Part shown: piece after piece, positions 1 through 64,000 of the stretch
Numbering within the stretch: the first letter of the stretch is position 1
How the letters are laid out: every line of letters begins with the position of its first letter
DNA from: Acidobacteriota bacterium
GTDB taxonomy: Bacteria; Acidobacteriota; Vicinamibacteria; Vicinamibacterales; SCN-69-37
Length of the DNA: 64,000 bases
Direction of reading: 5' to 3'
Assembly (NCBI GenBank): GCA_020853395.1
Contig: JADYYY010000007.1
Location: forward strand, 124,001 to 188,000
The notes under the pieces: model-generated
Seen by the model: the letters and a program-made list of their open reading frames with translations, nothing else
The model's database searches: none
Told to the model about the DNA's origin: nothing
Program-made: the position numbers and the translations under genes

Positions 1-1
1 G

Positions 2-418
2 CGCGGCTTCGACTGGTCGGCCGTGCGGCTGCCCACACGCTCGCGGCTCGGATACCGCGAGTACGCCGCGTCGAAGCTCGCGAACGTGCTGTTCAGCGTC
101 GAACTGGGCCGGCGGCTCGGCGGCACGGGCGTCACGACGTACGCCGTCCATCCCGGCGTGGTCGCGTCCGATCTGTGGCGCGGCGTCTACTGGCCGGTAC
201 GCAAGCTGATCACGTGGCCGATGATCAGCTCGGACCGCGGCGCCGACACCTCGGTGTACTGCGCCACGGCGCCGGCGCTCGCCAGGGAGACGGGCTTGTA
301 CTACGACAAGCGGGCGCCGAAGTCGCCGAGCCGTGCCGCCGCGGACCCATCGCTCGCGCGCGAGCTTTGGGCGCGGACCGAGGCATGGATTCAGAGCTCC
401 AGCAACTCTGAGTTTTGA
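2..418 (+). CDS. Short-chain dehydrogenase/reductase (SDR), 5'-truncated by window edge
   Basis: This is the C-terminal part of a short-chain dehydrogenase/reductase; the reading frame is open from the first bases, so the true start lies outside the window. The visible YAASK is the SDR catalytic Tyr-x-x-x-Lys motif, followed by a helix of the type ANVLFSVELGRRL. The later AVHPGVVASDLWR matches the 'HPG.v.T.l' loop of the retinol-dehydrogenase/WW-oxidoreductase-like SDR group. The N-terminal NAD(P)-binding GxxxGxG motif is not in view. The substrate cannot be told from this fragment. It is convergent with engB, about 106 bp away. Confidence 0.85.
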   Translation, partial: RGFDWSAVRLPTRSRLGYREYAASKLANVLFSVELGRRLGGTGVTTYAVHPGVVASDLWRGVYWPVRKLITWPMISSDRGADTSVYCATAPALARETGLYYDKRAPKSPSRAAADPSLARELWARTEAWIQSSSNSEF

Positions 419-524
419 GTGCGGGCGTTGAGTGGCGAGCCTCGAGCAGCACCGTATCGAGATGGGCTCGGAATCACGACCCACAACTCAGAAATACGAC
501 AAGCACGTCGCCGTCGAGCGCCCG

Positions 525-1160
525 TCACGTCCGTGCGGCCGCTGCGATGAGCTTCCACAGTTCGTCGAGCCCCTCTCCCGTGACCGACGAGACAGGAACG
601 GGCGCGAGGCCGATCGCGCGCTCGATCTGCTGCAAGTGCCGGGTGCGCTCCGCTCGCGACAGCTTGTCGACCTTCGTGGCCACCACCGCGACCGGGCCAG
701 CGGCGCCGGCCAGCCAGCCATAGGCGTCGAGATCCGAACGCAGTCCTGGATGGCGCGCATCCACCAGGAGGAAGACGACGCCGGGACAACGCCGCGGATC
801 GGTGTGCCTGACCCGCCAGCCACGAAAGAACGCGTCCGCGACGGCCGCCAGCTCACCGGCCGCATCGTCGCCGCCACGCGCGTAGCCGTAGCCAGGGAGA
901 TCGACGAGGTACGTCGACCAGCGTCCCGGACCTCCCGGACCGCCCTCGAGGACGAGATGGTACGTGTTGGCCGTACGAGTCTTGCCGGGCGCCGCGCTCG
1001 TCCGCGCGATCTTCCGTCGCGCGAGCGCGTTCAGCAGGCTGGACTTGCCGACGTTCGACCGCCCGACGAAGGCGATCTGTGCCGGCTCATCGCGAATGCC
1101 GCGTACTGTCGACCGATCGGCCCCCGCGGTGGCGACGAGCTCGGCGCTGAGGATCTTCAC
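525..1160 (-). CDS. engB: Ribosome biogenesis GTPase EngB/YsxC
   Basis: EngB is a small TRAFAC-class GTPase needed for assembly of the 50S ribosomal subunit. The 211-residue product shows G1 GRSNVGKSS, G3 DLPGYGYA, G4 TKVDKL and a G5-like SSVTGEG. The length fits the family (about 195-220 residues). I chose the GTG start at 1160 (VKILSAELVATA) because the family begins just before this strand; the open frame upstream is Arg-rich and overlaps the peptidase gene. It lies 23 bp downstream of the M3 peptidase gene on the same strand, so they are probably cotranscribed. Confidence 0.95.
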   Translation of the reverse strand: MKILSAELVATAGADRSTVRGIRDEPAQIAFVGRSNVGKSSLLNALARRKIARTSAAPGKTRTANTYHLVLEGGPGGPGRWSTYLVDLPGYGYARGGDDAAGELAAVADAFFRGWRVRHTDPRRCPGVVFLLVDARHPGLRSDLDAYGWLAGAAGPVAVVATKVDKLSRAERTRHLQQIERAIGLAPVPVSSVTGEGLDELWKLIAAAART

Positions 1161-1183
1161 GCCCGCATCGTATCGCGGCCCGA

Positions 1184-3229
1184 TCAAGGAATCGGGAAGC
1201 CGCGCTCCTCGAACAGGGCGGCGACGTCGGGATCCCGTCCAAGGAACGCGCGGTAGGCCTCGGCGCGATCGGTGGCGTTGCCGTTCGACAGCAGGTGCTC
1301 GCGCATCCGGCCGAGCAGCGCCTCGTCCCACGGACCACCGGGTGCGGTCTCGAACGCGCGCCACGTGTCGGCAGCCATCACGTCGGACCAAAGATAGCTG
1401 TAGTAGCCGGCCGAGTAGCTGTCGCTGCCGAACAGATGATCGAAGTGCGGCAGCCGGTGGCGCAGCGCGATCTCGCGCGGCATGCCGAGCCTAGCGAGCG
1501 CGTCTCGCTCGAAGCTCGGCGGATCGGCCACCCCGTCGGGCCGCGTGTGGAGGTCCATGTCGACGATGGCGGCGGCCAGGTACTCGATCGTGGCGTAGCC
1601 CTGGTTGAACTTGCCGGCGCGCGCGATCTTCTCGACGAGCGCGTCGGGCATCGGATCCCCCGTGCGGCAGTGCCGCGCGAAGCGGTCGAGCACGTCGCGC
1701 GTCAGCACCCAGTGCTCGTTGATCTGCGACGGGAACTCGACGAAATCACGCGGCGTCGTGCCGAGGCTGGGATAGCGCACGTCCTGCAGCAACGAGTGCA
1801 GCGCGTGCCCGAACTCGTGGAACAGCGTCCGGACGTCGTCGAGCGAGAGCAGCGTCGGCTCCCCGGCCGGCGCCTTGACGAAGTTGTTGTTGTTCGAGAC
1901 GAGCGGCGCCACCGGACCGTCGAGCCGATGCTGCTCGCGGTACTCGGACGCCCAGGCGCCGGATCGCTTGCCCGGCCGGGCGAAGTTGTCGAGATAGAAC
2001 ACGCCACGATGCGCGCCGGTCTCCGCGTCGCGGACCTCCCACACGCGGACCTCCGGATGGAACACCGGCACCTGGCCCGTGATCTCGGCGAAGACGAGGC
2101 CGTACCGCCGCTCGGCGGACCACAATGCCGCCGCGACCATCTGATCCAGCTCGAAGTACGGCGTGATCGCCGCCTGGTCCAGGGCGTAGCGAGATTGCCG
2201 TACTTTCTCGGCGAAGTGGAGGTAGTCCCACGGCTCGAGCGGCAGCGGCGCGCCTTCGTCCTGCGCCACCGCCGTCATGTCGGCCAGCTCCTCGTGCACG
2301 CGCCGCACCGCCGCCGGCCAGACGCGCATCATCAGCGCGCGCGCGGCATCGGGCGTCCGGGCCATCGTATCGGCCATCCGCCAGTGCGCGTGCGACGCGA
2401 AGCCGAGCAGCCGGGCCCGGTGGGCGCGCAGGCGGACGATGCGGGCGATCGTCGCGTTCGTGTCGTACGCATTGCCGGTGTCGCCGCGCTGCTTGAACGC
2501 GCGCCAGACCTGCGCTCGCAGATCGCGTCGCGTCGAGGCGGTCAGAAACGGGTCGACGCTCGATCGCGTGTTGACGACCACCCACCGCCCGTCCAGCCCG
2601 CGGTCGGCGGCCGCGGCCGCCAGCGTCTCGACGAACGCCTCCGGCAGACCGGCCAGATCGTCGCGCGAGCCCAGCACGGTCCAACTGTTCTCGTCCGCCA
2701 GAACGTGCTGGCGGAAGGTCGAGAACAGGCTCGCAAGCTCCTGGTTGATCGCGGCGAGCTGCGCCTTCTCCGCCGAGCCGAGCCGCGCGCCGTGGCGTAC
2801 GAACACGTCGTGCAGCCAGGCGGCCACTCGGCGCTGATCCTGCGCGAGGCCGGCCTCGTTCGCCGCGCGGTGCACGGCGTCGATGCGCGCGAAGAGCGCG
2901 GCGTTCAACAGAATCGCGTCGGCAGCGGCCGCGAGCTTCGGCTGCCACTCGCGCTCGATCGCCTGGATCGCCTCGTCGGTGACGCTCTCGCGCGCCACCG
3001 AGAACATGCGCTCGACGCGGTCGCGCGTGCGCCCGCTGCGCTCGAGCGCCGCGATCGTGTTGTCGAACGAGGCGGGCGCGGGGTTCGAGACGATCGCATC
3101 GATCTCCGCCCGCTCCTCGACCAGCGCCGCGCCGAGCGCCGCCGGAAAATCCTCGGCCTGCATGCGATCCCACGGCGGCACCCCGCCGTACGGGCCGGCC
3201 CACGGCGCGAGCAGCGGATTGGCGGTCAC
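1184..3229 (-). CDS. M3 family oligopeptidase / dipeptidyl carboxypeptidase
   Basis: This is a zinc metallopeptidase of family M3 (thimet oligopeptidase, OpdA, Dcp) that cleaves short peptides. The 681-residue protein has the family layout: a helical N-terminal half and the zinc site FHEFGHALH, with the third ligand Glu about 25-30 residues on near FPSQINEHW. The downstream GYYSYLWSDVMAAD is the conserved substrate-binding stretch of Dcp/OpdA enzymes. There is no signal peptide, so it is probably cytoplasmic. It starts with GTG, preceded by AGGAG at a 7-nt spacing. OpdA and Dcp cannot be separated here. Confidence 0.93.
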   Translation of the reverse strand: MTANPLLAPWAGPYGGVPPWDRMQAEDFPAALGAALVEERAEIDAIVSNPAPASFDNTIAALERSGRTRDRVERMFSVARESVTDEAIQAIEREWQPKLAAAADAILLNAALFARIDAVHRAANEAGLAQDQRRVAAWLHDVFVRHGARLGSAEKAQLAAINQELASLFSTFRQHVLADENSWTVLGSRDDLAGLPEAFVETLAAAAADRGLDGRWVVVNTRSSVDPFLTASTRRDLRAQVWRAFKQRGDTGNAYDTNATIARIVRLRAHRARLLGFASHAHWRMADTMARTPDAARALMMRVWPAAVRRVHEELADMTAVAQDEGAPLPLEPWDYLHFAEKVRQSRYALDQAAITPYFELDQMVAAALWSAERRYGLVFAEITGQVPVFHPEVRVWEVRDAETGAHRGVFYLDNFARPGKRSGAWASEYREQHRLDGPVAPLVSNNNNFVKAPAGEPTLLSLDDVRTLFHEFGHALHSLLQDVRYPSLGTTPRDFVEFPSQINEHWVLTRDVLDRFARHCRTGDPMPDALVEKIARAGKFNQGYATIEYLAAAIVDMDLHTRPDGVADPPSFERDALARLGMPREIALRHRLPHFDHLFGSDSYSAGYYSYLWSDVMAADTWRAFETAPGGPWDEALLGRMREHLLSNGNATDRAEAYRAFLGRDPDVAALFEERGFPIP

Positions 3230-3405
3230 GAGCGGCTCCTGTCGTTACACACGGCGATCCTTTCGGCGCGTTAGTGGCGAGATCCGGCCGCACCGGCGGC
3301 CCCCACACATCCTAGCCGGACTGCAGCGGCCTTACGTGAGGACGGCGTCCGGTTACCCAGCAGGTAAGCGGCGCGCCGCGCCGGGCCGTTTCCGACGCGA
3401 TCTCA

Positions 3406-3422
3406 GTGGCACGCCTGTTGCC
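3406..3422 (+). promoter_or_regulatory. Candidate sigma-54 (-24/-12) promoter
   Basis: The bases TGGCACG-CCTG-TTGCC match the sigma-54 consensus TGGCACG-N4-TTGCW at every position except the last. The site lies just before the gene at 3437. The predicted transcription start (about 3432) falls very close to that ATG, so either the mRNA is nearly leaderless or translation starts at the in-frame ATG at 3518. No enhancer-binding site was identified. Confidence 0.35.
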
Positions 3423-3436
3423 GCATCTGCACGCGA

Positions 3437-4762
3437 ATGCGCAGCCGGCACGACGGACGTCACCTCTTCGGCTCCGGCGCGCGAGGCTTCTTCGCGCGGC
3501 GCGCGCGCCTTCTTCTCATGACGACGATGACGGGCGTCGCCGGGGCGGCACTGCTCGGCCAGGCGTTCTGGCCGGCCTCGCCAGGCGACGCATCGAAGGC
3601 CATCACTCCCTTCGCCGAGGCTGAACCGGTCTTCCGCGCGCTGGGAACGCCGCTGCCATTCGCATTCGCAGGCGAGCCCGGTCCGGTAGCGGATGCGCGC
3701 TGGGCCACCTGGGTGGCCGCGCGCGACGCCGAGATTCGCGCACGTGGCGCGCGCCACGAGCCTGACGCGATCCTGAGCCTCGGCTTCTCCGGAACGTCGT
3801 TCGCCGCCGCGCGAACTGCGGCATCCTCACGTTCGACGGGCGCACCTCCAGCCGCCGCGACAGCCTTTCCGCCGCTCCTCTCGGCCTACGTGGTCGAGCG
3901 CGCGTTGAACGATCTCGTGATGCACCGCCTCGTCGATCGCCAGAGCATCCGCCGCGTCGCGGTCGTCGGGCCGGGCCTCGAGTTCCGGGATGACGGTCAT
4001 GCGCGCGACTTCTATCCCGAGCAGACCCTCCAACCGTTCACGCTGGCGGATTCGCTGGTGCGTGTCGGCTTGGCACATCCAGATCGGCTGGAGTTGACGA
4101 TCTACGACGTCGACCCGCGCGTGCTGGATCACGTGGCGGCGGTGCAGGCCGTCGTACAGCGGGGCGCCTCCTATCGGCTGCACCTCCCGCTTCCTCCGGA
4201 CACACCGTCGCACGCCTGGCAACCCGGCCTCGTCGCCTATTGGCAACGCGCCGGCAACTGGATCGGCGCCGACGTGGCGCCCGGGCGTCCGCCGGACGGC
4301 ATGGACGGCCTCCGTGCCCGTGCCGTTCGCGTCACCCCAGCCATCGTCCAGTCGCTTCGAGCCGCGGACCTGAACGTCGTGCTCGAACGTCCCTCGAGCG
4401 GCGCATCGGATGCATCATTCAATCTCGTCGTCGCCACGAACGCGTTCGCGTCCTTCGCGCCGATAGAACAAGCCTTGGCGCTCGCGAACATCCATTCGAT
4501 GCTGCGCCCAGGCGGGCTGCTGCTCGCGGCCGCGTTGGCCCCTGGCGTTCCCATCGACCACTGGTCGCCAGCCTTCGCCGTCCATGTCGTCTTCGATCAC
4601 CAGCAGAGTGGCGATACCGTGTGCTGGCTCACGGCACAGCCGGCGCGACACGCCATCGACCAGAGTGAGCACGAAGGCGTCAGATCGGACGACAACGGCG
4701 CTCGAGACTTTCCACCGCGTGGTTCGTCCCTACACGACCGCACCACGATCAGAGGAGGCTGA
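3437..4762 (+). CDS. Membrane-anchored protein with methyltransferase-like fold
   Basis: I do not recognise this 441-residue protein as a named family. After an Arg-rich start it has one hydrophobic stretch (about residues 24-46, LLLMTTMTGVAGAALLG), then a soluble region. That region has the marks of a class I SAM-dependent methyltransferase: VAVVGPGLEF (motif I-like), an acidic strand end LTIYDVDPRV, FNLVVATNAF, and LRPGGLLLA before a final beta strand. The last 50 residues look unstructured. An alternative start is the ATG at 3518, within the hydrophobic segment. It is convergent with the RNA methyltransferase gene, 24 bp apart. The substrate is unknown. Confidence 0.65.
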   Translation: MRSRHDGRHLFGSGARGFFARRARLLLMTTMTGVAGAALLGQAFWPASPGDASKAITPFAEAEPVFRALGTPLPFAFAGEPGPVADARWATWVAARDAEIRARGARHEPDAILSLGFSGTSFAAARTAASSRSTGAPPAAATAFPPLLSAYVVERALNDLVMHRLVDRQSIRRVAVVGPGLEFRDDGHARDFYPEQTLQPFTLADSLVRVGLAHPDRLELTIYDVDPRVLDHVAAVQAVVQRGASYRLHLPLPPDTPSHAWQPGLVAYWQRAGNWIGADVAPGRPPDGMDGLRARAVRVTPAIVQSLRAADLNVVLERPSSGASDASFNLVVATNAFASFAPIEQALALANIHSMLRPGGLLLAAALAPGVPIDHWSPAFAVHVVFDHQQSGDTVCWLTAQPARHAIDQSEHEGVRSDDNGARDFPPRGSSLHDRTTIRGG

Positions 4763-4786
4763 GGTCACCGCAGCGCGCTCGCGCTG

Positions 4787-6064
4787 TCAACGGGCTCTCG
4801 ACGTCGCATCGAACACGACGACGGTCTCGACGTGAGCGGTGTTCGGAAAGAGATCGAACGCGCGCGCCGAACGCAGGACGTAGCCGGCGCTGACGAGCCT
4901 GGCCGTGTCGCGCGCGAGCGTTGGCGGATCGCAGGAGACGTATACGATCCGCGCGGCGCCGAGCCCGACGATGCCGGCGAGGGCTTCGCCGCCGGCTCCG
5001 GTGCGCGGCGGGTCGAGCACCACGGCGTCGGGCTTCCACACCTCGAGCCGGGCGATCGCACGCTCGACGGCGCCGTGCACCATGCGCAACGGGGGCCACG
5101 GCGCCGCATTCGTCTGCAGGTCGCCGGCCGCACTCGCTTCGCCTTCGACAGCGATGACCTCGCGGCCGGATGCGCCAAACGCCGTGGCGAAGAGGCCGAC
5201 GCCGGCGTAGAGATCGGCGACGCGCGCGCCCGGCGTCGATGCCAGCACGTGCCCGACGAGCGCGCCGACGAGATAGCGGTTGGCCTGGAAGAAGGATGTG
5301 CTTCGGCGCGTCCAGCGCGTCGCGGCCGGCACCGGAGCGTCCGGCCCGAACAGGTCCGTCGCGGTGTCGGCCACCTCGGCGCGCCCGGCCAGGATCTGCA
5401 ACCGGCCGCGCACGATTGTCGTCATGCCGGTCAGCCCCGCGATGGCGTCCGGGGGCGGCAACGACGCGAGGTCGCGGTCCGGCCGCGGCGTCAGGTGCAG
5501 GACGCGCTCGGTTGCCGCGATGTTCTCCGACACCACGATCTCCGAGACGTCGTCGGCGTGATCGCCGAGCCAGTCCATCGCGCGGAGGATGGCCGCCATC
5601 GTGTCGGCGCGCATCTGTCCGGTCGCGCCGGCATCACATAGCTCGTGGGTGCCCTCGCGAAAGAAGCCGGCGCGGCGGCCGCGAACGTGCAACCGCGCCC
5701 GCAGCCGATACCCCGTCTCGTGCGAGGCCGCGACGTCGACCGGCTCGTCGAGCTCGACGCGGCCGATCCGGCGCAGCGCGTCGGCGATGAGCTCCGCCTT
5801 GCAGCGACGCTGTTCCGCGTAGCCGATGTGCGCGTAGTCGAGCCCGCCACACGCGGGATCGCCGGCGGGCTCGCGGCGCGACGGCGCCGCCTCGATCACC
5901 TCGATGGTCCGGGCCCACACCATCGACCGCGTCGATCGCTCCACTTCCGCCCGGACGCGCTCGCCGGGAATCGCGCCGGCGACGAGGACGGCCATGCCGT
6001 CGTGGCGCGCGAGCATCCGTCCGCCCGCGACGGCCCGCTCGACGCGCAGCTCGAGGATCTTCAC
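4787..6064 (-). CDS. 23S rRNA/tRNA m5U methyltransferase, RlmD/TrmA family
   Basis: This is a SAM-dependent uracil-C5 RNA methyltransferase of the RlmD/RlmC/TrmA family, 425 residues from the GTG at 6064. An N-terminal TRAM-like region (about 1-65) is followed by the catalytic Rossmann domain with VADLYAGVGLFA, the nucleophile-loop motif DPPRTGAG and YVSCDPPTLARD, which carries the catalytic Cys. The Cys cluster that binds 4Fe-4S in E. coli RlmD is largely absent: only CGG remains of Cx5CGGC. The start codon overlaps the upstream stop (GTGA), so translation is probably coupled. The exact target uridine cannot be assigned. Confidence 0.88.
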   Translation of the reverse strand: MKILELRVERAVAGGRMLARHDGMAVLVAGAIPGERVRAEVERSTRSMVWARTIEVIEAAPSRREPAGDPACGGLDYAHIGYAEQRRCKAELIADALRRIGRVELDEPVDVAASHETGYRLRARLHVRGRRAGFFREGTHELCDAGATGQMRADTMAAILRAMDWLGDHADDVSEIVVSENIAATERVLHLTPRPDRDLASLPPPDAIAGLTGMTTIVRGRLQILAGRAEVADTATDLFGPDAPVPAATRWTRRSTSFFQANRYLVGALVGHVLASTPGARVADLYAGVGLFATAFGASGREVIAVEGEASAAGDLQTNAAPWPPLRMVHGAVERAIARLEVWKPDAVVLDPPRTGAGGEALAGIVGLGAARIVYVSCDPPTLARDTARLVSAGYVLRSARAFDLFPNTAHVETVVVFDATSRAR

Positions 6065-6816
6065 GGCTCGTGGATCGTCGGCAGATCGAGCTGGTCGCGC
6101 AGGAGCCGGCTCGTGCTGATCGCGACGCTCTGATCCCACGCCGCCGGCGTCAGGCGTCCCCGGAACGGCGCCAACTCGCCGGCGGCCAGCTCCCCGAGCG
6201 CGCGCACGCTCTCCTCCCCGACTTCCGCCCGCGCGGCGGCGAGCACCGCCTCGTCGATCGCCGGCAGGCGCGCCAGCAGTGCCGCACGCGCGGCGCCGCG
6301 GCTGCCCCGTACGGCCTCGCGCAACGTCGACAGATCCTGGCACACGCCGGTGACCGCCTCGCGAAAGGCTTCCGAGCGATCGAGCCGGCCCGCCACACGG
6401 GAGAGCCGATCCATCGCCCGATCGAGCTGACGGGTCACCGATCCGGATCGCCGTTCCGGCTCTGCGGCGTCGTCATCGGCGACCGGCTCGTTCGTCGATG
6501 GCAGCGACGACCGTCGCAGGCCGATGGCCCGCCGCCACCGCTCGTAGGTGGCGATCACGTCGGCTTCGCAGAACTCGAGCCGCAGCGCCCGCCGAGCCTG
6601 TCCGGCGTTGTGCCGTTCGGCCTTGCGATCGATCCCGTGGCAGACGATGCTCAGAGGAATCCCTTCGCGCGCCCACCCACGCGCCAGCTCGAACGCCGGC
6701 CCGACGATGCGGATGATCTGCCCGTCGTTGACGCGAGTCAGGTGCGCCTCGAGGGCGCGGCAGTACTCGCCGACATCGACGGCCGACCCCTGCTCGGGCG
6801 TGGATCGGTCAGTCAC
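6061..6816 (-). CDS. Conserved hypothetical protein between birA and the RNA methyltransferase
   Basis: This is a soluble, Arg/Ala-rich protein of 251 residues with no signal peptide or membrane segment. The N-terminal 70 residues contain a compact motif region (IIRIVGPAFELARGW, then GIPLSIVCHGIDR). That region looks like a folded domain with a possible winged-helix character, but I cannot assign a function. The rest is helical. The GTG at 6816 overlaps the birA stop (GTGACTGA), and its own stop overlaps the next start, so it is the middle gene of a tightly coupled set of three. Confidence 0.75.
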   Translation of the reverse strand: MTDRSTPEQGSAVDVGEYCRALEAHLTRVNDGQIIRIVGPAFELARGWAREGIPLSIVCHGIDRKAERHNAGQARRALRLEFCEADVIATYERWRRAIGLRRSSLPSTNEPVADDDAAEPERRSGSVTRQLDRAMDRLSRVAGRLDRSEAFREAVTGVCQDLSTLREAVRGSRGAARAALLARLPAIDEAVLAAARAEVGEESVRALGELAAGELAPFRGRLTPAAWDQSVAISTSRLLRDQLDLPTIHEP

Positions 6817-7636
6817 GAGACAGCCCGTCCCAGTGCACGTCGCCGCCAATCACGCGCTCCAGTGTGCCATGCGCCTCGACGAGCAGCGCGCCGTCTGCGT
6901 CGATGTCACGCGCGCGGCCGTGACGAAGCTCGCCGCGCTCGCGCCAGCGCACCGGCGCGCCCGACAGCCCGGCGCGCGCCAGCGCGCGCCAGGCGCGGCG
7001 GATGCTCTCGTGATCCTCGGCGTGCAGGCGGTCGATCTCCACACGCAGCGCCTCGAGCAGCGCGACGACGAGCGGCGCCCGTTCGACGGGCCGGCCCAGC
7101 TCCATCTCGATCGACGTCGCGCGGTCGGCGAGCTCCATTGGATAGCTGGCCTTCAGGAGATTGAGGCCGATGCCGATCACGACGGCGTCGACGCGATCGC
7201 CCGTGCCGCTCGCTTCCGTGAGGATGCCGCCGAGCTTGCGCCACGGACGTCCGATCACCACGTCGTTCGGCCACTTCAGCTCGGCCGGCAGCGCCGTCGT
7301 GTTCCGCACCGCGCTGGCGGCCGCCACCCCGGCGGCCAGCGTCACGAGCGGCGGAGCGCCACGGGAACCGCTCGGCCGGACGACGACCGAAAGGTACACG
7401 CCGGCGCCGGCCGGCGAGAACCACTCGTGGCCGCGGCGGCCGCGGCCGGCGCGCTGCTCGTCGGCCATCACGGCCGTCCCTTCCGGCGCGCCCTCGAGGG
7501 CGAGCGCGAGCGCCACGTCGTTGGTCGATGCCGTCTCAGCGAGGAAATGCAGGCGGGCGAATCGACCGAGGCGCTCGGCGTCGCGTGCGATCGCCGACGC
7601 GAGATCGCCAGGTAGCGGATCGAACGTACGCGTCAC
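6809..7636 (-). CDS. birA: Biotin--[acetyl-CoA-carboxylase] ligase
   Basis: This enzyme activates biotin with ATP and attaches it to the biotin carboxyl carrier protein of carboxylases. The 275-residue protein shows ETASTND (biotin-binding start), the adenylation signature AGRGRRGHEW, LKWPNDV and GGILTE. There is no N-terminal helix-turn-helix, so this is a monofunctional ligase and not the repressor type of BirA. It follows valS by 14 bp in the same operon. Confidence 0.95.
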   Translation of the reverse strand: MTRTFDPLPGDLASAIARDAERLGRFARLHFLAETASTNDVALALALEGAPEGTAVMADEQRAGRGRRGHEWFSPAGAGVYLSVVVRPSGSRGAPPLVTLAAGVAAASAVRNTTALPAELKWPNDVVIGRPWRKLGGILTEASGTGDRVDAVVIGIGLNLLKASYPMELADRATSIEMELGRPVERAPLVVALLEALRVEIDRLHAEDHESIRRAWRALARAGLSGAPVRWRERGELRHGRARDIDADGALLVEAHGTLERVIGGDVHWDGLSRD

Positions 7637-7650
7637 GGCGGCCGTGCGCG

Positions 7651-10197
7651 TCAGGCGTTGACGACGGGCACGAGCGTCATGGCGATCGACGGCACGCGTC
7701 CAAAGACGACGTCTGCCGATTCAACGTTGTTGCCGTCGAGCACGTCCCGCGAGAGGAGCGGCCAGTGCTGCTCCCACCGCCCGCTCTCCAACGCCAGCCC
7801 TTCGATTCTCACGCGCGTATTGAATCCCAGGCCCGCCGTCGACCGGTGATGGCGTATCGCGGCGGTCACGTGCCTGGCATCGGCATACAGGCGCCCGTCG
7901 TCGGAGCCTTCGACGCCGAGATCCTCGATCGCGGGCCACGCGGCACGGTGCACCGACCCTTCCTGCCACCAGGACCAGACCTCTTCGGTCACGAACGGCA
8001 GGAACGGCGCGAACAGCCGGAGCATGACCGAGAGCGCGCGCTGAGCCGCGGCACTCGCCGAGGCTGCCGCGCCATCGTCGCGCGCTCGCCGGCGCTTCGA
8101 CAGCTCGATGTAGTCGTCGCAGAAGCTCCAGAAGAACGCCTCGATGTCCCTGAGCGCCGCCGCGTAGTCGTACGCCTCGAGCGACGAGGTGGCCGACTGC
8201 ACCACGGCCGCGAGGGCGGCGAGCATCGAGCGATCCAGCGGGTCGTCGACCGGCCCGGACGGCTCGGTCTTGGACAGCACGAACTTGGCGGCGTTCAGCA
8301 CCTTGATCGCGAGCCGGCGGCCGATCTTCATCTGCCCGGGCTCGAACGCCGTGTCGACACCGGGCCCGCCGCGCGCCGCCCAGTAGCGCACCGCGTCGGA
8401 TCCGTGCTCGTCGAGCAGCGCCATCGGCGTCACGACGTTGCCCTTGGACTTCGACATCTTCTTGCGATCGGGATCGAGCACCCATCCCGAGATGGCGGCG
8501 GTTTTCCACGGCAGCGCGCCCGCCTCGAGCTCCGAGCGCAGCACGGTCGAGAAGAGCCAGGTGCGGATGATGTCGTGGGCCTGCGGGCGCAGGTCCATCG
8601 GGAACGTGCGGCGCCACAGGTCCTCGTCGCGGCCCCATCCGCACACGATGAAGGGCGTCAGCGACGAGGTCGCCCACGTGTCCATGACGTCCGGATCGCC
8701 GATGAATCCGCCCGGCGTGCCGCGTTGATCGGCGCGGTAGCCGTCGGGCACGTCCGTCGACGGATCGACGGGCAACTGCGCCTCGCGCGGGACGAGCCGC
8801 GCCTCGTAGTCCACCGTGCCGTCCTGGCGGACCTTGTACCAGACGGGGAACGGCACGCCGAAGAAGCGCTGGCGGCTCACGCACCAATCGCCGTTCAGGC
8901 CGTTGACCCAGTTCTCGTAGCGGGCCGCCATGTGCCGCGGCACCCACTGCAGCTCGCGCCCGCGCGAGAGGAGCGTCTCGCGAACGTCCATGCTCCGGAT
9001 GAACCACTGGCGGCTCGTGATGATCTCGAGCGGACGGTCCCCCTTCTCGAAAAACTTGACGTGGTGGGTGATCGGCCGCGGCTCGCCCAGCAAATCGCCG
9101 CGCTCGCGCAGGAGCTCGACGATCCGCGTGCGAGCGCGCGTGACCGGCAGGCCGGCGAGCGCGTCGTAGTGTTGCTGCGCCTGCTCCGGCTCACGCGAGT
9201 CCCAGACGTCGAGCCCCCACTGGACCGGGCGCAGCCGCCCGTCGGCCTGCAGCACCGCGCGGACCGGCAGCGCCAGCTCGCGCCACCAGGTCACGTCGGT
9301 GACGTCGCCGAACGTGCAGATCATCGCGATGCCGGTGCCCTTCTCCGGATCCGCCAGCGGATGCGGGTGCACCGGTACCGGCACCTCGAACAGCGGGGTG
9401 AAGACGCGATGGCCGAACAGCGGGCGGTACCGCTCGTCGTCGGGATGGGCAACGAGCGCGACGCAGGCCGGCAGCAGCTCGGGGCGCGTCGTGTCGATCT
9501 CGACCGCGCCCTCGCCGTCCTCGCGGGCGAACCGGATGCGATGGTACGCGCCCGGCATCTCGCGGTCCTCCAGCTCGGCCTGTGCAACGGCGGTCCGGAA
9601 GTCCACGTCCCAGAGCGTGGGCGCCTCGAGCTGATAGGCCACGCCGCGGTCGAGCAGCCGCAGGAACGATCGCTGCGACACCCATCGGGCGTCGCGCCCG
9701 ATCGTCGCGTACGTCAACGACCAGTCCACCGACAAGCCCAGGTGGCGCCACAGCGCCTCGAACGCTTTCTCATCCTCGCCCGTGAGCGCGACGCAGAGGT
9801 CGACGAAGTTCGGCCGCGAGATCGAGATCGGGTGCGCAGGCGGCTTGGCCGGCGGCGCAAACGCCGCATCGTACGGCAGCGACGGATCGCACCGCACGCC
9901 GTAGTAGTTCTGGACGCGCCGCTCGGTCGGCAGGCCGTTGTCGTCCCACCCCATCGGGTAGAACACGGCCTTGCCGCGCATGCGTTGAAACCGCGCGATC
10001 ACGTCGGTGTGCGTGAACGAGAAGACGTGGCCGACGTGGAGCGACCCGCTGACGGTCGGCGGCGGCGTGTCGATCGAGTAGACGGCTGGGCGCGGCGCGT
10101 GGCGGTCGAACGCGTACGTGCCGTCGGCCTCCCATCGAGCCTGCCATCTGGCTTCGAGGCCTTCGAGCGCTGGTTTGTCTGGAACGCGGGGCGTCAC
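7651..10197 (-). CDS. valS: Valine--tRNA ligase
   Basis: This is a class Ia aminoacyl-tRNA synthetase that charges tRNA-Val. The 848-residue protein has the HIGH-type motif as HVGHVFSFTHTD, the editing (CP1) domain in the middle, and KKMSKSKGN before the anticodon-binding domain. The length corresponds to the shorter ValS type, and the C-terminal coiled-coil arm seen in long forms appears absent. It starts with GTG. The upstream response-regulator gene ends 10 bp before the start. Confidence 0.96.
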   Translation of the reverse strand: MTPRVPDKPALEGLEARWQARWEADGTYAFDRHAPRPAVYSIDTPPPTVSGSLHVGHVFSFTHTDVIARFQRMRGKAVFYPMGWDDNGLPTERRVQNYYGVRCDPSLPYDAAFAPPAKPPAHPISISRPNFVDLCVALTGEDEKAFEALWRHLGLSVDWSLTYATIGRDARWVSQRSFLRLLDRGVAYQLEAPTLWDVDFRTAVAQAELEDREMPGAYHRIRFAREDGEGAVEIDTTRPELLPACVALVAHPDDERYRPLFGHRVFTPLFEVPVPVHPHPLADPEKGTGIAMICTFGDVTDVTWWRELALPVRAVLQADGRLRPVQWGLDVWDSREPEQAQQHYDALAGLPVTRARTRIVELLRERGDLLGEPRPITHHVKFFEKGDRPLEIITSRQWFIRSMDVRETLLSRGRELQWVPRHMAARYENWVNGLNGDWCVSRQRFFGVPFPVWYKVRQDGTVDYEARLVPREAQLPVDPSTDVPDGYRADQRGTPGGFIGDPDVMDTWATSSLTPFIVCGWGRDEDLWRRTFPMDLRPQAHDIIRTWLFSTVLRSELEAGALPWKTAAISGWVLDPDRKKMSKSKGNVVTPMALLDEHGSDAVRYWAARGGPGVDTAFEPGQMKIGRRLAIKVLNAAKFVLSKTEPSGPVDDPLDRSMLAALAAVVQSATSSLEAYDYAAALRDIEAFFWSFCDDYIELSKRRRARDDGAAASASAAAQRALSVMLRLFAPFLPFVTEEVWSWWQEGSVHRAAWPAIEDLGVEGSDDGRLYADARHVTAAIRHHRSTAGLGFNTRVRIEGLALESGRWEQHWPLLSRDVLDGNNVESADVVFGRVPSIAMTLVPVVNA

Positions 10198-10207
10198 AAC
10201 GAGTGGC

Positions 10208-11098
10208 TTACTCCGGCCTGGCTTTGATGCGTTCGATTTCTTCGCGGACGAGGCGCTCGGCGGTCTCCGCGACGATCCGGCGCACCTGGTCCTCGGTCAT
10301 GCTGGCGAGCACGCGGCGGACCGCCTCTTCGATCGCCGCGTCGGAGACGACGGGCGGCGCGGGCGCCGCGGGCGCGAAGACGGGCGGCGGCGCCGGGATC
10401 GGCGCCGGCTGCAGCGACTGCTCGGCGGCGAGCAGCGCGGAGAACGCGTTGGCCAGCGACACGCGCGGCGCGATCGGCCCGTCGCGGCGCTCGATCGGCA
10501 GGGTGGCGTGGCTCGTCTCCCACACGGGGCGCGACGGCGGCTCGAGCGGCTCGGGCACGCCGCTCGCGATGGGCAGCGGCGCCGCCGGCTCTGGCGGCGC
10601 CAGCGGGACCGGCGCGACGCCCCGGGCCGCGCCCGGGAACGGCGTGACGTTGGCTGACGCGGCGGGCGCCGGAATCGCCGCCGGCACCGCCGCAGCCGCG
10701 GCGGCCGCTCGAGCGGCGGCCGCGGCGTGGTCGTGCTCCTGGAGCAGCGTCTTCACGCGGCTGACCAGTTGCTGCGGCTCGAACGGCTTCACCAGCACGC
10801 CGGCACAGCCGAGCGCCTGGACGCGGTCGTGATCGATCGGCTCGAACGCGCCGGCGAGCAGCAGCACCGGCACGTCGCGCAGCCGCGCCGACTGGCGGAC
10901 GAACGCCGCAATCGCGTAACCGTCGACCTCCGGCACCTCCACGTCGGCGAGCACGATGTCGGGCGCGTCGTGTTCCATCCACTGCAGCGCCCGCCGGCCA
11001 TCGCCCATCGAGACGACCCGCACGTCCTCGTGCGCGAAGGTCAGCTCGATGACGCGCTGAATCGTCACGCTGTCATCGGCCAGCAGCAACGTCTTCAT
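10208..11098 (-). CDS. Response regulator receiver protein with Ala/Pro-rich linker
   Basis: The N-terminal 120 residues form a CheY-like receiver domain: LLLADDS (acidic pocket), DIVLADVEVPEVDGY with the phosphorylatable Asp, and VLVKPF with the conserved Lys. A long Ala/Pro-rich linker follows (about 125-240). A helical tail (EEAVRRVLASMTEDQVRRI and so on) resembles dimerisation helices found in myxobacterial and acidobacterial receivers. There is no DNA-binding or enzymatic output domain, so it probably acts through protein contacts. The start at 11098 (MKTLLLADDS) is preferred to an upstream in-frame ATG that overlaps the next gene. Confidence 0.88.
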   Translation of the reverse strand: MKTLLLADDSVTIQRVIELTFAHEDVRVVSMGDGRRALQWMEHDAPDIVLADVEVPEVDGYAIAAFVRQSARLRDVPVLLLAGAFEPIDHDRVQALGCAGVLVKPFEPQQLVSRVKTLLQEHDHAAAAARAAAAAAAVPAAIPAPAASANVTPFPGAARGVAPVPLAPPEPAAPLPIASGVPEPLEPPSRPVWETSHATLPIERRDGPIAPRVSLANAFSALLAAEQSLQPAPIPAPPPVFAPAAPAPPVVSDAAIEEAVRRVLASMTEDQVRRIVAETAERLVREEIERIKARPE

Positions 11099-11105
11099 CG
11101 CGCGT

Positions 11106-11543
11106 TCAGAGAACCTCGGCTCGCTCGGGGACGGCGTGGTTGATGAAATCAATGATCTGCTGCATCGGCGTGCCGGGCGGAAAGATGCCTCGGACTCCGA
11201 TCTCCTTCAAAGCCGGCACGTCGGCCTCCGGAATGATACCGCCGACGAGCACGGCGACGTCCTGCAACCCGCGCTCGCGCACGAGCGCCATGACCTGCGG
11301 GCAGATGTGCAGGTGCGCGCCGGAGAGCATCGACAACCCGATGACGTCGACGTCCTCCTGCAGCGCGGCCGCGACGATCTGTTCCGGGGTCTGCCGCAGG
11401 CCCGTGTAGATCACTTCCATGCCTGCGTCCCGCAGCGCCCGGGCGATTACCTTCGCGCCGCGGTCGTGTCCGTCGAGTCCGGGCTTCGCGATCAGCACCC
11501 TCGTGCGCCTGGTCCCGGCAGCCCGTGCGCCCGCCTCCGGCAT
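11106..11543 (-). CDS. Cobalamin-binding subunit of methylmalonyl-CoA mutase-type enzyme
   Basis: This 145-residue protein is a stand-alone B12-binding domain of the methylmalonyl-CoA mutase C-terminal type. It shows the DxHxxG base-off signature (DGHDRG), then GLSMLSGAH and [12 protein letters not shown], as in the small subunit or C-terminal domain of acyl-CoA mutases. It would pair with a separate catalytic subunit that is not in this window. It is probably the first gene of the operon running down to the RNA methyltransferase. It could serve propionate/branched-chain breakdown together with the acyl-CoA dehydrogenases nearby. Confidence 0.92.
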
Positions 11544-11940
11544 CTCGGGCCTATTCTATCCATTTGCAAGGCGCATGCCCCGGCCCGCGCGACCGGAACG
11601 TTTCCGGCAGACCGCAGCCGCGCCCGCGCGGCGCGGCCGGTTTCAGAACCGCCGGGCCGCTTACCATCTTGACGGCCTCGTCCACCAATCGGCCGCCGCG
11701 GCGATGGCCGGCGCCAGCTCGTCGCACGCTCGCCGCGCGGGCGCCAGCCGCGCACATTCGAGCAGCGCAGATGACCCCTCCATCGCCTCGTGCCGGCGAT
11801 CATTCTCATCGATTGACGCGGAGACGGACAGATGGCGCGAACGCCGATCCAGCGTCGGGCGATCACGACGTCACATGGAAAGGCGGGACAGGAGCGCTGC
11901 CCAGCGATCGGCTCGCCGACGTCGCGAGTGGGATCCCGGC
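11544..11940. other. Gene-poor stretch (397 bp)
   Basis: This lies between the start of the B12-binding subunit gene and the end of the VWA gene, both on the minus strand. I see no gene with credible protein features. The end near 11544-11575 is the only AT-richer part and probably carries the promoter for the minus-strand operon (a TAGAAT-like hexamer), but no convincing -35 partner was found. Confidence 0.4.
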
Positions 11941-13980
11941 CTAGCCGGTGACCCGGATGCCGAGCAGCCGCTTCGTGACGTCACCGTTCGCGTCGGCGGA
12001 GATCTCGATCACGTAGTCGCTGGGAGGGAACGCGCCGAGGCTGAACTCGGATTCGAAGACGTTGCCGTTCTTGACCGGCGGCGGCATGCTTGCGACGCTC
12101 TGGCCCGACTGGTTCAGGATGCGCATCGTCACGGCCGGCGTCGTGCCGCCGGGCCCGTAGGCTTCGAACCGCAGCAACAGGCGCTCGGCTTTCGAGAACG
12201 AGCGCCCGGTCGTCGGCAGCGGCGAGGCCGAGGCGCGCAGCGCCTGGAGGTCGCGCGCGGTGCGGCCACGGAACACGAAAGGCGTCGTGATCTGCGCGGT
12301 GGGCGTGCCGAAGTCCGGCACGTCGATGACCGCATCGGTCGACTCGATCCGCCGCCCGGCCGCGTTCTGGACCTCGACGCGGACGCGCACGGTACCGGCC
12401 GGCGCGTCGAACCGCGCAACGCCGGCCGGCGGCATCGTCGTCGTCGTGGCTTCGGGCCCGACGCGGCCGCTGAACAGCGGCGTGCCCGACACGGTCTCGG
12501 CGGTGACGTTCAGATGGTCGACGCGCTCCGCCGGGTCGCGGCCGCTCCCGGCCGATTCCCAGACGAGCGTGACCTGCGCCTTCTCGGCGGCCCCGCGCGC
12601 AGCGCCAAGCCAGAGAGTGACGGGCTGACGGCGGCCGGCATCCGCCACCGACACGAGCGTGGTCAACGCCTCCGACACATCGCCCCGAACCTCGGCCTTC
12701 GGCGCGGCGGCACGCTCCGCCTCGTCGGCCGAAATCGCCCAGTAGCCCTTGCGCGCGCGCACTTCCACGTCACGCCGCTTCACGCGCACCTGGATCTCGT
12801 GGAACTTGCCGTCGCGGAACTGGGACGACGACGTGTAGCCGAGCAGGTAATAGGAACTGCCGTCCTTGACCATCTGCTGCAGCGCCGGCAGCGGATCGTT
12901 GCGGTTGACGATCGCGCGGCCGTCGGTCTGGTCGGCGATCGTCCGCAGCATCTCCGTGGTCTGCCCGAGAATCAGCCGGTCGAACTGGATGCCCACCGTG
13001 TCGGCGGCCGAAAACTCGCCCGACGCCAGGCCCCGCGGATCGATCGTGTAGATCGCCGTATTGGTGCGCGCCGCGGCGCTGAACACGCGCTGCAGATCCG
13101 AGATGAGCTCCATCGAATCGAGCAACTGCTGCCCTTCCATCGCCGAGCCCGGCTGGGGCGACATCCCGCCGCTCTGGGGGATGGTGCCGAGCGGCGTGCC
13201 GCTCACGAGCGCGCCCTCGGGCAACGTGTTCGACATGCCCTCGCTCACGTAGAGCACGGTCTTGCGCCCCACGCGGAACGTCGCCATGAACTCCGCTAGC
13301 GCCCGCAGCGCGGCGATCGTCCACATGTTCCGCAGCCGCTCCTGCACCACCGGCGGCTCGCCCTCGTACCGGTACTCGATCGGGTACTTCGGCACGTAGT
13401 TGTACTTGCGGCCCAGGAAGCTCATGAGCTGCCCGGCCGTGGCGTCGTGATTGCGAGAGAACGTGAGGCCCGACGCCGGCAGCATCGGCATCGTGATGGC
13501 GACCAGATCGCGCGGCGAGAGCTGGCTCACGAAGCGCGCGAGCTGCTGGCGGATCACGAGGCTGTTGCCAACGCGCGTGTGGTAGTCGTCGAGAAAGATG
13601 ACGAGCAGGCGATTGCGCTCCGACGCCACCTCGACGGCGTGCTCCGACGGGCTGAGGATGTCGCGCTGCGCCGACGCGTCGGCATAGCCGTCGTCCAGTT
13701 GGACGAGCCGGAAGGCTTCGATCGTCTGGGGTTTACCGGCCTCGCGGATCTCGAAGTCGTTGGCGGTCAGGTCCGTCACGGACCGCCCCTTGCCGTCGGT
13801 GACGATGACGTCGACGCTCACCGAGTCGATGCCGCTGCGGAAGACGGGCGGCTCGGCCTGCGCGCCTTGCTGTGCGGGTGGCGCCGCCGGCGCCGGCTGC
13901 TGCGCCGCCGGCTGCACGGCTGCTGTCGCAACCGCCGCGAAGATGGCTAACGCTGAACGGGCCAGTCGGGCAGCGGTCAT
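11941..13980 (-). CDS. Secreted VWA domain protein (acidobacterial VWFA-related type)
   Basis: The 679-residue protein begins with a signal peptide (MTAARLARSALAIFAAVATAAV), then a Pro/Ala/Gln-rich spacer. A beta domain follows, typical of this family (VDVIVTDGKGRSVTDLTANDFEI, found ahead of the VWA domain). The VWA domain has LLVIFLDDYHTR in place of a canonical DxSxS, so the metal site is degenerate. The C-terminal 250 residues are beta-rich and probably extracytoplasmic. Its role is unknown; family members are numerous in Acidobacteriota. The start at 13980 is fixed by the signal peptide, and the open frame upstream overlaps the acyl-CoA dehydrogenase gene. Confidence 0.88.
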   Translation of the reverse strand: MTAARLARSALAIFAAVATAAVQPAAQQPAPAAPPAQQGAQAEPPVFRSGIDSVSVDVIVTDGKGRSVTDLTANDFEIREAGKPQTIEAFRLVQLDDGYADASAQRDILSPSEHAVEVASERNRLLVIFLDDYHTRVGNSLVIRQQLARFVSQLSPRDLVAITMPMLPASGLTFSRNHDATAGQLMSFLGRKYNYVPKYPIEYRYEGEPPVVQERLRNMWTIAALRALAEFMATFRVGRKTVLYVSEGMSNTLPEGALVSGTPLGTIPQSGGMSPQPGSAMEGQQLLDSMELISDLQRVFSAAARTNTAIYTIDPRGLASGEFSAADTVGIQFDRLILGQTTEMLRTIADQTDGRAIVNRNDPLPALQQMVKDGSSYYLLGYTSSSQFRDGKFHEIQVRVKRRDVEVRARKGYWAISADEAERAAAPKAEVRGDVSEALTTLVSVADAGRRQPVTLWLGAARGAAEKAQVTLVWESAGSGRDPAERVDHLNVTAETVSGTPLFSGRVGPEATTTTMPPAGVARFDAPAGTVRVRVEVQNAAGRRIESTDAVIDVPDFGTPTAQITTPFVFRGRTARDLQALRASASPLPTTGRSFSKAERLLLRFEAYGPGGTTPAVTMRILNQSGQSVASMPPPVKNGNVFESEFSLGAFPPSDYVIEISADANGDVTKRLLGIRVTG

Positions 13981-14019
13981 ACCGTGAGGTCGATGAACGC
14001 AATGATACCATCCGCCCCC

Positions 14020-15192
14020 ATGTCGGACCCGCCCGCGCCGCCCGGTCCGCTCACGAGGCTCGCAGAGGACGAACACCTGTTCCGGCTGTCGGTCCGCGAG
14101 TTCGCCCGGGCGGCGGTGCGGCCGCTCGTCCGCGAGATGGATCAGCAGGGTGCGCTCTCGCCCGCGATCGTCGCGCGGCTCTTCGAGCTGGGCCTCATGG
14201 GCATCGAAGTGCCGGAATCGGCGGGCGGCGCCGGCGGCCGGTTCTTCCACGCGATCCTCGCCGTCGAGGAGCTCTCGCGGGTCGATCCGTCGGTGGGCCT
14301 GCTCGTCGACGTCCAGAACACGCTCGTCGTCAACGCCGTGCGACGGTGGGGCACGCCGGCGCTCGCCGCCGAGGTGCTGCCCAGGCTCGCCTCGTCCGTC
14401 GTCGGCGCGTACGCGCTCTCGGAGGCGGAAGCGGGCAGCGACGCGTTCGCGCTGCAGACGAGCGCGGTCTCCGAGGGCGGCGCGTTCGTCCTGAGCGGCC
14501 GCAAGCTCTGGATCACGAACGCGCACGAGGCCGGGCTGTTCATCGTCTTCGCGACGGTCGATCGCGGCGCCGGCCACCGCGGCATCACCGCGTTCGTCGT
14601 CGACCGCGACACGCCGGGGCTCTCCGTCGGACGAAAAGAAGACAAGCTCGGCATCAGAGCGTCGAGCACGTGCGAGGTCGTGCTCGATTGCTGCCGCGTG
14701 CCGGCCGCGCGCGTCCTCGGAACGGTGGGCCAGGGCTACAAGGTCGCGATCGAGACGCTGAACGATGGCCGCATCGGGATCGGCGCGCAGATGGTGGGCC
14801 TCGCCGCCGACGCGCTCGAGCGCGCGATCGCGCACGTCTCCGCGCGCCGGCAGTTCGGCCGTCCGATTGCCGAGTTCCAGGCCGTGCAGTTCCAACTGGC
14901 ACGCGCGGCGGCCGACCTCGAAGCCGCGAGGCTGCTCGTCTACAACGCGGCGCGGCTCCGCGACGCGGGAGAACCGCTCGTCGCCGAATCCGCGATCGCC
15001 AAGCTCGTCGCATCCGAGACGGCCGAGCGCGTCGCGTCGCTCGCGGTCAACCTGCTCGGCGGCGCGGGGTTCGTCCGTGACGGCATGGTCGAGAAGCTGT
15101 ACCGCGACGCGAAGATCGGACAGATCTACGAGGGGACGTCGAACCTGCAACTGCAGACGATCGCGAAGCACCTGCTGCGGCCGGCGCGGTGA
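14020..15192 (+). CDS. Acyl-CoA dehydrogenase
   Basis: This FAD-dependent acyl-CoA dehydrogenase (390 residues) introduces the alpha-beta double bond in fatty acid or branched-chain acyl-CoA breakdown. Visible signatures are YALSEAEAGSDAFAL (first ACAD signature), RQFGRPIAEFQAVQF and the C-terminal second signature KIGQIYEGTSNLQ. This shows the catalytic Glu region of short/branched-chain types. The ATG at 14020 (MSDPPAPPG) is preferred to a GTG 36 bp upstream. It is convergent with a second acyl-CoA dehydrogenase gene 15 bp away. Confidence 0.94.
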   Translation: MSDPPAPPGPLTRLAEDEHLFRLSVREFARAAVRPLVREMDQQGALSPAIVARLFELGLMGIEVPESAGGAGGRFFHAILAVEELSRVDPSVGLLVDVQNTLVVNAVRRWGTPALAAEVLPRLASSVVGAYALSEAEAGSDAFALQTSAVSEGGAFVLSGRKLWITNAHEAGLFIVFATVDRGAGHRGITAFVVDRDTPGLSVGRKEDKLGIRASSTCEVVLDCCRVPAARVLGTVGQGYKVAIETLNDGRIGIGAQMVGLAADALERAIAHVSARRQFGRPIAEFQAVQFQLARAAADLEAARLLVYNAARLRDAGEPLVAESAIAKLVASETAERVASLAVNLLGGAGFVRDGMVEKLYRDAKIGQIYEGTSNLQLQTIAKHLLRPAR

Positions 15193-15207
15193 CGCGCCCG
15201 CGCGGTG

Positions 15208-16353
15208 TCAGTGGGCGGGCCCGCCGAGCAACGCCTTGGCGATGAGCAGCCGCTGGACCTCCGAGGTGCCCTGGTAGATCTCCGTCGCGCGCGCGTCGCG
15301 GAACAGACGCTCGAGCCGCGACCCGCGCCGGTAGCCCGACGAGGCGAGGATCTGCATCGCGCGATCGGCGGCGGCATGCGCGGCCTCCGACGCCTGGAGC
15401 TTGGCCATCGCCGCCTCCTTCACGACCGACGGCGAGCGATCGTAGAGATCGGCGGCCCGCCACGTCAGCAGCCGCGCGGCCTCGAGCTCGGTCGCCAGAT
15501 CCGCGAGCTGGAACTGGATCGCCTGGAACTGGCCGATCGGCTGCCCGAACGCGTGCCGCGTGCGTGCGTACTCGAGCGCCTCGTCGAGCGCCGACTGCCC
15601 CACGCCGAGCGCCTGCGCCGCGATCGCGATCCGTCCGCCTTGCAACGCGCGCATGGCGATGGCGAAGCCGCCGCCCTCGGGGCCGAGGCGTGCGTCGGAC
15701 GGCAGCGACACACGGTCGAAGATCAGATCGACGCAGCCGAGCCCGCGGACGCCGAGCGAATCACACGGGCGACGCGAGACGCCGGGCGCGTCGAGCGGAA
15801 CGAGGAACGCGGAGATCTGCCGGCGGGGCCCATCGCCGGCGGTCGCCGCGAACACGATGGCGACATCGGCCTGCTCGGCGTTGGCCACCCACACCTTGGT
15901 GCCCGACAGCACATAGCCTTCGGGCACCGGCGTCGCGCGTGCCTGCTGATTCGCGGAGTCCGATCCGGCGTCTGCCTCGGACAGCGCGAAGGCGCCCAGC
16001 GCGGCGCCGGACGCGAGCCGGTGCAGCCAGGCGTCGCGCTGCGCCGCCGTGCCCGCGACGGCGATCGGCTCGACGACGAGCGCGTTCGTCACCGTGAGGA
16101 TGACGGCCACCGTCGCGCTCGCGCCCGCGACGAGCTCGATGGCGAGCGCGCTCGTGAGGCACGCCTGCCCGCCGCCGGCGGGCGGCGGCAGCGTCATCGC
16201 GAGCAGGCCGACCTCCGCCGCGCGTGCGACCAGCTCGCGCGGATACCGCGCGGTCGCGTCGATCTCCGCCGCGCGCGGCGCCACCTCGTCGCGCGCGAAC
16301 GCGCGGACGCGATCGAGAAACGCTTCCTGCGCCGGCGAGAGCGAGAAATCCAT
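15208..16353 (-). CDS. Acyl-CoA dehydrogenase
   Basis: This is a second acyl-CoA dehydrogenase (381 residues), paralogous to the convergent one at 14020. It has FALSEADAGSDSANQ, RHAFGQPIGQFQAIQFQ and ATEIYQGTSEVQ, the family signatures in order. The start MDFSLSPAQEAFLDRVRAFA is typical of the family. Two adjacent ACADs plus the B12-dependent mutase subunit suggest an amino-acid or odd-chain acyl-CoA degradation setting, but the substrate class is inferred only. Confidence 0.94.
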   Translation of the reverse strand: MDFSLSPAQEAFLDRVRAFARDEVAPRAAEIDATARYPRELVARAAEVGLLAMTLPPPAGGGQACLTSALAIELVAGASATVAVILTVTNALVVEPIAVAGTAAQRDAWLHRLASGAALGAFALSEADAGSDSANQQARATPVPEGYVLSGTKVWVANAEQADVAIVFAATAGDGPRRQISAFLVPLDAPGVSRRPCDSLGVRGLGCVDLIFDRVSLPSDARLGPEGGGFAIAMRALQGGRIAIAAQALGVGQSALDEALEYARTRHAFGQPIGQFQAIQFQLADLATELEAARLLTWRAADLYDRSPSVVKEAAMAKLQASEAAHAAADRAMQILASSGYRRGSRLERLFRDARATEIYQGTSEVQRLLIAKALLGGPAH

Positions 16354-16395
16354 GGAACTACATTTCGCTGATTTGGCGGCGATGACGTCTTCCGC

Positions 16396-16887
16396 TCATC
16401 GCTCGAGCCGGGCGATCGCCTCGCGGAGCCGCGTCGCCGTGGTGCCGAGCTCTTCGGGGAGCACGCGCGTGTCGCCGAAGACCGTCATGAAGCTCGTGTC
16501 GCCGTTCCAGCGCGGGACGACGTGGAGGTGGAGGTGGTCGGCGATGCCTGCGCCCGCCGACGTGCCGACGTTCACGCCCATGTTGAACCCCTGCGGCCGG
16601 TACAGCTCCGTCAGCGCGCGTTCGACGAGCTGCGCGAGCGCCATCACCTCGGCGAGCTCCGCGCCGTCGAAGTCCGACAGCCGCGGCGCATGCCGGTTCG
16701 GCACGACCATCACGTGGCCGTTGTTGTAGGGGAACTTGTTGAGGATGACGAACGCGCGCTCGCCGCGGTGGACGAGGAGCGGCTGATCCGCCGAGCCGCC
16801 GGCCGCGGCGCAGAAGACGCATTCGCTTCGCGACGCCGCGCCCCCGGTCACGTAGGCCAGCCGCCAGGGCGTGTAGAGGCGATCCAT
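16396..16887 (-). CDS. HIT family nucleotide hydrolase/phosphorylase
   Basis: This 163-residue histidine-triad protein has the active-site motif HLHLHVVPRW (HxHxHxx), preceded by an N-terminal CVFC pair as in Zn-binding HIT/Ap4A-phosphorylase-like enzymes. Family members hydrolyse dinucleoside polyphosphates or nucleoside phosphoramidates. VILNKFPYNNGHVMVVPNRH is the conserved beta hairpin of the fold. It lies 30 bp downstream of the HU/IHF gene on the same strand. Confidence 0.93.
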   Translation of the reverse strand: MDRLYTPWRLAYVTGGAASRSECVFCAAAGGSADQPLLVHRGERAFVILNKFPYNNGHVMVVPNRHAPRLSDFDGAELAEVMALAQLVERALTELYRPQGFNMGVNVGTSAGAGIADHLHLHVVPRWNGDTSFMTVFGDTRVLPEELGTTATRLREAIARLER

Positions 16888-16917
16888 CGGCCCGTCCGGC
16901 GGCCCACGCTGCCCGCG

Positions 16918-17241
16918 CTACTCCGGAAGGCCGGTCGGCTCGGAGTGTGGCGCCGGGCCGGCGTCGGCCTTGTTGATCAAATCCTTCAGCTCTTTGCCCG
17001 GCTTGAAGTAGGGCACGTGCTTGGGCGGCACGTCCACCTTGTCGCCCGTCTTCGGATTGCGGCCCTTGCGCGGCTCGCGCCGGCGCAGCCGGAAGCTCCC
17101 GAACCCGCGCAGCTCGATCTTGTCGCCGCGGCGCAGCGCCTCGACGATGGTCTGGAAGACGGTATCGACGATGACCTCGGAGTGCTTCTTGGTGAGGTCC
17201 GAGACGCGCGAGACTTCTTCGACCAGTTCTGCTTTTGTCAT
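16918..17241 (-). CDS. HU/IHF family nucleoid protein
   Basis: This 107-residue DNA-bending protein has the HU/IHF core: MTKAELVEEVSRVSDLTKKH, then ELRGFGSF, and the arm region RKGRNPKTGDKVDVPPKHVPYFKPGKELK. The position next to rpsA matches ihfB in many genomes, so an IHF-beta-like assignment is likely, but an HU role is not excluded. The last 17 residues (DAGPAPHSEPTGLPE) are an extra acidic/Pro tail beyond the usual length of about 90-95 residues. Confidence 0.92.
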   Translation of the reverse strand: MTKAELVEEVSRVSDLTKKHSEVIVDTVFQTIVEALRRGDKIELRGFGSFRLRRREPRKGRNPKTGDKVDVPPKHVPYFKPGKELKDLINKADAGPAPHSEPTGLPE

Positions 17242-17325
17242 GGGAAGACGGGGCGCGGCCGACAGGCGGCAGGCGCGCGTCGAGGACGCACCGCCCGCCG
17301 CCGTCCAGCCTGGCTCATGACGGGA

Positions 17326-19083
<1,758 letters not shown>

Positions 19084-19170
19084 TCGTTCCGGATCCTCCT
19101 CGAACTGATGCCGAATCACAGCTTCGGCTGGCTGAAGAGTGGGGTCGCGAGGAAATGCGATAAGCGTAGA

Positions 19171-19200
19171 ATTATCCAGTACTTAACGCGGCGAAATCAA
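19171..19200 (-). promoter_or_regulatory. Candidate sigma-70-type promoter for rpsA
   Basis: On the minus strand TTGATT (-35-like) and GATAAT (-10-like) are separated by 18 bp. This would give a start point near 19164 and an untranslated leader of about 80 nt before rpsA. The region is clearly more AT-rich than its surroundings. It also lies in the gap shared with the divergent gene at 19220. Confidence 0.45.
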
Positions 19201-19219
19201 CCCGGAGGAGGCCAAGAGC

Positions 19220-20017
19220 ATGGCAGCGCGAAAACCAGCACGGCGATCCCGGCCCTCGGCGGCCACGTCCCGGCGGCCGAAGACCGGTAGCCGGCGCGGC
19301 AGCGCCAAGGCGTCTGCCAGCAGGAAGCCGGCCGCCAGAACGGCGGCTCCACGCCGCGCCCCCGCGACGGCCAAGGCCGCCGGCCGCGGCCGATCGCAGG
19401 CCCGAAAGCCTGCCGCCTCTGCTCGCCGCTCGGCTCCGGCGGCCAAGCGCGCGCGGAAGACGACGCCCAAGGCCGCCAAGCCCCAGGCTCCGGCGAAGCT
19501 CCAGGCCCCGGCGAAACCCCAGGGGACGAAGAAGCCGAAACAGCCCGCTTCCCCGCCGGCGCGCGCCGTGCGTTCCGGCAGCTCGCCGCGGGGCGCGTCG
19601 AAGCCCGCGTCCCCACGTCCCGCAATCGAACGCGAGCGGCGGCGGCTGGCGGAAGAGGAGCGGATGCCCTCGAGCGTGACGGAAGCCGAAGTGCGCGCGC
19701 AGTCGGCCGCACGCAGCGGGCACGACGAGCTGCGCTCCGAGCTCGAACGCCATACCGAAACGAGCCCGGTGCTCACCGCCGGAGATGTCGACGCCAAATG
19801 GGAGGACGCCTACGCCGTCGGCGACGAAGCGCCTGGGGGCGACAATCCGACGCCCGATCAGGATCGGGTGGACGACATCGGCCGCGCGCTGGGCGTGACG
19901 TACGAGGACAGCGAGGAACTGCGCGGCAGCGACAAGATCGCCGAGCGCGACGCGCATCGTTGGGAACTGGATCCGGCCTCGTCGGACGACTGGCCGCGCG
20001 ATCGGAAACGGCGGTAG
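19220..20017 (+). CDS. Basic Ala/Lys/Pro-rich protein with C-terminal DUF6335-like domain
   Basis: This 265-residue protein has two distinct parts. Residues 1-150 are a low-complexity Arg/Lys/Ala/Pro tail resembling histone H1-like bacterial proteins, with short internal repeats such as QAPAKLQAPAKPQ. Residues 165-255 are acidic and match the pattern of DUF6335 (GDVDAKWEDAYAVGDEAPGG, then TPDQDRVDDIGRALGVTYED, then ERDAHRWELDPASSDDW), a domain best known from cyanobacteria. The function is unknown; nucleic-acid or chromatin association is an inference from the tail. GGAGGAGG lies upstream of the ATG. It is divergent from rpsA. Confidence 0.8.
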   Translation: MAARKPARRSRPSAATSRRPKTGSRRGSAKASASRKPAARTAAPRRAPATAKAAGRGRSQARKPAASARRSAPAAKRARKTTPKAAKPQAPAKLQAPAKPQGTKKPKQPASPPARAVRSGSSPRGASKPASPRPAIERERRRLAEEERMPSSVTEAEVRAQSAARSGHDELRSELERHTETSPVLTAGDVDAKWEDAYAVGDEAPGGDNPTPDQDRVDDIGRALGVTYEDSEELRGSDKIAERDAHRWELDPASSDDWPRDRKRR

Positions 20018-20087
20018 ATCGCCCGCGAACAGACCGGGCGTTGGCGCGACGTGCGGGCCAACGGGCCCCGGTCTGGCGCGGCGGACG

Positions 20088-20411
20088 TCAGTGCTGCACG
20101 CCGATGTCGGCCTGGCGCTCGAAGTCGCTTCGCACTTCCTCGAACTTCTGACGTCCTTGATCGACGGCGTCGCGGCCTCGTTCCACCAGGTCGTTCACCG
20201 CGTCTGACGCCTTGCTGTAGCCGTCCGACGCGCGGCGGCGCAGCCGATCGGCTTGCTGCGACAACTGGCCCCGCAGCTCCGATCCGGCGCGGGGCGCGAA
20301 CAGCAGGCCGACCGCCGCGCCGACGGCCGCTCCCCACAACATCCCCATCATGAAACGATTGCCGCCGCCACCGGCCTGGTCGATGTCCTCGTAGTACTCC
20401 GTGTCGCGCAT
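20088..20411 (-). CDS. YtxH domain membrane protein
   Basis: This 107-residue protein has one membrane segment (GMLWGAAVGAAVGLLFAPRAG, about residues 23-43), whose FAPRAGSE end is the hallmark of YtxH-like proteins. A helical, charged C-terminal half follows, probably a coiled coil. Family members are often induced by general stress; the exact role is unknown. The short spacing to the next minus-strand gene upstream suggests joint transcription. Confidence 0.85.
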   Translation of the reverse strand: MRDTEYYEDIDQAGGGGNRFMMGMLWGAAVGAAVGLLFAPRAGSELRGQLSQQADRLRRRASDGYSKASDAVNDLVERGRDAVDQGRQKFEEVRSDFERQADIGVQH

Positions 20412-20458
20412 TGTCGCTCCTCCTTCTGTGTCTGGGTGTGTCTGGGATCGGGCTTGGG

Positions 20459-20887
20459 TTACGGCATGCGAGGCCGAACGTCACGCGCGACCACCAGGCT
20501 CGCCGTGTTCGGCGCCGGGAGGCGCGACCGCCGCGGATGCTGGAAGGCCTGCGCGGCCGCGATGGCGCTCTGCCCGATGCCGACGACCGGCCAGAACGCG
20601 AACCGCGCGGTCGACATGAGGCGCGATGCCTTCTGGCCCGTCTGGGCCATGACGTCTCGGACCTTGTCGTCCACGGCGCGGATGCGGGCCGTGGCGTCCT
20701 CCACTTTCTCGAGCGTCGTGTGCGCGTGCGCCACGAGCGGCTCGACCGCCTCGTGCTGCACGCGCGTCATCACCCGTGTCAGCTCGCGGTACGCCATGAA
20801 CGCGCCGGCGCCGATGCCGACCCAAATCAGCGACTGCACGGCGACGGCGATGGCCAGGACTGCGAGCCAGAACGTCGTGGTTTCCAT
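20459..20887 (-). CDS. Small membrane protein, DUF948-like
   Basis: This 142-residue protein has an N-terminal membrane helix (about residues 5-33) followed by an amphipathic helical stretch (TRVQHEAVEPLVAHAHTTLEKVEDATARIR). That resembles DUF948/YtxG-type proteins, which often accompany YtxH genes, as here. A second weakly hydrophobic segment (RFAFWPVVGIGQSAIAAAQA) may be a re-entrant or amphipathic helix. Its function is unknown. Confidence 0.75.
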   Translation of the reverse strand: METTTFWLAVLAIAVAVQSLIWVGIGAGAFMAYRELTRVMTRVQHEAVEPLVAHAHTTLEKVEDATARIRAVDDKVRDVMAQTGQKASRLMSTARFAFWPVVGIGQSAIAAAQAFQHPRRSRLPAPNTASLVVARDVRPRMP

Positions 20888-21042
20888 GGTGTTGCTCGCT
20901 CTCCTCGGAGGGCGGTCGATTCAAGAGCGGTGCCAGGCGACCGGCCTGCGAACGCGATCGCCGATGCCGGCGGTGCGCCGCCGCCACGCCGCGGGTGAGT
21001 AGGCGGAGGACTCGATTCGGTAGGGCCGGTCCACCGGCCGCG

Positions 21043-21723
21043 TCAGGCGACCGTGGCCCCGAGCTTGGCGAGCGCGAGCTGCATCACGCGATCGACGACC
21101 TCCGCGATCGGCAGCCCGGTCGTGTCGATGTAGATCGCATCGGGCGCGACGGTCAGCGGCGACACCGCGCGCGTGCGATCGTTGCGGTCGCGCGCCTCGA
21201 GCGCATCGGCGACCTGCTGCGTGCCGGCGCGGCTCGCCGTGTGCGCGGGATCCAACGCGCGGCGCCTGGCGCGCTCCTCGGGCGACGCGTCGAGATAGAC
21301 CTTCACGTCCGCGTCGGGGAACACGACCGATCCGATGTCGCGTCCTTCCATCACCAGCCCGCCGCGATCGCGCGCCTGCCGCTGCCGTTCGACGAGCACC
21401 GCCCGCACGTCGGAATGCCGCGCGACCACGGTCGCGGCCTGGTCCATGGCGGGGGTGCGGATCGCCGACGTCACGTCGTGCCCGTCGATGACGATCCGCC
21501 GATCGAGATCGAAGACGGCGCGCGCGGCGACCGCCGCCACGCTCGGACCGTCGGCGAGATCGACGCCGTCCTGCAGCGCCTTCCAGGCGACGGCGCGGTA
21601 CATCGCGCCCGTGTCGACATGGCGATACCCGAGGCGCTCGGCGACCGTGCGCGAGACGGTGCCCTTGCCAGCCCCTGACGGGCCATCGATCGCGATCACG
21701 AGCGGTGCGTGCCTCACGTCCAC
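21043..21723 (-). CDS. cmk: Cytidylate kinase
   Basis: Cytidylate kinase phosphorylates CMP and dCMP using ATP. The 226-residue product has the P-loop IDGPSGAGKGT, the CMP-binding YRHVDTGAMYRAVA, and the lid-type VMEGRDIGSVVFPDADVKVYL, all diagnostic for bacterial Cmk. The start is one of two in-frame GTG codons (21723 or 21717). It lies upstream of rpsA and the HU/IHF gene on the same strand, as in the classical cmk-rpsA-ihfB order, but separated from them by three other genes. Confidence 0.94.
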   Translation of the reverse strand: MDVRHAPLVIAIDGPSGAGKGTVSRTVAERLGYRHVDTGAMYRAVAWKALQDGVDLADGPSVAAVAARAVFDLDRRIVIDGHDVTSAIRTPAMDQAATVVARHSDVRAVLVERQRQARDRGGLVMEGRDIGSVVFPDADVKVYLDASPEERARRRALDPAHTASRAGTQQVADALEARDRNDRTRAVSPLTVAPDAIYIDTTGLPIAEVVDRVMQLALAKLGATVA

Positions 21724-21736
21724 TATTATTTCCCGG

Positions 21737-22897
21737 ATGCCGGCGCGCCTGACACGGCGGGCGTGGCTCGCCATGAGCGCGCTCGCCGCGATGGCGTGGG
21801 CGGCGTGGCCGTACGTCCAGGCCGGCGCCTCGCTGCTCGATCTCGCCGGCCACACCGACGGCATCCGCCGCCTCCTGCCAGCCGGCCAGTTCGAGATCTC
21901 GATCGAAGACCTCACGATCCCGACACGCGCCGGCCGCATCACGGCGCGGCTGTACCGGCCGGCCCCCCCGACGGCCCGCACCCTCGTCGTCTTTCCCGGC
22001 GTGCACGGCGGCGGCGTCGACGAGCCGCGGCTGACGCGGTTCTCGCGGCGGCTGGCCGCGACCGGACTCAACGTCGTGAGCGTGCCGCTGCCCGAACTGC
22101 GGGCGTTCCGGATCACGAGCCGATCGACGGACGTGATCGAAGACGCGACGCTCTGGGTGGCGGGTCAACCGGGACTCGCGCCGCGCGCGCGCGTGGGCTT
22201 GGTAGGCGTGAGCTTCGCCGGAGGCCTGGCCCTCGTCGCGGCCGGCCGGCCCGACGTCGCGGCCAAGCTCGACCTCGTGCTGTCGCTCGGCGGGCACGGC
22301 GACATCGGTCGCGTGCTGCGGTATCTCTGCACCGGCGTGTTGCCAGACGGCCGACGGCTCGCACCGCACGACTACGGCGTCGCGGTGCTCACGCTCGCCG
22401 CGGCCCCACACCTCGTTCCGGCCGATCAGGCGCCGGTACTCGAGCGCGCGCTGCTCACCTACCTCGACGCGTCGCTCGACGAGGATCCCGAACAGCCGCG
22501 AGGCCGTCCTCTCTTCGAACAGGTGGCACGAAGCGCAGAGACGATGCCGGAGCCCTCACGAACGTTGGTACGGGCGCTCGTCGCGCACGACGTCGCGACA
22601 CTCGGACGAGCGATCCTGCCCTTCGTGGACGCGCTGGCCGCGGATCCGGCCCTGTCGCCCGAGCGGTCGCCGGCCACGACCGTGCCGGTCTTCCTCATCC
22701 ATGGCGATGAGGACAACCTCATCCCATCCTCCGAAACGGCGTCGCTTGCGCGCGACCTCGAGACGCGCGGCCACGTTCGCGTCGAGATGCTGCTGACCCC
22801 GGTGCTGTCGCATCTCGAACCGAACCACATGGCCCGGATCGGCGACGCCTGGAGGCTCGTGTCGATGTGGCGGGCGATGAGCCGAAGGATGGAGTGA
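21737..22897 (+). CDS. Alpha/beta hydrolase, membrane-anchored or secreted
   Basis: This 386-residue protein has an N-terminal hydrophobic segment (about residues 6-30, RRAWLAMSALAAMAWAAWP). An alpha/beta-hydrolase domain follows, with nucleophile elbow GVSFAGG, an early strand TLVVFPGVHGGG, and a late acid/His region (VFLIHGDEDNLIP, then LSHLEP). The fold resembles dienelactone-hydrolase/prolyl-oligopeptidase-like enzymes; the substrate is unknown. It is divergent from cmk with only 13 bp between the starts. Confidence 0.82.
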   Translation: MPARLTRRAWLAMSALAAMAWAAWPYVQAGASLLDLAGHTDGIRRLLPAGQFEISIEDLTIPTRAGRITARLYRPAPPTARTLVVFPGVHGGGVDEPRLTRFSRRLAATGLNVVSVPLPELRAFRITSRSTDVIEDATLWVAGQPGLAPRARVGLVGVSFAGGLALVAAGRPDVAAKLDLVLSLGGHGDIGRVLRYLCTGVLPDGRRLAPHDYGVAVLTLAAAPHLVPADQAPVLERALLTYLDASLDEDPEQPRGRPLFEQVARSAETMPEPSRTLVRALVAHDVATLGRAILPFVDALAADPALSPERSPATTVPVFLIHGDEDNLIPSSETASLARDLETRGHVRVEMLLTPVLSHLEPNHMARIGDAWRLVSMWRAMSRRME

Positions 22898-22955
22898 CCG
22901 CCGTGCCATGACACGACGCCGCTACTCACGTCATCCCGGCGCGGCAGCAGCGGGC

Positions 22956-23399
22956 TCAGGGCCCCTGGCATGGGTTGGCCCTCGCGCAGCCGATGAGCGC
23001 CCCGGTCGCCGCGCCCATTCCAGCCAGCAACGGCACGAGCACCACCGTGGCCGGTCGATAGCAGTTCTGGCGCTCGTGGCAATGGACGGCCACGAACGCC
23101 GTGCCGATGCTGGCGCCGATCCCGAGTCCCCAGAAGAGCGCAGGGTGAATCTGCCGACTCCCTGACGGGCTTCGAGCCTGGTCTCGTCTGGCCCAGTCCA
23201 CGGCAAACCTCGATGCAACCACGTTCCGCCCTGGATCAAAGGAGATGCGCGAGCGTCCGGACCGGGCGACGGACTCTCGGAACTCGCCGGTCGTGACGGG
23301 ATCGCCCGGCTGCGCGTGCGCAGTCCCGTCACGCAGGATGAGCAACAAGCACGAGACGACGAGGATCACGGGCGAGGCAAGGCCACGAGTGCGGGTCAT
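22956..23399 (-). CDS. Small secreted or membrane protein, paralogue of its upstream neighbour
   Basis: This is an unrecognised 147-residue protein. It starts with a signal peptide (hydrophobic ASPVILVVSCLLLILRDG ending at AHAQ) and ends with a hydrophobic Gly/Ala-rich hairpin: HPALFWGLGIGASIGTAF, then VVLVPLLAGMGAATGALIG. The two hydrophobic segments are separated by a short HCHERQNCYRP loop containing Cys. The gene upstream encodes the same hairpin. Its ATG overlaps the upstream stop (ATGA), so it is probably translationally coupled. Confidence 0.65.
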   Translation of the reverse strand: MTRTRGLASPVILVVSCLLLILRDGTAHAQPGDPVTTGEFRESVARSGRSRISFDPGRNVVASRFAVDWARRDQARSPSGSRQIHPALFWGLGIGASIGTAFVAVHCHERQNCYRPATVVLVPLLAGMGAATGALIGCARANPCQGP

Positions 23400-23854
23400 C
23401 GCGGGACCGGCGACGAGGTATCGTCGCCTTCGCCTCCGCTGGGACTCGTTCGCCCCGACGACGGACGACGGCCGGGATGGAGGCGCGCTACGACCGCGCC
23501 CACGGCGGCACCGCTCCACGCCACCAGAGGCGCGACGAACAGCGTACCGACGCGATAACAGTCGTCGCGCTCGGCCCCCCGACGACGAGCCCGAGCCACC
23601 ACGGACGCTCCCACGACAGCGCCAAGGCCGAGGCCCCAAAGTGCGGCACCGCACGTCGAGCGACGCCGGGCGGCGGCTTGATCCGCGGCGGCCTGCTGCG
23701 CGAGTTGTCCGACGAGGTACCGCTCCAGCGACGATGGCCCGCCGGGCCGGTGCGCGTCCCCGAGAACCAATCTCCCCAGCCCGACGTCCTTGAGCCTGCG
23801 AACAATCCCTCGCCTCGCGGGTAAGTCCTCGTTCCCGTCGAGACTCGGGGTCAC
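23396..23854 (-). CDS. Small membrane protein, paralogue of its downstream neighbour
   Basis: This is an unrecognised protein of 152 residues from the GTG at 23854. After a charged N-terminal region it has ALWGLGLGAVVGASVV, a loop GAERDDCYRV and LFVAPLVAWSGAAVGAVV. This is the same two-helix Gly/Ala hairpin with a central Cys-Tyr as in the protein encoded at 22956. No signal peptide is evident. The GTG overlaps the rluB stop (GTGA) and its stop overlaps the next ATG, so the pair looks like a tandem duplication at the end of the scpA-scpB-rluB operon. Confidence 0.6.
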   Translation of the reverse strand: MTPSLDGNEDLPARRGIVRRLKDVGLGRLVLGDAHRPGGPSSLERYLVGQLAQQAAADQAAARRRSTCGAALWGLGLGAVVGASVVARARRRGAERDDCYRVGTLFVAPLVAWSGAAVGAVVARLHPGRRPSSGRTSPSGGEGDDTSSPVPR

Positions 23855-24576
23855 CGCGTCAGGGCCTTCACCTCCGCGGGCGTGAGATCGCGGAGCTGTC
23901 CCGGCTTCAGGCGCCGATCCTCGATCGGGCCGATGCGGATCCGGCGCAGCCGGACGATCGGGTGCGCGATGGCGTCGCACATCCGTCGGACCTGGCGGTT
24001 CCGCCCCTCGCGGAGCGTGATGTGCAGCAACGTGCTCTGCCCGTGCCGCGTGTTCACCGTCCGCAGGTGGGTGACCGTTGCCGGCAGCGTCCGCCGGCCG
24101 TCGACGACGATGCCACGGCGCAAGCGTTCGAGGTCGCGATCGTCCGGCGCGCCCTCGACCTCGGCTTCGTAGGTCCGTTCGAGCTCATAGCGCGGGTGCG
24201 TCACGCGCTCGGCGAAATCGCCGTCGTTGGTCAGGAGCAAGAGGCCTTCGGAATCGAAGTCGAGGCGGCCCACCGGATAGAAGTAGCCGGTCACGCCCGC
24301 GCGCGCCAGCAGGTCGATGACGGTCGGACGCCGCTGCGGGTCGGTGCGCGTGCTGACCACGCCGCGCGGCTTGTTGAGCAGCAGGTAGCGCCGCTCGGGC
24401 GCCTCACGCCGGAGCCGGCGGCCGTCGACGCGAATGTCGTCGTGCGCCGGATCGGCCTGCGTGCCGAGCGCGGTGACGACGTGGCCGTTGACCTCGACGC
24501 GTCCCTGACGGATCAGGTCGTCCGCCGCGCGCCGCGACGCGACGCCGGCGACCGACAGGATCTTGTTCAGCCTCAA
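23851..24576 (-). CDS. rluB: Pseudouridine synthase, RsuA/RluB family
   Basis: This 241-residue RNA pseudouridine synthase has an N-terminal S4 domain (LNKILSVAGVASRRAADDLI), the linker LLLNKPRGVVST, the catalytic loop GRLDFDSEGLLLLTNDG with the essential Asp, and EGRNRQVRRMCDAI. The order after scpA and scpB is the typical one for rluB. The only start fitting the S4 domain is a TTG at 24576 overlapping the scpB stop (TTGA), so expression is probably coupled. RluB rather than RsuA is inferred from context. Confidence 0.92.
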   Translation of the reverse strand: MRLNKILSVAGVASRRAADDLIRQGRVEVNGHVVTALGTQADPAHDDIRVDGRRLRREAPERRYLLLNKPRGVVSTRTDPQRRPTVIDLLARAGVTGYFYPVGRLDFDSEGLLLLTNDGDFAERVTHPRYELERTYEAEVEGAPDDRDLERLRRGIVVDGRRTLPATVTHLRTVNTRHGQSTLLHITLREGRNRQVRRMCDAIAHPIVRLRRIRIGPIEDRRLKPGQLRDLTPAEVKALTR

Positions 24577-25193
24577 TGCACCGACTCGGGGCCGTCGGAT
24601 GTCGCCGGCTCCGCGGGCTCGAACGGCAGCGACGTCTGCGGCGCCGCCTCGCCGACGCCCGACGGCAGATCGAACCCGAGCAGTTCCGACATGTCCTCGA
24701 CCTTCGGCAGATCCGCGAGGTCGTTCAGCCCGAAGCGATCGAGGAACTCGCGCGTCGTCCCGTACAGGAAGGGACGGCCGACTACCTGCTTGCGGCCGAC
24801 GATCTTCACGAGCTTGCGCTCGATCAGCGTGGCGATGACGCCCGACGCGTTGACGCCGCGGATCTCGGCCACTTCCGGCGCGGTGATCGGCTGCTTGTAG
24901 GCGACGACCGCGAGCGTCTCGAGCGAGGCGACCGACAGCTTCTGCGTGGTGCGCTCGTGGAACAGCCGGCGCACCCACTCGTGCAGATCCGGGCGGGTGA
25001 CGATCTGGTAGCCGCCGGCGACCTCGACGACCTTCAGGCCCCCCGGCCGCTCGTAGTCCTGCTTCAGCGCCTCGATCGCGGCCGTCACGTCCTCGGCCGT
25101 CTCGCCGTCGAGCAGCCGGACGAGCGTCTTGACCGTGAGCGGCTCGGGGGACGCGAAGATAAGCGCTTCGATGACGGCTTTGAGGTCAGACAT
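24573..25193 (-). CDS. scpB: Segregation and condensation protein B
   Basis: ScpB is the kleisin-associated winged-helix protein of the SMC-ScpAB condensin. The 206-residue product has the twin winged-helix layout with VIEALIFASPEPL at the start and VVAYKQPITAPEVAEIRGV in the middle, followed by YGTTREFLDRFGL, all typical of ScpB. An acidic Pro-rich tail ends the protein. The ATG at 25193 overlaps the scpA stop by a few bases. Confidence 0.95.
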   Translation of the reverse strand: MSDLKAVIEALIFASPEPLTVKTLVRLLDGETAEDVTAAIEALKQDYERPGGLKVVEVAGGYQIVTRPDLHEWVRRLFHERTTQKLSVASLETLAVVAYKQPITAPEVAEIRGVNASGVIATLIERKLVKIVGRKQVVGRPFLYGTTREFLDRFGLNDLADLPKVEDMSELLGFDLPSGVGEAAPQTSLPFEPAEPATSDGPESVH

Positions 25194-25983
25194 GGCCGGG
25201 AGCTCCAAACACCGGCGCGCCCTCGACGCCGCTGCGCTTATAGACGCGGATGGGCCCGAACGTGCCCTGCTGGAACACGCGGACGACCTTCAAACGGATC
25301 ATCTCGAGCAGCGCCAGAAACGTCACGATCATGCCGCCGCGCGAGCTCACGTCGGCGAACAGCTCCTCGAACCCGCAGGCGTCGCGGTCCGAGAGCCGCG
25401 CCATGAGCTGCTCGATGCGCTTCTCGATTGGCAGTTGCTCGGCCGGCAGCACCACGCGCGGCCGGTGTCGGACGCGCTCGAGCACCTGCCGGAACGCGGT
25501 CATGAGGCTGAACAGGTCGACCTCGATCTCCGGCTCGGGCGCTTCGCCCAGCACCTCGGCCACGCGCCCGTCGGGCCGGCCCCACTGCGCGCTCCGCTGA
25601 ATCTCCTTCTCGTGGAGCAGCTCGGCGGCCGCCTTGAACCGCTGGTGCTCGACGAGCTGCCGCATCAGCGCCTCGCGCGGATCCTCCTGCGGATCTTCCT
25701 GCGCCGGGTCCGGGCGCGGCAGCAGCATGCGCGACTTGATGTGGATGAGCGTGGCGGCCATCACGAGGAACTCGCCGGCGACGTCGAGGTTGAGGTCCGT
25801 CATCAGGTCGAGGTACTCGAGGTACTGCTGCGTGACGAGGTGCACGGGGATGTCGTAGACGTTCACCTCGTGCTTCTTGATCAGGTGCAGCAGCAGGTCG
25901 AGTGGCCCCTCGAACACCGCGAGGCGCACCGGGTACCGGCCCAGGACCGAATCGAACTCGAGCGGCTCGGCGTGATCGGCCAC
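25186..25983 (-). CDS. scpA: Segregation and condensation protein A
   Basis: ScpA is the kleisin subunit that bridges the SMC heads. The 265-residue protein shows VFEGPLDLLLHLIKKHEVNVYDI at the N-terminus (split here: FEGPLDLLLHLI is the signature), then FLVMAATLIHIKSRMLLP, and a C-terminal winged helix (VTFLALLEMIRLKVVRVFQ). It begins with GTG, 1 bp after the trpS stop. Confidence 0.95.
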   Translation of the reverse strand: MADHAEPLEFDSVLGRYPVRLAVFEGPLDLLLHLIKKHEVNVYDIPVHLVTQQYLEYLDLMTDLNLDVAGEFLVMAATLIHIKSRMLLPRPDPAQEDPQEDPREALMRQLVEHQRFKAAAELLHEKEIQRSAQWGRPDGRVAEVLGEAPEPEIEVDLFSLMTAFRQVLERVRHRPRVVLPAEQLPIEKRIEQLMARLSDRDACGFEELFADVSSRGGMIVTFLALLEMIRLKVVRVFQQGTFGPIRVYKRSGVEGAPVFGAPGHV

Positions 25984-25984
25984 G

Positions 25985-26977
25985 TCAGTACTTCAGCTTG
26001 ACGGCGTCGCGCACGCGCGCCATGGTCTCGCGGGCGACGGCCCGCGCTTTCGCCGAGCCGTCGACGAGGAGATCGCGCAGCTCGCCCGGCCGGCGCAGCG
26101 CTGCCTCCCGGCGCTCGCGGATCGGCGCGAGCATCGCGTTGATCGCCGCGGCGAGCTTCGTCTTGACCTCCACGTCGCCCACCCGCCCTTCGCGATAGCG
26201 GCGCTCGAGGTCCTCGACCTCGTCGCGATCCGGGTTGAACGCGTGATGGTAGACGAACACCGGGTTGCCCTCGACTTCGCCCGGGATGTCGGCGCGCACG
26301 CGCTTCGGGTCGGTGTACATCTGCCGCACCTTGCGAACGACGGTGTCGGCCGAGTCGGAGAGGTCGATGGTGTTGCCGTAGCTCTTGCTCATCTTGCGGT
26401 TGTCGAGCCCCGGCAACCGCGGCACCGGCGTGAGCAACGGCTGCGGCTCGACGAACACCTCGCCGTAGAGATTGTGGAATCGACGAACGACCTCGCGCGA
26501 CAGCTCGAGGTGCGGGACCTGGTCCTCGCCGACCGGCACGTACTGCGCGTCGTACATGATGACGTCGGCCGTCTGCAGCAACGGATAGCCGAGGAAGCCC
26601 AGGTTCGACAAGTCCCGCTCGGCGAGCTGTTCGATCTGCTCCTTGTAGGTGGGCACGCGTTCCAGCCACGGAATGGGCGTGATCATCTGCAGCAGCAGGT
26701 ACAGCTCGGCGTGTTCGGGCACGAGCGACTGCACGAAGAGCGTGCTCCTCGCGGGGTCGATCCCGGCGCCGATCCAGTCGGCCACGTTGTCGATGGCGTG
26801 CGCGACGATCTCGGTCGTGGCCGCGTACTCGCTCGTGAGCGCGTGCCAGTCGGCGACGAAGTAGTACGCGTCGTACTCGCGCTGCAGCCGGTTCCAGTTC
26901 TGCAGCGCCCCGACGAGGTGGCCGAGATGGAGGCGCCCGGTCGGCCGCATGCCGGAGACGACACGAGGCCGGCTCAT
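25985..26977 (-). CDS. trpS: Tryptophan--tRNA ligase
   Basis: This class Ic synthetase charges tRNA-Trp. The product (about 330 residues) has GMRPTGRLHLGHLVGAL carrying the HIGH-type motif, the Trp-pocket region ending in DQVPHLELSREV, and the KMSKS loop as KMSKSYGN. The ATG at 26977 overlaps the stop of the M50 gene (ATGA); an in-frame ATG at 26989 would add four residues. Confidence 0.95.
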   Translation of the reverse strand: MSRPRVVSGMRPTGRLHLGHLVGALQNWNRLQREYDAYYFVADWHALTSEYAATTEIVAHAIDNVADWIGAGIDPARSTLFVQSLVPEHAELYLLLQMITPIPWLERVPTYKEQIEQLAERDLSNLGFLGYPLLQTADVIMYDAQYVPVGEDQVPHLELSREVVRRFHNLYGEVFVEPQPLLTPVPRLPGLDNRKMSKSYGNTIDLSDSADTVVRKVRQMYTDPKRVRADIPGEVEGNPVFVYHHAFNPDRDEVEDLERRYREGRVGDVEVKTKLAAAINAMLAPIRERREAALRRPGELRDLLVDGSAKARAVARETMARVRDAVKLKY

Positions 26978-27594
26978 GGCAGCAGCCATCCCATGATCGC
27001 GCGGTGCACGGGCCAGGCAACGGTGTGGAACACGCCGGTGAACATCATCGCGTACAGGATGAGGATGCCGTACGGGCGCAGCCGATCGATGAGGCGCGCG
27101 GCCGCCTCGGGCACGAGGCCCGCGAGCACGTTGCCGCCGTCGAGCGGCGGCACCGGGAGCAGATTGAACACGGCGAGGAACACGTTCAGCGAGGCGACCT
27201 GCGCGAAGAGCGCGGCGGGCCGCGACGCGCCGCCCGCCGTCGCGTCGGCGGCCGCGTACAGCGCGGCGGCCCCGGCCGCGATCGCCAGATTGCTGGCCGG
27301 CCCGGCGAGCGCGACCGTCGCGAAGTCGCGCCGCGGCGCCTGGAGATGATGCCAGTTGACGGGCACCGGCTTGGCCCAGCCAATCAGCGGGAGGCTCGAC
27401 ATCATGGCGACGATCGGGAACAGCACCGTGCCGATCCAGTCGATGTGCGCGAGCGGATTCAGCGTGAGGCGGCCGAGCGTGCGCGCGGTGGGATCGCCGA
27501 GCCGATCGGCCGTCCAGGCGTGCGCCGCCTCGTGAACGGACAACGACAGGATCAGCACCAGGAAGAGCGGGAGGATCTCGGCGATCGGCGGCAA
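26974..27594 (-). CDS. Site-2-protease-like M50 membrane metallopeptidase
   Basis: This 206-residue multi-pass membrane protein of the short M50B type has the zinc motif HEAAH in the first helix (LSLSVHEAAHAWTADRLGD) and the third-ligand region NLLPVPPLDGG. The helix GPASNLAIAAGAA is the conserved NPDG-adjacent segment. It has no PDZ domain. Members next to trpS-scpA-scpB are widespread; their natural substrate is unknown. It probably starts the operon trpS-scpA-scpB-rluB. Confidence 0.9.
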   Translation of the reverse strand: MPPIAEILPLFLVLILSLSVHEAAHAWTADRLGDPTARTLGRLTLNPLAHIDWIGTVLFPIVAMMSSLPLIGWAKPVPVNWHHLQAPRRDFATVALAGPASNLAIAAGAAALYAAADATAGGASRPAALFAQVASLNVFLAVFNLLPVPPLDGGNVLAGLVPEAAARLIDRLRPYGILILYAMMFTGVFHTVAWPVHRAIMGWLLP

Positions 27595-27655
27595 GCGGTA
27601 GGAGACTGTACCACGGCCGGCGGGCAGGGCGAGACGCTGCCCGCCGGCCGCGCGT

Positions 27656-28162
27656 TCAGAACGGGCGCGACGCGACGCGCGGAAGCTGCGACTCGCGCAG
27701 CTCGTGCGCGAGCCGCCGCTGCTGGTGCCGCCAGAAGCCGAAGCGGCGCGCCATCGTCCGCATCATGCGCGCGCGCGCCTGGTCGGTCAGCGCCTGCGCC
27801 GCGCGTTCGTAGAACGCGCTGCCGAGCGCCGCGTACCAGTGGACGTTGTGCCGGAGGCGCTGCTGATCCAGGAAGAAGCCGGTGAGCAGCAGGCACTGCG
27901 CGGCCGCGGCCTCCATCAGGTCGGCGTCGAATGCCCGCGAGCGATCCAGCACGAAGGTGTCGAACACGGCCCGCAGGCTCGTCGGGCAGCCGGGATAGTC
28001 GTCCGACGCCGCCGACGTGCTGGCGAAGTGCGCGAGGACACTCGCGTTGTAGAGCAGCTCGCGGAGCGGCGGGGCGTCCTCCTCGGTCACGTCCTTCAGA
28101 TGCTCGAGGAAGAACTCGAAGGCGTCGGCATGACTGACCCCCAGCAGTTCTCGAGTCTCCAT
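27656..28162 (-). CDS. Conserved hypothetical protein
   Basis: This soluble, mostly helical 168-residue protein has no signal peptide. I do not recognise the family. Several Tyr/Phe/His residues cluster near the middle (LLLTGFFLDQQRLRHNVHW, then YAALGSAFYERAAQAL), and the C-terminal end is strongly basic (RRFGFWRHQQRRLAHELRES). It stands alone, with about 100 bp to uvrC upstream and about 60 bp to the M50 gene downstream. Confidence 0.65.
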   Translation of the reverse strand: METRELLGVSHADAFEFFLEHLKDVTEEDAPPLRELLYNASVLAHFASTSAASDDYPGCPTSLRAVFDTFVLDRSRAFDADLMEAAAAQCLLLTGFFLDQQRLRHNVHWYAALGSAFYERAAQALTDQARARMMRTMARRFGFWRHQQRRLAHELRESQLPRVASRPF

Positions 28163-28264
28163 GCCCCGCTCCTGAGCAAACCGTGTGCCGGGCGCATGCG
28201 ATTGGTCGAGGCCAACGCCCGCGCGGCAACGGCCGCCCGGGCCGTCGATCTCACGACAGCGGCG

Positions 28265-30112
28265 TCATCCATCTGTCCCTGAGAAGTGGCGGATCACCGC
28301 CTCGGCCGCCTTGGCGCCGACGACGGCCGAGAGCTCGGCGCGGCTGGCGCGCCGGACGCCGGCCACCGAGCCAAAGGCGGTGAGCAACTGCTTGCGCCGC
28401 CGCGCGCCAATCCCGGCCACCTCGTCGAGCGCCGATCGGAAGTCGCGCATCGACCGCGCGCGCCGATGAAACGTCACGGCGAACCGGTGGGCCTCGTCGC
28501 GGATCCGCTGGACGAGCCTGAGCGCCGGCGACGCGCCCGGCAGCGCCAGTCCTTCGGCGCGATCCCGCGTGAAGAGCAGCTCCTCCTGTTTGGCGAGCCC
28601 GACGGCGACCAGCCGCTCGAGGCCAATCGCCGCCAGCGCGTCATACGCGGCGCCGAGCTGCCCCTTGCCGCCGTCGATCAGGATGAGATCCGGAAAGGGC
28701 CCGCCCTGATCGATCACGCGGCGGTAGCGCCGGAACACCACGTCGCGCATCGAGGCGAAGTCGTCGAGCACGCGCCCGCCGTCGCCCGCGCCGGCCGGAC
28801 CAAGGCCGCGCACCCGGAACTTCCGGTATTCACCGCGGCGCATCCGCCCGTCCACGCACACGACCATCGCGGCCACGGTCTCCTGCCCCTGGAAGGTCGA
28901 GATGTCGAAGCACTCGATGCGGCGCGGCAGCGCCGGAAGCTGCAGCGCGGCGCGCAGCGTCTCGAGCGCCTCGTACGAGCTGACGGCGCTGTCGCCGAAG
29001 TGCGCCTGATAGGCGATCACCGCGTTGCGCGCGGCCATCTCGAGCAGTCCGCGCTTCTCGCCGCGCTTCGGCACCAGCACCTTGACGCGCCGGCCGGCGT
29101 TCGCCGACAGCCACCCCTCGAGCGCCGTCACGTCGTCGGCCTCGAGCGTGTCCGGCACGTGCACGTCCGGCGGGGCGGCGCGGTCGGCGTAGAACTGCTG
29201 GAGCGCGGCCGCCAGGACTTCCGCCTCGTCGAGCGCGGCGTCGCCGCGCGATTCGGAGACGAGCTCGAGCCGATCGCAGACGCGACCGCGGCGGACCTGG
29301 AAGACCTGGACGACGGCGCCAGCGCGGCCGGTCTTCACGCCGAACGCGTCGCGGTCGCCGAGGTCCGGCGCCTCCACCTTGTTGTGCCGATCGCGCAGCG
29401 TCTCGATCGTGCGGATCGCGTCGCGCAGGTGCGCCGCGCGCTCGAAGCGCTCACGCGCGGCGGCCTCGATCATCTCGGCGCGGAGATTGTCGATGAGCTC
29501 GTCCTGGCGCCCTTCGATCAGCAGCCGGGCCTGCTCGACGGCTCGGCCGTACTCCTCGATCGAGCAGATCGTGTCGACGCAGGGAGCCAGGCAGCGGTGG
29601 ATGTCGTACTCCAGGCACGGGCGGCCGCGGCGGCCGTCGATGATCTCGTTGCAGGAGCGGATCCCGAACAACCGATGCGCCAGCCCCATCGTCCGGCGCG
29701 CCACGGCGGCCGGCATGAAGGGGCCGGCGTAGACGTTCCCGTCGCGCTCCACCCGCCGCGCGACGAGCAGCCGCGGCGCGCGCTCGGTGACGGTCAACTG
29801 CAGGTACGGGTAGGTCTTGTCGTCGCGCAGCAGGATGTTGAAGCGCGGATTGCGCTGCTTGATCAGCCGGTTCTCGAGCGCGAGCGCCTCGACGACCGAG
29901 TCGGTGACGATGACCTCGAGCGTCGCGGCGTCGCGCAGCAGCACGTCGTGCCGCGGGCTCGTGCCGTGCGCCGCCAGGTAGCTGCGCACCCGATCGCGGA
30001 GCACGCGCGCCTTGCCGACGTACAGCGTCTCGCCCTCGGCGCCGAGGAACAGGTACACGCCGGGCTGCTCCGGCAGGCGGGCGATCTGGCTCTTGAGATC
30101 CTCGATGGCCAT
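28265..30112 (-). CDS. uvrC: Excinuclease ABC subunit C
   Basis: UvrC makes both incisions in nucleotide excision repair. The 615-residue protein has the GIY-YIG domain (PGVYLFLGAEGETLYVGKA), the Cys-containing region CLEYDIHRCLAPC, a UVR motif (LRAEMIEAAARERFERAAHLRDA), the RNase H-like nuclease core (ECFDISTFQGQETVAAMVV, ILIDGGKGQLGAA) and a C-terminal helix-hairpin-helix (DEVAGIGARRRKQLL). The length is normal. It is divergent from the CDP-alcohol phosphatidyltransferase gene. Confidence 0.97.
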   Translation of the reverse strand: MAIEDLKSQIARLPEQPGVYLFLGAEGETLYVGKARVLRDRVRSYLAAHGTSPRHDVLLRDAATLEVIVTDSVVEALALENRLIKQRNPRFNILLRDDKTYPYLQLTVTERAPRLLVARRVERDGNVYAGPFMPAAVARRTMGLAHRLFGIRSCNEIIDGRRGRPCLEYDIHRCLAPCVDTICSIEEYGRAVEQARLLIEGRQDELIDNLRAEMIEAAARERFERAAHLRDAIRTIETLRDRHNKVEAPDLGDRDAFGVKTGRAGAVVQVFQVRRGRVCDRLELVSESRGDAALDEAEVLAAALQQFYADRAAPPDVHVPDTLEADDVTALEGWLSANAGRRVKVLVPKRGEKRGLLEMAARNAVIAYQAHFGDSAVSSYEALETLRAALQLPALPRRIECFDISTFQGQETVAAMVVCVDGRMRRGEYRKFRVRGLGPAGAGDGGRVLDDFASMRDVVFRRYRRVIDQGGPFPDLILIDGGKGQLGAAYDALAAIGLERLVAVGLAKQEELLFTRDRAEGLALPGASPALRLVQRIRDEAHRFAVTFHRRARSMRDFRSALDEVAGIGARRRKQLLTAFGSVAGVRRASRAELSAVVGAKAAEAVIRHFSGTDG

Positions 30113-30193
30113 GGGCTACGATGCCGCGGGTCTTCCGACCCGCGGCAACACGAGACGAGTCCGCAGCGACATCCCGACATTCGACAGCCTCCT

Positions 30194-30967
30194 GTGACGT
30201 TCACTGGCGCCATCGGCCGAGCCTGCAACTACCCGCTGCGGCTCATCATCGATCTGTGCGTCCGCCTGCGGATCCACCCCAACATTCTGACGTTCACCGG
30301 CGTGCTCATCAACATCGCCGCCGGCTGGGAGCTGGCCAGCGGCCGGTTCCTCAGCGCCGGCGCGATCATGGTGGGCGCCAACGTCTTCGACTTCATCGAC
30401 GGCAAGGTCGCGGTCGAGACCGGCGAGGTCACCAAGTTCGGCGGCTTCTGGGACTCGGTGATCGACCGCTTCTCCGACCTGGCGCTCTCGGTCGGGTTGA
30501 TCTGCCTGTACTCGTCGCTCGGCCGCACCGACTACGTGCTCATCACCTCGATCGCGATGGTGTTCGCCACGATGACGAGCTACACGCGCGCGCGGGCGGA
30601 ATCGCTGATTCCGAAGTGCAAGGTCGGGTTCATGGAGCGCCCCGAACGGATCGTGCTGTTCATGATCGGCGCCTTCACGAACCGCATGGCCGCGGTGATG
30701 TGGGTGATCGGCGTGCTCTCGATCGTCACGGTCGTCAACCGCATCCAGTACACGTATCTGGAGCTCAAAGGCCGGCCGCAGCCGCGAGGCTCCGGCCTCG
30801 GCGGCCTGTTCGTGCGCGCCTTCTACTGGACCGACGAGCGCGCCACGCTCGCCTACGATCTCTGGGTGATCGCGATCCTCGCCTTCGTCTGGCTCACGCC
30901 CCCCGACTGGCTCGCGGACCCGACCGCCGCCGGCGGCCAGGGGCTCGTGCAGTGGCTACGTCGCTGA
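30194..30967 (+). CDS. CDP-alcohol phosphatidyltransferase family protein
   Basis: This 257-residue multi-pass membrane enzyme of phospholipid synthesis starts at a GTG. The family motif D-G-x2-A-R-x8-G-x3-D-x3-D is present as DGKVAV, then GGFWDSVID, with correct spacing and all Asp residues, but the Arg is replaced by Val. Five or six hydrophobic segments follow the motif region. The acceptor alcohol (glycerol phosphate, inositol phosphate or other) cannot be told. The Arg change may point to a non-standard substrate. It is convergent with efp across a repeat region. Confidence 0.85.
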   Translation: MTFTGAIGRACNYPLRLIIDLCVRLRIHPNILTFTGVLINIAAGWELASGRFLSAGAIMVGANVFDFIDGKVAVETGEVTKFGGFWDSVIDRFSDLALSVGLICLYSSLGRTDYVLITSIAMVFATMTSYTRARAESLIPKCKVGFMERPERIVLFMIGAFTNRMAAVMWVIGVLSIVTVVNRIQYTYLELKGRPQPRGSGLGGLFVRAFYWTDERATLAYDLWVIAILAFVWLTPPDWLADPTAAGGQGLVQWLRR

Positions 30968-30968
30968 A

Positions 30969-31129
30969 AGACATCGGGCATCGGGATATCGGAACATCGG
31001 AATATCGCATCGGAACATCCGGACACCGGGATATCGATCATCGGGATATCGGAGCATCCGGGATACCGAATCGGAGCATCTCGATCCGGAGTCGTGCACA
31101 CAGGTCCGGCGATCGATATCCCGATGTCT
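30969..31129. repeat. Degenerate tandem 'CATCGGGATATCGG' repeats with inverted end copy
   Basis: The gap between the convergent phosphatidyltransferase and efp genes is filled by variants of a 10-14 bp unit (catcgggatatcgg, gaacatcgga, ggagcatccggg). AGACATCGGG at 30969-30978 recurs as a perfect inverted copy CCCGATGTCT at 31120-31129, so the whole segment could fold into a long hairpin. It may act as a bidirectional terminator, but there is no T-run. Confidence 0.75.
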
Positions 31130-31691
31130 AGCTTCTCCCCAAATACTCGCCCGTCTCGGTGTTGATGCGGACCAGGTCGCCGGCGTTGATGAACGACGGG
31201 ACGTTCACGACGAGCCCCGTTTCGAGCGTGGCGGGTTTGATCTGCGCCGACGCGGTCGCGCCCTTGATGCCCGGCACCGTGTCGGCCACCTTCAGGTCGA
31301 CGGTGAGCGGCAGCTCGATGCCGACCGGCTCGCTCTCGTAGAACTCCACCTTGATCGTGGCCTCGGGCAGCAGGTAGAGCGCGTTGTCGCCCAGCACCTC
31401 GCCCGAGAGGTGGACCTGCTCGTAGGTCTCGACGTTCATGAAATGAAAGAGATCGCCGTCGCGATAGAGGAACTGCATCTCGTGCTCGTCCAGCACGGCG
31501 CGTTCCACGTCGTCCTCGGCCCGGAACTTGTTGTCGATCAGCCGGCCCGAGCGGATGTCGCGCATCTTGCAGAGCACGTGGCCGCGCTTGTTGCCCGGCG
31601 TGATGTGGTGCAGCTCCAGGATCCGGCACAGGTCGTTGTTGAACTTGATCAGCATGCCCTTGCGCAGGCGCGTGGCTTGAAGTGAGCTCAT
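31128..31691 (-). CDS. efp: Translation elongation factor P
   Basis: EF-P enters the ribosomal E site and relieves stalling at polyproline stretches. The 187-residue protein has three beta-barrel domains and ends with the family signature region (VVNVPSFINAGDLVRINTETGEY). The tip loop that reaches the peptidyl-transferase centre reads HHITPGNKRGHV: the residue aligned with the modified Lys/Arg is Asn, followed by Lys-Arg. It therefore belongs to a subgroup whose modification state is unclear. It is divergent from hsp20. Confidence 0.94.
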   Translation of the reverse strand: MSSLQATRLRKGMLIKFNNDLCRILELHHITPGNKRGHVLCKMRDIRSGRLIDNKFRAEDDVERAVLDEHEMQFLYRDGDLFHFMNVETYEQVHLSGEVLGDNALYLLPEATIKVEFYESEPVGIELPLTVDLKVADTVPGIKGATASAQIKPATLETGLVVNVPSFINAGDLVRINTETGEYLGRS

Positions 31692-31779
31692 AGGTCTCGG
31701 ACGTCCGCCCTCCCGGAACTCGCGATTGTACCGCGAAAGACCCGGCGCGCCGGCCCGCGCTTTGGTTTACGATGGACCC

Positions 31780-32172
31780 ATGCCCTGGGATCCGATGCGC
31801 GACCTGCTCACCATGCAGGAGCGACTCGAGAGCCTGTTCGGACACGCGGCGCCCGGCTGGGTGCCGCCTGTGGATTTGGCCGAGCTCGACGACCGCTACG
31901 TCCTCACCGTCGAGCTGCCCGGCATGGATCGCAGCGACATCGACATCCACTTCCACGACCAGCGACTGACGCTGCGCGGCGAGCGGCGCTGCACGGCGCC
32001 CGGCCCCGAGCGCTACCAGCAGCTCGAGCGCGGGCAGGGGCCGTTCTCGCGATCGTTCCAGTTCGGGACCGCAGTCGCGGGTGACCACATCACCGCCAGC
32101 CTCGCCGACGGCATCCTGACCGTCGTCGTGCCGAAGGCGCAGGACGTCCGCAGAATTTCGGTCGGCACCTAG
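31780..32172 (+). CDS. Small heat-shock protein, Hsp20/alpha-crystallin family
   Basis: This 130-residue ATP-independent chaperone has the alpha-crystallin domain from about residue 30 to 125: VELPGMDRSDIDIHFHDQ, then FSRSFQFGTAV, then ASLADGILTVVVPKA, the classical A-x-x-x-n-G-v-L motif. The N-terminal arm is short, and the C-terminal I-x-I anchor is replaced by RRISVGT. It is followed 14 bp later by an HtrA protease gene, forming a protein-quality-control pair. Confidence 0.93.
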   Translation: MPWDPMRDLLTMQERLESLFGHAAPGWVPPVDLAELDDRYVLTVELPGMDRSDIDIHFHDQRLTLRGERRCTAPGPERYQQLERGQGPFSRSFQFGTAVAGDHITASLADGILTVVVPKAQDVRRISVGT

Positions 32173-32185
32173 ACACTCGTTTCGC

Positions 32186-33352
32186 ATGCGCAGAACCAGC
32201 CTGCTCTTCGGGATCGTCCTGCTATTGCTGACCGCCGGGTTCTTCGGCGGCCTGGTGGTGGCGAGCCGGCTCAATCCCCCGGAGTCCGAGCGCGCGGCGG
32301 CCTCGACCTCTCCGGCCCCCGCCGCCAGCCGCGAGGCATCGCCGGACGTGCAGGCCGCACGCCCGGCACCGCTGCCGGCGGGCGGCGCGCTGCCGGATCT
32401 GTCGCCAGTCGCCGAGGCGGCGCTGAAGGTGGCCGCCAACATCTCGTCCACGAACCTCGTCCAGCGACGCAGCCCGTGGCCGTTCTTCTTCGACGACACG
32501 CAGGTGATGCGATCGCAGAGCCTCGGCTCTGGCGTGATCGTCTCGCCGGACGGCCTGATCCTCACGAACACGCACGTCATCGGCGATCCGCGTGCCGACG
32601 TCCGCGTGACGCTGGCCGACGGCCGCGAACGCCCTGCCACCATCGTCGGCGTCGACTACCTGAGCGACCTCACGGTGCTGAAGGTGCAGGCCACCGCGTT
32701 GCCCACGCTGTCGTGGGGCGACTCGAGCAAGCTGCGCGTGGCCGAGTGGGTGCTCGCCATCGGCAACCCGTTCCAGATGAACGGCACGGTCACGCTGGGC
32801 ATCGTGTCGGCCGTCAGCCGGACGCAGGGCGGCGCCTACACGGACTTCATCCAGACCGACGCGGCCATCAATCCGGGGAACTCGGGCGGCGCGCTGATCA
32901 ACGCGCGCGGGGAGCTGGTCGGCATCAACACGCAGATCGTCTCGGAGACCGGCGGCTTCCAGGGCATCGGGCTGGCGATCCCGTCGAATCTGGCGCGACA
33001 GATCATGCAGGAGCTCGTCAAGAACGGTTCCGTGTCGTGGGGGTCGATCGGATACGTCCGGCTGGTCGATCCCGACACCGCCAGACAGTACGGCTGGGGC
33101 AACATCGGCGGGCTGCTCGTCTATCAGATCCAGAACACGTCGGCGGCGTACCGCGGCGGGCTGCGGCCGGAAGATGTCATCGTGAGCTTCAACGGCCAGA
33201 AGACACCAGACATCCAGACGCTCGATCGCCTCGTCGCCCAGGCGCGCCCCGGGGAGCGGGCCACGGTCGTGGTCGATCGGAACGGCCGTCAGATCACGCT
33301 CGAGATCCCTATCGAAAGCCGCCAGCAACAGCGGCTGCTGCGCCGCCAGTGA
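32186..33352 (+). CDS. HtrA/DegP-like serine protease with one PDZ domain
   Basis: This 388-residue periplasmic protease has an N-terminal membrane anchor (LLFGIVLLLLTAGFFGGLVVA) and a Pro/Ala linker. A trypsin-like domain follows, with His130 (NTHVIG), Asp161 (YLSDLTVLKV) and Ser233 (NPGNSGGAL), and the C-terminal PDZ domain (RGGLRPEDVIVSFNGQK) begins around residue 290. A single PDZ and a membrane anchor make it DegS/HhoB-like. It degrades or senses misfolded envelope proteins. It probably forms an operon with hsp20. Confidence 0.94.
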   Translation: MRRTSLLFGIVLLLLTAGFFGGLVVASRLNPPESERAAASTSPAPAASREASPDVQAARPAPLPAGGALPDLSPVAEAALKVAANISSTNLVQRRSPWPFFFDDTQVMRSQSLGSGVIVSPDGLILTNTHVIGDPRADVRVTLADGRERPATIVGVDYLSDLTVLKVQATALPTLSWGDSSKLRVAEWVLAIGNPFQMNGTVTLGIVSAVSRTQGGAYTDFIQTDAAINPGNSGGALINARGELVGINTQIVSETGGFQGIGLAIPSNLARQIMQELVKNGSVSWGSIGYVRLVDPDTARQYGWGNIGGLLVYQIQNTSAAYRGGLRPEDVIVSFNGQKTPDIQTLDRLVAQARPGERATVVVDRNGRQITLEIPIESRQQQRLLRRQ

Positions 33353-33368
33353 GCCGCGCCGTCCGCGA

Positions 33369-34019
33369 TTACCGGCGGCTGTTGCTGCCGGACACGGCCA
33401 GGTGCCCCTTCCAGTGACATCGCCAGTGCACCGACGTGCCGACGCGGATGCCGATCCGCGGCGATCGTACGAGCGCACCCGGCACGATGCCCCGGTCTTC
33501 GATCGTGAGCGGCCGCGCGGCGAGGTCGTGGCCGTTGAGACGACGGCCGACGCCGAGCGCGATCGTCAGGTTGCCCGGCCCGCGGCCGAGCAGATGGTCG
33601 TCGAGGCGGCCCGACGATGCGTGTCCCCGTCGGACCAGGGTACGGCGCCGGCGGGCGCGCATGATCTCGACGCCCTCGAGCGGAGCGACCGCGCGCAGCA
33701 GCACCGCCGCCGGCCGTCCGGCCGGCTCGGTGACCGCGTTGAGCAGGTCGTGAACGCCGTAGTTCAAGTAGACGTACGCGCGGCCGGGCGGCCCGTAGAG
33801 CGGCGCGTTGCGCGCGGTCGGGCCGCACGCGGCGTGGCAGGCGGGATCGTCTTCCCCGACGTACGCCTCGGCCTCCACGATGATGCCGGACGTGCGCGTG
33901 CGGCCATCGTCGCGCACGAGCACCTTGCCGATGATGTCGTCGAGCACCTCGAGCGTCGGCCGCGCGTAGAAAGCGGCCGGCAGGACGACCGATGCGGGGT
34001 GTGCGGCGACCGGTGTCAC
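33369..34019 (-). CDS. mpg: DNA-3-methyladenine glycosylase (AAG/MPG type)
   Basis: This base-excision-repair glycosylase removes 3-methyladenine and other alkylated purines. The 216-residue protein shows the AAG-family pattern: IVEAEAYVGEDDPACHA with the catalytic Glu, TARNAPLYGPPGRAYVYLNYG, and later LLGRGPGNLT. The length is typical. It starts at a GTG that overlaps the HEAT-protein stop (GTGA), and it belongs to a minus-strand run with the HEAT gene and uvrA. Confidence 0.94.
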   Translation of the reverse strand: MTPVAAHPASVVLPAAFYARPTLEVLDDIIGKVLVRDDGRTRTSGIIVEAEAYVGEDDPACHAACGPTARNAPLYGPPGRAYVYLNYGVHDLLNAVTEPAGRPAAVLLRAVAPLEGVEIMRARRRRTLVRRGHASSGRLDDHLLGRGPGNLTIALGVGRRLNGHDLAARPLTIEDRGIVPGALVRSPRIGIRVGTSVHWRCHWKGHLAVSGSNSRR

Positions 34020-35226
34020 CGCCCTCTCAATCGCAGTGTCGCGCTCGTGGCAGCGCGCACGAGGCGCTGGTCGCGATCGACCAGGAACTTCTCGATGAGC
34101 GGCACGTCGTCTCGCGTGCCGAGGTAGCCGAGCATCTGGATCAGATCGGCGCGGTACCGGCTGTCGACCGCGGAACTCAGCGCGGCGCGCACCCCCGGCG
34201 CGGCGTCTGGGCCGAGCTCGAACAGATAGGGCCATGCCTGCATCCGCAGCTCCTCGCTCGCCAGCATGGACGCGATCACGTGCGACTGCGTCTGTCCGAG
34301 GCGCTGCAGCGCGAAGGCCGCGGCGAGGCGGACCTCGTTGGACCGGTCCTCCTTGAACAGCCGTTCGATCGCGGGGAGCGACTCGGTGTCCGCCAGACGC
34401 CCCAGCCCCTCGGCCGCGGCGCGGCGCGCGAACGGCTGGCGGTCGCCGAGCTCTGCCCGCAGCAGCGCCAGGTCCTGCGGCGCGGCGATGCGCGCGACGG
34501 CGAGCAGCAGCGTCGCCCGGTCGCCGCGGCCACGCTCGAGCAGGTCGCGCAGCGTGAAGAGCGCCTTCTCCTCGCGCAGCAGGCCGACGGCTTCGACCGC
34601 GAACGCGCGCACCGTCGCATTCGAGTCGGCGAGGGCCTCGGTGAGCTTGCCGGCTGCGTCGCGCAGACGCAGGCGGCCGATGACGCGCGCGGCGGCCATG
34701 CGCATCACCGGATCGTAGTGATCCAGCCCATCGGCCACGCCGGCGACCTGCGCCGCGGCGAGCGGCGGCTCGGCGACGAAGCCGAGCACGTGGATGGCGT
34801 CGAAGCGCACGCGGGCGTTCTCGTCGCGCATGGCGGCGATGAGCGCGTCGACGAGCACGGGCGGCGCCGGCGTCGCCGTGCGCAGCAGCGGCCCGTGCTC
34901 GAAAGCCTGCTGCGCGCGGCTCCGGCCTCCGCCGAGGCTCAGCACGCGCGCTCCGCCGCCGCTCACGCGCTCGGTCAGGAAGAACGCCAGCTCCGCCTCG
35001 AGCGCCGCGGCCTGCACGCGATCGTCAGGATCGTTGACGAGCGGCGCGACCGGCTCGATCGCGCCGACGTAGCCGGCGTTGCCGAGCGTCTCGACGGCCT
35101 CGAGCCGCACCGCGGCTTTCGGATGACGAAGGTTGCGAATGACGTCCTGCCATTGCGCTTGGGCCGACGGCGCGCCGACGGCCGCGCACACGAGGATCGC
35201 CGGGAGGAGCAGCCGGGGACCAGGGC

Positions 35227-35230
<4 letters not shown>
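34016..35230 (-). CDS. Secreted HEAT-repeat protein
   Basis: This 404-residue protein has a signal peptide (LLLPAILVCAAVGAPSAQAQ) followed by about eight to ten HEAT-like helical repeats (for example HPKAAVRLEAVETLGNAG, DENARVRFDAIHVLGFVA). This is a solenoid expected to bind protein partners in the periplasm. It has no catalytic motifs. The ATG overlaps the uvrA stop and the stop overlaps the mpg start, so three otherwise unrelated genes are translationally chained. Confidence 0.85.
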
Positions 35231-38169
<2,939 letters not shown>

Positions 38170-38323
38170 CCTACTGAGCGGTCACCTGCGGTGGACGTAA
38201 ACAGCCATCCTAGCACTTTGCAGTTTTGTTGTGCTATTCTGCGGCCGTTCCGTACGCCACCCACCGCTTGAGACCCTTGTCCGACATGAACGTGGTCTTC
38301 GATTCTCCCTGCGAGGTTAGTCC

Positions 38324-38944
38324 GTGCCCGTACGTCTGTTCGTAGGCAACATGCCCTACGGGGCGACCGAAGCCGACCTGCGCGCGCATTTCTCGACGGT
38401 CGGTTCGCCGTCTCAGGTCGTCATCCCCGTGGACCGCGAAACCGGTCGTCCCCGCGGGTTCGCCTTCGTCGAGTTCATCGACCGCGCCATCGCCGAACAG
38501 GCGATTCAGCGCTTCAACCAGCAACTGTTCATGGGCCGCAGTCTGTCGGTGAGCGAGGCGCGGCCTCGCGAGGAGCGGCCAGCCGGCGGCTATCGGCCGA
38601 GCGGCGGCGCGCCCGGTGGCGGAGGCGGTGGATTTGGAGGCCCCCGACCCTACGGCGGCGGTGGGGGCGGATTCGGTGGCCCTCGGCCGGGTGGTCCGGG
38701 CGGGTTCCGTCCGGGACCTGGCCCGTCAGCGCCGGCGGCCGGCCGCAATTTCGGGCCGCCGAAGAAGAAGAGCGCGTCGAGCGAGAAGCGCTGGGAAGCC
38801 AAGGAGCGCGGCCCGAAGGGGCCAATCAAGGAGCGGTACACCGGCCGCCTCGGCGGGCTCTACGACGATCCGGACGATCCGAACACCTCGCTCGAGGGCT
38901 TCGACGACGTCGCGTCCAGTGCCCCGGAAGACGACGAACAGTGA
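38324..38944 (+). CDS. RRM-type RNA-binding protein with Gly-rich region
   Basis: This 206-residue protein starts with one RRM domain (residues 1-80) carrying RNP2 LFVGNMPY and RNP1 RGFAFVEF. A Gly/Pro/Arg low-complexity region (about 90-145) resembles glycine-rich RNA-binding proteins. A Lys-rich segment and an acidic tail follow (YDDPDDPNTSLEGFDDV). Bacterial relatives bind RNA and are often cold-induced. It starts at a GTG with GAGG upstream. The 150-bp gap to uvrA is AT-rich near 38210-38240 and probably holds its promoter. Confidence 0.92.
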   Translation: MPVRLFVGNMPYGATEADLRAHFSTVGSPSQVVIPVDRETGRPRGFAFVEFIDRAIAEQAIQRFNQQLFMGRSLSVSEARPREERPAGGYRPSGGAPGGGGGGFGGPRPYGGGGGGFGGPRPGGPGGFRPGPGPSAPAAGRNFGPPKKKSASSEKRWEAKERGPKGPIKERYTGRLGGLYDDPDDPNTSLEGFDDVASSAPEDDEQ

Positions 38945-38949
38945 GAAGA

Positions 38950-39042
38950 GCGGCTTGGGGCTTGCGGCTTACGTACGCACCGTAAGCCGCGAGTCCTGGG
39001 CCATGAGCCAGGCCCAAGCCGGAGTAGGCCGTAAGCCACGTT
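38950..39042. repeat. 'GCGGCTTAC' repeat with hairpins between convergent genes
   Basis: GCGGCTTAC (38964-38972) and GTAAGCCGC (38982-38990) form a perfect 9-bp stem with a 9-nt loop. A second stem, TGGGCC...GGCCCA, follows at about 38997-39016, and another GTAAGCC copy lies near 39032. The position between the ends of two convergent genes suggests a bidirectional, T-run-less terminator or a mobile mini-repeat. Confidence 0.6.
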
Positions 39043-39933
39043 TCAGCCAGCCCTGCTAATCGGCCTCGTCAGGCACGTCGGACCACCGCCCCCCTTCACG
39101 CTGATTTCAACGCCGGCATACGTCCGCACGACCGCGCCTCGCGCCTCCAGCCGGGCACGGGTCACCGGATTGCCCTCGAGCATCACGCAGTGCCGGGGCG
39201 CCACGGCAAGGACGTTGGCGCCCATCGACTCGAGCTCTCCATCCGGAACCTCGATCAGCTCGACGCCGAGCGACAGCAGCCGCTCGCGGAACGTCACGGG
39301 CATCAACGGCGAGTAGACGACCGCAAGATCACGGTCGACGGGGCTGAGGATCGACATCAGGTGGAACACGTCGCCGGGGCCGCGCCAATGCACGAGCGGC
39401 ACGGTGATGACCTCATCCACGAGATCGCCCAAGAGCGCGGTGAGCTGGGCGATCCCGGCGTCGTTCGTCCGATAACCGCGGCCGACGGCGACGATGCGCG
39501 ACGTGAGCCACACGACGTCGCCGCCCTCGAGTTGTCCGGGCGCCTGGACCTCGCCGAGCAGGGGAATGCCCCACGCCTCGAAGGCGGCCCGCTGCGCGGC
39601 GGGTTCCCCGCCGCGCAGCGCCTTGCCCATCCGGCAGAGCACCATGCCCTTCGGCGTCGCCACCGAGGCGTCGCGGACGTAGAGAGCATCGAGGCCGACG
39701 TCGTCACCCTCGGGAAGGAAGCGCACGCGAGCACCGGCGTCCGCGACGAGCGCGGCGAATCTCTCGTGCTCGTCGATCGCCCGCGCGAGATCGGGAGCGG
39801 CGCTGAAGTTGAGGGCCTGCCACTCGCGCGCGATCCGGCCGGCGTCACGGAACGCGTCGCGCGGGTGCTTCAGCACGACCTCGGCGAGGCGATCGACCTC
39901 GGTACAGACCGTCGGCAGTGGAAGGCGCGGCAC
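39043..39933 (-). CDS. Dimethylarginine dimethylaminohydrolase / arginine deiminase-like hydrolase
   Basis: This 296-residue member of the guanidino-group-modifying superfamily has the substrate-guanidine acidic residues in EGDDVGLDALYVRDASV, the QLEGGDVVW motif, catalytic His in GPGDVFHLMS and the nucleophilic Cys near the C-terminus in GGGGPTCLTRP. The order and length match DDAH, which hydrolyses methylated arginines to citrulline, but related small deiminases cannot be excluded. It lies 16 bp downstream of an M28 peptidase gene, so a shared role in scavenging peptides or methylarginines is possible. Confidence 0.88.
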   Translation of the reverse strand: MPRLPLPTVCTEVDRLAEVVLKHPRDAFRDAGRIAREWQALNFSAAPDLARAIDEHERFAALVADAGARVRFLPEGDDVGLDALYVRDASVATPKGMVLCRMGKALRGGEPAAQRAAFEAWGIPLLGEVQAPGQLEGGDVVWLTSRIVAVGRGYRTNDAGIAQLTALLGDLVDEVITVPLVHWRGPGDVFHLMSILSPVDRDLAVVYSPLMPVTFRERLLSLGVELIEVPDGELESMGANVLAVAPRHCVMLEGNPVTRARLEARGAVVRTYAGVEISVKGGGGPTCLTRPISRAG

Positions 39934-39949
39934 GGCGGTGAGGAAGGGC

Positions 39950-40948
39950 CTAGCGCGTCGCGCCCGTGAAGCGGCGATCGAACTCCTCGACGAGCGCGAT
40001 CAGCGTCTCGACCGCTCGAACGTAGAAGCCATGATCGATCGTCTCGAAGTCGTCCGCCGGCTGGTGATGGAACGGCTCGTCCTCGACGCCCACGTAGATC
40101 GCCGGGATGCCGGCCTCGAGGAAGGCGAACTGATCGGAGTCCTCCGTCCAGTCGTCGCTCGTCCGCCCCGTCGGGTCCTCGTGTCCCATGCGCAAGCGCA
40201 CCGGCGCGGTCACGGCGACGCGCTCGATGTGCGGCCGCAGGAAGGGCTGGCGCGCCGCGCCCACGACGAACAGCTCGTCGTTCGGATCGCGGCCGAGCAT
40301 GTCGGCGTTGATGTCGATCAGGATCGCCCCGCGATCGACCGGCGGCGCGCGGACGAACGCGCGAGAGCCGAGCAACCCGCTCTCTTCGCCGTCGAACGCC
40401 ACCACGAGCAGCGCGTTGAGCGGCGGATGCGCGCGGAAGTACTCCGTGACGGCGATGAGGGCGGCGGCCCCGCTCGCGTTGTCGTCCGCCCCGTTGAAGA
40501 CCTGGCCGCCGCGCACGCCGACGTGATCGTAGTGCGCGCTCACGACAACGTACCGCCGCGGCTGGCGCGTCCCGTCGATCATCCCGACGAGGTTGACGCC
40601 CTGAGCCGGCGGCCGGCCGGGTCCGCGCGCCGGGACGACGAACGGATGCTCGTACGTGCCGCCGATCGGCCGCAGGCCGGCGGCCTGCAACCGGCTCGCG
40701 AGGTAGGCCCTCGCCTTTGCATTGCCGGCGCTGCCCATCAGCCGGCCCTCCATGTCGTCCGAGGAGAGCACCTGCAGGTCGCGCAGCAGCCGCGCGGCGT
40801 CGAACCGCGTGCTCGACGCCGGCGGCAGGCTCACCTGTGTAGCGCCGATCGCGACAAGCACGGCGAGCGCGAGCGCGGTGAGCCGCCATCGATGGCTCAC
40901 GATTCCTTCGCGAACGCGTGCGGCGACAACCGTGCGGCCCGAGACCAT
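39950..40948 (-). CDS. M28 family zinc aminopeptidase, membrane-anchored
   Basis: This 332-residue peptidase has an N-terminal hydrophobic segment (RLTALALAVLVAIGATQVSL) and then the M28 catalytic domain. The co-catalytic zinc ligands are visible in SAHYDHVG, GADDNASG, GEESGLLGS (general-base Glu), DINADMLG and the final His in PFHHQPADDFETI. It is probably periplasmic. A later GTG start (SHRWRLTALAL) is also possible. It is divergent from bshB1. Confidence 0.91.
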   Translation of the reverse strand: MVSGRTVVAARVREGIVSHRWRLTALALAVLVAIGATQVSLPPASSTRFDAARLLRDLQVLSSDDMEGRLMGSAGNAKARAYLASRLQAAGLRPIGGTYEHPFVVPARGPGRPPAQGVNLVGMIDGTRQPRRYVVVSAHYDHVGVRGGQVFNGADDNASGAAALIAVTEYFRAHPPLNALLVVAFDGEESGLLGSRAFVRAPPVDRGAILIDINADMLGRDPNDELFVVGAARQPFLRPHIERVAVTAPVRLRMGHEDPTGRTSDDWTEDSDQFAFLEAGIPAIYVGVEDEPFHHQPADDFETIDHGFYVRAVETLIALVEEFDRRFTGATR

Positions 40949-41005
40949 GCCGATCCACTATCCGGCCCACGGCCGCAGAGACGCAAGTGCTAAAGTCCTC
41001 GTGAT

Positions 41006-41719
41006 ATGGCCGTCGACTTGCTCGTGTTCGGGCCGCACCCGGACGATCTCGAGATCGGCCTCGCGGGCGCGATCGCCCGGCACGTCGCCGAAGGCGCGCG
41101 CGTCGGGCTCTGCGATCTCACGCGCGGCGAGCTGGGCTCGAACGGCACGCCCGACGATCGCGTCCAGGAAGCCGACGCGGCCGCCCGCGTGCTCGGCGCC
41201 GCCTGGCGCGTGAACCTCGGCTGGCCCGACGGCGGGATCGTGCCGAGCGTCGAGATCCTCCGCGCGGCCGTGGATCTCATCCGGACGCACCAGCCGCGGA
41301 CGATCGCCCTGCCCTACTGGGACGATCGGCATCCCGATCACGGGGCGGCCAGCCGAGTGCTCGACCTGGCCGCCTTCCGCAGCGGCCTGCGCCGCTTCGT
41401 CACCGACCAGGCTCGCTGGCAGCCGGACTGGCTCTGCTACTACTTCATCAACAACTCGACGACGCCGTCGTTCGTGATCGACGTGTCGGCCCACTACGAG
41501 ACGAAACGCGCGGCGCTCGCCTGCCACCGGACGCAGTTCGCGCCGCAGGATCCGTCCGCCGTCGCCACGCGCCTGACGGCGAGCGCCTTCCAGCAGTTGA
41601 TCGAAAGCCGCGACGCGCAGTTCGGCGCGCAAATCGGCGTCGCGTTCGCCGAGGGCATCGTCGTTCGCGAGCCGATCGTCCGCGGCTCGCTCTTCAAGCT
41701 CGATCGGGCCGGCAGGTGA
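41006..41719 (+). CDS. bshB1: Bacillithiol biosynthesis deacetylase BshB1
   Basis: BshB1 is a zinc-dependent LmbE/PIG-L family deacetylase that removes the acetyl group from GlcNAc-malate, the second step of bacillithiol synthesis. The 237-residue protein has FGPHPDDLEIG (zinc ligands His and Asp) and the later HPDH zinc motif in DRHPDHGAA, with LTRGELGSNGTP typical of BshB1. Its stop overlaps the bshA start (GTGA). bshC is not in this window. Confidence 0.94.
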   Translation: MAVDLLVFGPHPDDLEIGLAGAIARHVAEGARVGLCDLTRGELGSNGTPDDRVQEADAAARVLGAAWRVNLGWPDGGIVPSVEILRAAVDLIRTHQPRTIALPYWDDRHPDHGAASRVLDLAAFRSGLRRFVTDQARWQPDWLCYYFINNSTTPSFVIDVSAHYETKRAALACHRTQFAPQDPSAVATRLTASAFQQLIESRDAQFGAQIGVAFAEGIVVREPIVRGSLFKLDRAGR

Positions 41720-42852
41720 GGATCGGCATCGTCTGCTATGCCTCGGTCGGCGGGAGCGGCGTCGTCGCCACCGAACTGGCGCTCGCGCTGGCGGACCGCG
41801 GGCACGACATCCATCTGGTCAGCAGCGAGCTGCCGTTCCGCTGGCGGTGGGCGTCGCGCGGGCTCACGTTCGAGCGCGTCGAGGTACCGAGCTACCCGCT
41901 GTTCCGCGAGCCGCAGTACCTGCTCGCGCTCACGAACACGCTCGTGCGCGTGTCGCGCAAACACCGGCTGGACCTGATCCATGCGCACTACGCGGTGCCA
42001 CACGCCACCGCGGCCTACCTCGCCCACCAGGTGCTCTCGGCCGATCGCACGCCGCCGCCCCGCACCGTGACGACGCTGCACGGCACGGACATCACGCTCG
42101 TCGGCAGCGACCGATCCTACGCTGACGTCGTCGCCTTCTCGATCCAGCAGTCGCACGGGATCACGGCCGTCTCCGAGAGCTTGAAGCGCGACACGACGTC
42201 GGCGCTCGCGATCGAGAAGGAGATCGCGGTCATCCCGAACTTCCTGGACATCGAGGTCTGGGCGCGCCATCCGGAGACGAACCTGCGCGCCCGGCTTTGC
42301 GAATCGCGCGAGGCCGTCATCGTGCACGTCTCCAACTTCCGGCCGGTGAAGCGCGTGCCGGTCGTGATCGAGATCTTCAGTCGCATCCGGAGCGCCGTCA
42401 GGGCGCGGCTCGTGATGATCGGCGACGGTCCGGACCGGGCCGCCGCCGAGCAGCAGGCGGCCGATGCCGGCATCGGCGAGTGGGTCCAGTTCGTCGGCGA
42501 GCAGCAGGACCTCGTGCCGTGGCTTTCGAGCGCGGACCTGTTTTTGCTGCCGTCCGCGCAGGAGAGTTTCGGCCTCGCGGCGGTCGAGGCGATGGCGTGC
42601 GGCGTACCGGTGGTCGCGTCGCGCGTGGGCGGCCTGCCGGAGGTGATTCACGATGGGCGGACCGGTGTGCTCTGCGAGCCGACCGACGTCGAGGGCATGG
42701 CGAGCGCGGCGATCGGGCTGCTCCAGGACGCCGCGCGGAGGTCCGTGATGGCAGCCGCGGCGGCCGCCGACGTCCGCGCGCGGTTCTCGGCCGGCGCCAT
42801 CGTGCCGCGCTACGAGCAGTTCTACGACAGCGTGCTGGCGGGGCCCGCATGA
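41716..42852 (+). CDS. bshA: N-acetyl-alpha-D-glucosaminyl L-malate synthase BshA
   Basis: BshA is a GT4 glycosyltransferase that joins UDP-GlcNAc and L-malate in the first step of bacillithiol synthesis. The 378-residue protein starts with GIVCYASVGGSGVVATEL, has HAHYAVPHA and TTLHGTDITLVG, which are highly specific for BshA, and the sugar-nucleotide motif PSAQESFGLAAVEAMA. It starts at a GTG overlapping the bshB1 stop, and its own stop overlaps the crcB start. Confidence 0.95.
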   Translation: MRIGIVCYASVGGSGVVATELALALADRGHDIHLVSSELPFRWRWASRGLTFERVEVPSYPLFREPQYLLALTNTLVRVSRKHRLDLIHAHYAVPHATAAYLAHQVLSADRTPPPRTVTTLHGTDITLVGSDRSYADVVAFSIQQSHGITAVSESLKRDTTSALAIEKEIAVIPNFLDIEVWARHPETNLRARLCESREAVIVHVSNFRPVKRVPVVIEIFSRIRSAVRARLVMIGDGPDRAAAEQQAADAGIGEWVQFVGEQQDLVPWLSSADLFLLPSAQESFGLAAVEAMACGVPVVASRVGGLPEVIHDGRTGVLCEPTDVEGMASAAIGLLQDAARRSVMAAAAAADVRARFSAGAIVPRYEQFYDSVLAGPA

Positions 42853-43223
42853 CCTGGCTGCTCATCGGCATCGGCGGCGGCCTCGGCGCGATGGCTCGTC
42901 ACGCGCTCAACGGCGCGGTGCACCGGCTGGCGCCCGGCTCGATCTTCCCCACGGGGATCTTCGTGGTGAACGTGCTGGGATCCGCCGCGATCGGCCTTCT
43001 CGCGGGCCTGCTCGCCGGCGCGCGGATCGACCTGCGCCCGGACACGCGCACGTTTCTCATCGTCGGCGTGCTCGGCGGGTTCACGACGTTCTCGTCGTTC
43101 AGCCTGGACACGTTCACGCTGCTGCGCAGCGGCCATCTCGGCCTTGCCCTCTGGAACATCGCCGGCCAGGTCGGCCTCTCACTGGTCGCGCTGGCCGTCG
43201 GCTTCAGGATCGGCCACGGCTAG
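42849..43223 (+). CDS. crcB: Fluoride ion channel CrcB/Fluc
   Basis: This 124-residue four-helix membrane protein forms the dual-topology fluoride exporter Fluc. Diagnostic stretches are IGGGLGAMARH at the start, FPTGIFVVNVLGSAAIG with the conserved Asn, and GFTTFSSFSLDT, which lines the fluoride path. The ATG overlaps the bshA stop (ATGA). No fluoride riboswitch precedes it, as it is the last gene of the bacillithiol operon. Confidence 0.95.
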   Translation: MTWLLIGIGGGLGAMARHALNGAVHRLAPGSIFPTGIFVVNVLGSAAIGLLAGLLAGARIDLRPDTRTFLIVGVLGGFTTFSSFSLDTFTLLRSGHLGLALWNIAGQVGLSLVALAVGFRIGHG

Positions 43224-43276
43224 TCGCACGCAATCGCGCATGGCCGAACCATCCAAATGTAATTAAGGTAGTAGTG

Positions 43277-44698
43277 ATGCATGCCAAGCCGGGAGTCGAA
43301 TCGGACCGCGTCCTCGTCGTCGAAGACGACGCCGCGCAGCGGGTGGGGCTGCAGCAACTGATTCGGAGCTGGGGATTCGCGGTCGAAGCCGCGAGCGACG
43401 GCCGCGAGGCACTCGAGCGCATCGCGGCCGTCGAGCCGACGATCGTCTTGAGCGATCTCGTCATGCCGCGGATGGACGGCCTGGAACTGCTCGTGAACCT
43501 GCGGCAGGAGCATCCGGACATCACCGTCGTGCTGATGACTGCGCAGGGCACGGTGGAGACGGCGGTGTCGGCCATCAAGCAGGGCGCGTACGACTACTTG
43601 AGCAAGCCCATCGATCCGCAGCGGCTGAAGATCCTGCTCGACCAGATCGTCGAGCGGCACGGCACCCAGCGCGAGGTCCGGCTGCTGCGCCGGCAGCTCC
43701 AGGAGCGCGGGACGTTCGGCAAGATGATCGGGGCGAGCGCGGAGATCCGGAAGATCTATCAGCTCGTCGAGCAGGCGGCCCCCACCGTCGCGTCGGTGCT
43801 GATCAGCGGCGAATCCGGAACGGGCAAGGAGCTGGTCGCGCAGACGATCCACCAGCTCAGCCCGCGGGCGATGCAGCCGTTCGTGCCGCTCAACTGCGCC
43901 GCCATTCCCGACACGCTGCTCGAGTCCGAGCTGTTCGGCCACGAGAAAGGCGCGTTCACCGGCGCGTTCGCCCGGCGGCAAGGCGCGTTCGAGCTGGCGA
44001 ACCGCGGCACGCTGTTCCTCGACGAGATCGCCGAGATGACGCCGGCCACGCAAGCGAAGCTGCTGCGCGTCCTGCAGGAGCGATCGTTCCGTCCGCTCGG
44101 CGGCCAGCGCGAGCAGACGGTGGACATCCGCGTCATCGCCGCGACGAACGTCGAGCCCGCGGAGGCGGTACGGCAGGGCAAGCTGCGCGAAGATCTCTAC
44201 TACCGGCTCAACGTCTTCGCGATCCGCCTGCCGCCGCTCCGGGAGCGGCGCGGCGACATCCCGCTGCTCGTGCAGGCGTTCCTCCGCGAGTTCGGCGATC
44301 GGAACGGCAAGAAGCTCGCCGGCATCTCCGACGCCGCGATGCAGACGCTCGAACGGCACCACTGGCCGGGCAACGTGCGCGAGCTGCGGAACGTGATGGA
44401 GCGCGCGACGATCGTGGCGAAGGGCGACCTGATCGAGCCGGAGGACCTGCCGGTCTTCGCGCCGGCGGTGGGCGCCCCGGCGTCGCCGGCGGCCGGTGGC
44501 GGCCCGGGCACCGCGGCGTTCACCGGGCTGACGCCGGGCACGACGGTCGACGAGGCGGAGCGCCGGCTGATCGAGGTGACGCTGGAGCACACCGGCGGCA
44601 ACAAGACGCGCGCGGCCGAGATGCTCGGCATCAGCCTCAAGACGCTGCACAACAAGCTGAACCGCATGAAGGAAGAGGGCGCGGCGCAGCGCGAGTGA
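43277..44698 (+). CDS. Sigma-54-dependent response regulator (NtrC family)
   Basis: This 473-residue transcription activator has a receiver domain (residues 1-120: VLVVEDDAAQ, the phospho-Asp in IVLSDLVMPRMDG, Lys in YLSKPI). The AAA+ sigma-54 interaction domain (about 145-380) has Walker A GESGTGKE, the GAFTGA loop that contacts sigma-54, and LFLDEIAEM. The C-terminal Fis-type helix-turn-helix is NKTRAAEMLGISLKTLHNKL. An in-frame GTG three bases upstream is an equal start choice. The cognate kinase gene starts 1 bp after its stop. Confidence 0.95.
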   Translation: MHAKPGVESDRVLVVEDDAAQRVGLQQLIRSWGFAVEAASDGREALERIAAVEPTIVLSDLVMPRMDGLELLVNLRQEHPDITVVLMTAQGTVETAVSAIKQGAYDYLSKPIDPQRLKILLDQIVERHGTQREVRLLRRQLQERGTFGKMIGASAEIRKIYQLVEQAAPTVASVLISGESGTGKELVAQTIHQLSPRAMQPFVPLNCAAIPDTLLESELFGHEKGAFTGAFARRQGAFELANRGTLFLDEIAEMTPATQAKLLRVLQERSFRPLGGQREQTVDIRVIAATNVEPAEAVRQGKLREDLYYRLNVFAIRLPPLRERRGDIPLLVQAFLREFGDRNGKKLAGISDAAMQTLERHHWPGNVRELRNVMERATIVAKGDLIEPEDLPVFAPAVGAPASPAAGGGPGTAAFTGLTPGTTVDEAERRLIEVTLEHTGGNKTRAAEMLGISLKTLHNKLNRMKEEGAAQRE

Positions 44699-44699
44699 G

Positions 44700-46538
44700 A
44701 TGCCGAGCATCAAGACCAAGCAGGTGGCCGGCGTCACGCTCATCGTCGGCCTCGCGGTCGTGCTCCTGAGCGGCTGGTACATCTCGTCGCTGGCGAAGGT
44801 TTGGCTCGAGGAGACGCGCGCACGCGCCGAGCTGCTCGCCAACGCCATCACCCATCGCGCCTTCGACGTGCTGCTGACGGGCGGCGGCGATCCGCTCGAG
44901 CTGCTCGGGCGCGACGATGGCCTGAAGTCGATCCTGCAGGCGAGCGCGTACTCGGAGAACGTGCTGTATGCCGAGATCGTGGACACGCAGGAGCGCATCG
45001 TCGCGCACCCGGATCCGCTGATCATCGGATCGCGCGCGACGCCGGCCGACGACATCTCCGCGCTCCTGAACGAAGGCCCGGCCGCGCAGGCGAGCGCGAT
45101 CTACGCGGAAGGCGGCCGCTCGTTCGAGTACCGCCGGCCGCTGCTCATCGGCGACACCGAGTTCGGGTCGGTCCGCGTCGGGATCTCCACGCTCCTGCTC
45201 CGGCGCGAGCTGAACCAGCAGCTCCGGACGCCGCTCGCCACGGCCGCGCTGGCCATCGTGCTCGCGTCGCTCGTCGCGATGCTGCTCGCCCAGGTCGCGC
45301 TCCGGCCCATTCACGTCGTCAGAAGCGGCCTGGCCCGGCTCGGCCGCGGGGAGATCGACGTCAACGTCGACCTGAAGGGCGATGCCGATCTCGCCGAGCT
45401 CGGCGACTCGTTCAAGGCGGTGAGCGCGCGGCTCGCGGCCGATCGAACCGAGCTCGCGAGCCAACGGGCCACGCTCGAATCCGTCGTCGAGAACCTGGAA
45501 GACGCCGTGGCGCTCTTCGATCAGCAGGGCTGCCTGCTCTTCGCCAATCCCGCGATGCGCACGGTGCTCGGCGACGCGAGCGGGCCGGTGGACCGGTTTC
45601 TGCCGCAGGGCCATCCGTTCCGGACGGCGGTGGCGTCGGTGCTCGAGGGCCATCAGTCGCTCGAGTCCACGACCGTCGACGTGCCCGGCGTCGGCAAGCG
45701 CCTCGTGCTCGCCCATCTCGTCGAGGACGCCGACGGGCGGGCGCTCGGCGCGATGCTCGTCGCCCGCAATCTCGCCTACCTGAACCAGGTGGAGTCGACG
45801 CTCAACTACTCGCGCAAGCTCGCGGCGCTCGGACGACTGTCGGCCGGCATCGCGCACGAGGTCAAGAACCCGCTGAACGCGACGATGATCCACCTCGAGC
45901 TGCTGAAGATGCAGGTCGCCGACATGCCGGCGGCGCTCGAGCACGTGACGGTGATCGGCGCGCAGGTGCGGCGGCTCGACGAGGTCGTGCAGGGCTTCCT
46001 GCGCTTCACGCGTCCGGAGGAGCTGCAGCTCCAGCCGGTGCAGCTCGCGCCGCTCTTCGATGGCATCATGCCGGTGATCGCCGCCGAGGCGAGCAAGTCG
46101 CACGTGGAGGTGCGGCTCGACGTCCCGGCGTCGCTGCCAGCCATCAGCGGTGATTCCGGCCTGCTCCAGCAAGCTTTCCTGAACCTCGCGCTCAACGCCT
46201 GTCAAGCCATGCCCACTGGCGGCCGGCTGCGGATCGGCGCGCGGATCGGCGCGCCGCACGACGTGGAGATCGCGTTCGAGGACACGGGCGTCGGCATCGC
46301 GCCCGACCATCTGGCGCGCATCTTCGATCTCTACTTCACGACGAAGGAGCACGGCAGCGGCATCGGCCTCTCGCTCGTGTACCGGACCGTACAACTGCAC
46401 GACGGCCACATCGAGGTGCAGTCGGTGCCGGGTCACGGGACGACGTTCCGCCTGCGCTTCCGCGTGGCGCCGGTCGCCGCACCGCGCGCGCTGCCGCCGA
46501 CCGGCACGCTCGGCCTGCGCACGGTCGAGTCCGTATAA
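44700..46538 (+). CDS. Membrane sensor histidine kinase
   Basis: This 612-residue kinase is presumably partner of the preceding NtrC-type regulator. It has an N-terminal membrane helix (VTLIVGLAVVLLSGWYI), a periplasmic sensor of about 150 residues, a second helix (ATAALAIVLASLVAMLLAQV), HAMP, a PAS-like domain (about 245-345), HisKA with GIAHEVKNPLNATM containing the phospho-His, and HATPase motifs (NLALNACQA, EDTGVGIA, HGSGIGLSLV). The ligand is unknown. The stop overlaps the next ATG by one base (TAATG). Confidence 0.95.
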   Translation: MPSIKTKQVAGVTLIVGLAVVLLSGWYISSLAKVWLEETRARAELLANAITHRAFDVLLTGGGDPLELLGRDDGLKSILQASAYSENVLYAEIVDTQERIVAHPDPLIIGSRATPADDISALLNEGPAAQASAIYAEGGRSFEYRRPLLIGDTEFGSVRVGISTLLLRRELNQQLRTPLATAALAIVLASLVAMLLAQVALRPIHVVRSGLARLGRGEIDVNVDLKGDADLAELGDSFKAVSARLAADRTELASQRATLESVVENLEDAVALFDQQGCLLFANPAMRTVLGDASGPVDRFLPQGHPFRTAVASVLEGHQSLESTTVDVPGVGKRLVLAHLVEDADGRALGAMLVARNLAYLNQVESTLNYSRKLAALGRLSAGIAHEVKNPLNATMIHLELLKMQVADMPAALEHVTVIGAQVRRLDEVVQGFLRFTRPEELQLQPVQLAPLFDGIMPVIAAEASKSHVEVRLDVPASLPAISGDSGLLQQAFLNLALNACQAMPTGGRLRIGARIGAPHDVEIAFEDTGVGIAPDHLARIFDLYFTTKEHGSGIGLSLVYRTVQLHDGHIEVQSVPGHGTTFRLRFRVAPVAAPRALPPTGTLGLRTVESV

Positions 46539-47095
46539 TGAGTGACATGACCATCGCCGCGCGGCTCGTGATGGTGGCGGCCGCGTGTGCAGCGATATCG
46601 GCGTGCGCCAAGACGCAGGCACGGACGATGCCGTCGATCGCGCTCATGACGCCGCAGGCGCCGGCGCGGGTCGCCGTGCCGGTGCCGCTCCCCGATCCCG
46701 ATGTCGCGCCCGAGCCGCCGCCTCCGGCGCCCGAACCGCTCGCGCGCCCACGCGAGTCTCAACCCGCGAGAACGGCCGAGCGTCCGCCCGCATCGACACC
46801 TCCGCCTCCGGCCGCAGCGCCCGCCGCCCCCGCCGCCGAAACGCCGACGGTCCTGCAGACCACGATCGACTCGAGCGGCCTCGAACAACGAACGCGCACG
46901 CTGCTCGACGAGGCGCAGCGCAACCTCGATCGCGTGAAGTACAAAGAGCTCGCCGCGCCGGCCCGCGCGCAGTACGACAGCGTCGCCAGCTTCATCCGCA
47001 GTGCCCGGCAGGCGCTCCAGATTCGCAACTATCTGTACGCCGAATACCTCGCCGCCAAGGCGGCGGCCGTGGCCAGGGAGCTCGTCAAGGGCTAG
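46538..47095 (+). CDS. Pro/Ala-rich lipoprotein, third gene of the two-component operon
   Basis: This 185-residue probable lipoprotein has a signal ending in the lipobox AISAC (Cys at residue 23). A Pro-rich spacer follows (about 45-105). The helical C-terminal domain (residues 110-185) includes RTLLDEAQRNLDRVKY and YLYAEYLAAKAAAVAREL, which resembles tetratricopeptide-like or Lpp-like helices. I do not recognise a named family. The one-base overlap with the kinase gene suggests it works with the two-component system, perhaps as envelope input. Confidence 0.75.
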   Translation: MSDMTIAARLVMVAAACAAISACAKTQARTMPSIALMTPQAPARVAVPVPLPDPDVAPEPPPPAPEPLARPRESQPARTAERPPASTPPPPAAAPAAPAAETPTVLQTTIDSSGLEQRTRTLLDEAQRNLDRVKYKELAAPARAQYDSVASFIRSARQALQIRNYLYAEYLAAKAAAVARELVKG

Positions 47096-47102
47096 CGAGC
47101 CC

Positions 47103-47927
47103 TTACTTCCAGCGTTCCTTCACCTGCTGCCATTGCGCCAGGAGCGACGTGAGCGCCTCGCGCGCGTCCGCGCCGGCGGCGAGCTGCATCGCGCGCTCGG
47201 GCAGGATCACCTGGGTGACGAGCCGATCCAAATCGTCGCGCAGCGACGCGCCGCGGTCGCCAAACGACGCGGCGCGCGCCCAGGCCGCCACCGCCGCCCC
47301 CCACGCGCGCGCGGCGTCGTCGACGCCGGCCGCGCCGGCCGCCAGCCAGTAGCTCGCCGCGAGCGAGGTCGGATGCCGTCCGATCTCCGCTTCCGCGCGC
47401 GCGACGATGCGCTCGTAGCCGGCGTGGCGGGTGTGCTCGGGACCGAACTGCGCCTGCCGATCGAGCGACAGCGCCCACCAGTCGAACAGCCGATCGCGGC
47501 TGTCCGCATCGAGCAGATCGGCGCGCGCCAGCGCGACCTCGAACTGCTCGGCCGCGGCGCTGTAGCGATCGTCGAACGTGTACTGATCGTCGAGGAACAG
47601 CAACTGACCGAGGCCGATCGTGTACTCGACCTGATCGCGCGGGTCGAGGCGCTCCACCGGCACGCGCCGCAGCGCGTCCTGCGCCTGCGTCAAGTCGCGC
47701 GGGTCCGACAATGCCCGATACCGTTCGATGCGCGCGCGCGCCATCACGACCAGGCCGGCGGGCGCCAGGTCGGGTACGCGCTGCGCGGCCTCGGCCTGCG
47801 CGATGGCCGCGTCGTAGCGCTGCTCGTTGTAGAGCTGGCGCGCCTGGATCAGCGGATCGGGCGCCTTGCCCTGGCCCATCGCGCCCATCAGCGCGACGGC
47901 CAGCACAACGACGCGTAGTGCGTTCAT
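47103..47927 (-). CDS. Secreted TPR-like hypothetical protein
   Basis: This 274-residue protein has a short signal peptide (ALRVVVLAVALMGAMG). Its helical repeats resemble tetratricopeptides (ARQLYNEQRYDAAIAQAEAA, then later AAAEQFEVALARADLL). The function is not recognised. It is convergent with the lipoprotein gene, 7 bp away. The Shine-Dalgarno position is occupied by a run of eight G on the coding strand, 5 nt before the ATG (see the separate entry). Confidence 0.72.
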   Translation of the reverse strand: MNALRVVVLAVALMGAMGQGKAPDPLIQARQLYNEQRYDAAIAQAEAAQRVPDLAPAGLVVMARARIERYRALSDPRDLTQAQDALRRVPVERLDPRDQVEYTIGLGQLLFLDDQYTFDDRYSAAAEQFEVALARADLLDADSRDRLFDWWALSLDRQAQFGPEHTRHAGYERIVARAEAEIGRHPTSLAASYWLAAGAAGVDDAARAWGAAVAAWARAASFGDRGASLRDDLDRLVTQVILPERAMQLAAGADAREALTSLLAQWQQVKERWK

Positions 47928-47932
47928 CGAGG

Positions 47933-47940
47933 CCCCCCCC
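47933..47940 (-). repeat. G8 homopolymer in the ribosome-binding position
   Basis: On the minus strand, eight consecutive G precede CCTCG and the ATG of the gene at 47103-47927. The run can act as the Shine-Dalgarno element, and length changes by slippage would alter its spacing to the start codon. Confidence 0.6.
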
Positions 47941-48054
47941 GTAAACGATGGTAAGTTTTACATGCCCGCCGTGCGCCACCGTAGTCCCCTACAGCCTCAG
48001 GCCACTTCGACCGACGTTCCGATTGGCAAGGAACTTGAAAATCTGGGGAGCGTC

Positions 48055-48999
48055 ATGCGTCGTCTTGCGAGCGTCCTCGTCGCTGTGATCGGCTGCACCG
48101 CCACGTGGGCGAGCGCGTCGCAGCCGCAGGACGCCCCGGTGTTTCGCGCCGGCGTCGACCGCGTGACCGTCGCGGCGACGGTGAAGACGCGGCGCGGCAG
48201 GCCGGTGCTGGGCCTGCAGCCCGAGGACTTCCAACTCTTCGACAACGGCGTACGGCGGCCGATCACCGACTTCCGCAGCGACGCGGGCCCGGTGAGCCTC
48301 GCGCTGCTCGTGGACTTCAGCGGCAGCATGGGCGTGGCCGCGCGGCGGCAGGCCACCCATGACGCAGCGTATCACCTGATCAGCACGCTCACGCCTGGCG
48401 TGGACCAGGCTGGCCTGTACGTGTTCGACTCCCGACTGCGCGAACTGCAATCGCTCGCGCCGGCGCCGGGCGACATCCTCTCGCAGCTCGATGCCGTGTC
48501 GCGTCCGTTCGGCGCGACCTCGCTCTTCGACGCCATCGCCGAAACCGGCCGTGTGCTCGCCACGGTGGGCAGCCCACGGCGCGCGGTGGTGGCCATCACC
48601 GATGGCGCGGACAACTGGAGCCGGCTGTCCGCGGAACAGGTGTCCGGCATCGCCAGCTCGATCGACGTGCCGGTCTACATCATGGTCGTGGTCTCGCCCT
48701 TCGATCGGTTCGGCCGGTCGACCGTGGACGATCCACGTCTGGTCGATGCCGCCATGAGCGGCCCGTTGGCCAATCTCGCTCACTGGACCGGGGGCGAGAT
48801 TCATGTCGGTGTCGGTCCGCTGCAGACGGGCCAGGCCGCGAAGCAGATCGTCGCCGAGCTGCGCCAGCAGTATCTCATCGCGTTCGAACCAGGCCGCCAG
48901 ACGGGGTGGCATCCGATCGAGCTGCGCATGCGGGACAAGGATCTCGTCGTGCGGGCACGCAGCGGATACGTCGTCCAGGGGCCGCGGGAAGGTCTGTAA
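48055..48999 (+). CDS. Secreted VWA domain protein (acidobacterial VWFA-related type)
   Basis: This 314-residue protein has a signal peptide (MRRLASVLVAVIGCTATWASA), the short beta domain typical of the family (VTVAATVKTRRGRPVLGLQPEDFQLF), and a VWA domain with an intact MIDAS start LLVDFSGSMG (DxSxS) and AITDGADNW. Unlike the relative at 11941 it is short and keeps the metal-binding motif. The role is unknown. GGGGAG precedes the ATG, and an OmpA-like lipoprotein gene follows 19 bp later. Confidence 0.88.
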   Translation: MRRLASVLVAVIGCTATWASASQPQDAPVFRAGVDRVTVAATVKTRRGRPVLGLQPEDFQLFDNGVRRPITDFRSDAGPVSLALLVDFSGSMGVAARRQATHDAAYHLISTLTPGVDQAGLYVFDSRLRELQSLAPAPGDILSQLDAVSRPFGATSLFDAIAETGRVLATVGSPRRAVVAITDGADNWSRLSAEQVSGIASSIDVPVYIMVVVSPFDRFGRSTVDDPRLVDAAMSGPLANLAHWTGGEIHVGVGPLQTGQAAKQIVAELRQQYLIAFEPGRQTGWHPIELRMRDKDLVVRARSGYVVQGPREGL

Positions 49000-49018
49000 G
49001 TCACACAGGGGGTCTCAC

Positions 49019-49717
49019 ATGCGGAAGTCATTGATTGTCCTGAGCGTGTTCGCATTCGCCACCGCGGGGTCGGCGGCGTGCGCCACGAAAGGGTTCGTCC
49101 GGAACCAGGTCGGCCAGGTGAGCAGCAAGGTCGACTCGCTCGGCCAGGCGCTCGAGCAGACGCAGGAGCGTCAGCGCGAGAGCGAAGCCAAGCTGGGGCA
49201 GCAGATCGGCGACGTCGACACGAGGGCCGGCGCGGCCCAGAGCGCGGCGGATCGCGCCGGCACGGCGGCGTCCACCGCCGACACGAAGGCCGTCGCGGCC
49301 AACGAGGCGGCGAGCCGCGCGATGACGAAGGTGGAGGAAGTCGACAAGGCCGCCAAGCGCATCGTCTACGAAGTGGTGCTGAGCGAGGACCAGGGCAACT
49401 TCAAGTTCGGCGGAGCGGACCTGCCGGACACGGCGAAGGCGAAGATCGACGAGGTGGTCAACCAGCTCATGTCGGATCCGAAGGGCGCCTACTTCGAGAT
49501 CGAAGGCCACACCGACAACGTCGGCGACAAGGTGTACAACGAGCGGCTCGGCCTCGACCGCGCCGACGCGGTGAAGCGGTACCTCTACGAGCAGCACCAC
49601 ATCCCGCTGCACCGGATGAACGTGATCAGCTACGGCGAAGACAAACCGGCCGGCGACAACAAGACCCGCCAGGGCCGCGCCCAGAACCGCCGCGTCGTCA
49701 TCCGCGTGCTCGCGTAG
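49019..49717 (+). CDS. OmpA-family peptidoglycan-binding lipoprotein
   Basis: This 232-residue outer-membrane lipoprotein has the lipobox GSAAC (Cys about residue 20). A long helical, coiled-coil-like region (about 30-115) resembles Lpp/YadA stalk heptads. The C-terminal OmpA domain has FEIEGHTDNVGDKVYNERL and the peptidoglycan-contacting NRRV at the end. It would tether the outer membrane to the cell wall. A strong terminator follows. Confidence 0.92.
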   Translation: MRKSLIVLSVFAFATAGSAACATKGFVRNQVGQVSSKVDSLGQALEQTQERQRESEAKLGQQIGDVDTRAGAAQSAADRAGTAASTADTKAVAANEAASRAMTKVEEVDKAAKRIVYEVVLSEDQGNFKFGGADLPDTAKAKIDEVVNQLMSDPKGAYFEIEGHTDNVGDKVYNERLGLDRADAVKRYLYEQHHIPLHRMNVISYGEDKPAGDNKTRQGRAQNRRVVIRVLA

Positions 49718-49738
49718 CCCCGCGTCGACGCTCACCAC

Positions 49739-49771
49739 AACGCCTGTCCGGTCTCGGACAGGCGTTTTTTT
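49739..49771 (+). terminator. Rho-independent terminator
   Basis: A perfect 10-bp stem CGCCTGTCCG / CGGACAGGCG with a GTCT loop is followed by seven T. It ends the VWA-OmpA transcription unit. Confidence 0.95.
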
Positions 49772-49790
49772 CTTGTCTGGAGCGTCGTCA

Positions 49791-50047
49791 GGGCAAAGGG
49801 CAAAGGGCAGAGGGCAAAGGTAAAGGGGGAAGGGATAAGGGAAGGGCAAAGGGAAAAGGGGCCCCCAAAACTCCGCAGCAGCCCGCGTTTTCCCTCATCC
49901 GCCTGTCGCCGCTGGCTCCTCTGGGGCCGGCTGGGCCCTTGGCCCCTGTGACCTTTGCCGTCCTTTTCCCTTGCCCCCTTTGCCCTTCCTTTTCCCTCTT
50001 CCCTATACCCTTTACCTTTGCCCTTTGCCCTCTGCCCTTTGCCCTTG
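49791..50047. repeat. Inverted polypurine/polypyrimidine 'GGGCAAA' tracts
   Basis: A purine-rich tract of variants of gggcaaa/gggcaga (about 49791-49862) is followed by about 95 bp of spacer. A pyrimidine-rich tract of tttgccc/ccttttccc units (about 49958-50047) then forms its imperfect inverted complement. The same two tracts recur at 58914-58992 and 60280-60376. There is no coding signal. Confidence 0.85.
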
Positions 50048-50063
50048 TATGACGTTGCTCATA
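50048..50063. promoter_or_regulatory. Candidate CRP/FNR-like operator upstream of nirK
   Basis: TATGAC-gttg-CTCATA is a palindrome with one mismatched pair and the 4-bp centre typical of FNR-family sites. Its centre is about 42 bp upstream of the start point predicted from the -10-like hexamer at 50086. A perfect version of the palindrome lies at 55469-55484. Confidence 0.55.
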
Positions 50064-50085
50064 CCGCCGCATGGGGTGGAGATCG

Positions 50086-50091
50086 TATAAG
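50086..50091 (+). promoter_or_regulatory. -10-like hexamer of the predicted nirK promoter
   Basis: TATAAG lies with no clear -35 element, as expected for a promoter dependent on an activator bound at -41.5. The predicted start point is near 50098, leaving a leader of about 55 nt that ends with AGGAGG before the nirK ATG. Confidence 0.45.
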
Positions 50092-50153
50092 GCTTGTAGC
50101 GAAGAGCGATCAGGCATGCGCCCTGCAGGAGGGCGTCGGCGGCAGGAGGAGCA

Positions 50154-51626
50154 ATGACTCGGAATATGGCGGGACGAGGGGCGGGTTGGATGGCGGGGAT
50201 GGCGACGATCGTCGTGTTGGGCGGGTGCGGGACGCCACCGCGGCAGGACGCCGCCACGCTGGAAGTGCAAGGCCAGGAAGTGGCGGTGATGACCGACGCG
50301 CCGAACGTGCCGCCGCCCATCACGCGGCGGACGCCCACGAGGGTCGTCGCGAACCTGGAAGTCACCGAAGTGGTCAAGCGGCTCGCCGACGGCGTGGACT
50401 ACACGTTCTGGACGTTCGGCGGCGCGGTGCCGGGCAAGTTCATCCGCGTGCTCGAAGGCGACGAAGTCGAGTTCACGCTGAGCAATCACCCCTCGAGCCG
50501 CATGCCGCACAACATCGATCTGCACGCCGTCACCGGGCCGGGCGGCGGCGCGGCGGCGTCGATGACCGCGCCCGGGCATTCCTCCAAGTTCTCGTTCAAG
50601 GCGATCAATCCTGGGCTCTACGTCTACCACTGCGCCACCGCACCGGTCGGCATGCACGTGGCGAACGGCATGTACGGCCTGATCCTCGTCGAACCACGCG
50701 AGGGCCTGCCGAAGGTCGACCGTGAGTACTACGTGATGCAGAGCGAGTTCTACACGCAGGGCCGCTACGGCGCGCCCGGCCTGCAGCCGTTCAGCATGGA
50801 GAAGGCGCTCACCGAAACGCCCGACTACGTCGTGTTCAACGGAGCGGTTGGCGCGATCAGCGGCGACCAGGCGCTCAAGGCCAGCGTCGGCGAGCGGATC
50901 CGGCTCTTCATGGGCAACGGCGGCCCGAACATCGTCTCGTCGTTCCACGTCATCGGCGAGATCTTCGACAACGTCGTGCACGAAGGCGGGACGATGGTCA
51001 ACCACAACGTGCAGTCGACGATGATCCCGGCCGGCGGCTCGACCATCGTCGAGTTCAAGGTCGAAGTGCCGGGCACGCTGATCCTCGTGGACCACTCGCT
51101 CTTCCGCGCGTTCAACAAGGGCGCGCTCGGGCAGATCAAGGTGGATGGGCCGGACAACGCGCGCGTGTACTCGGGCAAGCAGTCCGACGAGATCTATCAG
51201 CCCGAAGGCGGCGCGATTCAGTCCGTGCCGCAGGCGGGCATTCCGCGGCCGCCGGCCACGAACAAGGCGGAGCGGATCACGCGCGGCCAGGCGTCGTATG
51301 CCGGCACCTGCGCGGCCTGCCACCAGCCGGCCGGCCAGGGTCTGGCCGCCGCGTTCCCGCCGCTCGCCGCGTCCGACTACCTCAACGCCGACAAACGGCG
51401 TGCGATCTCGGCCATCGTCCACGGGTTGAGCGGCGAGGTCACGGTGAAGGGCCAGAAGTTCAACAGCGTGATGCCGGCGCTGACGATGTCGGATGAAGAG
51501 ATCGCCAACGTGCTGACGTACGTGTACAACAACTGGGGCAACGCCGGGTTCGAGGTGACGCCAGCCGAAGTGGCGGCGGTCCGCGCGGCCGCGCCGGCCA
51601 AGGCCGGTGCGCCGGCGGCCGAGTGA
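50154..51626 (+). CDS. nirK: Copper nitrite reductase with C-terminal cytochrome c domain
   Basis: This enzyme reduces nitrite to nitric oxide in the periplasm. The 490-residue lipoprotein (lipobox LGGC, Cys25) has two cupredoxin domains. Type 1 copper ligands are His119, Cys160, His168 and Met173; type 2 ligands are His124, His159 and His314. The catalytic Asp122 and His265 are also present. A mono-haem cytochrome c domain follows from about residue 370, with CAACH (386-390) and a likely axial Met440. The fused cytochrome probably passes electrons directly to type 1 copper. AGGAGG lies before the ATG, and nirV and sco follow in the same direction. Confidence 0.95.
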
Positions 51627-51660
51627 CGCTCGCGCACGCCATCAGCGACGGAACGTGTTC

Positions 51661-52563
51661 ATGAAGGCACGACGACGGGATGAGACGACACGGGTGGCGG
51701 CCAGGGCCGCCATCCTCGTCGTCTGTCTCGCGAGCACCGCCGGCGTCGTGGCGCAGGAGCGCCGCGACGCCGCGGTCTCGAAGCCTCCGGCCGGGATGGT
51801 GACCGTGCCGGCCGGCTCGTACGTGCCGCTCTACCGTCCGCCCACGTCGCCGACCGCCGCGGGGCCGGGGCGCGCCGGCGCCGCGACGCCGGCGGTCCCG
51901 GTCTCCCGCCGCGTCGAGGCGTTCCAGATGGACGTCTTCCCCGTCACGAACGGCGAGTACTTGGAGTTCGTGCGCCAGCATCCCGAGTGGCGCAAGTGGC
52001 GTGTCAAGAAGCTCTTCGCCGAAGAATCGTATCTCTCGCACTGGAAGGACGAGCTCGATCCCGGTCCGCTGGCGCCCGCCGACAGCCCGGTCGTCAACGT
52101 GTCGTGGTTCGCCGCGCGCGCGTACTTGAAAGCGCAGGGCAAGGAGCTGCCGACCGTCGATCAGTGGGAGTACGCGGCGGCGGCGAGCGAAACGCGACGC
52201 GACGCGTCGCGCGACGCGGCCTTCATCGACCGTCTGCGCGTCTGGTACGGTCAGGCGGTGCCGGATCCGCTGCCATCCGTACGCACCGGCTTCCGGAACG
52301 TGTACGGCATCCGCGGCCTGCACGGACTCGTCTGGGAGTGGACGCTCGACTTCAACTCCGCGCTGGTGAGCGGCGAATCACGCGCCGACAGCGCGCTCGA
52401 GCGGTCGCTGTACTGCGGCAGCGGCGCGAGCGGCGCCGCCGACTTCGAGAACTATCCGGCATTCATGCGCTACGCGCTGCGGAGCAGCCTGCAGGCGCGG
52501 TACGCCGTCGGCAGCCTGGGCTTCCGCGGCGTCCGGAACCTGCCATCCGGAGGAACACGATGA
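51661..52563 (+). CDS. nirV: NirV-like protein, formylglycine-generating-enzyme fold
   Basis: This 300-residue secreted protein has a signal peptide (about residues 12-32) and an FGE/SUMF1-type domain: FQMDVFPVTNGEYLEFV, PVVNVSWFAARAYLKAQGK, LPTVDQWEYAA and GLHGLVWEWTLDF. Genes of this type next to nirK are known as nirV. Only one Cys (LYCGSGASG) remains where active formylglycine-generating enzymes have a redox pair, and GSLGFRGVR replaces the usual GFRCAR end, so catalytic activity as an FGE is unlikely. A role in NirK maturation or stability is inferred. The next gene overlaps its stop. Confidence 0.85.
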   Translation: MKARRRDETTRVAARAAILVVCLASTAGVVAQERRDAAVSKPPAGMVTVPAGSYVPLYRPPTSPTAAGPGRAGAATPAVPVSRRVEAFQMDVFPVTNGEYLEFVRQHPEWRKWRVKKLFAEESYLSHWKDELDPGPLAPADSPVVNVSWFAARAYLKAQGKELPTVDQWEYAAAASETRRDASRDAAFIDRLRVWYGQAVPDPLPSVRTGFRNVYGIRGLHGLVWEWTLDFNSALVSGESRADSALERSLYCGSGASGAADFENYPAFMRYALRSSLQARYAVGSLGFRGVRNLPSGGTR

Positions 52564-53195
52564 CCGCGTCGCCGATCGCACGCACCGCCGGCCTCGTGCT
52601 GGCGTTGACCGTCGCCGCCAGCAGCCTCGCCGGGTGCGGCGACCGCCAGCCATCGGCGGCGGCATCCGCGCCGGCCGCCTCCCGCGATCTGCCGCCTGAC
52701 GGAACGCTCACGGGCGAGTCGATCTTCGATCTCGACCTTCCGCTCGTCGACCACGCGGGCCGCACGCTGAAGCTCGCGGACCTCGGCGGGCACGTGATGG
52801 TCGCCGCGATGGTGTACACGTCGTGCACGACCATCTGCATCATGATCACCGAGGAGATGAAGCAGATCGAACGGCAACTGGCCGGCGTCGATCGCGACGT
52901 GCGCTACGTGCTGTTCTCGCTCGACCCCGGGCGCGACACGCCGGCCGCGATGCAGCAGTTCGCGAAGGCGCACGAGCTCGACACGAGCCGCTGGACGCTG
53001 TACGCGGCATCCGAGGAAGGCGTGCGCGATCTGGCCGCCGTGCTGGGCGTGAAGTACCGCGAGGAGGAGAACGGCGAGATCGCGCACTCGGCGATGATCT
53101 TCGTCATCGACGGCCGCGGCGTCGTGCGGCACCGCCAGGTCGGCGTCCGGCAGGATCCGGCGCCGCTCGTCGCCGCCGTCCAGAAAGCCCGCTAG
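52560..53195 (+). CDS. SCO1/SenC family copper chaperone lipoprotein
   Basis: SCO proteins deliver copper to the CuA site of subunit II of haem-copper enzymes. This 211-residue lipoprotein (lipobox SLAGC) has the thioredoxin-like SCO fold with the copper ligands Cys-x3-Cys in SCTTIC and the distal His in EIAHSAMIF. The ATG overlaps the nirV stop. Its placement between nirK and a CuA-containing enzyme fits a copper-supply role for either. Confidence 0.92.
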   Translation: MTASPIARTAGLVLALTVAASSLAGCGDRQPSAAASAPAASRDLPPDGTLTGESIFDLDLPLVDHAGRTLKLADLGGHVMVAAMVYTSCTTICIMITEEMKQIERQLAGVDRDVRYVLFSLDPGRDTPAAMQQFAKAHELDTSRWTLYAASEEGVRDLAAVLGVKYREEENGEIAHSAMIFVIDGRGVVRHRQVGVRQDPAPLVAAVQKAR

Positions 53196-53286
53196 CCTCG
53201 CTCGCCCCGACGCGATCGGCTGCGGTCACTCGCCACCCGGCATTCCAATCTCACCACCCACCTTCACCGCTCAACTCGCGCCCTCG

Positions 53287-53865
53287 TCAGGGTCGAATCT
53301 CGAACAGCGCGCGCCGTTCGGGGTCGTAGCTGATGAGCCGTACCTGTCCTGGCGAGAAGTCCAGCCGCGCGTTGTACGTCAGGGCCGCCGGCACCGCCTC
53401 GATCAGCTCCTCGTGCCGACGCGACGCGTCGCGCCCGGCGGACGTGGCGTTCGCATCCGGCGCGCCCGCCGTGTCGCCGCCGATGCGCGTGAACCGGACG
53501 GTGATGTCGGCCGGACCAGCCGGCACATGAATCTCGTGGAAAACGTAGAGCGGCCGGTCGCGGCGGAGTCCGCCGGGGTGCACGGGCGCCGTGAGCAGCA
53601 CCGTGGAGTCCCGGAGGACCTCCAACTGGTAGGACGCGTTCGCGCCCTCGCAGATGACCGGCTGCCGCATGTGCGGCGGCAGCGCCTTCAGCGCGTCGGG
53701 GCTTTGCTCATGGCACTCCTCGATGCGCTCGGGGCGCGCGCGCCACGTCAGACGCAGCACCGCCTCCTGGCCGCCTGACTGCGGCAGCGGGACCTGCGAG
53801 AGCACGGCGATTCCCGCGGCCGCGATCATGCCACCCGCCAACCCGATCACGCGAGCCATCGTCAT
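53287..53865 (-). CDS. Membrane-anchored hypothetical protein coupled to the cytochrome b fusion
   Basis: This 192-residue protein has one N-terminal membrane helix (ARVIGLAGGMIAAAGIAVLS), and the rest is probably periplasmic and beta-rich. Two Cys (ECHEQSPD and PVICEGANA) could form a disulfide or bind a cofactor, but no known motif is present. I do not recognise the family. The ATG at 53865 overlaps the stop of the cytochrome b fusion gene (ATGA), suggesting it is an accessory or subunit of that protein. Confidence 0.75.
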   Translation of the reverse strand: MTMARVIGLAGGMIAAAGIAVLSQVPLPQSGGQEAVLRLTWRARPERIEECHEQSPDALKALPPHMRQPVICEGANASYQLEVLRDSTVLLTAPVHPGGLRRDRPLYVFHEIHVPAGPADITVRFTRIGGDTAGAPDANATSAGRDASRRHEELIEAVPAALTYNARLDFSPGQVRLISYDPERRALFEIRP

Positions 53866-55418
53866 CTCAGCACTTCCTCGGGGACGGTCTCGCACACGGC
53901 GGCGTCGCCGGCGTCGACCGGTTCCGGCGCGGCCGTGCCGAGCGCCGCGATGTCGGCCTTGAACGCGCGCACTGCCGCGAGCGCCAGCGCGGATTCATGG
54001 GCGCCAGCGTAGGTGATCCGCACGCGCGCTCTCGGTACTCTGGGCTGCAGCTCGGCCTCGCGCCCCTGGAACATCCGCTCGGCCAGCCACTTCGGCCCTT
54101 CGCGATTCCAGCAGTCGCGAGGCGGACACGCGATCACCAGCACGCCGCCGGCGCCGTCGCGAACGAGGCGCTCGATCACGGACGTGTGCAGGTTGCCGGC
54201 GCACGAGACCGGCCGGAAGGCGGCGCCAGCGGACTCGATCGCCGGCGCGAATCGCCCGGCGCCGCGCTCGCAGCCGAGAGCGACGACGCTGCCGTGCCGC
54301 ACGGTGGTCATGACCTCACGGGCCGCCGCGAGCTGGTCCCGCCCCGTGCGGCCCGCCGGTCCGATGCCCATCGGCGCGCAGGACGCCGAGCAGATACCGC
54401 AGCTCACGCACAGATCCGGATTCACCTCGGCGACGAGCGTCGGACGCGCGTCCGTCCTCGGCACCATCTCGATGGCGCCGTAGGGACAGTCGGTGGCGCA
54501 GTGCGTGCAGCCCGTGCAGACGTCGGGATCGACCGTCGACGCCGGAGGTCTCGCCCCCCGAGGCCGGCGCGTGAACGCGGGCACGACCAACAACGCCGCG
54601 GCTGCGCCGGTCAGCAGCGCCAAGAGCGCGCCGCCGCCGATCCTCGAGCTGAGCGGCAGCCAGAACGCGACGAAGACGTCGGCCGGCACCACGGTGGGCA
54701 GCGCGAACGGATTGGCTTTCGGCACCATGACCAGGGGCCGCGCGATCGCGACCGCGGCCAGCAGGCCCACCACGGTCCACAGCAGCGGACGCGGCGGCAG
54801 CAGCATCGGCCGCTGCAGCCGCTTGACGTGCAGCCAGAACATGACGCCCATGCCGAGCGGCACGCCGATGTGCGCGAAGAGCGTGATGAAGAAGAACACG
54901 CTCGGCACCGGGCGCTCGCCCGTGAACGCGCGGCTCACCGGCTCCGACAGGACCGGCAGCCGGTCGGCCATCCGCGCGCCGGCGACCGCGAGCTGCTCGC
55001 CGAACGTGTCCCAGACCATCACGTAGCCGGTCCACGCACAGAGGTAGAGCAGCACCACCAGCAGCCCGCCGGTGACCCACGCCATCGTGCGTGCGCCCCA
55101 GCTTCGCGCCTGCGCGAACATCCGGACGGCGTGCACGGCGGTCGCGACGATCGCCGCGTCGGTCGCGTACCGATGCAGGCCCCGCACCCAGTTGCCGAGC
55201 CAGAGGTCGCCGGTCAGCCGGCTCACCGATTCCCATGGCGCGCCCACGCGATAGAACAGCAGCAGCCAGACCCCGGTGACGAGCAGCACCAGCCACATCG
55301 CCACCGCAATCGTGCCGCTCTGGTAGAGGGGATTGAACCGCCAGGTATAGAGCCGGTTCGCGATCGCATCGGCTCTCGTCACGAGCCCGAGCATCGCGCG
55401 CTCGATCGTCTTCAGCAT
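53862..55418 (-). CDS. Cytochrome b / 2x[4Fe-4S] ferredoxin / MvhD-like fusion protein
   Basis: This 518-residue electron-transfer fusion has an N-terminal cytochrome b/b6-type membrane domain (about 1-280). Two His pairs with the x13 spacing of b haems are present: His82/His96 and His183/His197. A ferredoxin domain follows, with CTGCTHCATDCPYG (301-314) and CVSCGICSASCAPMG (337-351). The last part (about 375-470) resembles the MvhD/FlpD delta subunit of heterodisulfide-reductase complexes, with Cys383, Cys406, Cys431 and Cys436. It probably links the quinone pool or a cytoplasmic low-potential donor to periplasmic acceptors. It is divergent from the CuA oxidoreductase operon. The combination is unusual and its role is inferred. 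Confidence 0.88.
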   Translation of the reverse strand: MLKTIERAMLGLVTRADAIANRLYTWRFNPLYQSGTIAVAMWLVLLVTGVWLLLFYRVGAPWESVSRLTGDLWLGNWVRGLHRYATDAAIVATAVHAVRMFAQARSWGARTMAWVTGGLLVVLLYLCAWTGYVMVWDTFGEQLAVAGARMADRLPVLSEPVSRAFTGERPVPSVFFFITLFAHIGVPLGMGVMFWLHVKRLQRPMLLPPRPLLWTVVGLLAAVAIARPLVMVPKANPFALPTVVPADVFVAFWLPLSSRIGGGALLALLTGAAAALLVVPAFTRRPRGARPPASTVDPDVCTGCTHCATDCPYGAIEMVPRTDARPTLVAEVNPDLCVSCGICSASCAPMGIGPAGRTGRDQLAAAREVMTTVRHGSVVALGCERGAGRFAPAIESAGAAFRPVSCAGNLHTSVIERLVRDGAGGVLVIACPPRDCWNREGPKWLAERMFQGREAELQPRVPRARVRITYAGAHESALALAAVRAFKADIAALGTAAPEPVDAGDAAVCETVPEEVLR

Positions 55419-55468
55419 CGGGCCCGCGCCTTCACGGTTTCATCGTAGGCGCCGCATCCTGCAAACCG

Positions 55469-55484
55469 TATGACGAGTGTCATA
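55469..55484. promoter_or_regulatory. Perfect 6-4-6 palindrome, candidate CRP/FNR-like operator
   Basis: TATGAC-gagt-GTCATA is a perfect inverted repeat in the divergent region between the cytochrome b fusion and the CuA enzyme operon. On the minus strand a -10-like TACGAT (55447-55442) places the predicted start near 55435, exactly 41.5 bp from the palindrome centre. A near copy precedes nirK. Confidence 0.6.
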
Positions 55485-55519
55485 CCCGGCCCTCCGGGTG
55501 CGGGGGTACCGTGCATGTC

Positions 55520-55690
55520 ATGCGCACTCCTGCTGAGACTCCTCACTCCGACGACGCCGTGCCGCTCGGCCAGCGCCTCTTCGACAACGTGTTCCTGCTG
55601 CTCGGGGCCGGTCTGCTCGTCATGCTGCTCGTCTACACCGGCTGGGGTCTCGTGGAAGTGCTGACGCTTCCGCCCGCCCCGCTTCCCTGA
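55520..55690 (+). CDS. Single-helix small subunit of the CuA haem-copper enzyme
   Basis: This 56-residue peptide starts MRTPAETPHSDDAVPLGQRL and has one membrane helix (FLLLGAGLLVMLLVYTGWGLV), with short polar ends. It is below the size limit of usual gene calls, but it has an uninterrupted frame from ATG to TGA, membrane character, and lies 8 bp before the subunit II gene. B-family oxidases (ba3) contain a similar one-helix subunit IIa, so I infer the same role here. The Shine-Dalgarno is weak (G-rich, far upstream). Confidence 0.7.
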   Translation: MRTPAETPHSDDAVPLGQRLFDNVFLLLGAGLLVMLLVYTGWGLVEVLTLPPAPLP

Positions 55691-55698
55691 GGTACGTC

Positions 55699-56277
55699 AT
55701 GCTGACCGACACGCACACCGGGCTGGACTTCCCCCAGGGCACCTGGTGGAAACCGGCGCACAAATCCGAGAAGGTCTGGGTCGCCATCGCCTTCGTCTGG
55801 TGCATGGTGCTCTTCGCCATGATGCCGCTCTGGCACTGGAAAGGCGGCCAGAACCCGTCGGGCATCCGCCGGACGACGACGCCCGCCGACTTCATGGCGC
55901 GGGTGACGGAGTTCACGAACCAGTACAAGGTCGGCGAGGATCGCGGGCTGCCGATCGTGGCGCCGCCGCCCGGCGCCGACGTGTACCTCGTCGCCTACTC
56001 GTTCCAGTGGTCGCCGATTCTCAAGCTGCAGAAGAACGTCGAGTACACGCTCCATCTCTCGTCGCTCGACGTGAACCACGGCTTCTCGCTCTACCCGATC
56101 AACGTCAATTTCCAGGTCGTCCCCGGCTACGACTACGGGCTGCGCGTCACGCCCAACGCGGCGGGCGACTTCCGGATCATCTGCAATGAGTTCTGCGGCA
56201 TCGGCCACCACATCATGGTCGGCCGCGTGATGGTGGACGACGCGCCGTCCGTGGCGTCCCTGGGAGGTGTGCGATGA
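55699..56277 (+). CDS. CuA-containing subunit II of a haem-copper oxidoreductase
   Basis: This 192-residue subunit II receives electrons from a periplasmic donor. One N-terminal membrane helix (about 26-46) anchors a cupredoxin domain. The binuclear CuA ligands are complete: His127 (LDVNHGFSLY), Cys162 and Cys166 (CNEFCGIGHH), His170 and Met173, plus Glu164 between the cysteines. The single anchor helix and compact size resemble B-family (ba3-type) enzymes. GAGG precedes the ATG, and the stop overlaps the subunit I start (ATGA). Confidence 0.93.
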   Translation: MLTDTHTGLDFPQGTWWKPAHKSEKVWVAIAFVWCMVLFAMMPLWHWKGGQNPSGIRRTTTPADFMARVTEFTNQYKVGEDRGLPIVAPPPGADVYLVAYSFQWSPILKLQKNVEYTLHLSSLDVNHGFSLYPINVNFQVVPGYDYGLRVTPNAAGDFRIICNEFCGIGHHIMVGRVMVDDAPSVASLGGVR

Positions 56278-58037
56278 GTGCGGCGACGGCTCCGCTCGCG
56301 CCGATCGAGACGGCGGTGTTCCGCACCTGTCCGGCGACCGGCCGGCGGATCGATCTCTCGGCCGAGCGGCTGGTCAAGGTCCACGCGGTCTCGTCGGTGG
56401 TCTCGCTCCTCGTGGGCGCGGTCGCGGCGGTGCTGCTCGTGCTCACGCGCTGGCAGGCCGTGCACCTGCTGCCGGCCGAGTGGTTCTACCGGATCCTCGG
56501 CGTGCACGGCATGAGCATGCTGATCTTCTTCATCATCTTCTTCGAGATGGCCGTGCTGATCTTCGCGAGCACGGCGCTGCTCAACGCGCGTCAGGTCGCG
56601 ACGAAGACGGCGTGGGCCGCCTTCGCGCTGATGCTCGCCGGCGCGCTCGTCGTCGAGTGGATGATGTGGTCGGGCAACGCCGACGTGCTGTTCACGTCGT
56701 ACGTGCCGCTGCGCGCCGACCCGAAGTTCTACCTCGGCGTGATCCTCTTCGCCGTCGGCGCGCTCGTCACCGTCGGGCTGTTCTTCGCGAACCTCGTCTA
56801 CGCGAAGCGGGAGCAGCGGTACCAGGGCTCGCTCCCGCTCGTCGTCTACGGCGCCGTGACGGCGGCGATCATCGCGGTGATCACGCTCGTGCACGGCGCG
56901 GCGATCTACATCCCGACGTACCTCTGGTCGCTCGGCCTCATGGAGGTCGATCCGCAGATCTACCGGCTCATCTGGTGGGGGCTCGGACACTCGTCGCAGC
57001 AGATCAACGTCGCCGCGATGGTCGCGATCTGGTACATGCTCGGGGCGCTGACGGTCGGCTCCGTCGTGCTCAACGAGAAGATCAGCCGCTCGGCGTTCGT
57101 GCTCTACGTGCTGTTCATCTCGATGGCCTCGGCCCATCACCTGCTCGTCGATCCCGGCATGGGCCCGGCGTGGAAGATCGTCAACACCAGCTACTTCATG
57201 TACATGGCGGTGCTGGCGTCGATGATCCACGGCTTCACGGTCCCAGCCGGCATGGAGCTGGGCATGCGGCTGCGCGGGTTCACACAGGGTATGTTCGACT
57301 GGCTGCGGCGCGCCCCGTGGGGCGACCCGGGCTTCAGCGCGCTGATCTTCTCGGTGGTCGTCTTCGGCTTCGTCGGCGGCATCACCGGCGTGACGATCGG
57401 CACCGAGCAGATCAACATCATCGTGCACAACACGCTGCGCGTGCCGGGCCACTTCCACGCCACGGTCGTGAGCGGCACGGCGATGGCGTTCATGGGCGCG
57501 ACGTACTATCTCATCCCGCTCATCTTCCGGAAGAAGGTCGCGTTCTGGCCGCTCGCGAAGATCCAGCCGTACCTGTTCGCCGGCGGCATGCTGATCTTCA
57601 CGCTGTCGATGACGTTCGCCGGCAGCTTCGGCGTGCCGCGGCGTCACTGGGACATCAGCTTCAGCGGCGCGCCGTTCGACGTGCAGTTCAACCCGATCGT
57701 GGACGTCGTGCTGGCCGTCGTCGCGCTCGGCGGGCTGCTCGCCGCCACCGGCGCCTTCGCCTTCATCGCGATCGCCGTCGCGTCGGTGTTCTTCGGTGAG
57801 CCGCTCGGCACGATCCCCAAGGGCGTCGTCGTCGCCGGCATCCCGCAGGGGCTGACGCAGCCGCCCGTCCATGCCGCGGACGTGGACACGAGGAGCCGCG
57901 CGCTGCACGACGCCTCGCGCGGCCTCATGGGGCCGACGCCCGGCACGATCGCGCTCGTGTTCGTCTTCCTCGCCGCGTTCGTCCTCTACTTCTTCGTCAA
58001 CTGGAAGGTGCTGTCCTTCCTCTGGAGGATCGGATGA
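56274..58037 (+). CDS. Haem-copper oxidoreductase subunit I, probable NO reductase
   Basis: This 587-residue catalytic subunit has at least twelve membrane helices. All six metal-ligand His are visible: His78 (low-spin haem), His239 (helix VI, CuB), His288/His289 (helix VII) and His393/His395 in PGHFHATV. The stretches HHLLVDPGMGPAWKI and GFTVPAGMELG align with B-family (ba3) oxidases. In place of the HPxVY motif there is HSSQQ, so the cross-linked active-site Tyr is Gln243. This loss is characteristic of NO-reducing members (such as the eNOR/sNOR/nNOR groups), not of oxygen reductases. Adjacency to nirK supports an NO-to-N2O role. An oxidase with altered chemistry is not excluded. Confidence 0.85.
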   Translation: MSAATAPLAPIETAVFRTCPATGRRIDLSAERLVKVHAVSSVVSLLVGAVAAVLLVLTRWQAVHLLPAEWFYRILGVHGMSMLIFFIIFFEMAVLIFASTALLNARQVATKTAWAAFALMLAGALVVEWMMWSGNADVLFTSYVPLRADPKFYLGVILFAVGALVTVGLFFANLVYAKREQRYQGSLPLVVYGAVTAAIIAVITLVHGAAIYIPTYLWSLGLMEVDPQIYRLIWWGLGHSSQQINVAAMVAIWYMLGALTVGSVVLNEKISRSAFVLYVLFISMASAHHLLVDPGMGPAWKIVNTSYFMYMAVLASMIHGFTVPAGMELGMRLRGFTQGMFDWLRRAPWGDPGFSALIFSVVVFGFVGGITGVTIGTEQINIIVHNTLRVPGHFHATVVSGTAMAFMGATYYLIPLIFRKKVAFWPLAKIQPYLFAGGMLIFTLSMTFAGSFGVPRRHWDISFSGAPFDVQFNPIVDVVLAVVALGGLLAATGAFAFIAIAVASVFFGEPLGTIPKGVVVAGIPQGLTQPPVHAADVDTRSRALHDASRGLMGPTPGTIALVFVFLAAFVLYFFVNWKVLSFLWRIG

Positions 58038-58915
58038 CCTCCGCGACTCGCGCCTCGTCGGCCCTGGCGGCTCTCCTCGCCATCCTCGGCATCACGGCGG
58101 CCTGGTGGGCGCTGGCGCTGTGGCCCGTCGACGCGTCGGCGCCCGAGTGGTTCCTGCGCACGCGCGAGGTCTGTTTCGGATCGGTCCGCAACGGCCTGCC
58201 GAACGCTGGCGGGTGGATCCTGCTCATCGGGCAGCCGCTCGGCATGCTGCTCGTGCTCGCCGTGGTGTGGACAGCGGACCTCCGCGCCGGGCTCGCACGA
58301 CTGACCAGCCGGCTGCCCGGCCAGCTCGCCGCCGGCGCCCTTGCGGCCGCGATCGTCGCCGGCCTGGGGGGCGTGGTCGTTCGCGTCTCCGGCGCGACGG
58401 CCGACACGTTCTCCGCCGGGAGCGTCCGCGACAACGCCGCCGCCCTCACGCGGATCGACGATGCGCCGCCGGAGATGACGCTCGTCGATCAGCACGGCAC
58501 TACGGTGACGCTTGACCAGTTCCGCGGCCGTCCCGTCCTCGTCACGTTCGCCTACGCGCACTGCGAGACGGTCTGTCCCGTCATCGTCGCCGACGTGACG
58601 ACGGCGGCCGCGCGGCTCGTCGAAGAACGGCCGGCGGTGCTCGTCATCACGCTCGATCCGTGGCGCGACACGCCCGGCCGGCTTCCGGCGATGGCTGCCG
58701 CCTGGCACCTCGCCGGCGACGCACGCGTGCTGTCGGGCGAACCCACCGCGGTGGATCGGGTGCTCAACGCCTGGCGCATCCCGCGCGTGCGCAACGAGCG
58801 CACGGGCGATCTGTCACACCCGTCGCTCGTCTACGTGATCAACTCGAACGGACGCATCAACTACGTGCTCACGGGCGGCGCAGACCACATCGTTGCGGCG
58901 GTCAAACATCTGTAA
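58034..58915 (+). CDS. SCO1/SenC domain protein with multi-helix N-terminus
   Basis: This 293-residue protein has about three hydrophobic segments in the first 120 residues (LAALLAILGITAAWWALALWP, here split as ALAALLAILGITAA; GGWILLIGQPLGMLLVLAVV; LAAGALAAAIVAGLGGVVV). A SCO domain follows with Cys-x3-Cys in AHCETVCPV and the copper His in DLSHPSLVYV. The ATG overlaps the subunit I stop (ATGA). It is probably the dedicated CuA or CuB assembly factor of this enzyme. The long membrane part is unusual for SCO proteins, which normally have a single anchor. Confidence 0.88.
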   Translation: MTSATRASSALAALLAILGITAAWWALALWPVDASAPEWFLRTREVCFGSVRNGLPNAGGWILLIGQPLGMLLVLAVVWTADLRAGLARLTSRLPGQLAAGALAAAIVAGLGGVVVRVSGATADTFSAGSVRDNAAALTRIDDAPPEMTLVDQHGTTVTLDQFRGRPVLVTFAYAHCETVCPVIVADVTTAAARLVEERPAVLVITLDPWRDTPGRLPAMAAAWHLAGDARVLSGEPTAVDRVLNAWRIPRVRNERTGDLSHPSLVYVINSNGRINYVLTGGADHIVAAVKHL

Positions 58916-58992
58916 GGGCAAAGGGCAAAGGGCAGAGGGCAAAGGGCAAAGGGAAAGGGAAAAAGAGGGGAAAGGGAGAAGGGTAAAGGGGG
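58914..58992 (+). repeat. Polypurine 'GGGCAAA' tract
   Basis: This strand is made of repeated gggcaaa, gggcaga, gggaaa and aggggaaa units between the convergent sco and GNAT genes. It is the inverted complement of the tract at 60280-60376 and similar to those near 49.8-50.0 kb. It carries no gene. Confidence 0.85.
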
Positions 58993-58999
58993 CGGAGAG

Positions 59000-59482
59000 T
59001 CAGCGTCTGTGCAGATCGAGTTCCAGGAAGACCGCGCCTTCGATGGGGTTGTAGCGATACGGCGGAATGTCGCGGAACCCGAGCCCGCGGTAGAGCGTCA
59101 GTGCCGCGTTCATGGTGGACAACGTGTCCAGCCTCATCGAGGCGTAGCCAGCGGCGCGGGCGAAGGCGATGGCGCGAACGGCCAGCAGCCTGCCGAGTTG
59201 CTGGCCGCGCGCGGCCGGCCGAACGTAGAGCCGTTTCATCTCGGCGATCTCGCGGCACAACGGTCGAACCGCGACGCAACCCACCGGGATACCGTGCCGG
59301 TTCGCCAGGATCAACGAACCGCCTGGTGGCGCATACGCCCCTGGCAGCGATGCAAGCTCGGTATCGAAGTCCTGGAAGCCGAGATCGATGCCCAGCGACG
59401 CCGCGTATTCGCCGAACAGCCGCCTGATCTGATCGAGCTCCGTCACCTCGCTCGCCTCTCGCAGATCGAACGTCGTCGTCAT
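59000..59482 (-). CDS. GNAT family N-acetyltransferase
   Basis: This 160-residue acetyl-CoA-dependent acetyltransferase has the fold markers MKRLYVRPAARGQQLGRLL (motif A, R/Q-x-x-G-x-G/A-type pyrophosphate loop) and LTLYRGLGFRDIPPYR (motif B and C-terminal strand). The substrate is unknown. Such single-domain GNATs act on amino acids, peptides or small amines. It lies 3 bp after the prmA stop, probably cotranscribed. Confidence 0.9.
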   Translation of the reverse strand: MTTTFDLREASEVTELDQIRRLFGEYAASLGIDLGFQDFDTELASLPGAYAPPGGSLILANRHGIPVGCVAVRPLCREIAEMKRLYVRPAARGQQLGRLLAVRAIAFARAAGYASMRLDTLSTMNAALTLYRGLGFRDIPPYRYNPIEGAVFLELDLHRR

Positions 59483-59485
59483 CTC

Positions 59486-60277
59486 CTACCATCCCGCCTG
59501 CAGCACGAGCGCCGCCCACCCGTGGCGATCCTCGCGCCGCACGGGCCGCATCCCAGCTCGACGGTACACCTGCTCGACCTCGCCGGCGACCGAACTCGCG
59601 ATTCCGGACAACACGAGCGTGCCGTAATGCGCGAGCCGGCGGATCAGTGCCGGTGCCATGTCCATCAGCGGAGCGGCGAGGATGTTCGCGAACGCGAGCG
59701 GCCACGCGCCGGTCAGGCTCTCCGGTCCTCCCTCGACGAGCTGCAGGTGCGCCGCCAGGCCATTCAGCCGCGCGTTGACCGCCGCGGCGCGGATCGCGGT
59801 GTGGTCCACGTCGATCGCGGTGGCGCACAGCACGCCCAGGCGCAGCGCCGCAAGCGCGAGCACGCCCGATCCGGTGCCGACGTCGAGCACACACGCGGGC
59901 GGCGCATCGCCGACTTCGTCGTCGAGGATCTCGAGACAAAGAGCGGTCGTCGGATGAAGCCCTGTCCCGAACGCCTCGCCGTCGATCATTCGCAGGCCGT
60001 CCACGGGCCGCGGCCAGCCGGCCGGCACAATGACGGTGCGGCCGACCTGCACCGGTCGGGGGACGAGAATCCAGACCGACCCGGCATCGCGTCCACGCAC
60101 GGCCGACACCCGCACGCCGGTCGCGCCGATCGCGTCGACGACGGTCTGAACACTCACCTCGTCCGGCAGGATCGCCGCGACGTGCCCGCGGACGAGGTCC
60201 ACGTCGAGCGCCCCCAGATCCACGAGCCGATCGAGTGCGTCGGACGCCGGCGTTTCCAGATCGAGACGGTAGGGCAT
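59486..60277 (-). CDS. prmA: Ribosomal protein L11 methyltransferase
   Basis: PrmA trimethylates ribosomal protein L11 using SAM. The 263-residue protein has the PrmA signature region DGEAFGTGLHPTTALCLEIL, motif I VLDVGTGSGVLALAALRLG, motif II IDVDHTAIRAA and the catalytic-loop ANILAAPLMDM in place of the NILA motif. The N-terminal substrate-recognition domain is present but shorter than usual. It starts at 60277, next to the pyrimidine tract. Confidence 0.91.
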   Translation of the reverse strand: MPYRLDLETPASDALDRLVDLGALDVDLVRGHVAAILPDEVSVQTVVDAIGATGVRVSAVRGRDAGSVWILVPRPVQVGRTVIVPAGWPRPVDGLRMIDGEAFGTGLHPTTALCLEILDDEVGDAPPACVLDVGTGSGVLALAALRLGVLCATAIDVDHTAIRAAAVNARLNGLAAHLQLVEGGPESLTGAWPLAFANILAAPLMDMAPALIRRLAHYGTLVLSGIASSVAGEVEQVYRRAGMRPVRREDRHGWAALVLQAGW

Positions 60278-60279
60278 GG

Positions 60280-60376
60280 TCTTCTCTCTTCTTCCCTTTT
60301 CCCTTTCCCCTTCGCCCCTTCCTTTTCCCTTCGTCCCTTCACCTTTGCCCTCTGCCCTTTGCCCTTTGCCCTGTAT
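60280..60376 (-). repeat. Polypyrimidine 'CCCTTTG' tract
   Basis: Repeated ttttccc, tttgccc and ccttcccc units lie between the divergent prmA and PQQ dehydrogenase genes. It is the inverted complement of the tract at 58914-58992, so the two enclose the GNAT-prmA pair. It ends in ccctgtatga, close to the ccttgtatga that ends the tract before nirK. Confidence 0.8.
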
Positions 60377-60401
60377 GATTTCTCAACTCAAGGAGCTTCC
60401 C

Positions 60402-62786
60402 ATGGCAGGTACTCGCCTTCTCGGACGTCCCTCCCGGCCGTCGTCTCCACGCGTACGACGTGCGCCGTTCGCGCTGATCGCCGCGTTGCTCGTGGTCGCG
60501 ATCGGGACCGGAGCAGGTCTGGCACAGCGTAGCGGCAACACGAACCCGCGTGCCTTGCCCGGCGCCGACAGCTCGAACTTCGTGGACTTCGACCAGATCA
60601 CGAAGACCAACGTGAAGAACCTGCAGGTCGCCTGGTACTACCCGCACGCGGCGGCGATCTTCAGCCCCGTCGCGGTCGACGGCGTGCTCTACGGTCTCGG
60701 CCGCAACAGCTCCGCGCTCGTCGCGCTCGACGCGACGACGGGCAAGGAGATCTGGGTGCACGATGGGCTGCAGGGCATCGTCAGCAAGGGCATCAACTTC
60801 TGGCAGAGCGAGGACGGCAAGGATCGGCGGCTGCTCTTCTCGGTCAACAGCTTCCTGCAGGCGATCGACGCGCGCACGGGCAAGTCGATCCTGAGCTTCG
60901 GCAAGAACGGCATCGTGGACATGCGCGCCGGGCTGCGGCGCGCGGAGGGCACCGGCGCGAGCGCGCAGCAGAACAGCCCGGGCCGGATCTGGCGCAACCT
61001 GCTCATCCTCGGCGGATCGTCCGGCGAGGCGTTCATCACGCCGCCGGGAGACATCCGCGCATACGACGTGGTCACCGGCGAGAGGGTCTGGCAGTTCCAC
61101 ACCGTGCCAGAGCCCGGCGAGTTCGGCTACGAAACGAACCCGAAGGAAGGCTACAAGTACATCGGCGGCGCCAACAACTGGGGCGAGATGTCGGTCGACG
61201 AGGAACGCGGAATCGTCTACATCCCGACCGGCTCGGCCACGTACGATTTCTACGGCGCCGACCGGCACGGCGCGAACCTCTTCGCCAACTGTCTGCTCGC
61301 GCTCGACGCGCGCACCGGCAAGCGGCTCTGGCACTTTCAGACGATCCACCACGACCTCTGGGATCTCGACAACGTCTCGGCACCACAGCTCGTCACGGTG
61401 CGGCAGAACGGCCAGACGATTCCGGCCGTCGCGCACGCCGGCAAGACCGGATTCCTCTACGTCTTCAACCGCGTCACGGGTCAGCCGCTCTGGCCGATCG
61501 AGGAACGGCCGGTGATGAAGACGGACGTCCCGGGCGAGTACTCGTCGCCGACGCAGCCGTTCCCCACCAAACCGCCCGCGTTCGTCCGACAGTCGTTCGG
61601 GGTCGACGATGTGAACCCGTGGCTGCTGTCGAAGGAGCAGTACGAGGACATGCGCGCCCGTGTGGCGAAGGCGAAGAACGGCACCGGCCCGCAGGGTGGC
61701 CTGTTCATTCCGCCGAGCCTCGGCATCGAGTCGATCTCGATGCCGGGCAATCAGGGCGGCGCCAATTGGGGCGTCACGGCCGGCGATCCCCAGAGGGGCA
61801 TGGTCTTCGTCGTCGGCGTCAACCAGGTGGCGTTGCTCAAGCTGGAGGACGTGAAGACGCGACAGGGCGGGAGCGACAACCAGGCGTCCGGCACCGTGCT
61901 CTCGCGCGGCCAGGCCGCCTACGCCCAGCACTGCAGCACGTGCCATGGCGCGAACATGCAGGGCGCGCAGCCTGGTGTGCCGTCGATCGTCGGCGTGACG
62001 TCGCGGATGGACGCCGACGCGATCCGCGCGATCGTGCAGGAAGGGCGAGGGCTGATGCGCCCGCTGCTCGAGATCGGATCGCAGGATCTGAACGCCATCG
62101 TGGCGTACCTCACGGCGACCAACCCGTTCGGACGTGGCGGCGGTGCGAACGCGGCGGCGATGGGTGGTCCGTCGCTGCCGCCGGGGCCGACCGTCGCCAC
62201 GGGCGGCGCTCCGCGGCCCGCGGTGCCGGCGCGCGGCCTTGGGCCTTACTACCCTGGCGCCGGCGGCAACGCCGGCAACATCCCCTGGCCCGACGAGCTG
62301 GAGGACAAGAGCTTCCTCCCGCCGACGCGCTTCATGAGCGGCTACAACGTGATGGCGACCTACACCAAGCCGCCGTACACGACGTTGACGGCGTACGATC
62401 TCAACAGCGGGACCATCAAGTGGCAGATCGCGCCGGGCGATCATCCGCCCACCGTCGCGCGCGGCGGTCCGCGCGGCACGGGCGGCGTCGGCGCGCGCAA
62501 CGGCGTGCTCGTCACCCGATCCGGCATCGTCTTCCACGCCGCCGGCGACTACAAAGTGCGCGCCTACGATGAGGACACCGGCAAGGAACTGTGGTCGGGC
62601 GCCATTCCGGGATCGGCGCGTGGCATCCCCACCATGTACATGGCGAACGGCAAGCAGTACCTCGTGATCGCGGTGCCGGCCGGTCAGGTACAACCCGGCG
62701 CGGCGCCTGGCGCCGACGCCGAGACCGGCGCGCCCGTCGTCACAGAGACGACGCCGCGCGGGTACGTCGCGTTCGCGCTGCCGTAG
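60402..62786 (+). CDS. PQQ-dependent dehydrogenase with inserted cytochrome c domain
   Basis: This 794-residue secreted quinoprotein is of the glucose/alcohol dehydrogenase-like eight-bladed propeller type common in Acidobacteriota. It has a signal peptide (about residues 19-41, ending AGLAQ). The W-docking repeats include ALVALDATTGKEIWVHDG, LLALDARTGKRLWHFQ, YDLNSGTIKWQIAPGDH and YDEDTGKELWSGAIPG. A mono-haem cytochrome c domain (CSTCH at residues 511-515) is inserted within the propeller, so electrons from PQQ can leave directly through haem. The substrate is unknown; PQQ-binding itself is inferred from the family. AAGGAG precedes the ATG at 60402. Confidence 0.9.
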   Translation: MAGTRLLGRPSRPSSPRVRRAPFALIAALLVVAIGTGAGLAQRSGNTNPRALPGADSSNFVDFDQITKTNVKNLQVAWYYPHAAAIFSPVAVDGVLYGLGRNSSALVALDATTGKEIWVHDGLQGIVSKGINFWQSEDGKDRRLLFSVNSFLQAIDARTGKSILSFGKNGIVDMRAGLRRAEGTGASAQQNSPGRIWRNLLILGGSSGEAFITPPGDIRAYDVVTGERVWQFHTVPEPGEFGYETNPKEGYKYIGGANNWGEMSVDEERGIVYIPTGSATYDFYGADRHGANLFANCLLALDARTGKRLWHFQTIHHDLWDLDNVSAPQLVTVRQNGQTIPAVAHAGKTGFLYVFNRVTGQPLWPIEERPVMKTDVPGEYSSPTQPFPTKPPAFVRQSFGVDDVNPWLLSKEQYEDMRARVAKAKNGTGPQGGLFIPPSLGIESISMPGNQGGANWGVTAGDPQRGMVFVVGVNQVALLKLEDVKTRQGGSDNQASGTVLSRGQAAYAQHCSTCHGANMQGAQPGVPSIVGVTSRMDADAIRAIVQEGRGLMRPLLEIGSQDLNAIVAYLTATNPFGRGGGANAAAMGGPSLPPGPTVATGGAPRPAVPARGLGPYYPGAGGNAGNIPWPDELEDKSFLPPTRFMSGYNVMATYTKPPYTTLTAYDLNSGTIKWQIAPGDHPPTVARGGPRGTGGVGARNGVLVTRSGIVFHAAGDYKVRAYDEDTGKELWSGAIPGSARGIPTMYMANGKQYLVIAVPAGQVQPGAAPGADAETGAPVVTETTPRGYVAFALP

Positions 62787-62806
62787 GCGCAATCGACACA
62801 ACCGCG

Positions 62807-62836
62807 GCGCTGCCGGGCCGCTCGGCTCGGCAGCGC
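62807..62836 (+). terminator. Strong hairpin after the PQQ dehydrogenase gene
   Basis: GCGCTGCCG (62807-62815) and CGGCAGCGC (62828-62836) form a perfect 9-bp stem with a 12-nt loop, 20 bp after the stop codon. There is no T-run, so this may be a factor-dependent or intrinsic-weak terminator. Confidence 0.4.
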
Positions 62837-63046
62837 TGCGAGCGCGGCCTCGGCGGGCCGCGATCACCGGCGCGGCACATCTCGCGGAGCCGCGTGGCGT
62901 CCCTGCCATGTGACTCCGCGAGGGGGCACTCGACGAATTCGCGCGTGGGTCGCCCTCAGCGCCCAGCGGAGCGAGCGGGACCAGCCGCATGCTAGACTGA
63001 GACGTTCTGCCGCGCCCCGGACCGTTGCCGGGCGTTTCCCGCCAGA

Positions 63047-63122
63047 GCCGGCGTAGCTCAGTTGGTAGAGCAGCTGATTCGTAATCAGCAGGTCATCGGT
63101 TCAAGTCCGATCGCCGGCTCCA
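63047..63122 (+). tRNA. tRNA-Thr (anticodon CGT)
   Basis: This is a full cloverleaf of 76 nt: acceptor stem GCCGGCG/CGCCGGC, D-arm GCTC/GAGC, anticodon stem GCTGA/TCAGC with loop TTCGTAA (anticodon CGT, reading ACG Thr codons), T-arm ATCGG/CCGAT with TTCAAGT loop, discriminator T and encoded CCA. It stands alone between the PQQ gene and the last, gene-poor stretch. Confidence 0.97.
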
Positions 63123-64000
63123 GAAAACAGTCGGAACGAACAAGATCGATCGCGTGACGCTGCGCGCCCTGGGGGCTTCGGGCAACGCAGGCGTCACAAA
63201 CCCATCCACCCTTCTCCCCGGGATTCTGGTGCCGATCACGCGAGGTTCCCGGACGACGAGTTGACGGTCATCGCCCTGGCGAGCCTCGACGACAACGCCA
63301 TCGACGAGATCGTCGCTGGCGTTGCCAGGTCCCCATTTATCGCGGCAGACGCCGGCCGACGCGATCACACCGTTCTCGATTCGACTGTCTCGATGATTCA
63401 GGCCTCAGGGTGTCGCATGACAGCTCCTCCCGGTCCGAAGTCTCTCGAGGACGACTCGGCGTCCGCAAGGACGGCGAACTCGGAATCGATCATGACGAAG
63501 TTTGGATCGGCAACCGAACGGTGCACATGGCATCGGCGGACGCCACAGCCCTTCCGGTCGATCGGGTCGCCGTCGAACCCGCGCTTCCACGCCGCGGAGT
63601 TCGGAAGAGCGTGTTGAGCTCGCAAGATTGGCATGGCAGTCTCCTCATTCCGCGTGAGCGTTCAGTCCAGACGCCATGTGGCCTGACGCGACCTTACGCT
63701 CAGCGACGGTCGTGATCTCGGCGTGCCGAGGCAGGCAACGACGTCAATTCGAGTGGCGTCCCACGCACGTGCGCGCGCGGCGCGAATCGATGCCGCCGTG
63801 GGCAATGGCGGCGCTGCAATTCCCGGTCGGCCGCTGGTTGTCCAGAATTTGACGCTGCACCGGCCTCCGTGTCTTCTCATCGCGCGAGCACACCCGCACG
63901 GCCGTGGCGCCACGGGTCCGGACGTCTGGAAACACCAGGCGGCCAACTCACGCGGCAGGCAACTTGCAGTAGACACGGCAGGAAGGCCGACATGAGAGCA
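63123..64000. other. Gene-poor stretch after tRNA-Thr
   Basis: Apart from the possible hydrolase remnant I see no intact gene in these 878 bases. Open frames here are short, with mixed codon use and no recognisable motifs, and the base composition is less GC-biased than in neighbouring genes. A Shine-Dalgarno-like AGGAAGG (about 63980) followed by an ATG at 63992 may be the start of a gene continuing beyond the window. Confidence 0.4.
63207..63330 (+). pseudogene. Possible remnant of a serine hydrolase C-terminus
   Basis: In one plus-strand frame the translation reads SGADHARFPDDELTVIALA and then SLDDNAIDEIVAGVA. This resembles the final strand and helix of beta-lactamase-family serine hydrolases ('fPdd.LtVivLsN'). 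There is no upstream catalytic part, since the tRNA gene lies directly before it, so it can only be a fragment. The match is short and could be chance. Confidence 0.3.

Follow-up and report, generated by a model that had tools for sequence, protein, structure and literature searches.

What could a membrane cytochrome b that carries ferredoxin and MvhD-like domains on the same polypeptide be doing, and which enzyme does it serve? The question is raised by a protein, hereafter the fusion protein, encoded in the window (the whole 64,000-nucleotide stretch of an Acidobacteriota bacterium contig analysed here; Table 1).

Table 1. Positions in the window of the features discussed in the text.
Feature	Position	Strand	Basis
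NirK with C-terminal cytochrome c; a local neighbour outside the conserved system	50154..51626	(+)	Pfam, NCBIfam
C3, TM-anchored beta-sandwich protein, predicted periplasmic; 34-nt overlap with the end of the fusion gene	53287..53895	(-)	prediction
Fusion protein, cytochrome b - 2x[4Fe-4S] ferredoxin - FlpD/MvhD, 518 aa	53862..55418	(-)	ORF, Pfam, AlphaFold model, conserved ligands
FlpD/MvhD domain, about residues 379-494; C383/C406/C431/C436, predicted [2Fe-2S]	53937..54284	(-)	Pfam, conserved Cys, fold match
2x[4Fe-4S] ferredoxin domain, about residues 295-350	54369..54536	(-)	Pfam, conserved Cys
bc1/b6-type cytochrome b domain, about residues 25-285, helices A-F	54564..55346	(-)	Pfam, fold match
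Small single-TM subunit of the putative NO reductase operon, 56 aa; also in Defluviimonas	55520..55690	(+)	
CuA subunit II of the putative eNOR-type NO reductase; H127, C162, E164, C166, H170, M173 conserved	55699..56277	(+)	Pfam, NCBIfam, alignment
eNOR-type catalytic subunit I; CuB ligands H239, H288, H289; Gln243 replaces the oxidase Tyr	56274..58037	(+)	Pfam, alignment
SCO/SenC copper-chaperone domain after an N-terminal membrane region	58034..58915	(+)	Pfam, neighbour clustering, alignment

Domain organization of the fusion protein

The order of the domains (cytochrome b, double ferredoxin and MvhD-like region in one ORF), proposed in the initial annotation, was confirmed by Pfam, by alignment and by an AlphaFold model. 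Pfam matched Cytochrome_B at residues 29-202 (1.1e-10), the Fer4_7 dicluster at 301-347 (9.7e-9) and, above the cut-off, FlpD at 403-494 (6.4e-11). Among NCBIfam profiles, the N-terminal part resembled b6-type cytochromes, and the C-terminal part of the HdrA2 profile covered residues 291-495. Both heme-ligand pairs of the cytochrome b domain are present (H82-x13-H96 and H183-x13-H197), and the ferredoxin cysteines (301/304/307/311/337/340/343/347) form two CxxCxxCxxxC sets. In an alignment of 80 homologues no substitution occurs at the four histidines, at C383, C406 and C431, or at any ferredoxin cysteine except C340 (99%). C436 is kept in 99% of the sequences, and H411 and C509 are further conserved positions. 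A divergent Bdellovibrionales member (L085) has a substitution at C436. Variability of the C-terminal cysteines, named in the initial annotation as a point that would speak against its reading, was therefore not observed. Since all ligands are kept across the homologues, the domains are no chance assembly.

The AlphaFold model, built on a 70-sequence alignment, had a mean pLDDT of 90.8 and a pTM of 0.88. Its residues 14-292 matched bc1 cytochrome b (best Z 22.5) beyond the four-helix core, through helices A-F, and its C-terminal part matched MvhD (5odc_D, TM 0.74). From the bc1 topology, H82/H183 would be the P-side pair and H96/H197 the N-side pair. The fusion protein shares with bc1/b6f cytochrome b the fold of helices A-F, the two bis-His sites with x13 spacing and the cd region; it has, however, no helices past F (no PF00032 match), additional Fe-S domains, and an xDxF motif instead of PEWY, which itself is absent. 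In a profile of the E-F region, D247 aligns with the glutamate of PEWY; this position is Asp in 62/70 fusion sequences and Asn in 8/70.

With MvhD/FlpD and the C-terminal ferredoxin-MvhD part of HdrA2 the fusion protein shares the four cysteines and the fold, but here the domain is attached to a membrane cytochrome b, and the genome encodes no HdrA flavoprotein (no match to NF041778). The fusion protein also holds the only FlpD domain of the window genome, which lacks canonical bc1 as well (no match to PF00032, the bc1 C-terminal cytochrome b domain). These results argue against a link to heterodisulfide reductase, a connection that we considered for the MvhD part and rejected. QmoABC and HdrABC-Mvh do join MvhD-like domains to quinone-linked or ferredoxin-linked electron transfer, but both need flavoproteins of the HdrA type, absent here, and the membrane part of Qmo is of a different cytochrome b/HdrC type.

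The adjacent operon encodes a putative eNOR-type NO reductase

The genes that face the fusion gene encode a heme-copper enzyme with a CuA subunit. Alignment placed a glutamine (Gln243) at the position of the oxidase tyrosine in all 66 subunit I homologues, with the CuB ligands intact. The same glutamine is found in the enzymes of Thermus, Thermomicrobium, Defluviimonas and genome G310, whereas a haloarchaeal ba3 oxidase has tyrosine. Glutamine at this position is the published signature of eNOR and asparagine that of sNOR, and Thermus is listed among eNOR (PMC8756737). We therefore call the partner eNOR-type and consider it a putative NO reductase; sNOR was rejected as its identity because the active-site residue is Gln and not Asn. 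The window subunit I is 49-56% identical to the Thermus and Thermomicrobium enzymes, with which the operon also shares the CuA subunit, its CuA ligands being conserved. An N-terminal RxC motif of subunit I (R17/C19) is invariant in the clade. Downstream of the operon lies a gene for a PQQ-dependent dehydrogenase with a cytochrome c domain (60276-62786; Pfam PQQ, 5.9e-156).

The fusion protein is a near-constant companion of eNOR

Neighbouring ORFs were clustered over 81 fusion loci. A single arrangement recurred: next to the genes for the fusion protein and C3 (see below) are those for heme-copper subunit I, for CuA subunit II, for an SCO protein that has a membrane region and, in many loci, for an Rrf2-type regulator. 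Other repeated neighbours of the fusion gene encode CtaA (heme A synthase), UbiA prenyltransferase and CopD-like proteins. Upstream sequence of at least 2.5 kb was available for 65 loci, and in all of them eNOR subunit I lies beside the fusion gene (63 divergent, 2 co-directional); on a Defluviimonas plasmid the fusion gene is part of a single co-directional eNOR operon. Occurrence of the domains mainly in unrelated contexts, which the initial annotation had regarded as adverse to its proposal, was thus not what we found.

The association extends to whole genomes. Among 249 Gemmatimonadota genomes, 62 carry the fusion gene, 62 carry eNOR and 59 carry both (Fisher p 1e-49, a value that ignores the relatedness of the genomes). 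The two are at most 6 kb apart on one contig in 55 of these 59 genomes, and on separate contigs or more than 6 kb apart in the other four. Six genomes were discordant, four of them (G227, G248, G282 and G284) through cuts at contig ends; G310 has a divergent eNOR without the fusion gene, and G217 has the fusion gene beside unrelated genes, without eNOR. At this last locus (L097, G217:C2) the fusion gene, C3 and CtaA adjoin a gene of the beta-lactamase family, and the arrangement is likely a remnant left after loss of eNOR. Among 247 Acidobacteriota genomes, all five with eNOR have the fusion gene; a sixth fusion-like match, in G445, is an unfused relative (see below).

The link between the fusion protein and eNOR is firm. 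The earlier idea of a link between the protein and the neighbouring nitrite and NO enzymes accordingly held for the CuA enzyme, which is eNOR-type (65/65 loci; 59/62 genomes), but not for NirK, which we rejected as a partner because nirK is present at only 7/80 homologous loci. As the fusion protein accompanies eNOR nearly constantly in several phyla, its role is probably that of a dedicated electron-handling component in the eNOR system and not that of a partner of nitrite reductase. In the window, the nirK gene is followed by one for an SCO lipoprotein (52560-53195), and this pair is seen again near the eNOR cluster in L007, L012 and L026.

The companionship has exceptions. On the eNOR plasmids of Thermus and Thermomicrobium no fusion gene was present, either beside eNOR or elsewhere on the same record. 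These cases and G310 indicate that the fusion protein is not intrinsically required for catalysis.

A scan for the fusion protein returned 80 loci, mostly of Gemmatimonadota, the other carriers being Acidobacteriota, one Myxococcota, one Bdellovibrionales and one Deltaproteobacterium; the plasmid collection yielded one alphaproteobacterial copy, that of Defluviimonas. The named near relatives of the window genome are Acidobacteria and Vicinamibacteria records. Within the window genome and its Acidobacteriota relatives the distribution is scattered (6/100 genomes). Such patchiness could be taken to mean that the fusion gene hitch-hikes with eNOR in a mobile respiratory cassette, or that its product senses NO or the redox state; an Rrf2-type regulator with conserved C91/C98/C104, frequent at fusion loci (48 loci), would fit as well. 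A coincidence of this kind at the level of domains is, however, very improbable: the linkage survives the differing gene orders described above, the two genes co-occur even in the four genomes where they are on different contigs or more than 6 kb apart, and the redox ligands stay invariant.

C3 and a possible role in enzyme maturation

The gene for C3 overlaps or abuts the fusion gene in 55 of the 57 loci where it was recognised. In divergent members (L084, L085, L086, G535 and G536) the C3 sequence is joined to the C-terminus of the cytochrome b-ferredoxin-FlpD protein, which is strong evidence that C3 and the fusion protein, where encoded separately, would share one complex. Four-part fusions that include the C3 periplasmic domain were seen at loci L084, L085, L086, L099 and L100. 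C3 matched no Pfam family, and its predicted fold gave no convincing match in the PDB. A role as a copper or heme protein was rejected, since its Cys pair is not kept in G535 and its His is substituted in Defluviimonas; a disulfide is therefore likelier.

With C3 fused, the layout of TM segments, two [4Fe-4S] clusters, a further TM segment and a predicted C-terminal periplasmic beta-sandwich recalls CcoG/FixG, which is likewise tied to a heme-copper enzyme. CcoG is a reductase of Cu(II) that binds two [4Fe-4S] clusters and ends in an Ig-like periplasmic domain (PMC7558416). By analogy with CcoG and cbb3, the fusion protein might be a maturation reductase, using cytoplasmic electrons to reduce periplasmic Cu(II) or chaperone thiols for the CuA and CuB sites of eNOR, or to feed heme A synthesis. 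This layout, together with the SCO, CtaA, UbiA and CopD genes in the operon and its vicinity, makes maturation a serious alternative, and CrpH, a heme-bearing PepSY_TM protein that supports heme-copper oxidases (PMC13038864), also counts for it. The cytochrome b and FlpD parts, however, are missing from CcoG, and homology of C3 to FixG_C was undetected, a Pfam threshold as loose as E 1 yielding no match to an Ig/FixG family. The C3 cysteines are not conserved in G535, and distant relatives linked to cbb3 adjoin Rieske, cytochrome b and cytochrome c genes rather than assembly genes. On balance we consider a role in maturation unlikely, though it is the alternative to be taken most seriously.

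Distant relatives accompany cbb3 oxidases

In G445 and related genomes of its Acidobacteriota class, FlpD has its own gene, which comes after that for a cytochrome b-ferredoxin protein. Their conserved operon (L096, G445:C1:4316500-4336400, and L121-L128) encodes cbb3 subunit I, FixO/cytochrome c, cytochrome c, Rieske, canonical cytochrome b, two small membrane proteins, cytochrome b-ferredoxin and FlpD; of eight further neighbourhoods, five have it whole, and in the others contig ends truncate it. The unfused pair thus ties the module to a second terminal heme-copper enzyme. In composition the operon corresponds to a bc-type complex supplemented by a second cytochrome b that carries a ferredoxin.

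The presence of Rieske and canonical cytochrome b together with cytochrome b-ferredoxin and FlpD in these operons brings in another reading, in which the fusion protein is an outlet for quinol bifurcation. Quinol would be oxidized on the P side, one electron going to the high-potential eNOR chain and the other through bL and bH to the ferredoxin and FlpD domains, yielding a low-potential reductant. The retention of both hemes and of helices A-F, and of Asp in place of the PEWY glutamate in most sequences, would suit this scheme. Yet that residue is Asn in the remainder, the bc1 C-terminal domain is missing from the window genome, and at the eNOR-type loci, as distinct from bc1/b6f, neither a Rieske nor a cytochrome c1/f partner was found among the recurrent neighbour clusters of the 81 fusion loci. 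We regard such an outlet as improbable. Much the same low standing, in our estimate, belongs to the proposal that a strongly oxidising NO-reducing (or O2-reducing, cbb3-linked) chain drives quinol bifurcation into low-potential cytoplasmic carriers via a bc-type cytochrome b whose own polypeptide supplies the ferredoxin/MvhD outlet, and does so without a conventional bc1 partner; we hold it to be rather improbable.

Proposed electron input from the cytoplasm

The reading that we tentatively prefer is that the fusion protein is a dedicated membrane redox subunit feeding electrons from the cytoplasm into the membrane for the eNOR system. Judging from the six-helix bc1-like topology, the ferredoxin and FlpD domains would be on the cytoplasmic side. 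A cytoplasmic donor, encoded outside the operon, would first reduce the [2Fe-2S] cluster of the FlpD domain, from which electrons would reach the N-side heme b by way of the two [4Fe-4S] clusters, and would go on to quinone and/or to the P-side heme and across the membrane to the side of eNOR and C3. The fusion protein would act like a ferredoxin:quinone reductase built into a b6-type cytochrome, and NO reduction would gain an electron input of its own, parallel to the route through alternative complex III (ACIII) and cytochrome c. Such a route may exist in the window genome: genes for a multiheme cytochrome c, an ActB-like protein and NrfD form an operon beside a caa3 oxidase (L130, G000:C5:140500-155500) that looks like ACIII coupled to caa3 and can be a source of cytochrome c for eNOR.

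Electron input is consistent with the ligands, with the bc1 and MvhD folds in one confident model, with the pairing with eNOR and the pairing or fusion with C3, with the cbb3-linked relatives, and with a genome that has ACIII and caa3 and no bc1. Against it stand the lack of a gene for a cytoplasmic donor nearby and of HdrA, the usual MvhD partner, in the window genome, the existence of eNOR without the fusion protein, and the assembly genes (SCO, CtaA, UbiA and CopD), which fit maturation. The domain composition, the ligands, the fold and the pairings with eNOR and C3 are direct results; for the direction of electron flow, its donors and its acceptors, the input order is the inference that we favour.

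Implications

Each module of the fusion protein is known. The literature searched, which was thin on subscription journals and had the main eNOR paper outside it, described neither their combination nor its near-obligate link to eNOR. A survey of Gemmatimonadota reported NorBC in 9% and the cytochrome b gene petB in 23% of genomes (PMC9426454); in our set of 249 genomes of this phylum, the fusion protein and eNOR are each present in about a quarter (25%). Part of the petB of the survey may be the fusion protein, in which case counts of bc1 could be too high and those of NO reduction too low. A wider class of heme-copper reductases that work with a cytochrome b bearing ferredoxin and MvhD domains is suggested by the cbb3-linked relatives. 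The fusion protein adds a near-obligate, uncharacterised redox component to a little-studied class of NO reductases that makes N2O, and the electron donors of the eNOR-linked fusion protein are now directly testable.

Follow-up and report, generated by a model that had tools for sequence, protein, structure and literature searches.

The locus raises the question of whether a haem-copper enzyme with the build of a B-family oxidase, encoded close to a nitrite reductase gene in a 64,000-nucleotide stretch of Acidobacteriota DNA (the window), reduces oxygen or nitric oxide. The sequence-only reading had proposed an NO-reducing complex, and this proposal is now backed by sequence, tree, regulation and genome content, from which we infer NO turnover itself. 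We consider it very probable that the operon encodes an NO reductase of the eNOR family, acting according to the scheme given below. The enzyme adds to a known family, and an operon joining eNOR to NirK was known previously; the best new lead is the divergent neighbouring gene, which is treated last.

The operon and its catalytic subunit

Four genes of the plus strand occupy positions 55520-58915, with the open reading frames at the coordinates given before. The first encodes a one-helix small subunit of 56 amino acids (55520-55690; ATG at 55520, TGA at 55688-55690) and the second a subunit II (55699-56277), the translation of which contains a complete CuA motif, CNEFCGIGHHIM, and which matches the CoxB profile with an E-value of 2e-12, a score that falls short of the model's own cut-off. 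This cupredoxin subunit gene lies directly upstream of the gene for the haem/CuB catalytic subunit I (587 amino acids; 56274-58037), and the neighbouring frames share an ATGA overlap at 56274 and again at 58034, where the gene of a SCO1/SenC protein with N-terminal membrane segments begins (58034-58915; PF02630, 87.5 bits). The SCO1/SenC protein is probably a CuA assembly factor. The one-helix subunit, the complete CuA subunit II and the SCO protein with its membrane segments had all been described from the sequence, and each was found again; homologues of the three are present in 78, 82 and 67, respectively, of 84 related eNOR loci. An Rfam search of the window returned a tRNA alone.

Subunit I scores 207 bits against the Pfam COX1 model. 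Both sequence (E about 1e-44) and predicted fold (Foldseek E 5e-19) point to the Thermus ba3 oxidases as its nearest solved structures, and subunit I has in common with the B-family O2 reductase ba3 of Thermus thermophilus the fold, the CuA subunit and the haem and CuB histidines. The six histidines that were said to be retained are indeed in place, H78 pairing with H72 of ba3, H239 with H233, H288/H289 with H282/H283, H393 with H384 and H395 with H386. O2 reductases need a tyrosine that is cross-linked to a CuB histidine. In the structural alignment with ba3, at about 24% identity, this helix VI residue (Tyr237) is replaced by Gln243, in agreement with the substitution reported earlier, and two further differences are Tyr244 to Val250 and Thr312 to His319. 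All 113 aligned homologues, rows that were chosen as Gln-bearing, have glutamine at the equivalent of Gln243, and no row of like similarity (above about 45% identity) differed. Because it is invariant in all of these homologues, Gln243 is not the product of chance or of a sequencing error. Sequences with glutamine share at least 45% identity with the window protein and those with tyrosine about 30%; Glu91, His239, Gln242, Asn245, Tyr254 and Tyr278 are, like Gln243, never varied among the 113.

A tyrosine supplied from another helix was also sought. In C-family (cbb3) enzymes it stands on helix VII, at a position that we take to be six residues before the HH pair; here the window protein has Ile282, and all 113 homologues have isoleucine or leucine. 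Two classes were accordingly set aside as candidates, the B-family (ba3) O2 reductases on account of Gln243 in place of the cross-linked helix VI tyrosine, and the C-family (cbb3) O2 reductases on account of Ile282 at that helix VII position.

Regulation, genome content and coupling

The NirK said to be encoded nearby is present at 50154-51626 (plus strand); it carries a C-terminal cytochrome c domain, scores 360.4 bits against TIGR02376 (cut-off 296.3) and is probably the source of NO. Directly 3' of nirK lies the gene of an FGE-sulfatase-like protein (51607-52563, plus strand; PF03781, 95.9 bits), followed by that of a second SCO protein (52569-53195, plus strand; PF02630, 73 bits).

A genome scan located the palindrome TATGACGAGTGTCATA (TATGAC-N4-GTCATA; 55469-55484) in the divergent promoter that separates the eNOR operon from the partner gene. 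The genome holds four perfect sites of this type, where 0.017 would be expected, and seven sites with at most one mismatch, where the expectation is about 0.9. Besides the one at eNOR, two perfect sites lie between the narGHJI cluster and a gene for RIC-type Fe-S repair, which is adjoined by a Crp/Fnr-type regulator gene, and the fourth precedes a TonB-receptor gene. Sites with one mismatch precede nirK (50048-50063, 90 bases before the gene), a narXL-like pair and a small cytochrome c gene, the last of these read by eye. Among related loci, 15 of 82 have the palindrome upstream of eNOR (at most two mismatches), where mononucleotide shuffles give 3.0 on average. The palindrome is probably a Crp/Fnr-type operator, through which a regulator of this type would turn on the eNOR operon jointly with nitrate and nitrite reduction.

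The genome encodes three A-family oxidases, all of them Tyr-bearing, so that O2 is already served. A search of the genome recovered neither a cNOR nor a qNOR that could be recognised (a single weak COX1 match is an NnrS-like protein), and nothing above the cut-off for NosZ, for which cupredoxin fragments alone were found; N2O is therefore the predicted end product. The scheme that we propose builds on these genes and residues, on the signature and tree placement, on the palindrome and on what the genome encodes, together with the partner's co-occurrence with eNOR. Electrons would pass from CuA of subunit II through a low-spin haem b to the high-spin haem/CuB site of subunit I, where, with Gln243 in the position of the O2-reductase tyrosine, two NO would be converted into N2O and water, and the cell would reduce nitrate to nitrite, NO and N2O and end there. 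With NarGHJI, NirK and eNOR and without NosZ, the bacterium is a predicted N2O source. Putative eNOR subunits are frequently annotated as cytochrome c oxidase (PMC8756737), and such N2O producers can consequently escape surveys.

Among the K-channel residues of ba3, Tyr248 and Ser309 are kept in subunit I as Tyr254 and Ser316, and Thr315 is mostly kept as Thr322, while the exchanges of Tyr244 for Val250 and of Thr312 for His319 noted above also fall in this channel; Tyr254, Ser316 and His319 are kept in nearly all homologues. A modified K-type path is plausible from these residues, and a channel that is modified yet conserved suggests that the enzyme may conserve energy: protons would be drawn from the cytoplasm via Tyr254, Ser316, His319 and Thr322, and the reaction would be electrogenic. 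It is possible, if rather unlikely, that this member of the family instead reduces NO chiefly to detoxify it, without proton uptake from the cytoplasm and without energy conservation, an alternative that touches the coupling and leaves the reaction itself unchanged. The loss of the two ba3 residues would suit such an enzyme, as would the RIC-type repair gene in the same regulon; however, the near-constancy of Tyr254, Ser316 and His319 speaks against it, and so do the single proton channel that a published table predicts for eNOR (PMC8756737), the position of the enzyme as the sole recognisable NOR of a genome that encodes NarGHJI and NirK, and the dedicated electron carrier that co-occurs with eNOR.

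The reading as an NO reductase is also to be weighed against a ba3-type high-affinity O2 reductase that operates without the cross-linked tyrosine and is induced at low oxygen with the denitrification genes. The B-family fold and the CuA subunit are those of such an oxidase, and a study of Nitrosomonas proposed the Tyr-less sNOR as a possible high-affinity oxidase (PMC6967387). The tree bears on this point: among 54 subunit I sequences (from a rapid tree search that left some branches long, and without sNOR, bNOR, gNOR and nNOR sequences), the Gln group, for which a sample of the homologues stands, forms a single clade (SH-aLRT 99), and 20 Tyr-bearing B-family oxidases form a separate one (SH-aLRT 99), so the window enzyme stands apart from the Tyr-bearing enzymes in the placement that the sequence-only reading had named as a check. 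This separation, the invariant glutamine with no tyrosine at the C-family position, the three further oxidases of the genome and a regulon in common with nar, nirK and RIC all make an O2 reductase very improbable; it would, moreover, leave NirK without a recognisable NO sink. The reading as a putative NO reductase is well supported by these sequence data, and it is favoured over O2 reduction.

Placement in the eNOR family

The sequence-only reading had named no subgroup for the enzyme. It can now be assigned to eNOR, because glutamine at the tyrosine position is the published signature of that family, and the tree is in line with this assignment. The family name was reportedly coined by Hemp and Gennis in 2008, and Murali et al. 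in 2024 are said to have characterised one eNOR biochemically, the Rhodothermus marinus member, reported to reduce NO; the window enzyme is tied to that characterised protein by way of citing papers and of its Gln signature. At the tyrosine position the published signatures are Gln for eNOR, Asn for sNOR/bNOR and Asp for gNOR (PMC8756737), and Asn is likewise given for CuA-NOR/sNOR (PMC3475470). The window enzyme resembles the eNOR family in its glutamine, its upstream CuA subunit II and its B-family-like subunit I, the one proton channel predicted for the family may have its counterpart in the modified K-type path, and no structural difference from the family was detected in the enzyme itself. 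The vicinity of NirK is likewise matched in Ardenticatena maritima, for which eNOR and NirK in one operon were published in 2015 (PMC4653789).

A scan with one genome per species yielded at least 472 relatives, and the 80 best of these were retained; by their record titles, the relatives come from Gemmatimonadota, Acidobacteriota, Pseudomonadota, Chloroflexota, Bacteroidota, Spirochaetota, Aquificota and other phyla. Viral contigs that were searched held no relative. A Thermus protein has been classed as eNOR (PMC8756737), and homologues from Thermus plasmids bear the same glutamine, with nitrite reductase, Rrf2 and DUF542 genes near the Thermus homologue. The Gln clade of the tree holds homologues from Thermus and Ardenticatenaceae, groups with published eNOR, none of these sequences having been matched by name to a published eNOR; the window protein groups with one of the same family (L007) amid sequences from Gemmatimonadota and Acidobacteriota. 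A genome of the host's phylum (L008) pairs in this tree with an Acidobacteriota record (L054), a hint that the host itself is an acidobacterium, but a weak one, since the enzyme has been transferred between phyla.

That the enzyme falls instead into a different Tyr-less group of the B family, for instance sNOR or nNOR, is highly improbable, for although the order of small subunit, CuA subunit, subunit I and SCO recurs in the Bacillus CuA-NOR/sNOR cluster (PMC3475470) and the sNOR/bNOR (CuA-NOR) enzymes of Nitrosomonas and Bacillus also combine a Tyr-less subunit I with a CuA subunit, a small peptide and a SenC gene, these have Asn where the window enzyme has Gln, gNOR has Asp, and the window group is Gln throughout. 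The sNOR class had been our first guess, prompted by norSY-senC as a precedent and by the presence of a SCO gene, and was dropped for the same residue; as a reference, an Asn-type (sNOR) enzyme was sought in 300 genomes of one order, and none was recognised. Nor does gNOR fit, which needs Asp where Gln243 stands, or cNOR and qNOR, which need an active-site Glu and haem c or a fused quinol-type subunit, in place of which we found Gln243 and a CuA subunit. The eNOR literature searched, to which the defining paper of 2024 does not belong, mentions neither the host lineage nor the cytochrome b-ferredoxin-FlpD partner, and the search returned no paper joining eNOR, Acidobacteriota and nirK.

A divergent gene for a cytochrome b-ferredoxin-FlpD protein

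The most distinctive neighbour of the operon, absent from the sequence-only reading, is a gene of the minus strand (53862-55418) for a protein of 518 amino acids that consists of a cytochrome b6-like part, two 4Fe-4S sites and an FlpD/MvhD-like domain. The cytochrome b6-like part has four invariant histidines (His82, 96, 183 and 197), with 14 residues within each pair, and these are the same haem ligands, in two pairs of the same spacing, as in cytochrome b6 and the ExtP-type cytochrome b. The two Cys-rich 4Fe-4S sites have invariant ligands as well. A structure model of the protein, of high confidence (pLDDT 90.6), resembles cytochrome b/b6 over one portion and, over a second, MvhD of the heterodisulfide reductase complex (5odc_D, TMt 0.67). 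Ferredoxin and FlpD domains are likewise combined in MvhD and in the C-terminal part of HdrA2, whereas in the partner a di-haem cytochrome b6-like membrane part precedes the two in a single fused chain and the HdrA flavin domain is missing. In contrast to cytochrome b6 and ExtP, the partner has the fused Fe-S and FlpD domains in addition, and its ExtP score is 82 bits against a cut-off of 290. None of the NCBIfam equivalogs fits it.

Among the 51 eNOR loci flanked by 3.5 kb or more on both sides, 45 contain the partner, 30 times downstream on the same strand and 15 times upstream and divergent, as here. In a sample of 247 genomes from the phylum, it was found (at 180 bits or more) in all five genomes with a Gln-type eNOR and in none of the 242 others; in 300 genomes of another order, it was found (above 550 bits) in 21 of 23 eNOR genomes and in none of the remaining 277. 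The corresponding Fisher p values of 1e-10 and 3e-30, calculated without correction for kinship, are to be read as descriptive because the score limits were chosen once it had been seen how far full-length matches stand apart from partial ones. Eight eNOR genomes, some with short contigs, lack the partner at the locus, and six of them carry it elsewhere; in the eNOR loci of Thermus and Thermomicrobium, it is missing nearby.

In the genome under study, the partner is the sole match to PF00033 (cytochrome b). A role in a bc1 complex was considered and discarded, since no other cytochrome b was found in the genome. We propose that the partner would carry electrons toward eNOR; it is apparently an undescribed membrane electron carrier, almost confined to bacteria with eNOR, and the literature searched, with the 2024 eNOR paper outside it, describes no cytochrome b-FlpD protein in connection with eNOR. 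The genetic tie between eNOR and the partner was seen in both genome samples, and from it we infer the electron route. More tentatively, it is quite conceivable that most eNOR use a dedicated, undescribed electron-input protein of this kind, which would connect NO reduction to a cytoplasmic Fe-S donor or to the quinone pool without a bc1 complex. Should the partner prove to donate electrons to eNOR, it would serve as a marker of eNOR-based NO respiration, and the electron supply and energy conservation of eNOR would become testable. The partner gene is followed by that of a small protein (53287-53895, minus strand) which, without a match in Pfam or NCBIfam, has a homologue in 42 of the 84 eNOR loci.

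Variation at the haem sites of eNOR

In the alignment of eNOR subunit I, the GHFH motif at the position of His395 of the window protein (56274-58037) is replaced by GHFK in six of the related loci compared with the window (L022, L023, L072, L080, L094 and L107), so that a lysine is aligned with the ligand of the low-spin haem b. In the subunit I tree, some carriers are Thermus sequences and the others belong to a separate Bacteroidota/Aquificota branch; on these sequences the variant has thus apparently arisen at least twice. Homologues of the haem o synthase CyoE are encoded in 25 of the 84 eNOR loci scored for neighbouring genes and sit in many proteobacterial clusters (including L020, L087-L091 and L101-L104), which suggests that some members of the group have a special haem.

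Candidate regulatory genes and sites

An Rrf2-type gene lies between the operon and the gene for the partner, the cytochrome b6-like/4Fe-4S/FlpD protein, in many Gemmatimonadota loci (e.g. L033, L038, L059), and Rrf2-type matches occur in 28 of the 84 loci. The product is a candidate NsrR-like NO sensor, which in the Gemmatimonadota loci would take the place of the palindrome TATGAC-N4-GTCATA, the probable Crp/Fnr-type operator. Elsewhere in the window genome, a perfect copy of this palindrome (G000:C11:287440-287455; L127:3941) is located about 100 bases upstream of a gene in which a sirohydrochlorin-chelatase-like part is joined to a TonB B12-type receptor.

Neighbouring genes and other COX1-like proteins

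NirK is encoded together with an FGE-sulfatase-like protein, with an SCO gene nearby, at 50154-53195 of the window, and the same pairing, again with SCO near, recurs in five eNOR loci (L041, L048, L072, L096, L109). The cluster is also adjoined by a gene (60276-62786) whose product, a PQQ-dependent dehydrogenase, carries a cytochrome c domain. In many Betaproteobacteria a second cytochrome b is found near eNOR (e.g. G341:C2:357674-358543 in a compared genome); it spans about 290 residues inside a frame of about 660 and matches the haem part of the partner with 320-370 bits.

Two further kinds of COX1-like protein were observed. One, with a GGGHxLQ motif, is present in L138, L174, L175 and L171, and as a second frame in L066, L070, L071, L073, L076 and L096; it retains histidines at the positions of H78, H239, H393 and H395 of eNOR subunit I and lacks the HH pair of CuB. 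In many Betaproteobacteria, as in one Balneolaceae genome, no more than about 10 kb separates this protein's gene from eNOR; none was found in the window genome. The other is a divergent COX1 group (L143, on an Azospirillum plasmid, L172 and L173) in which helix VI reads HNxHY, CuB has YH rather than HH, and GYFHF occupies the site expected for the histidine ligand of the high-spin haem.
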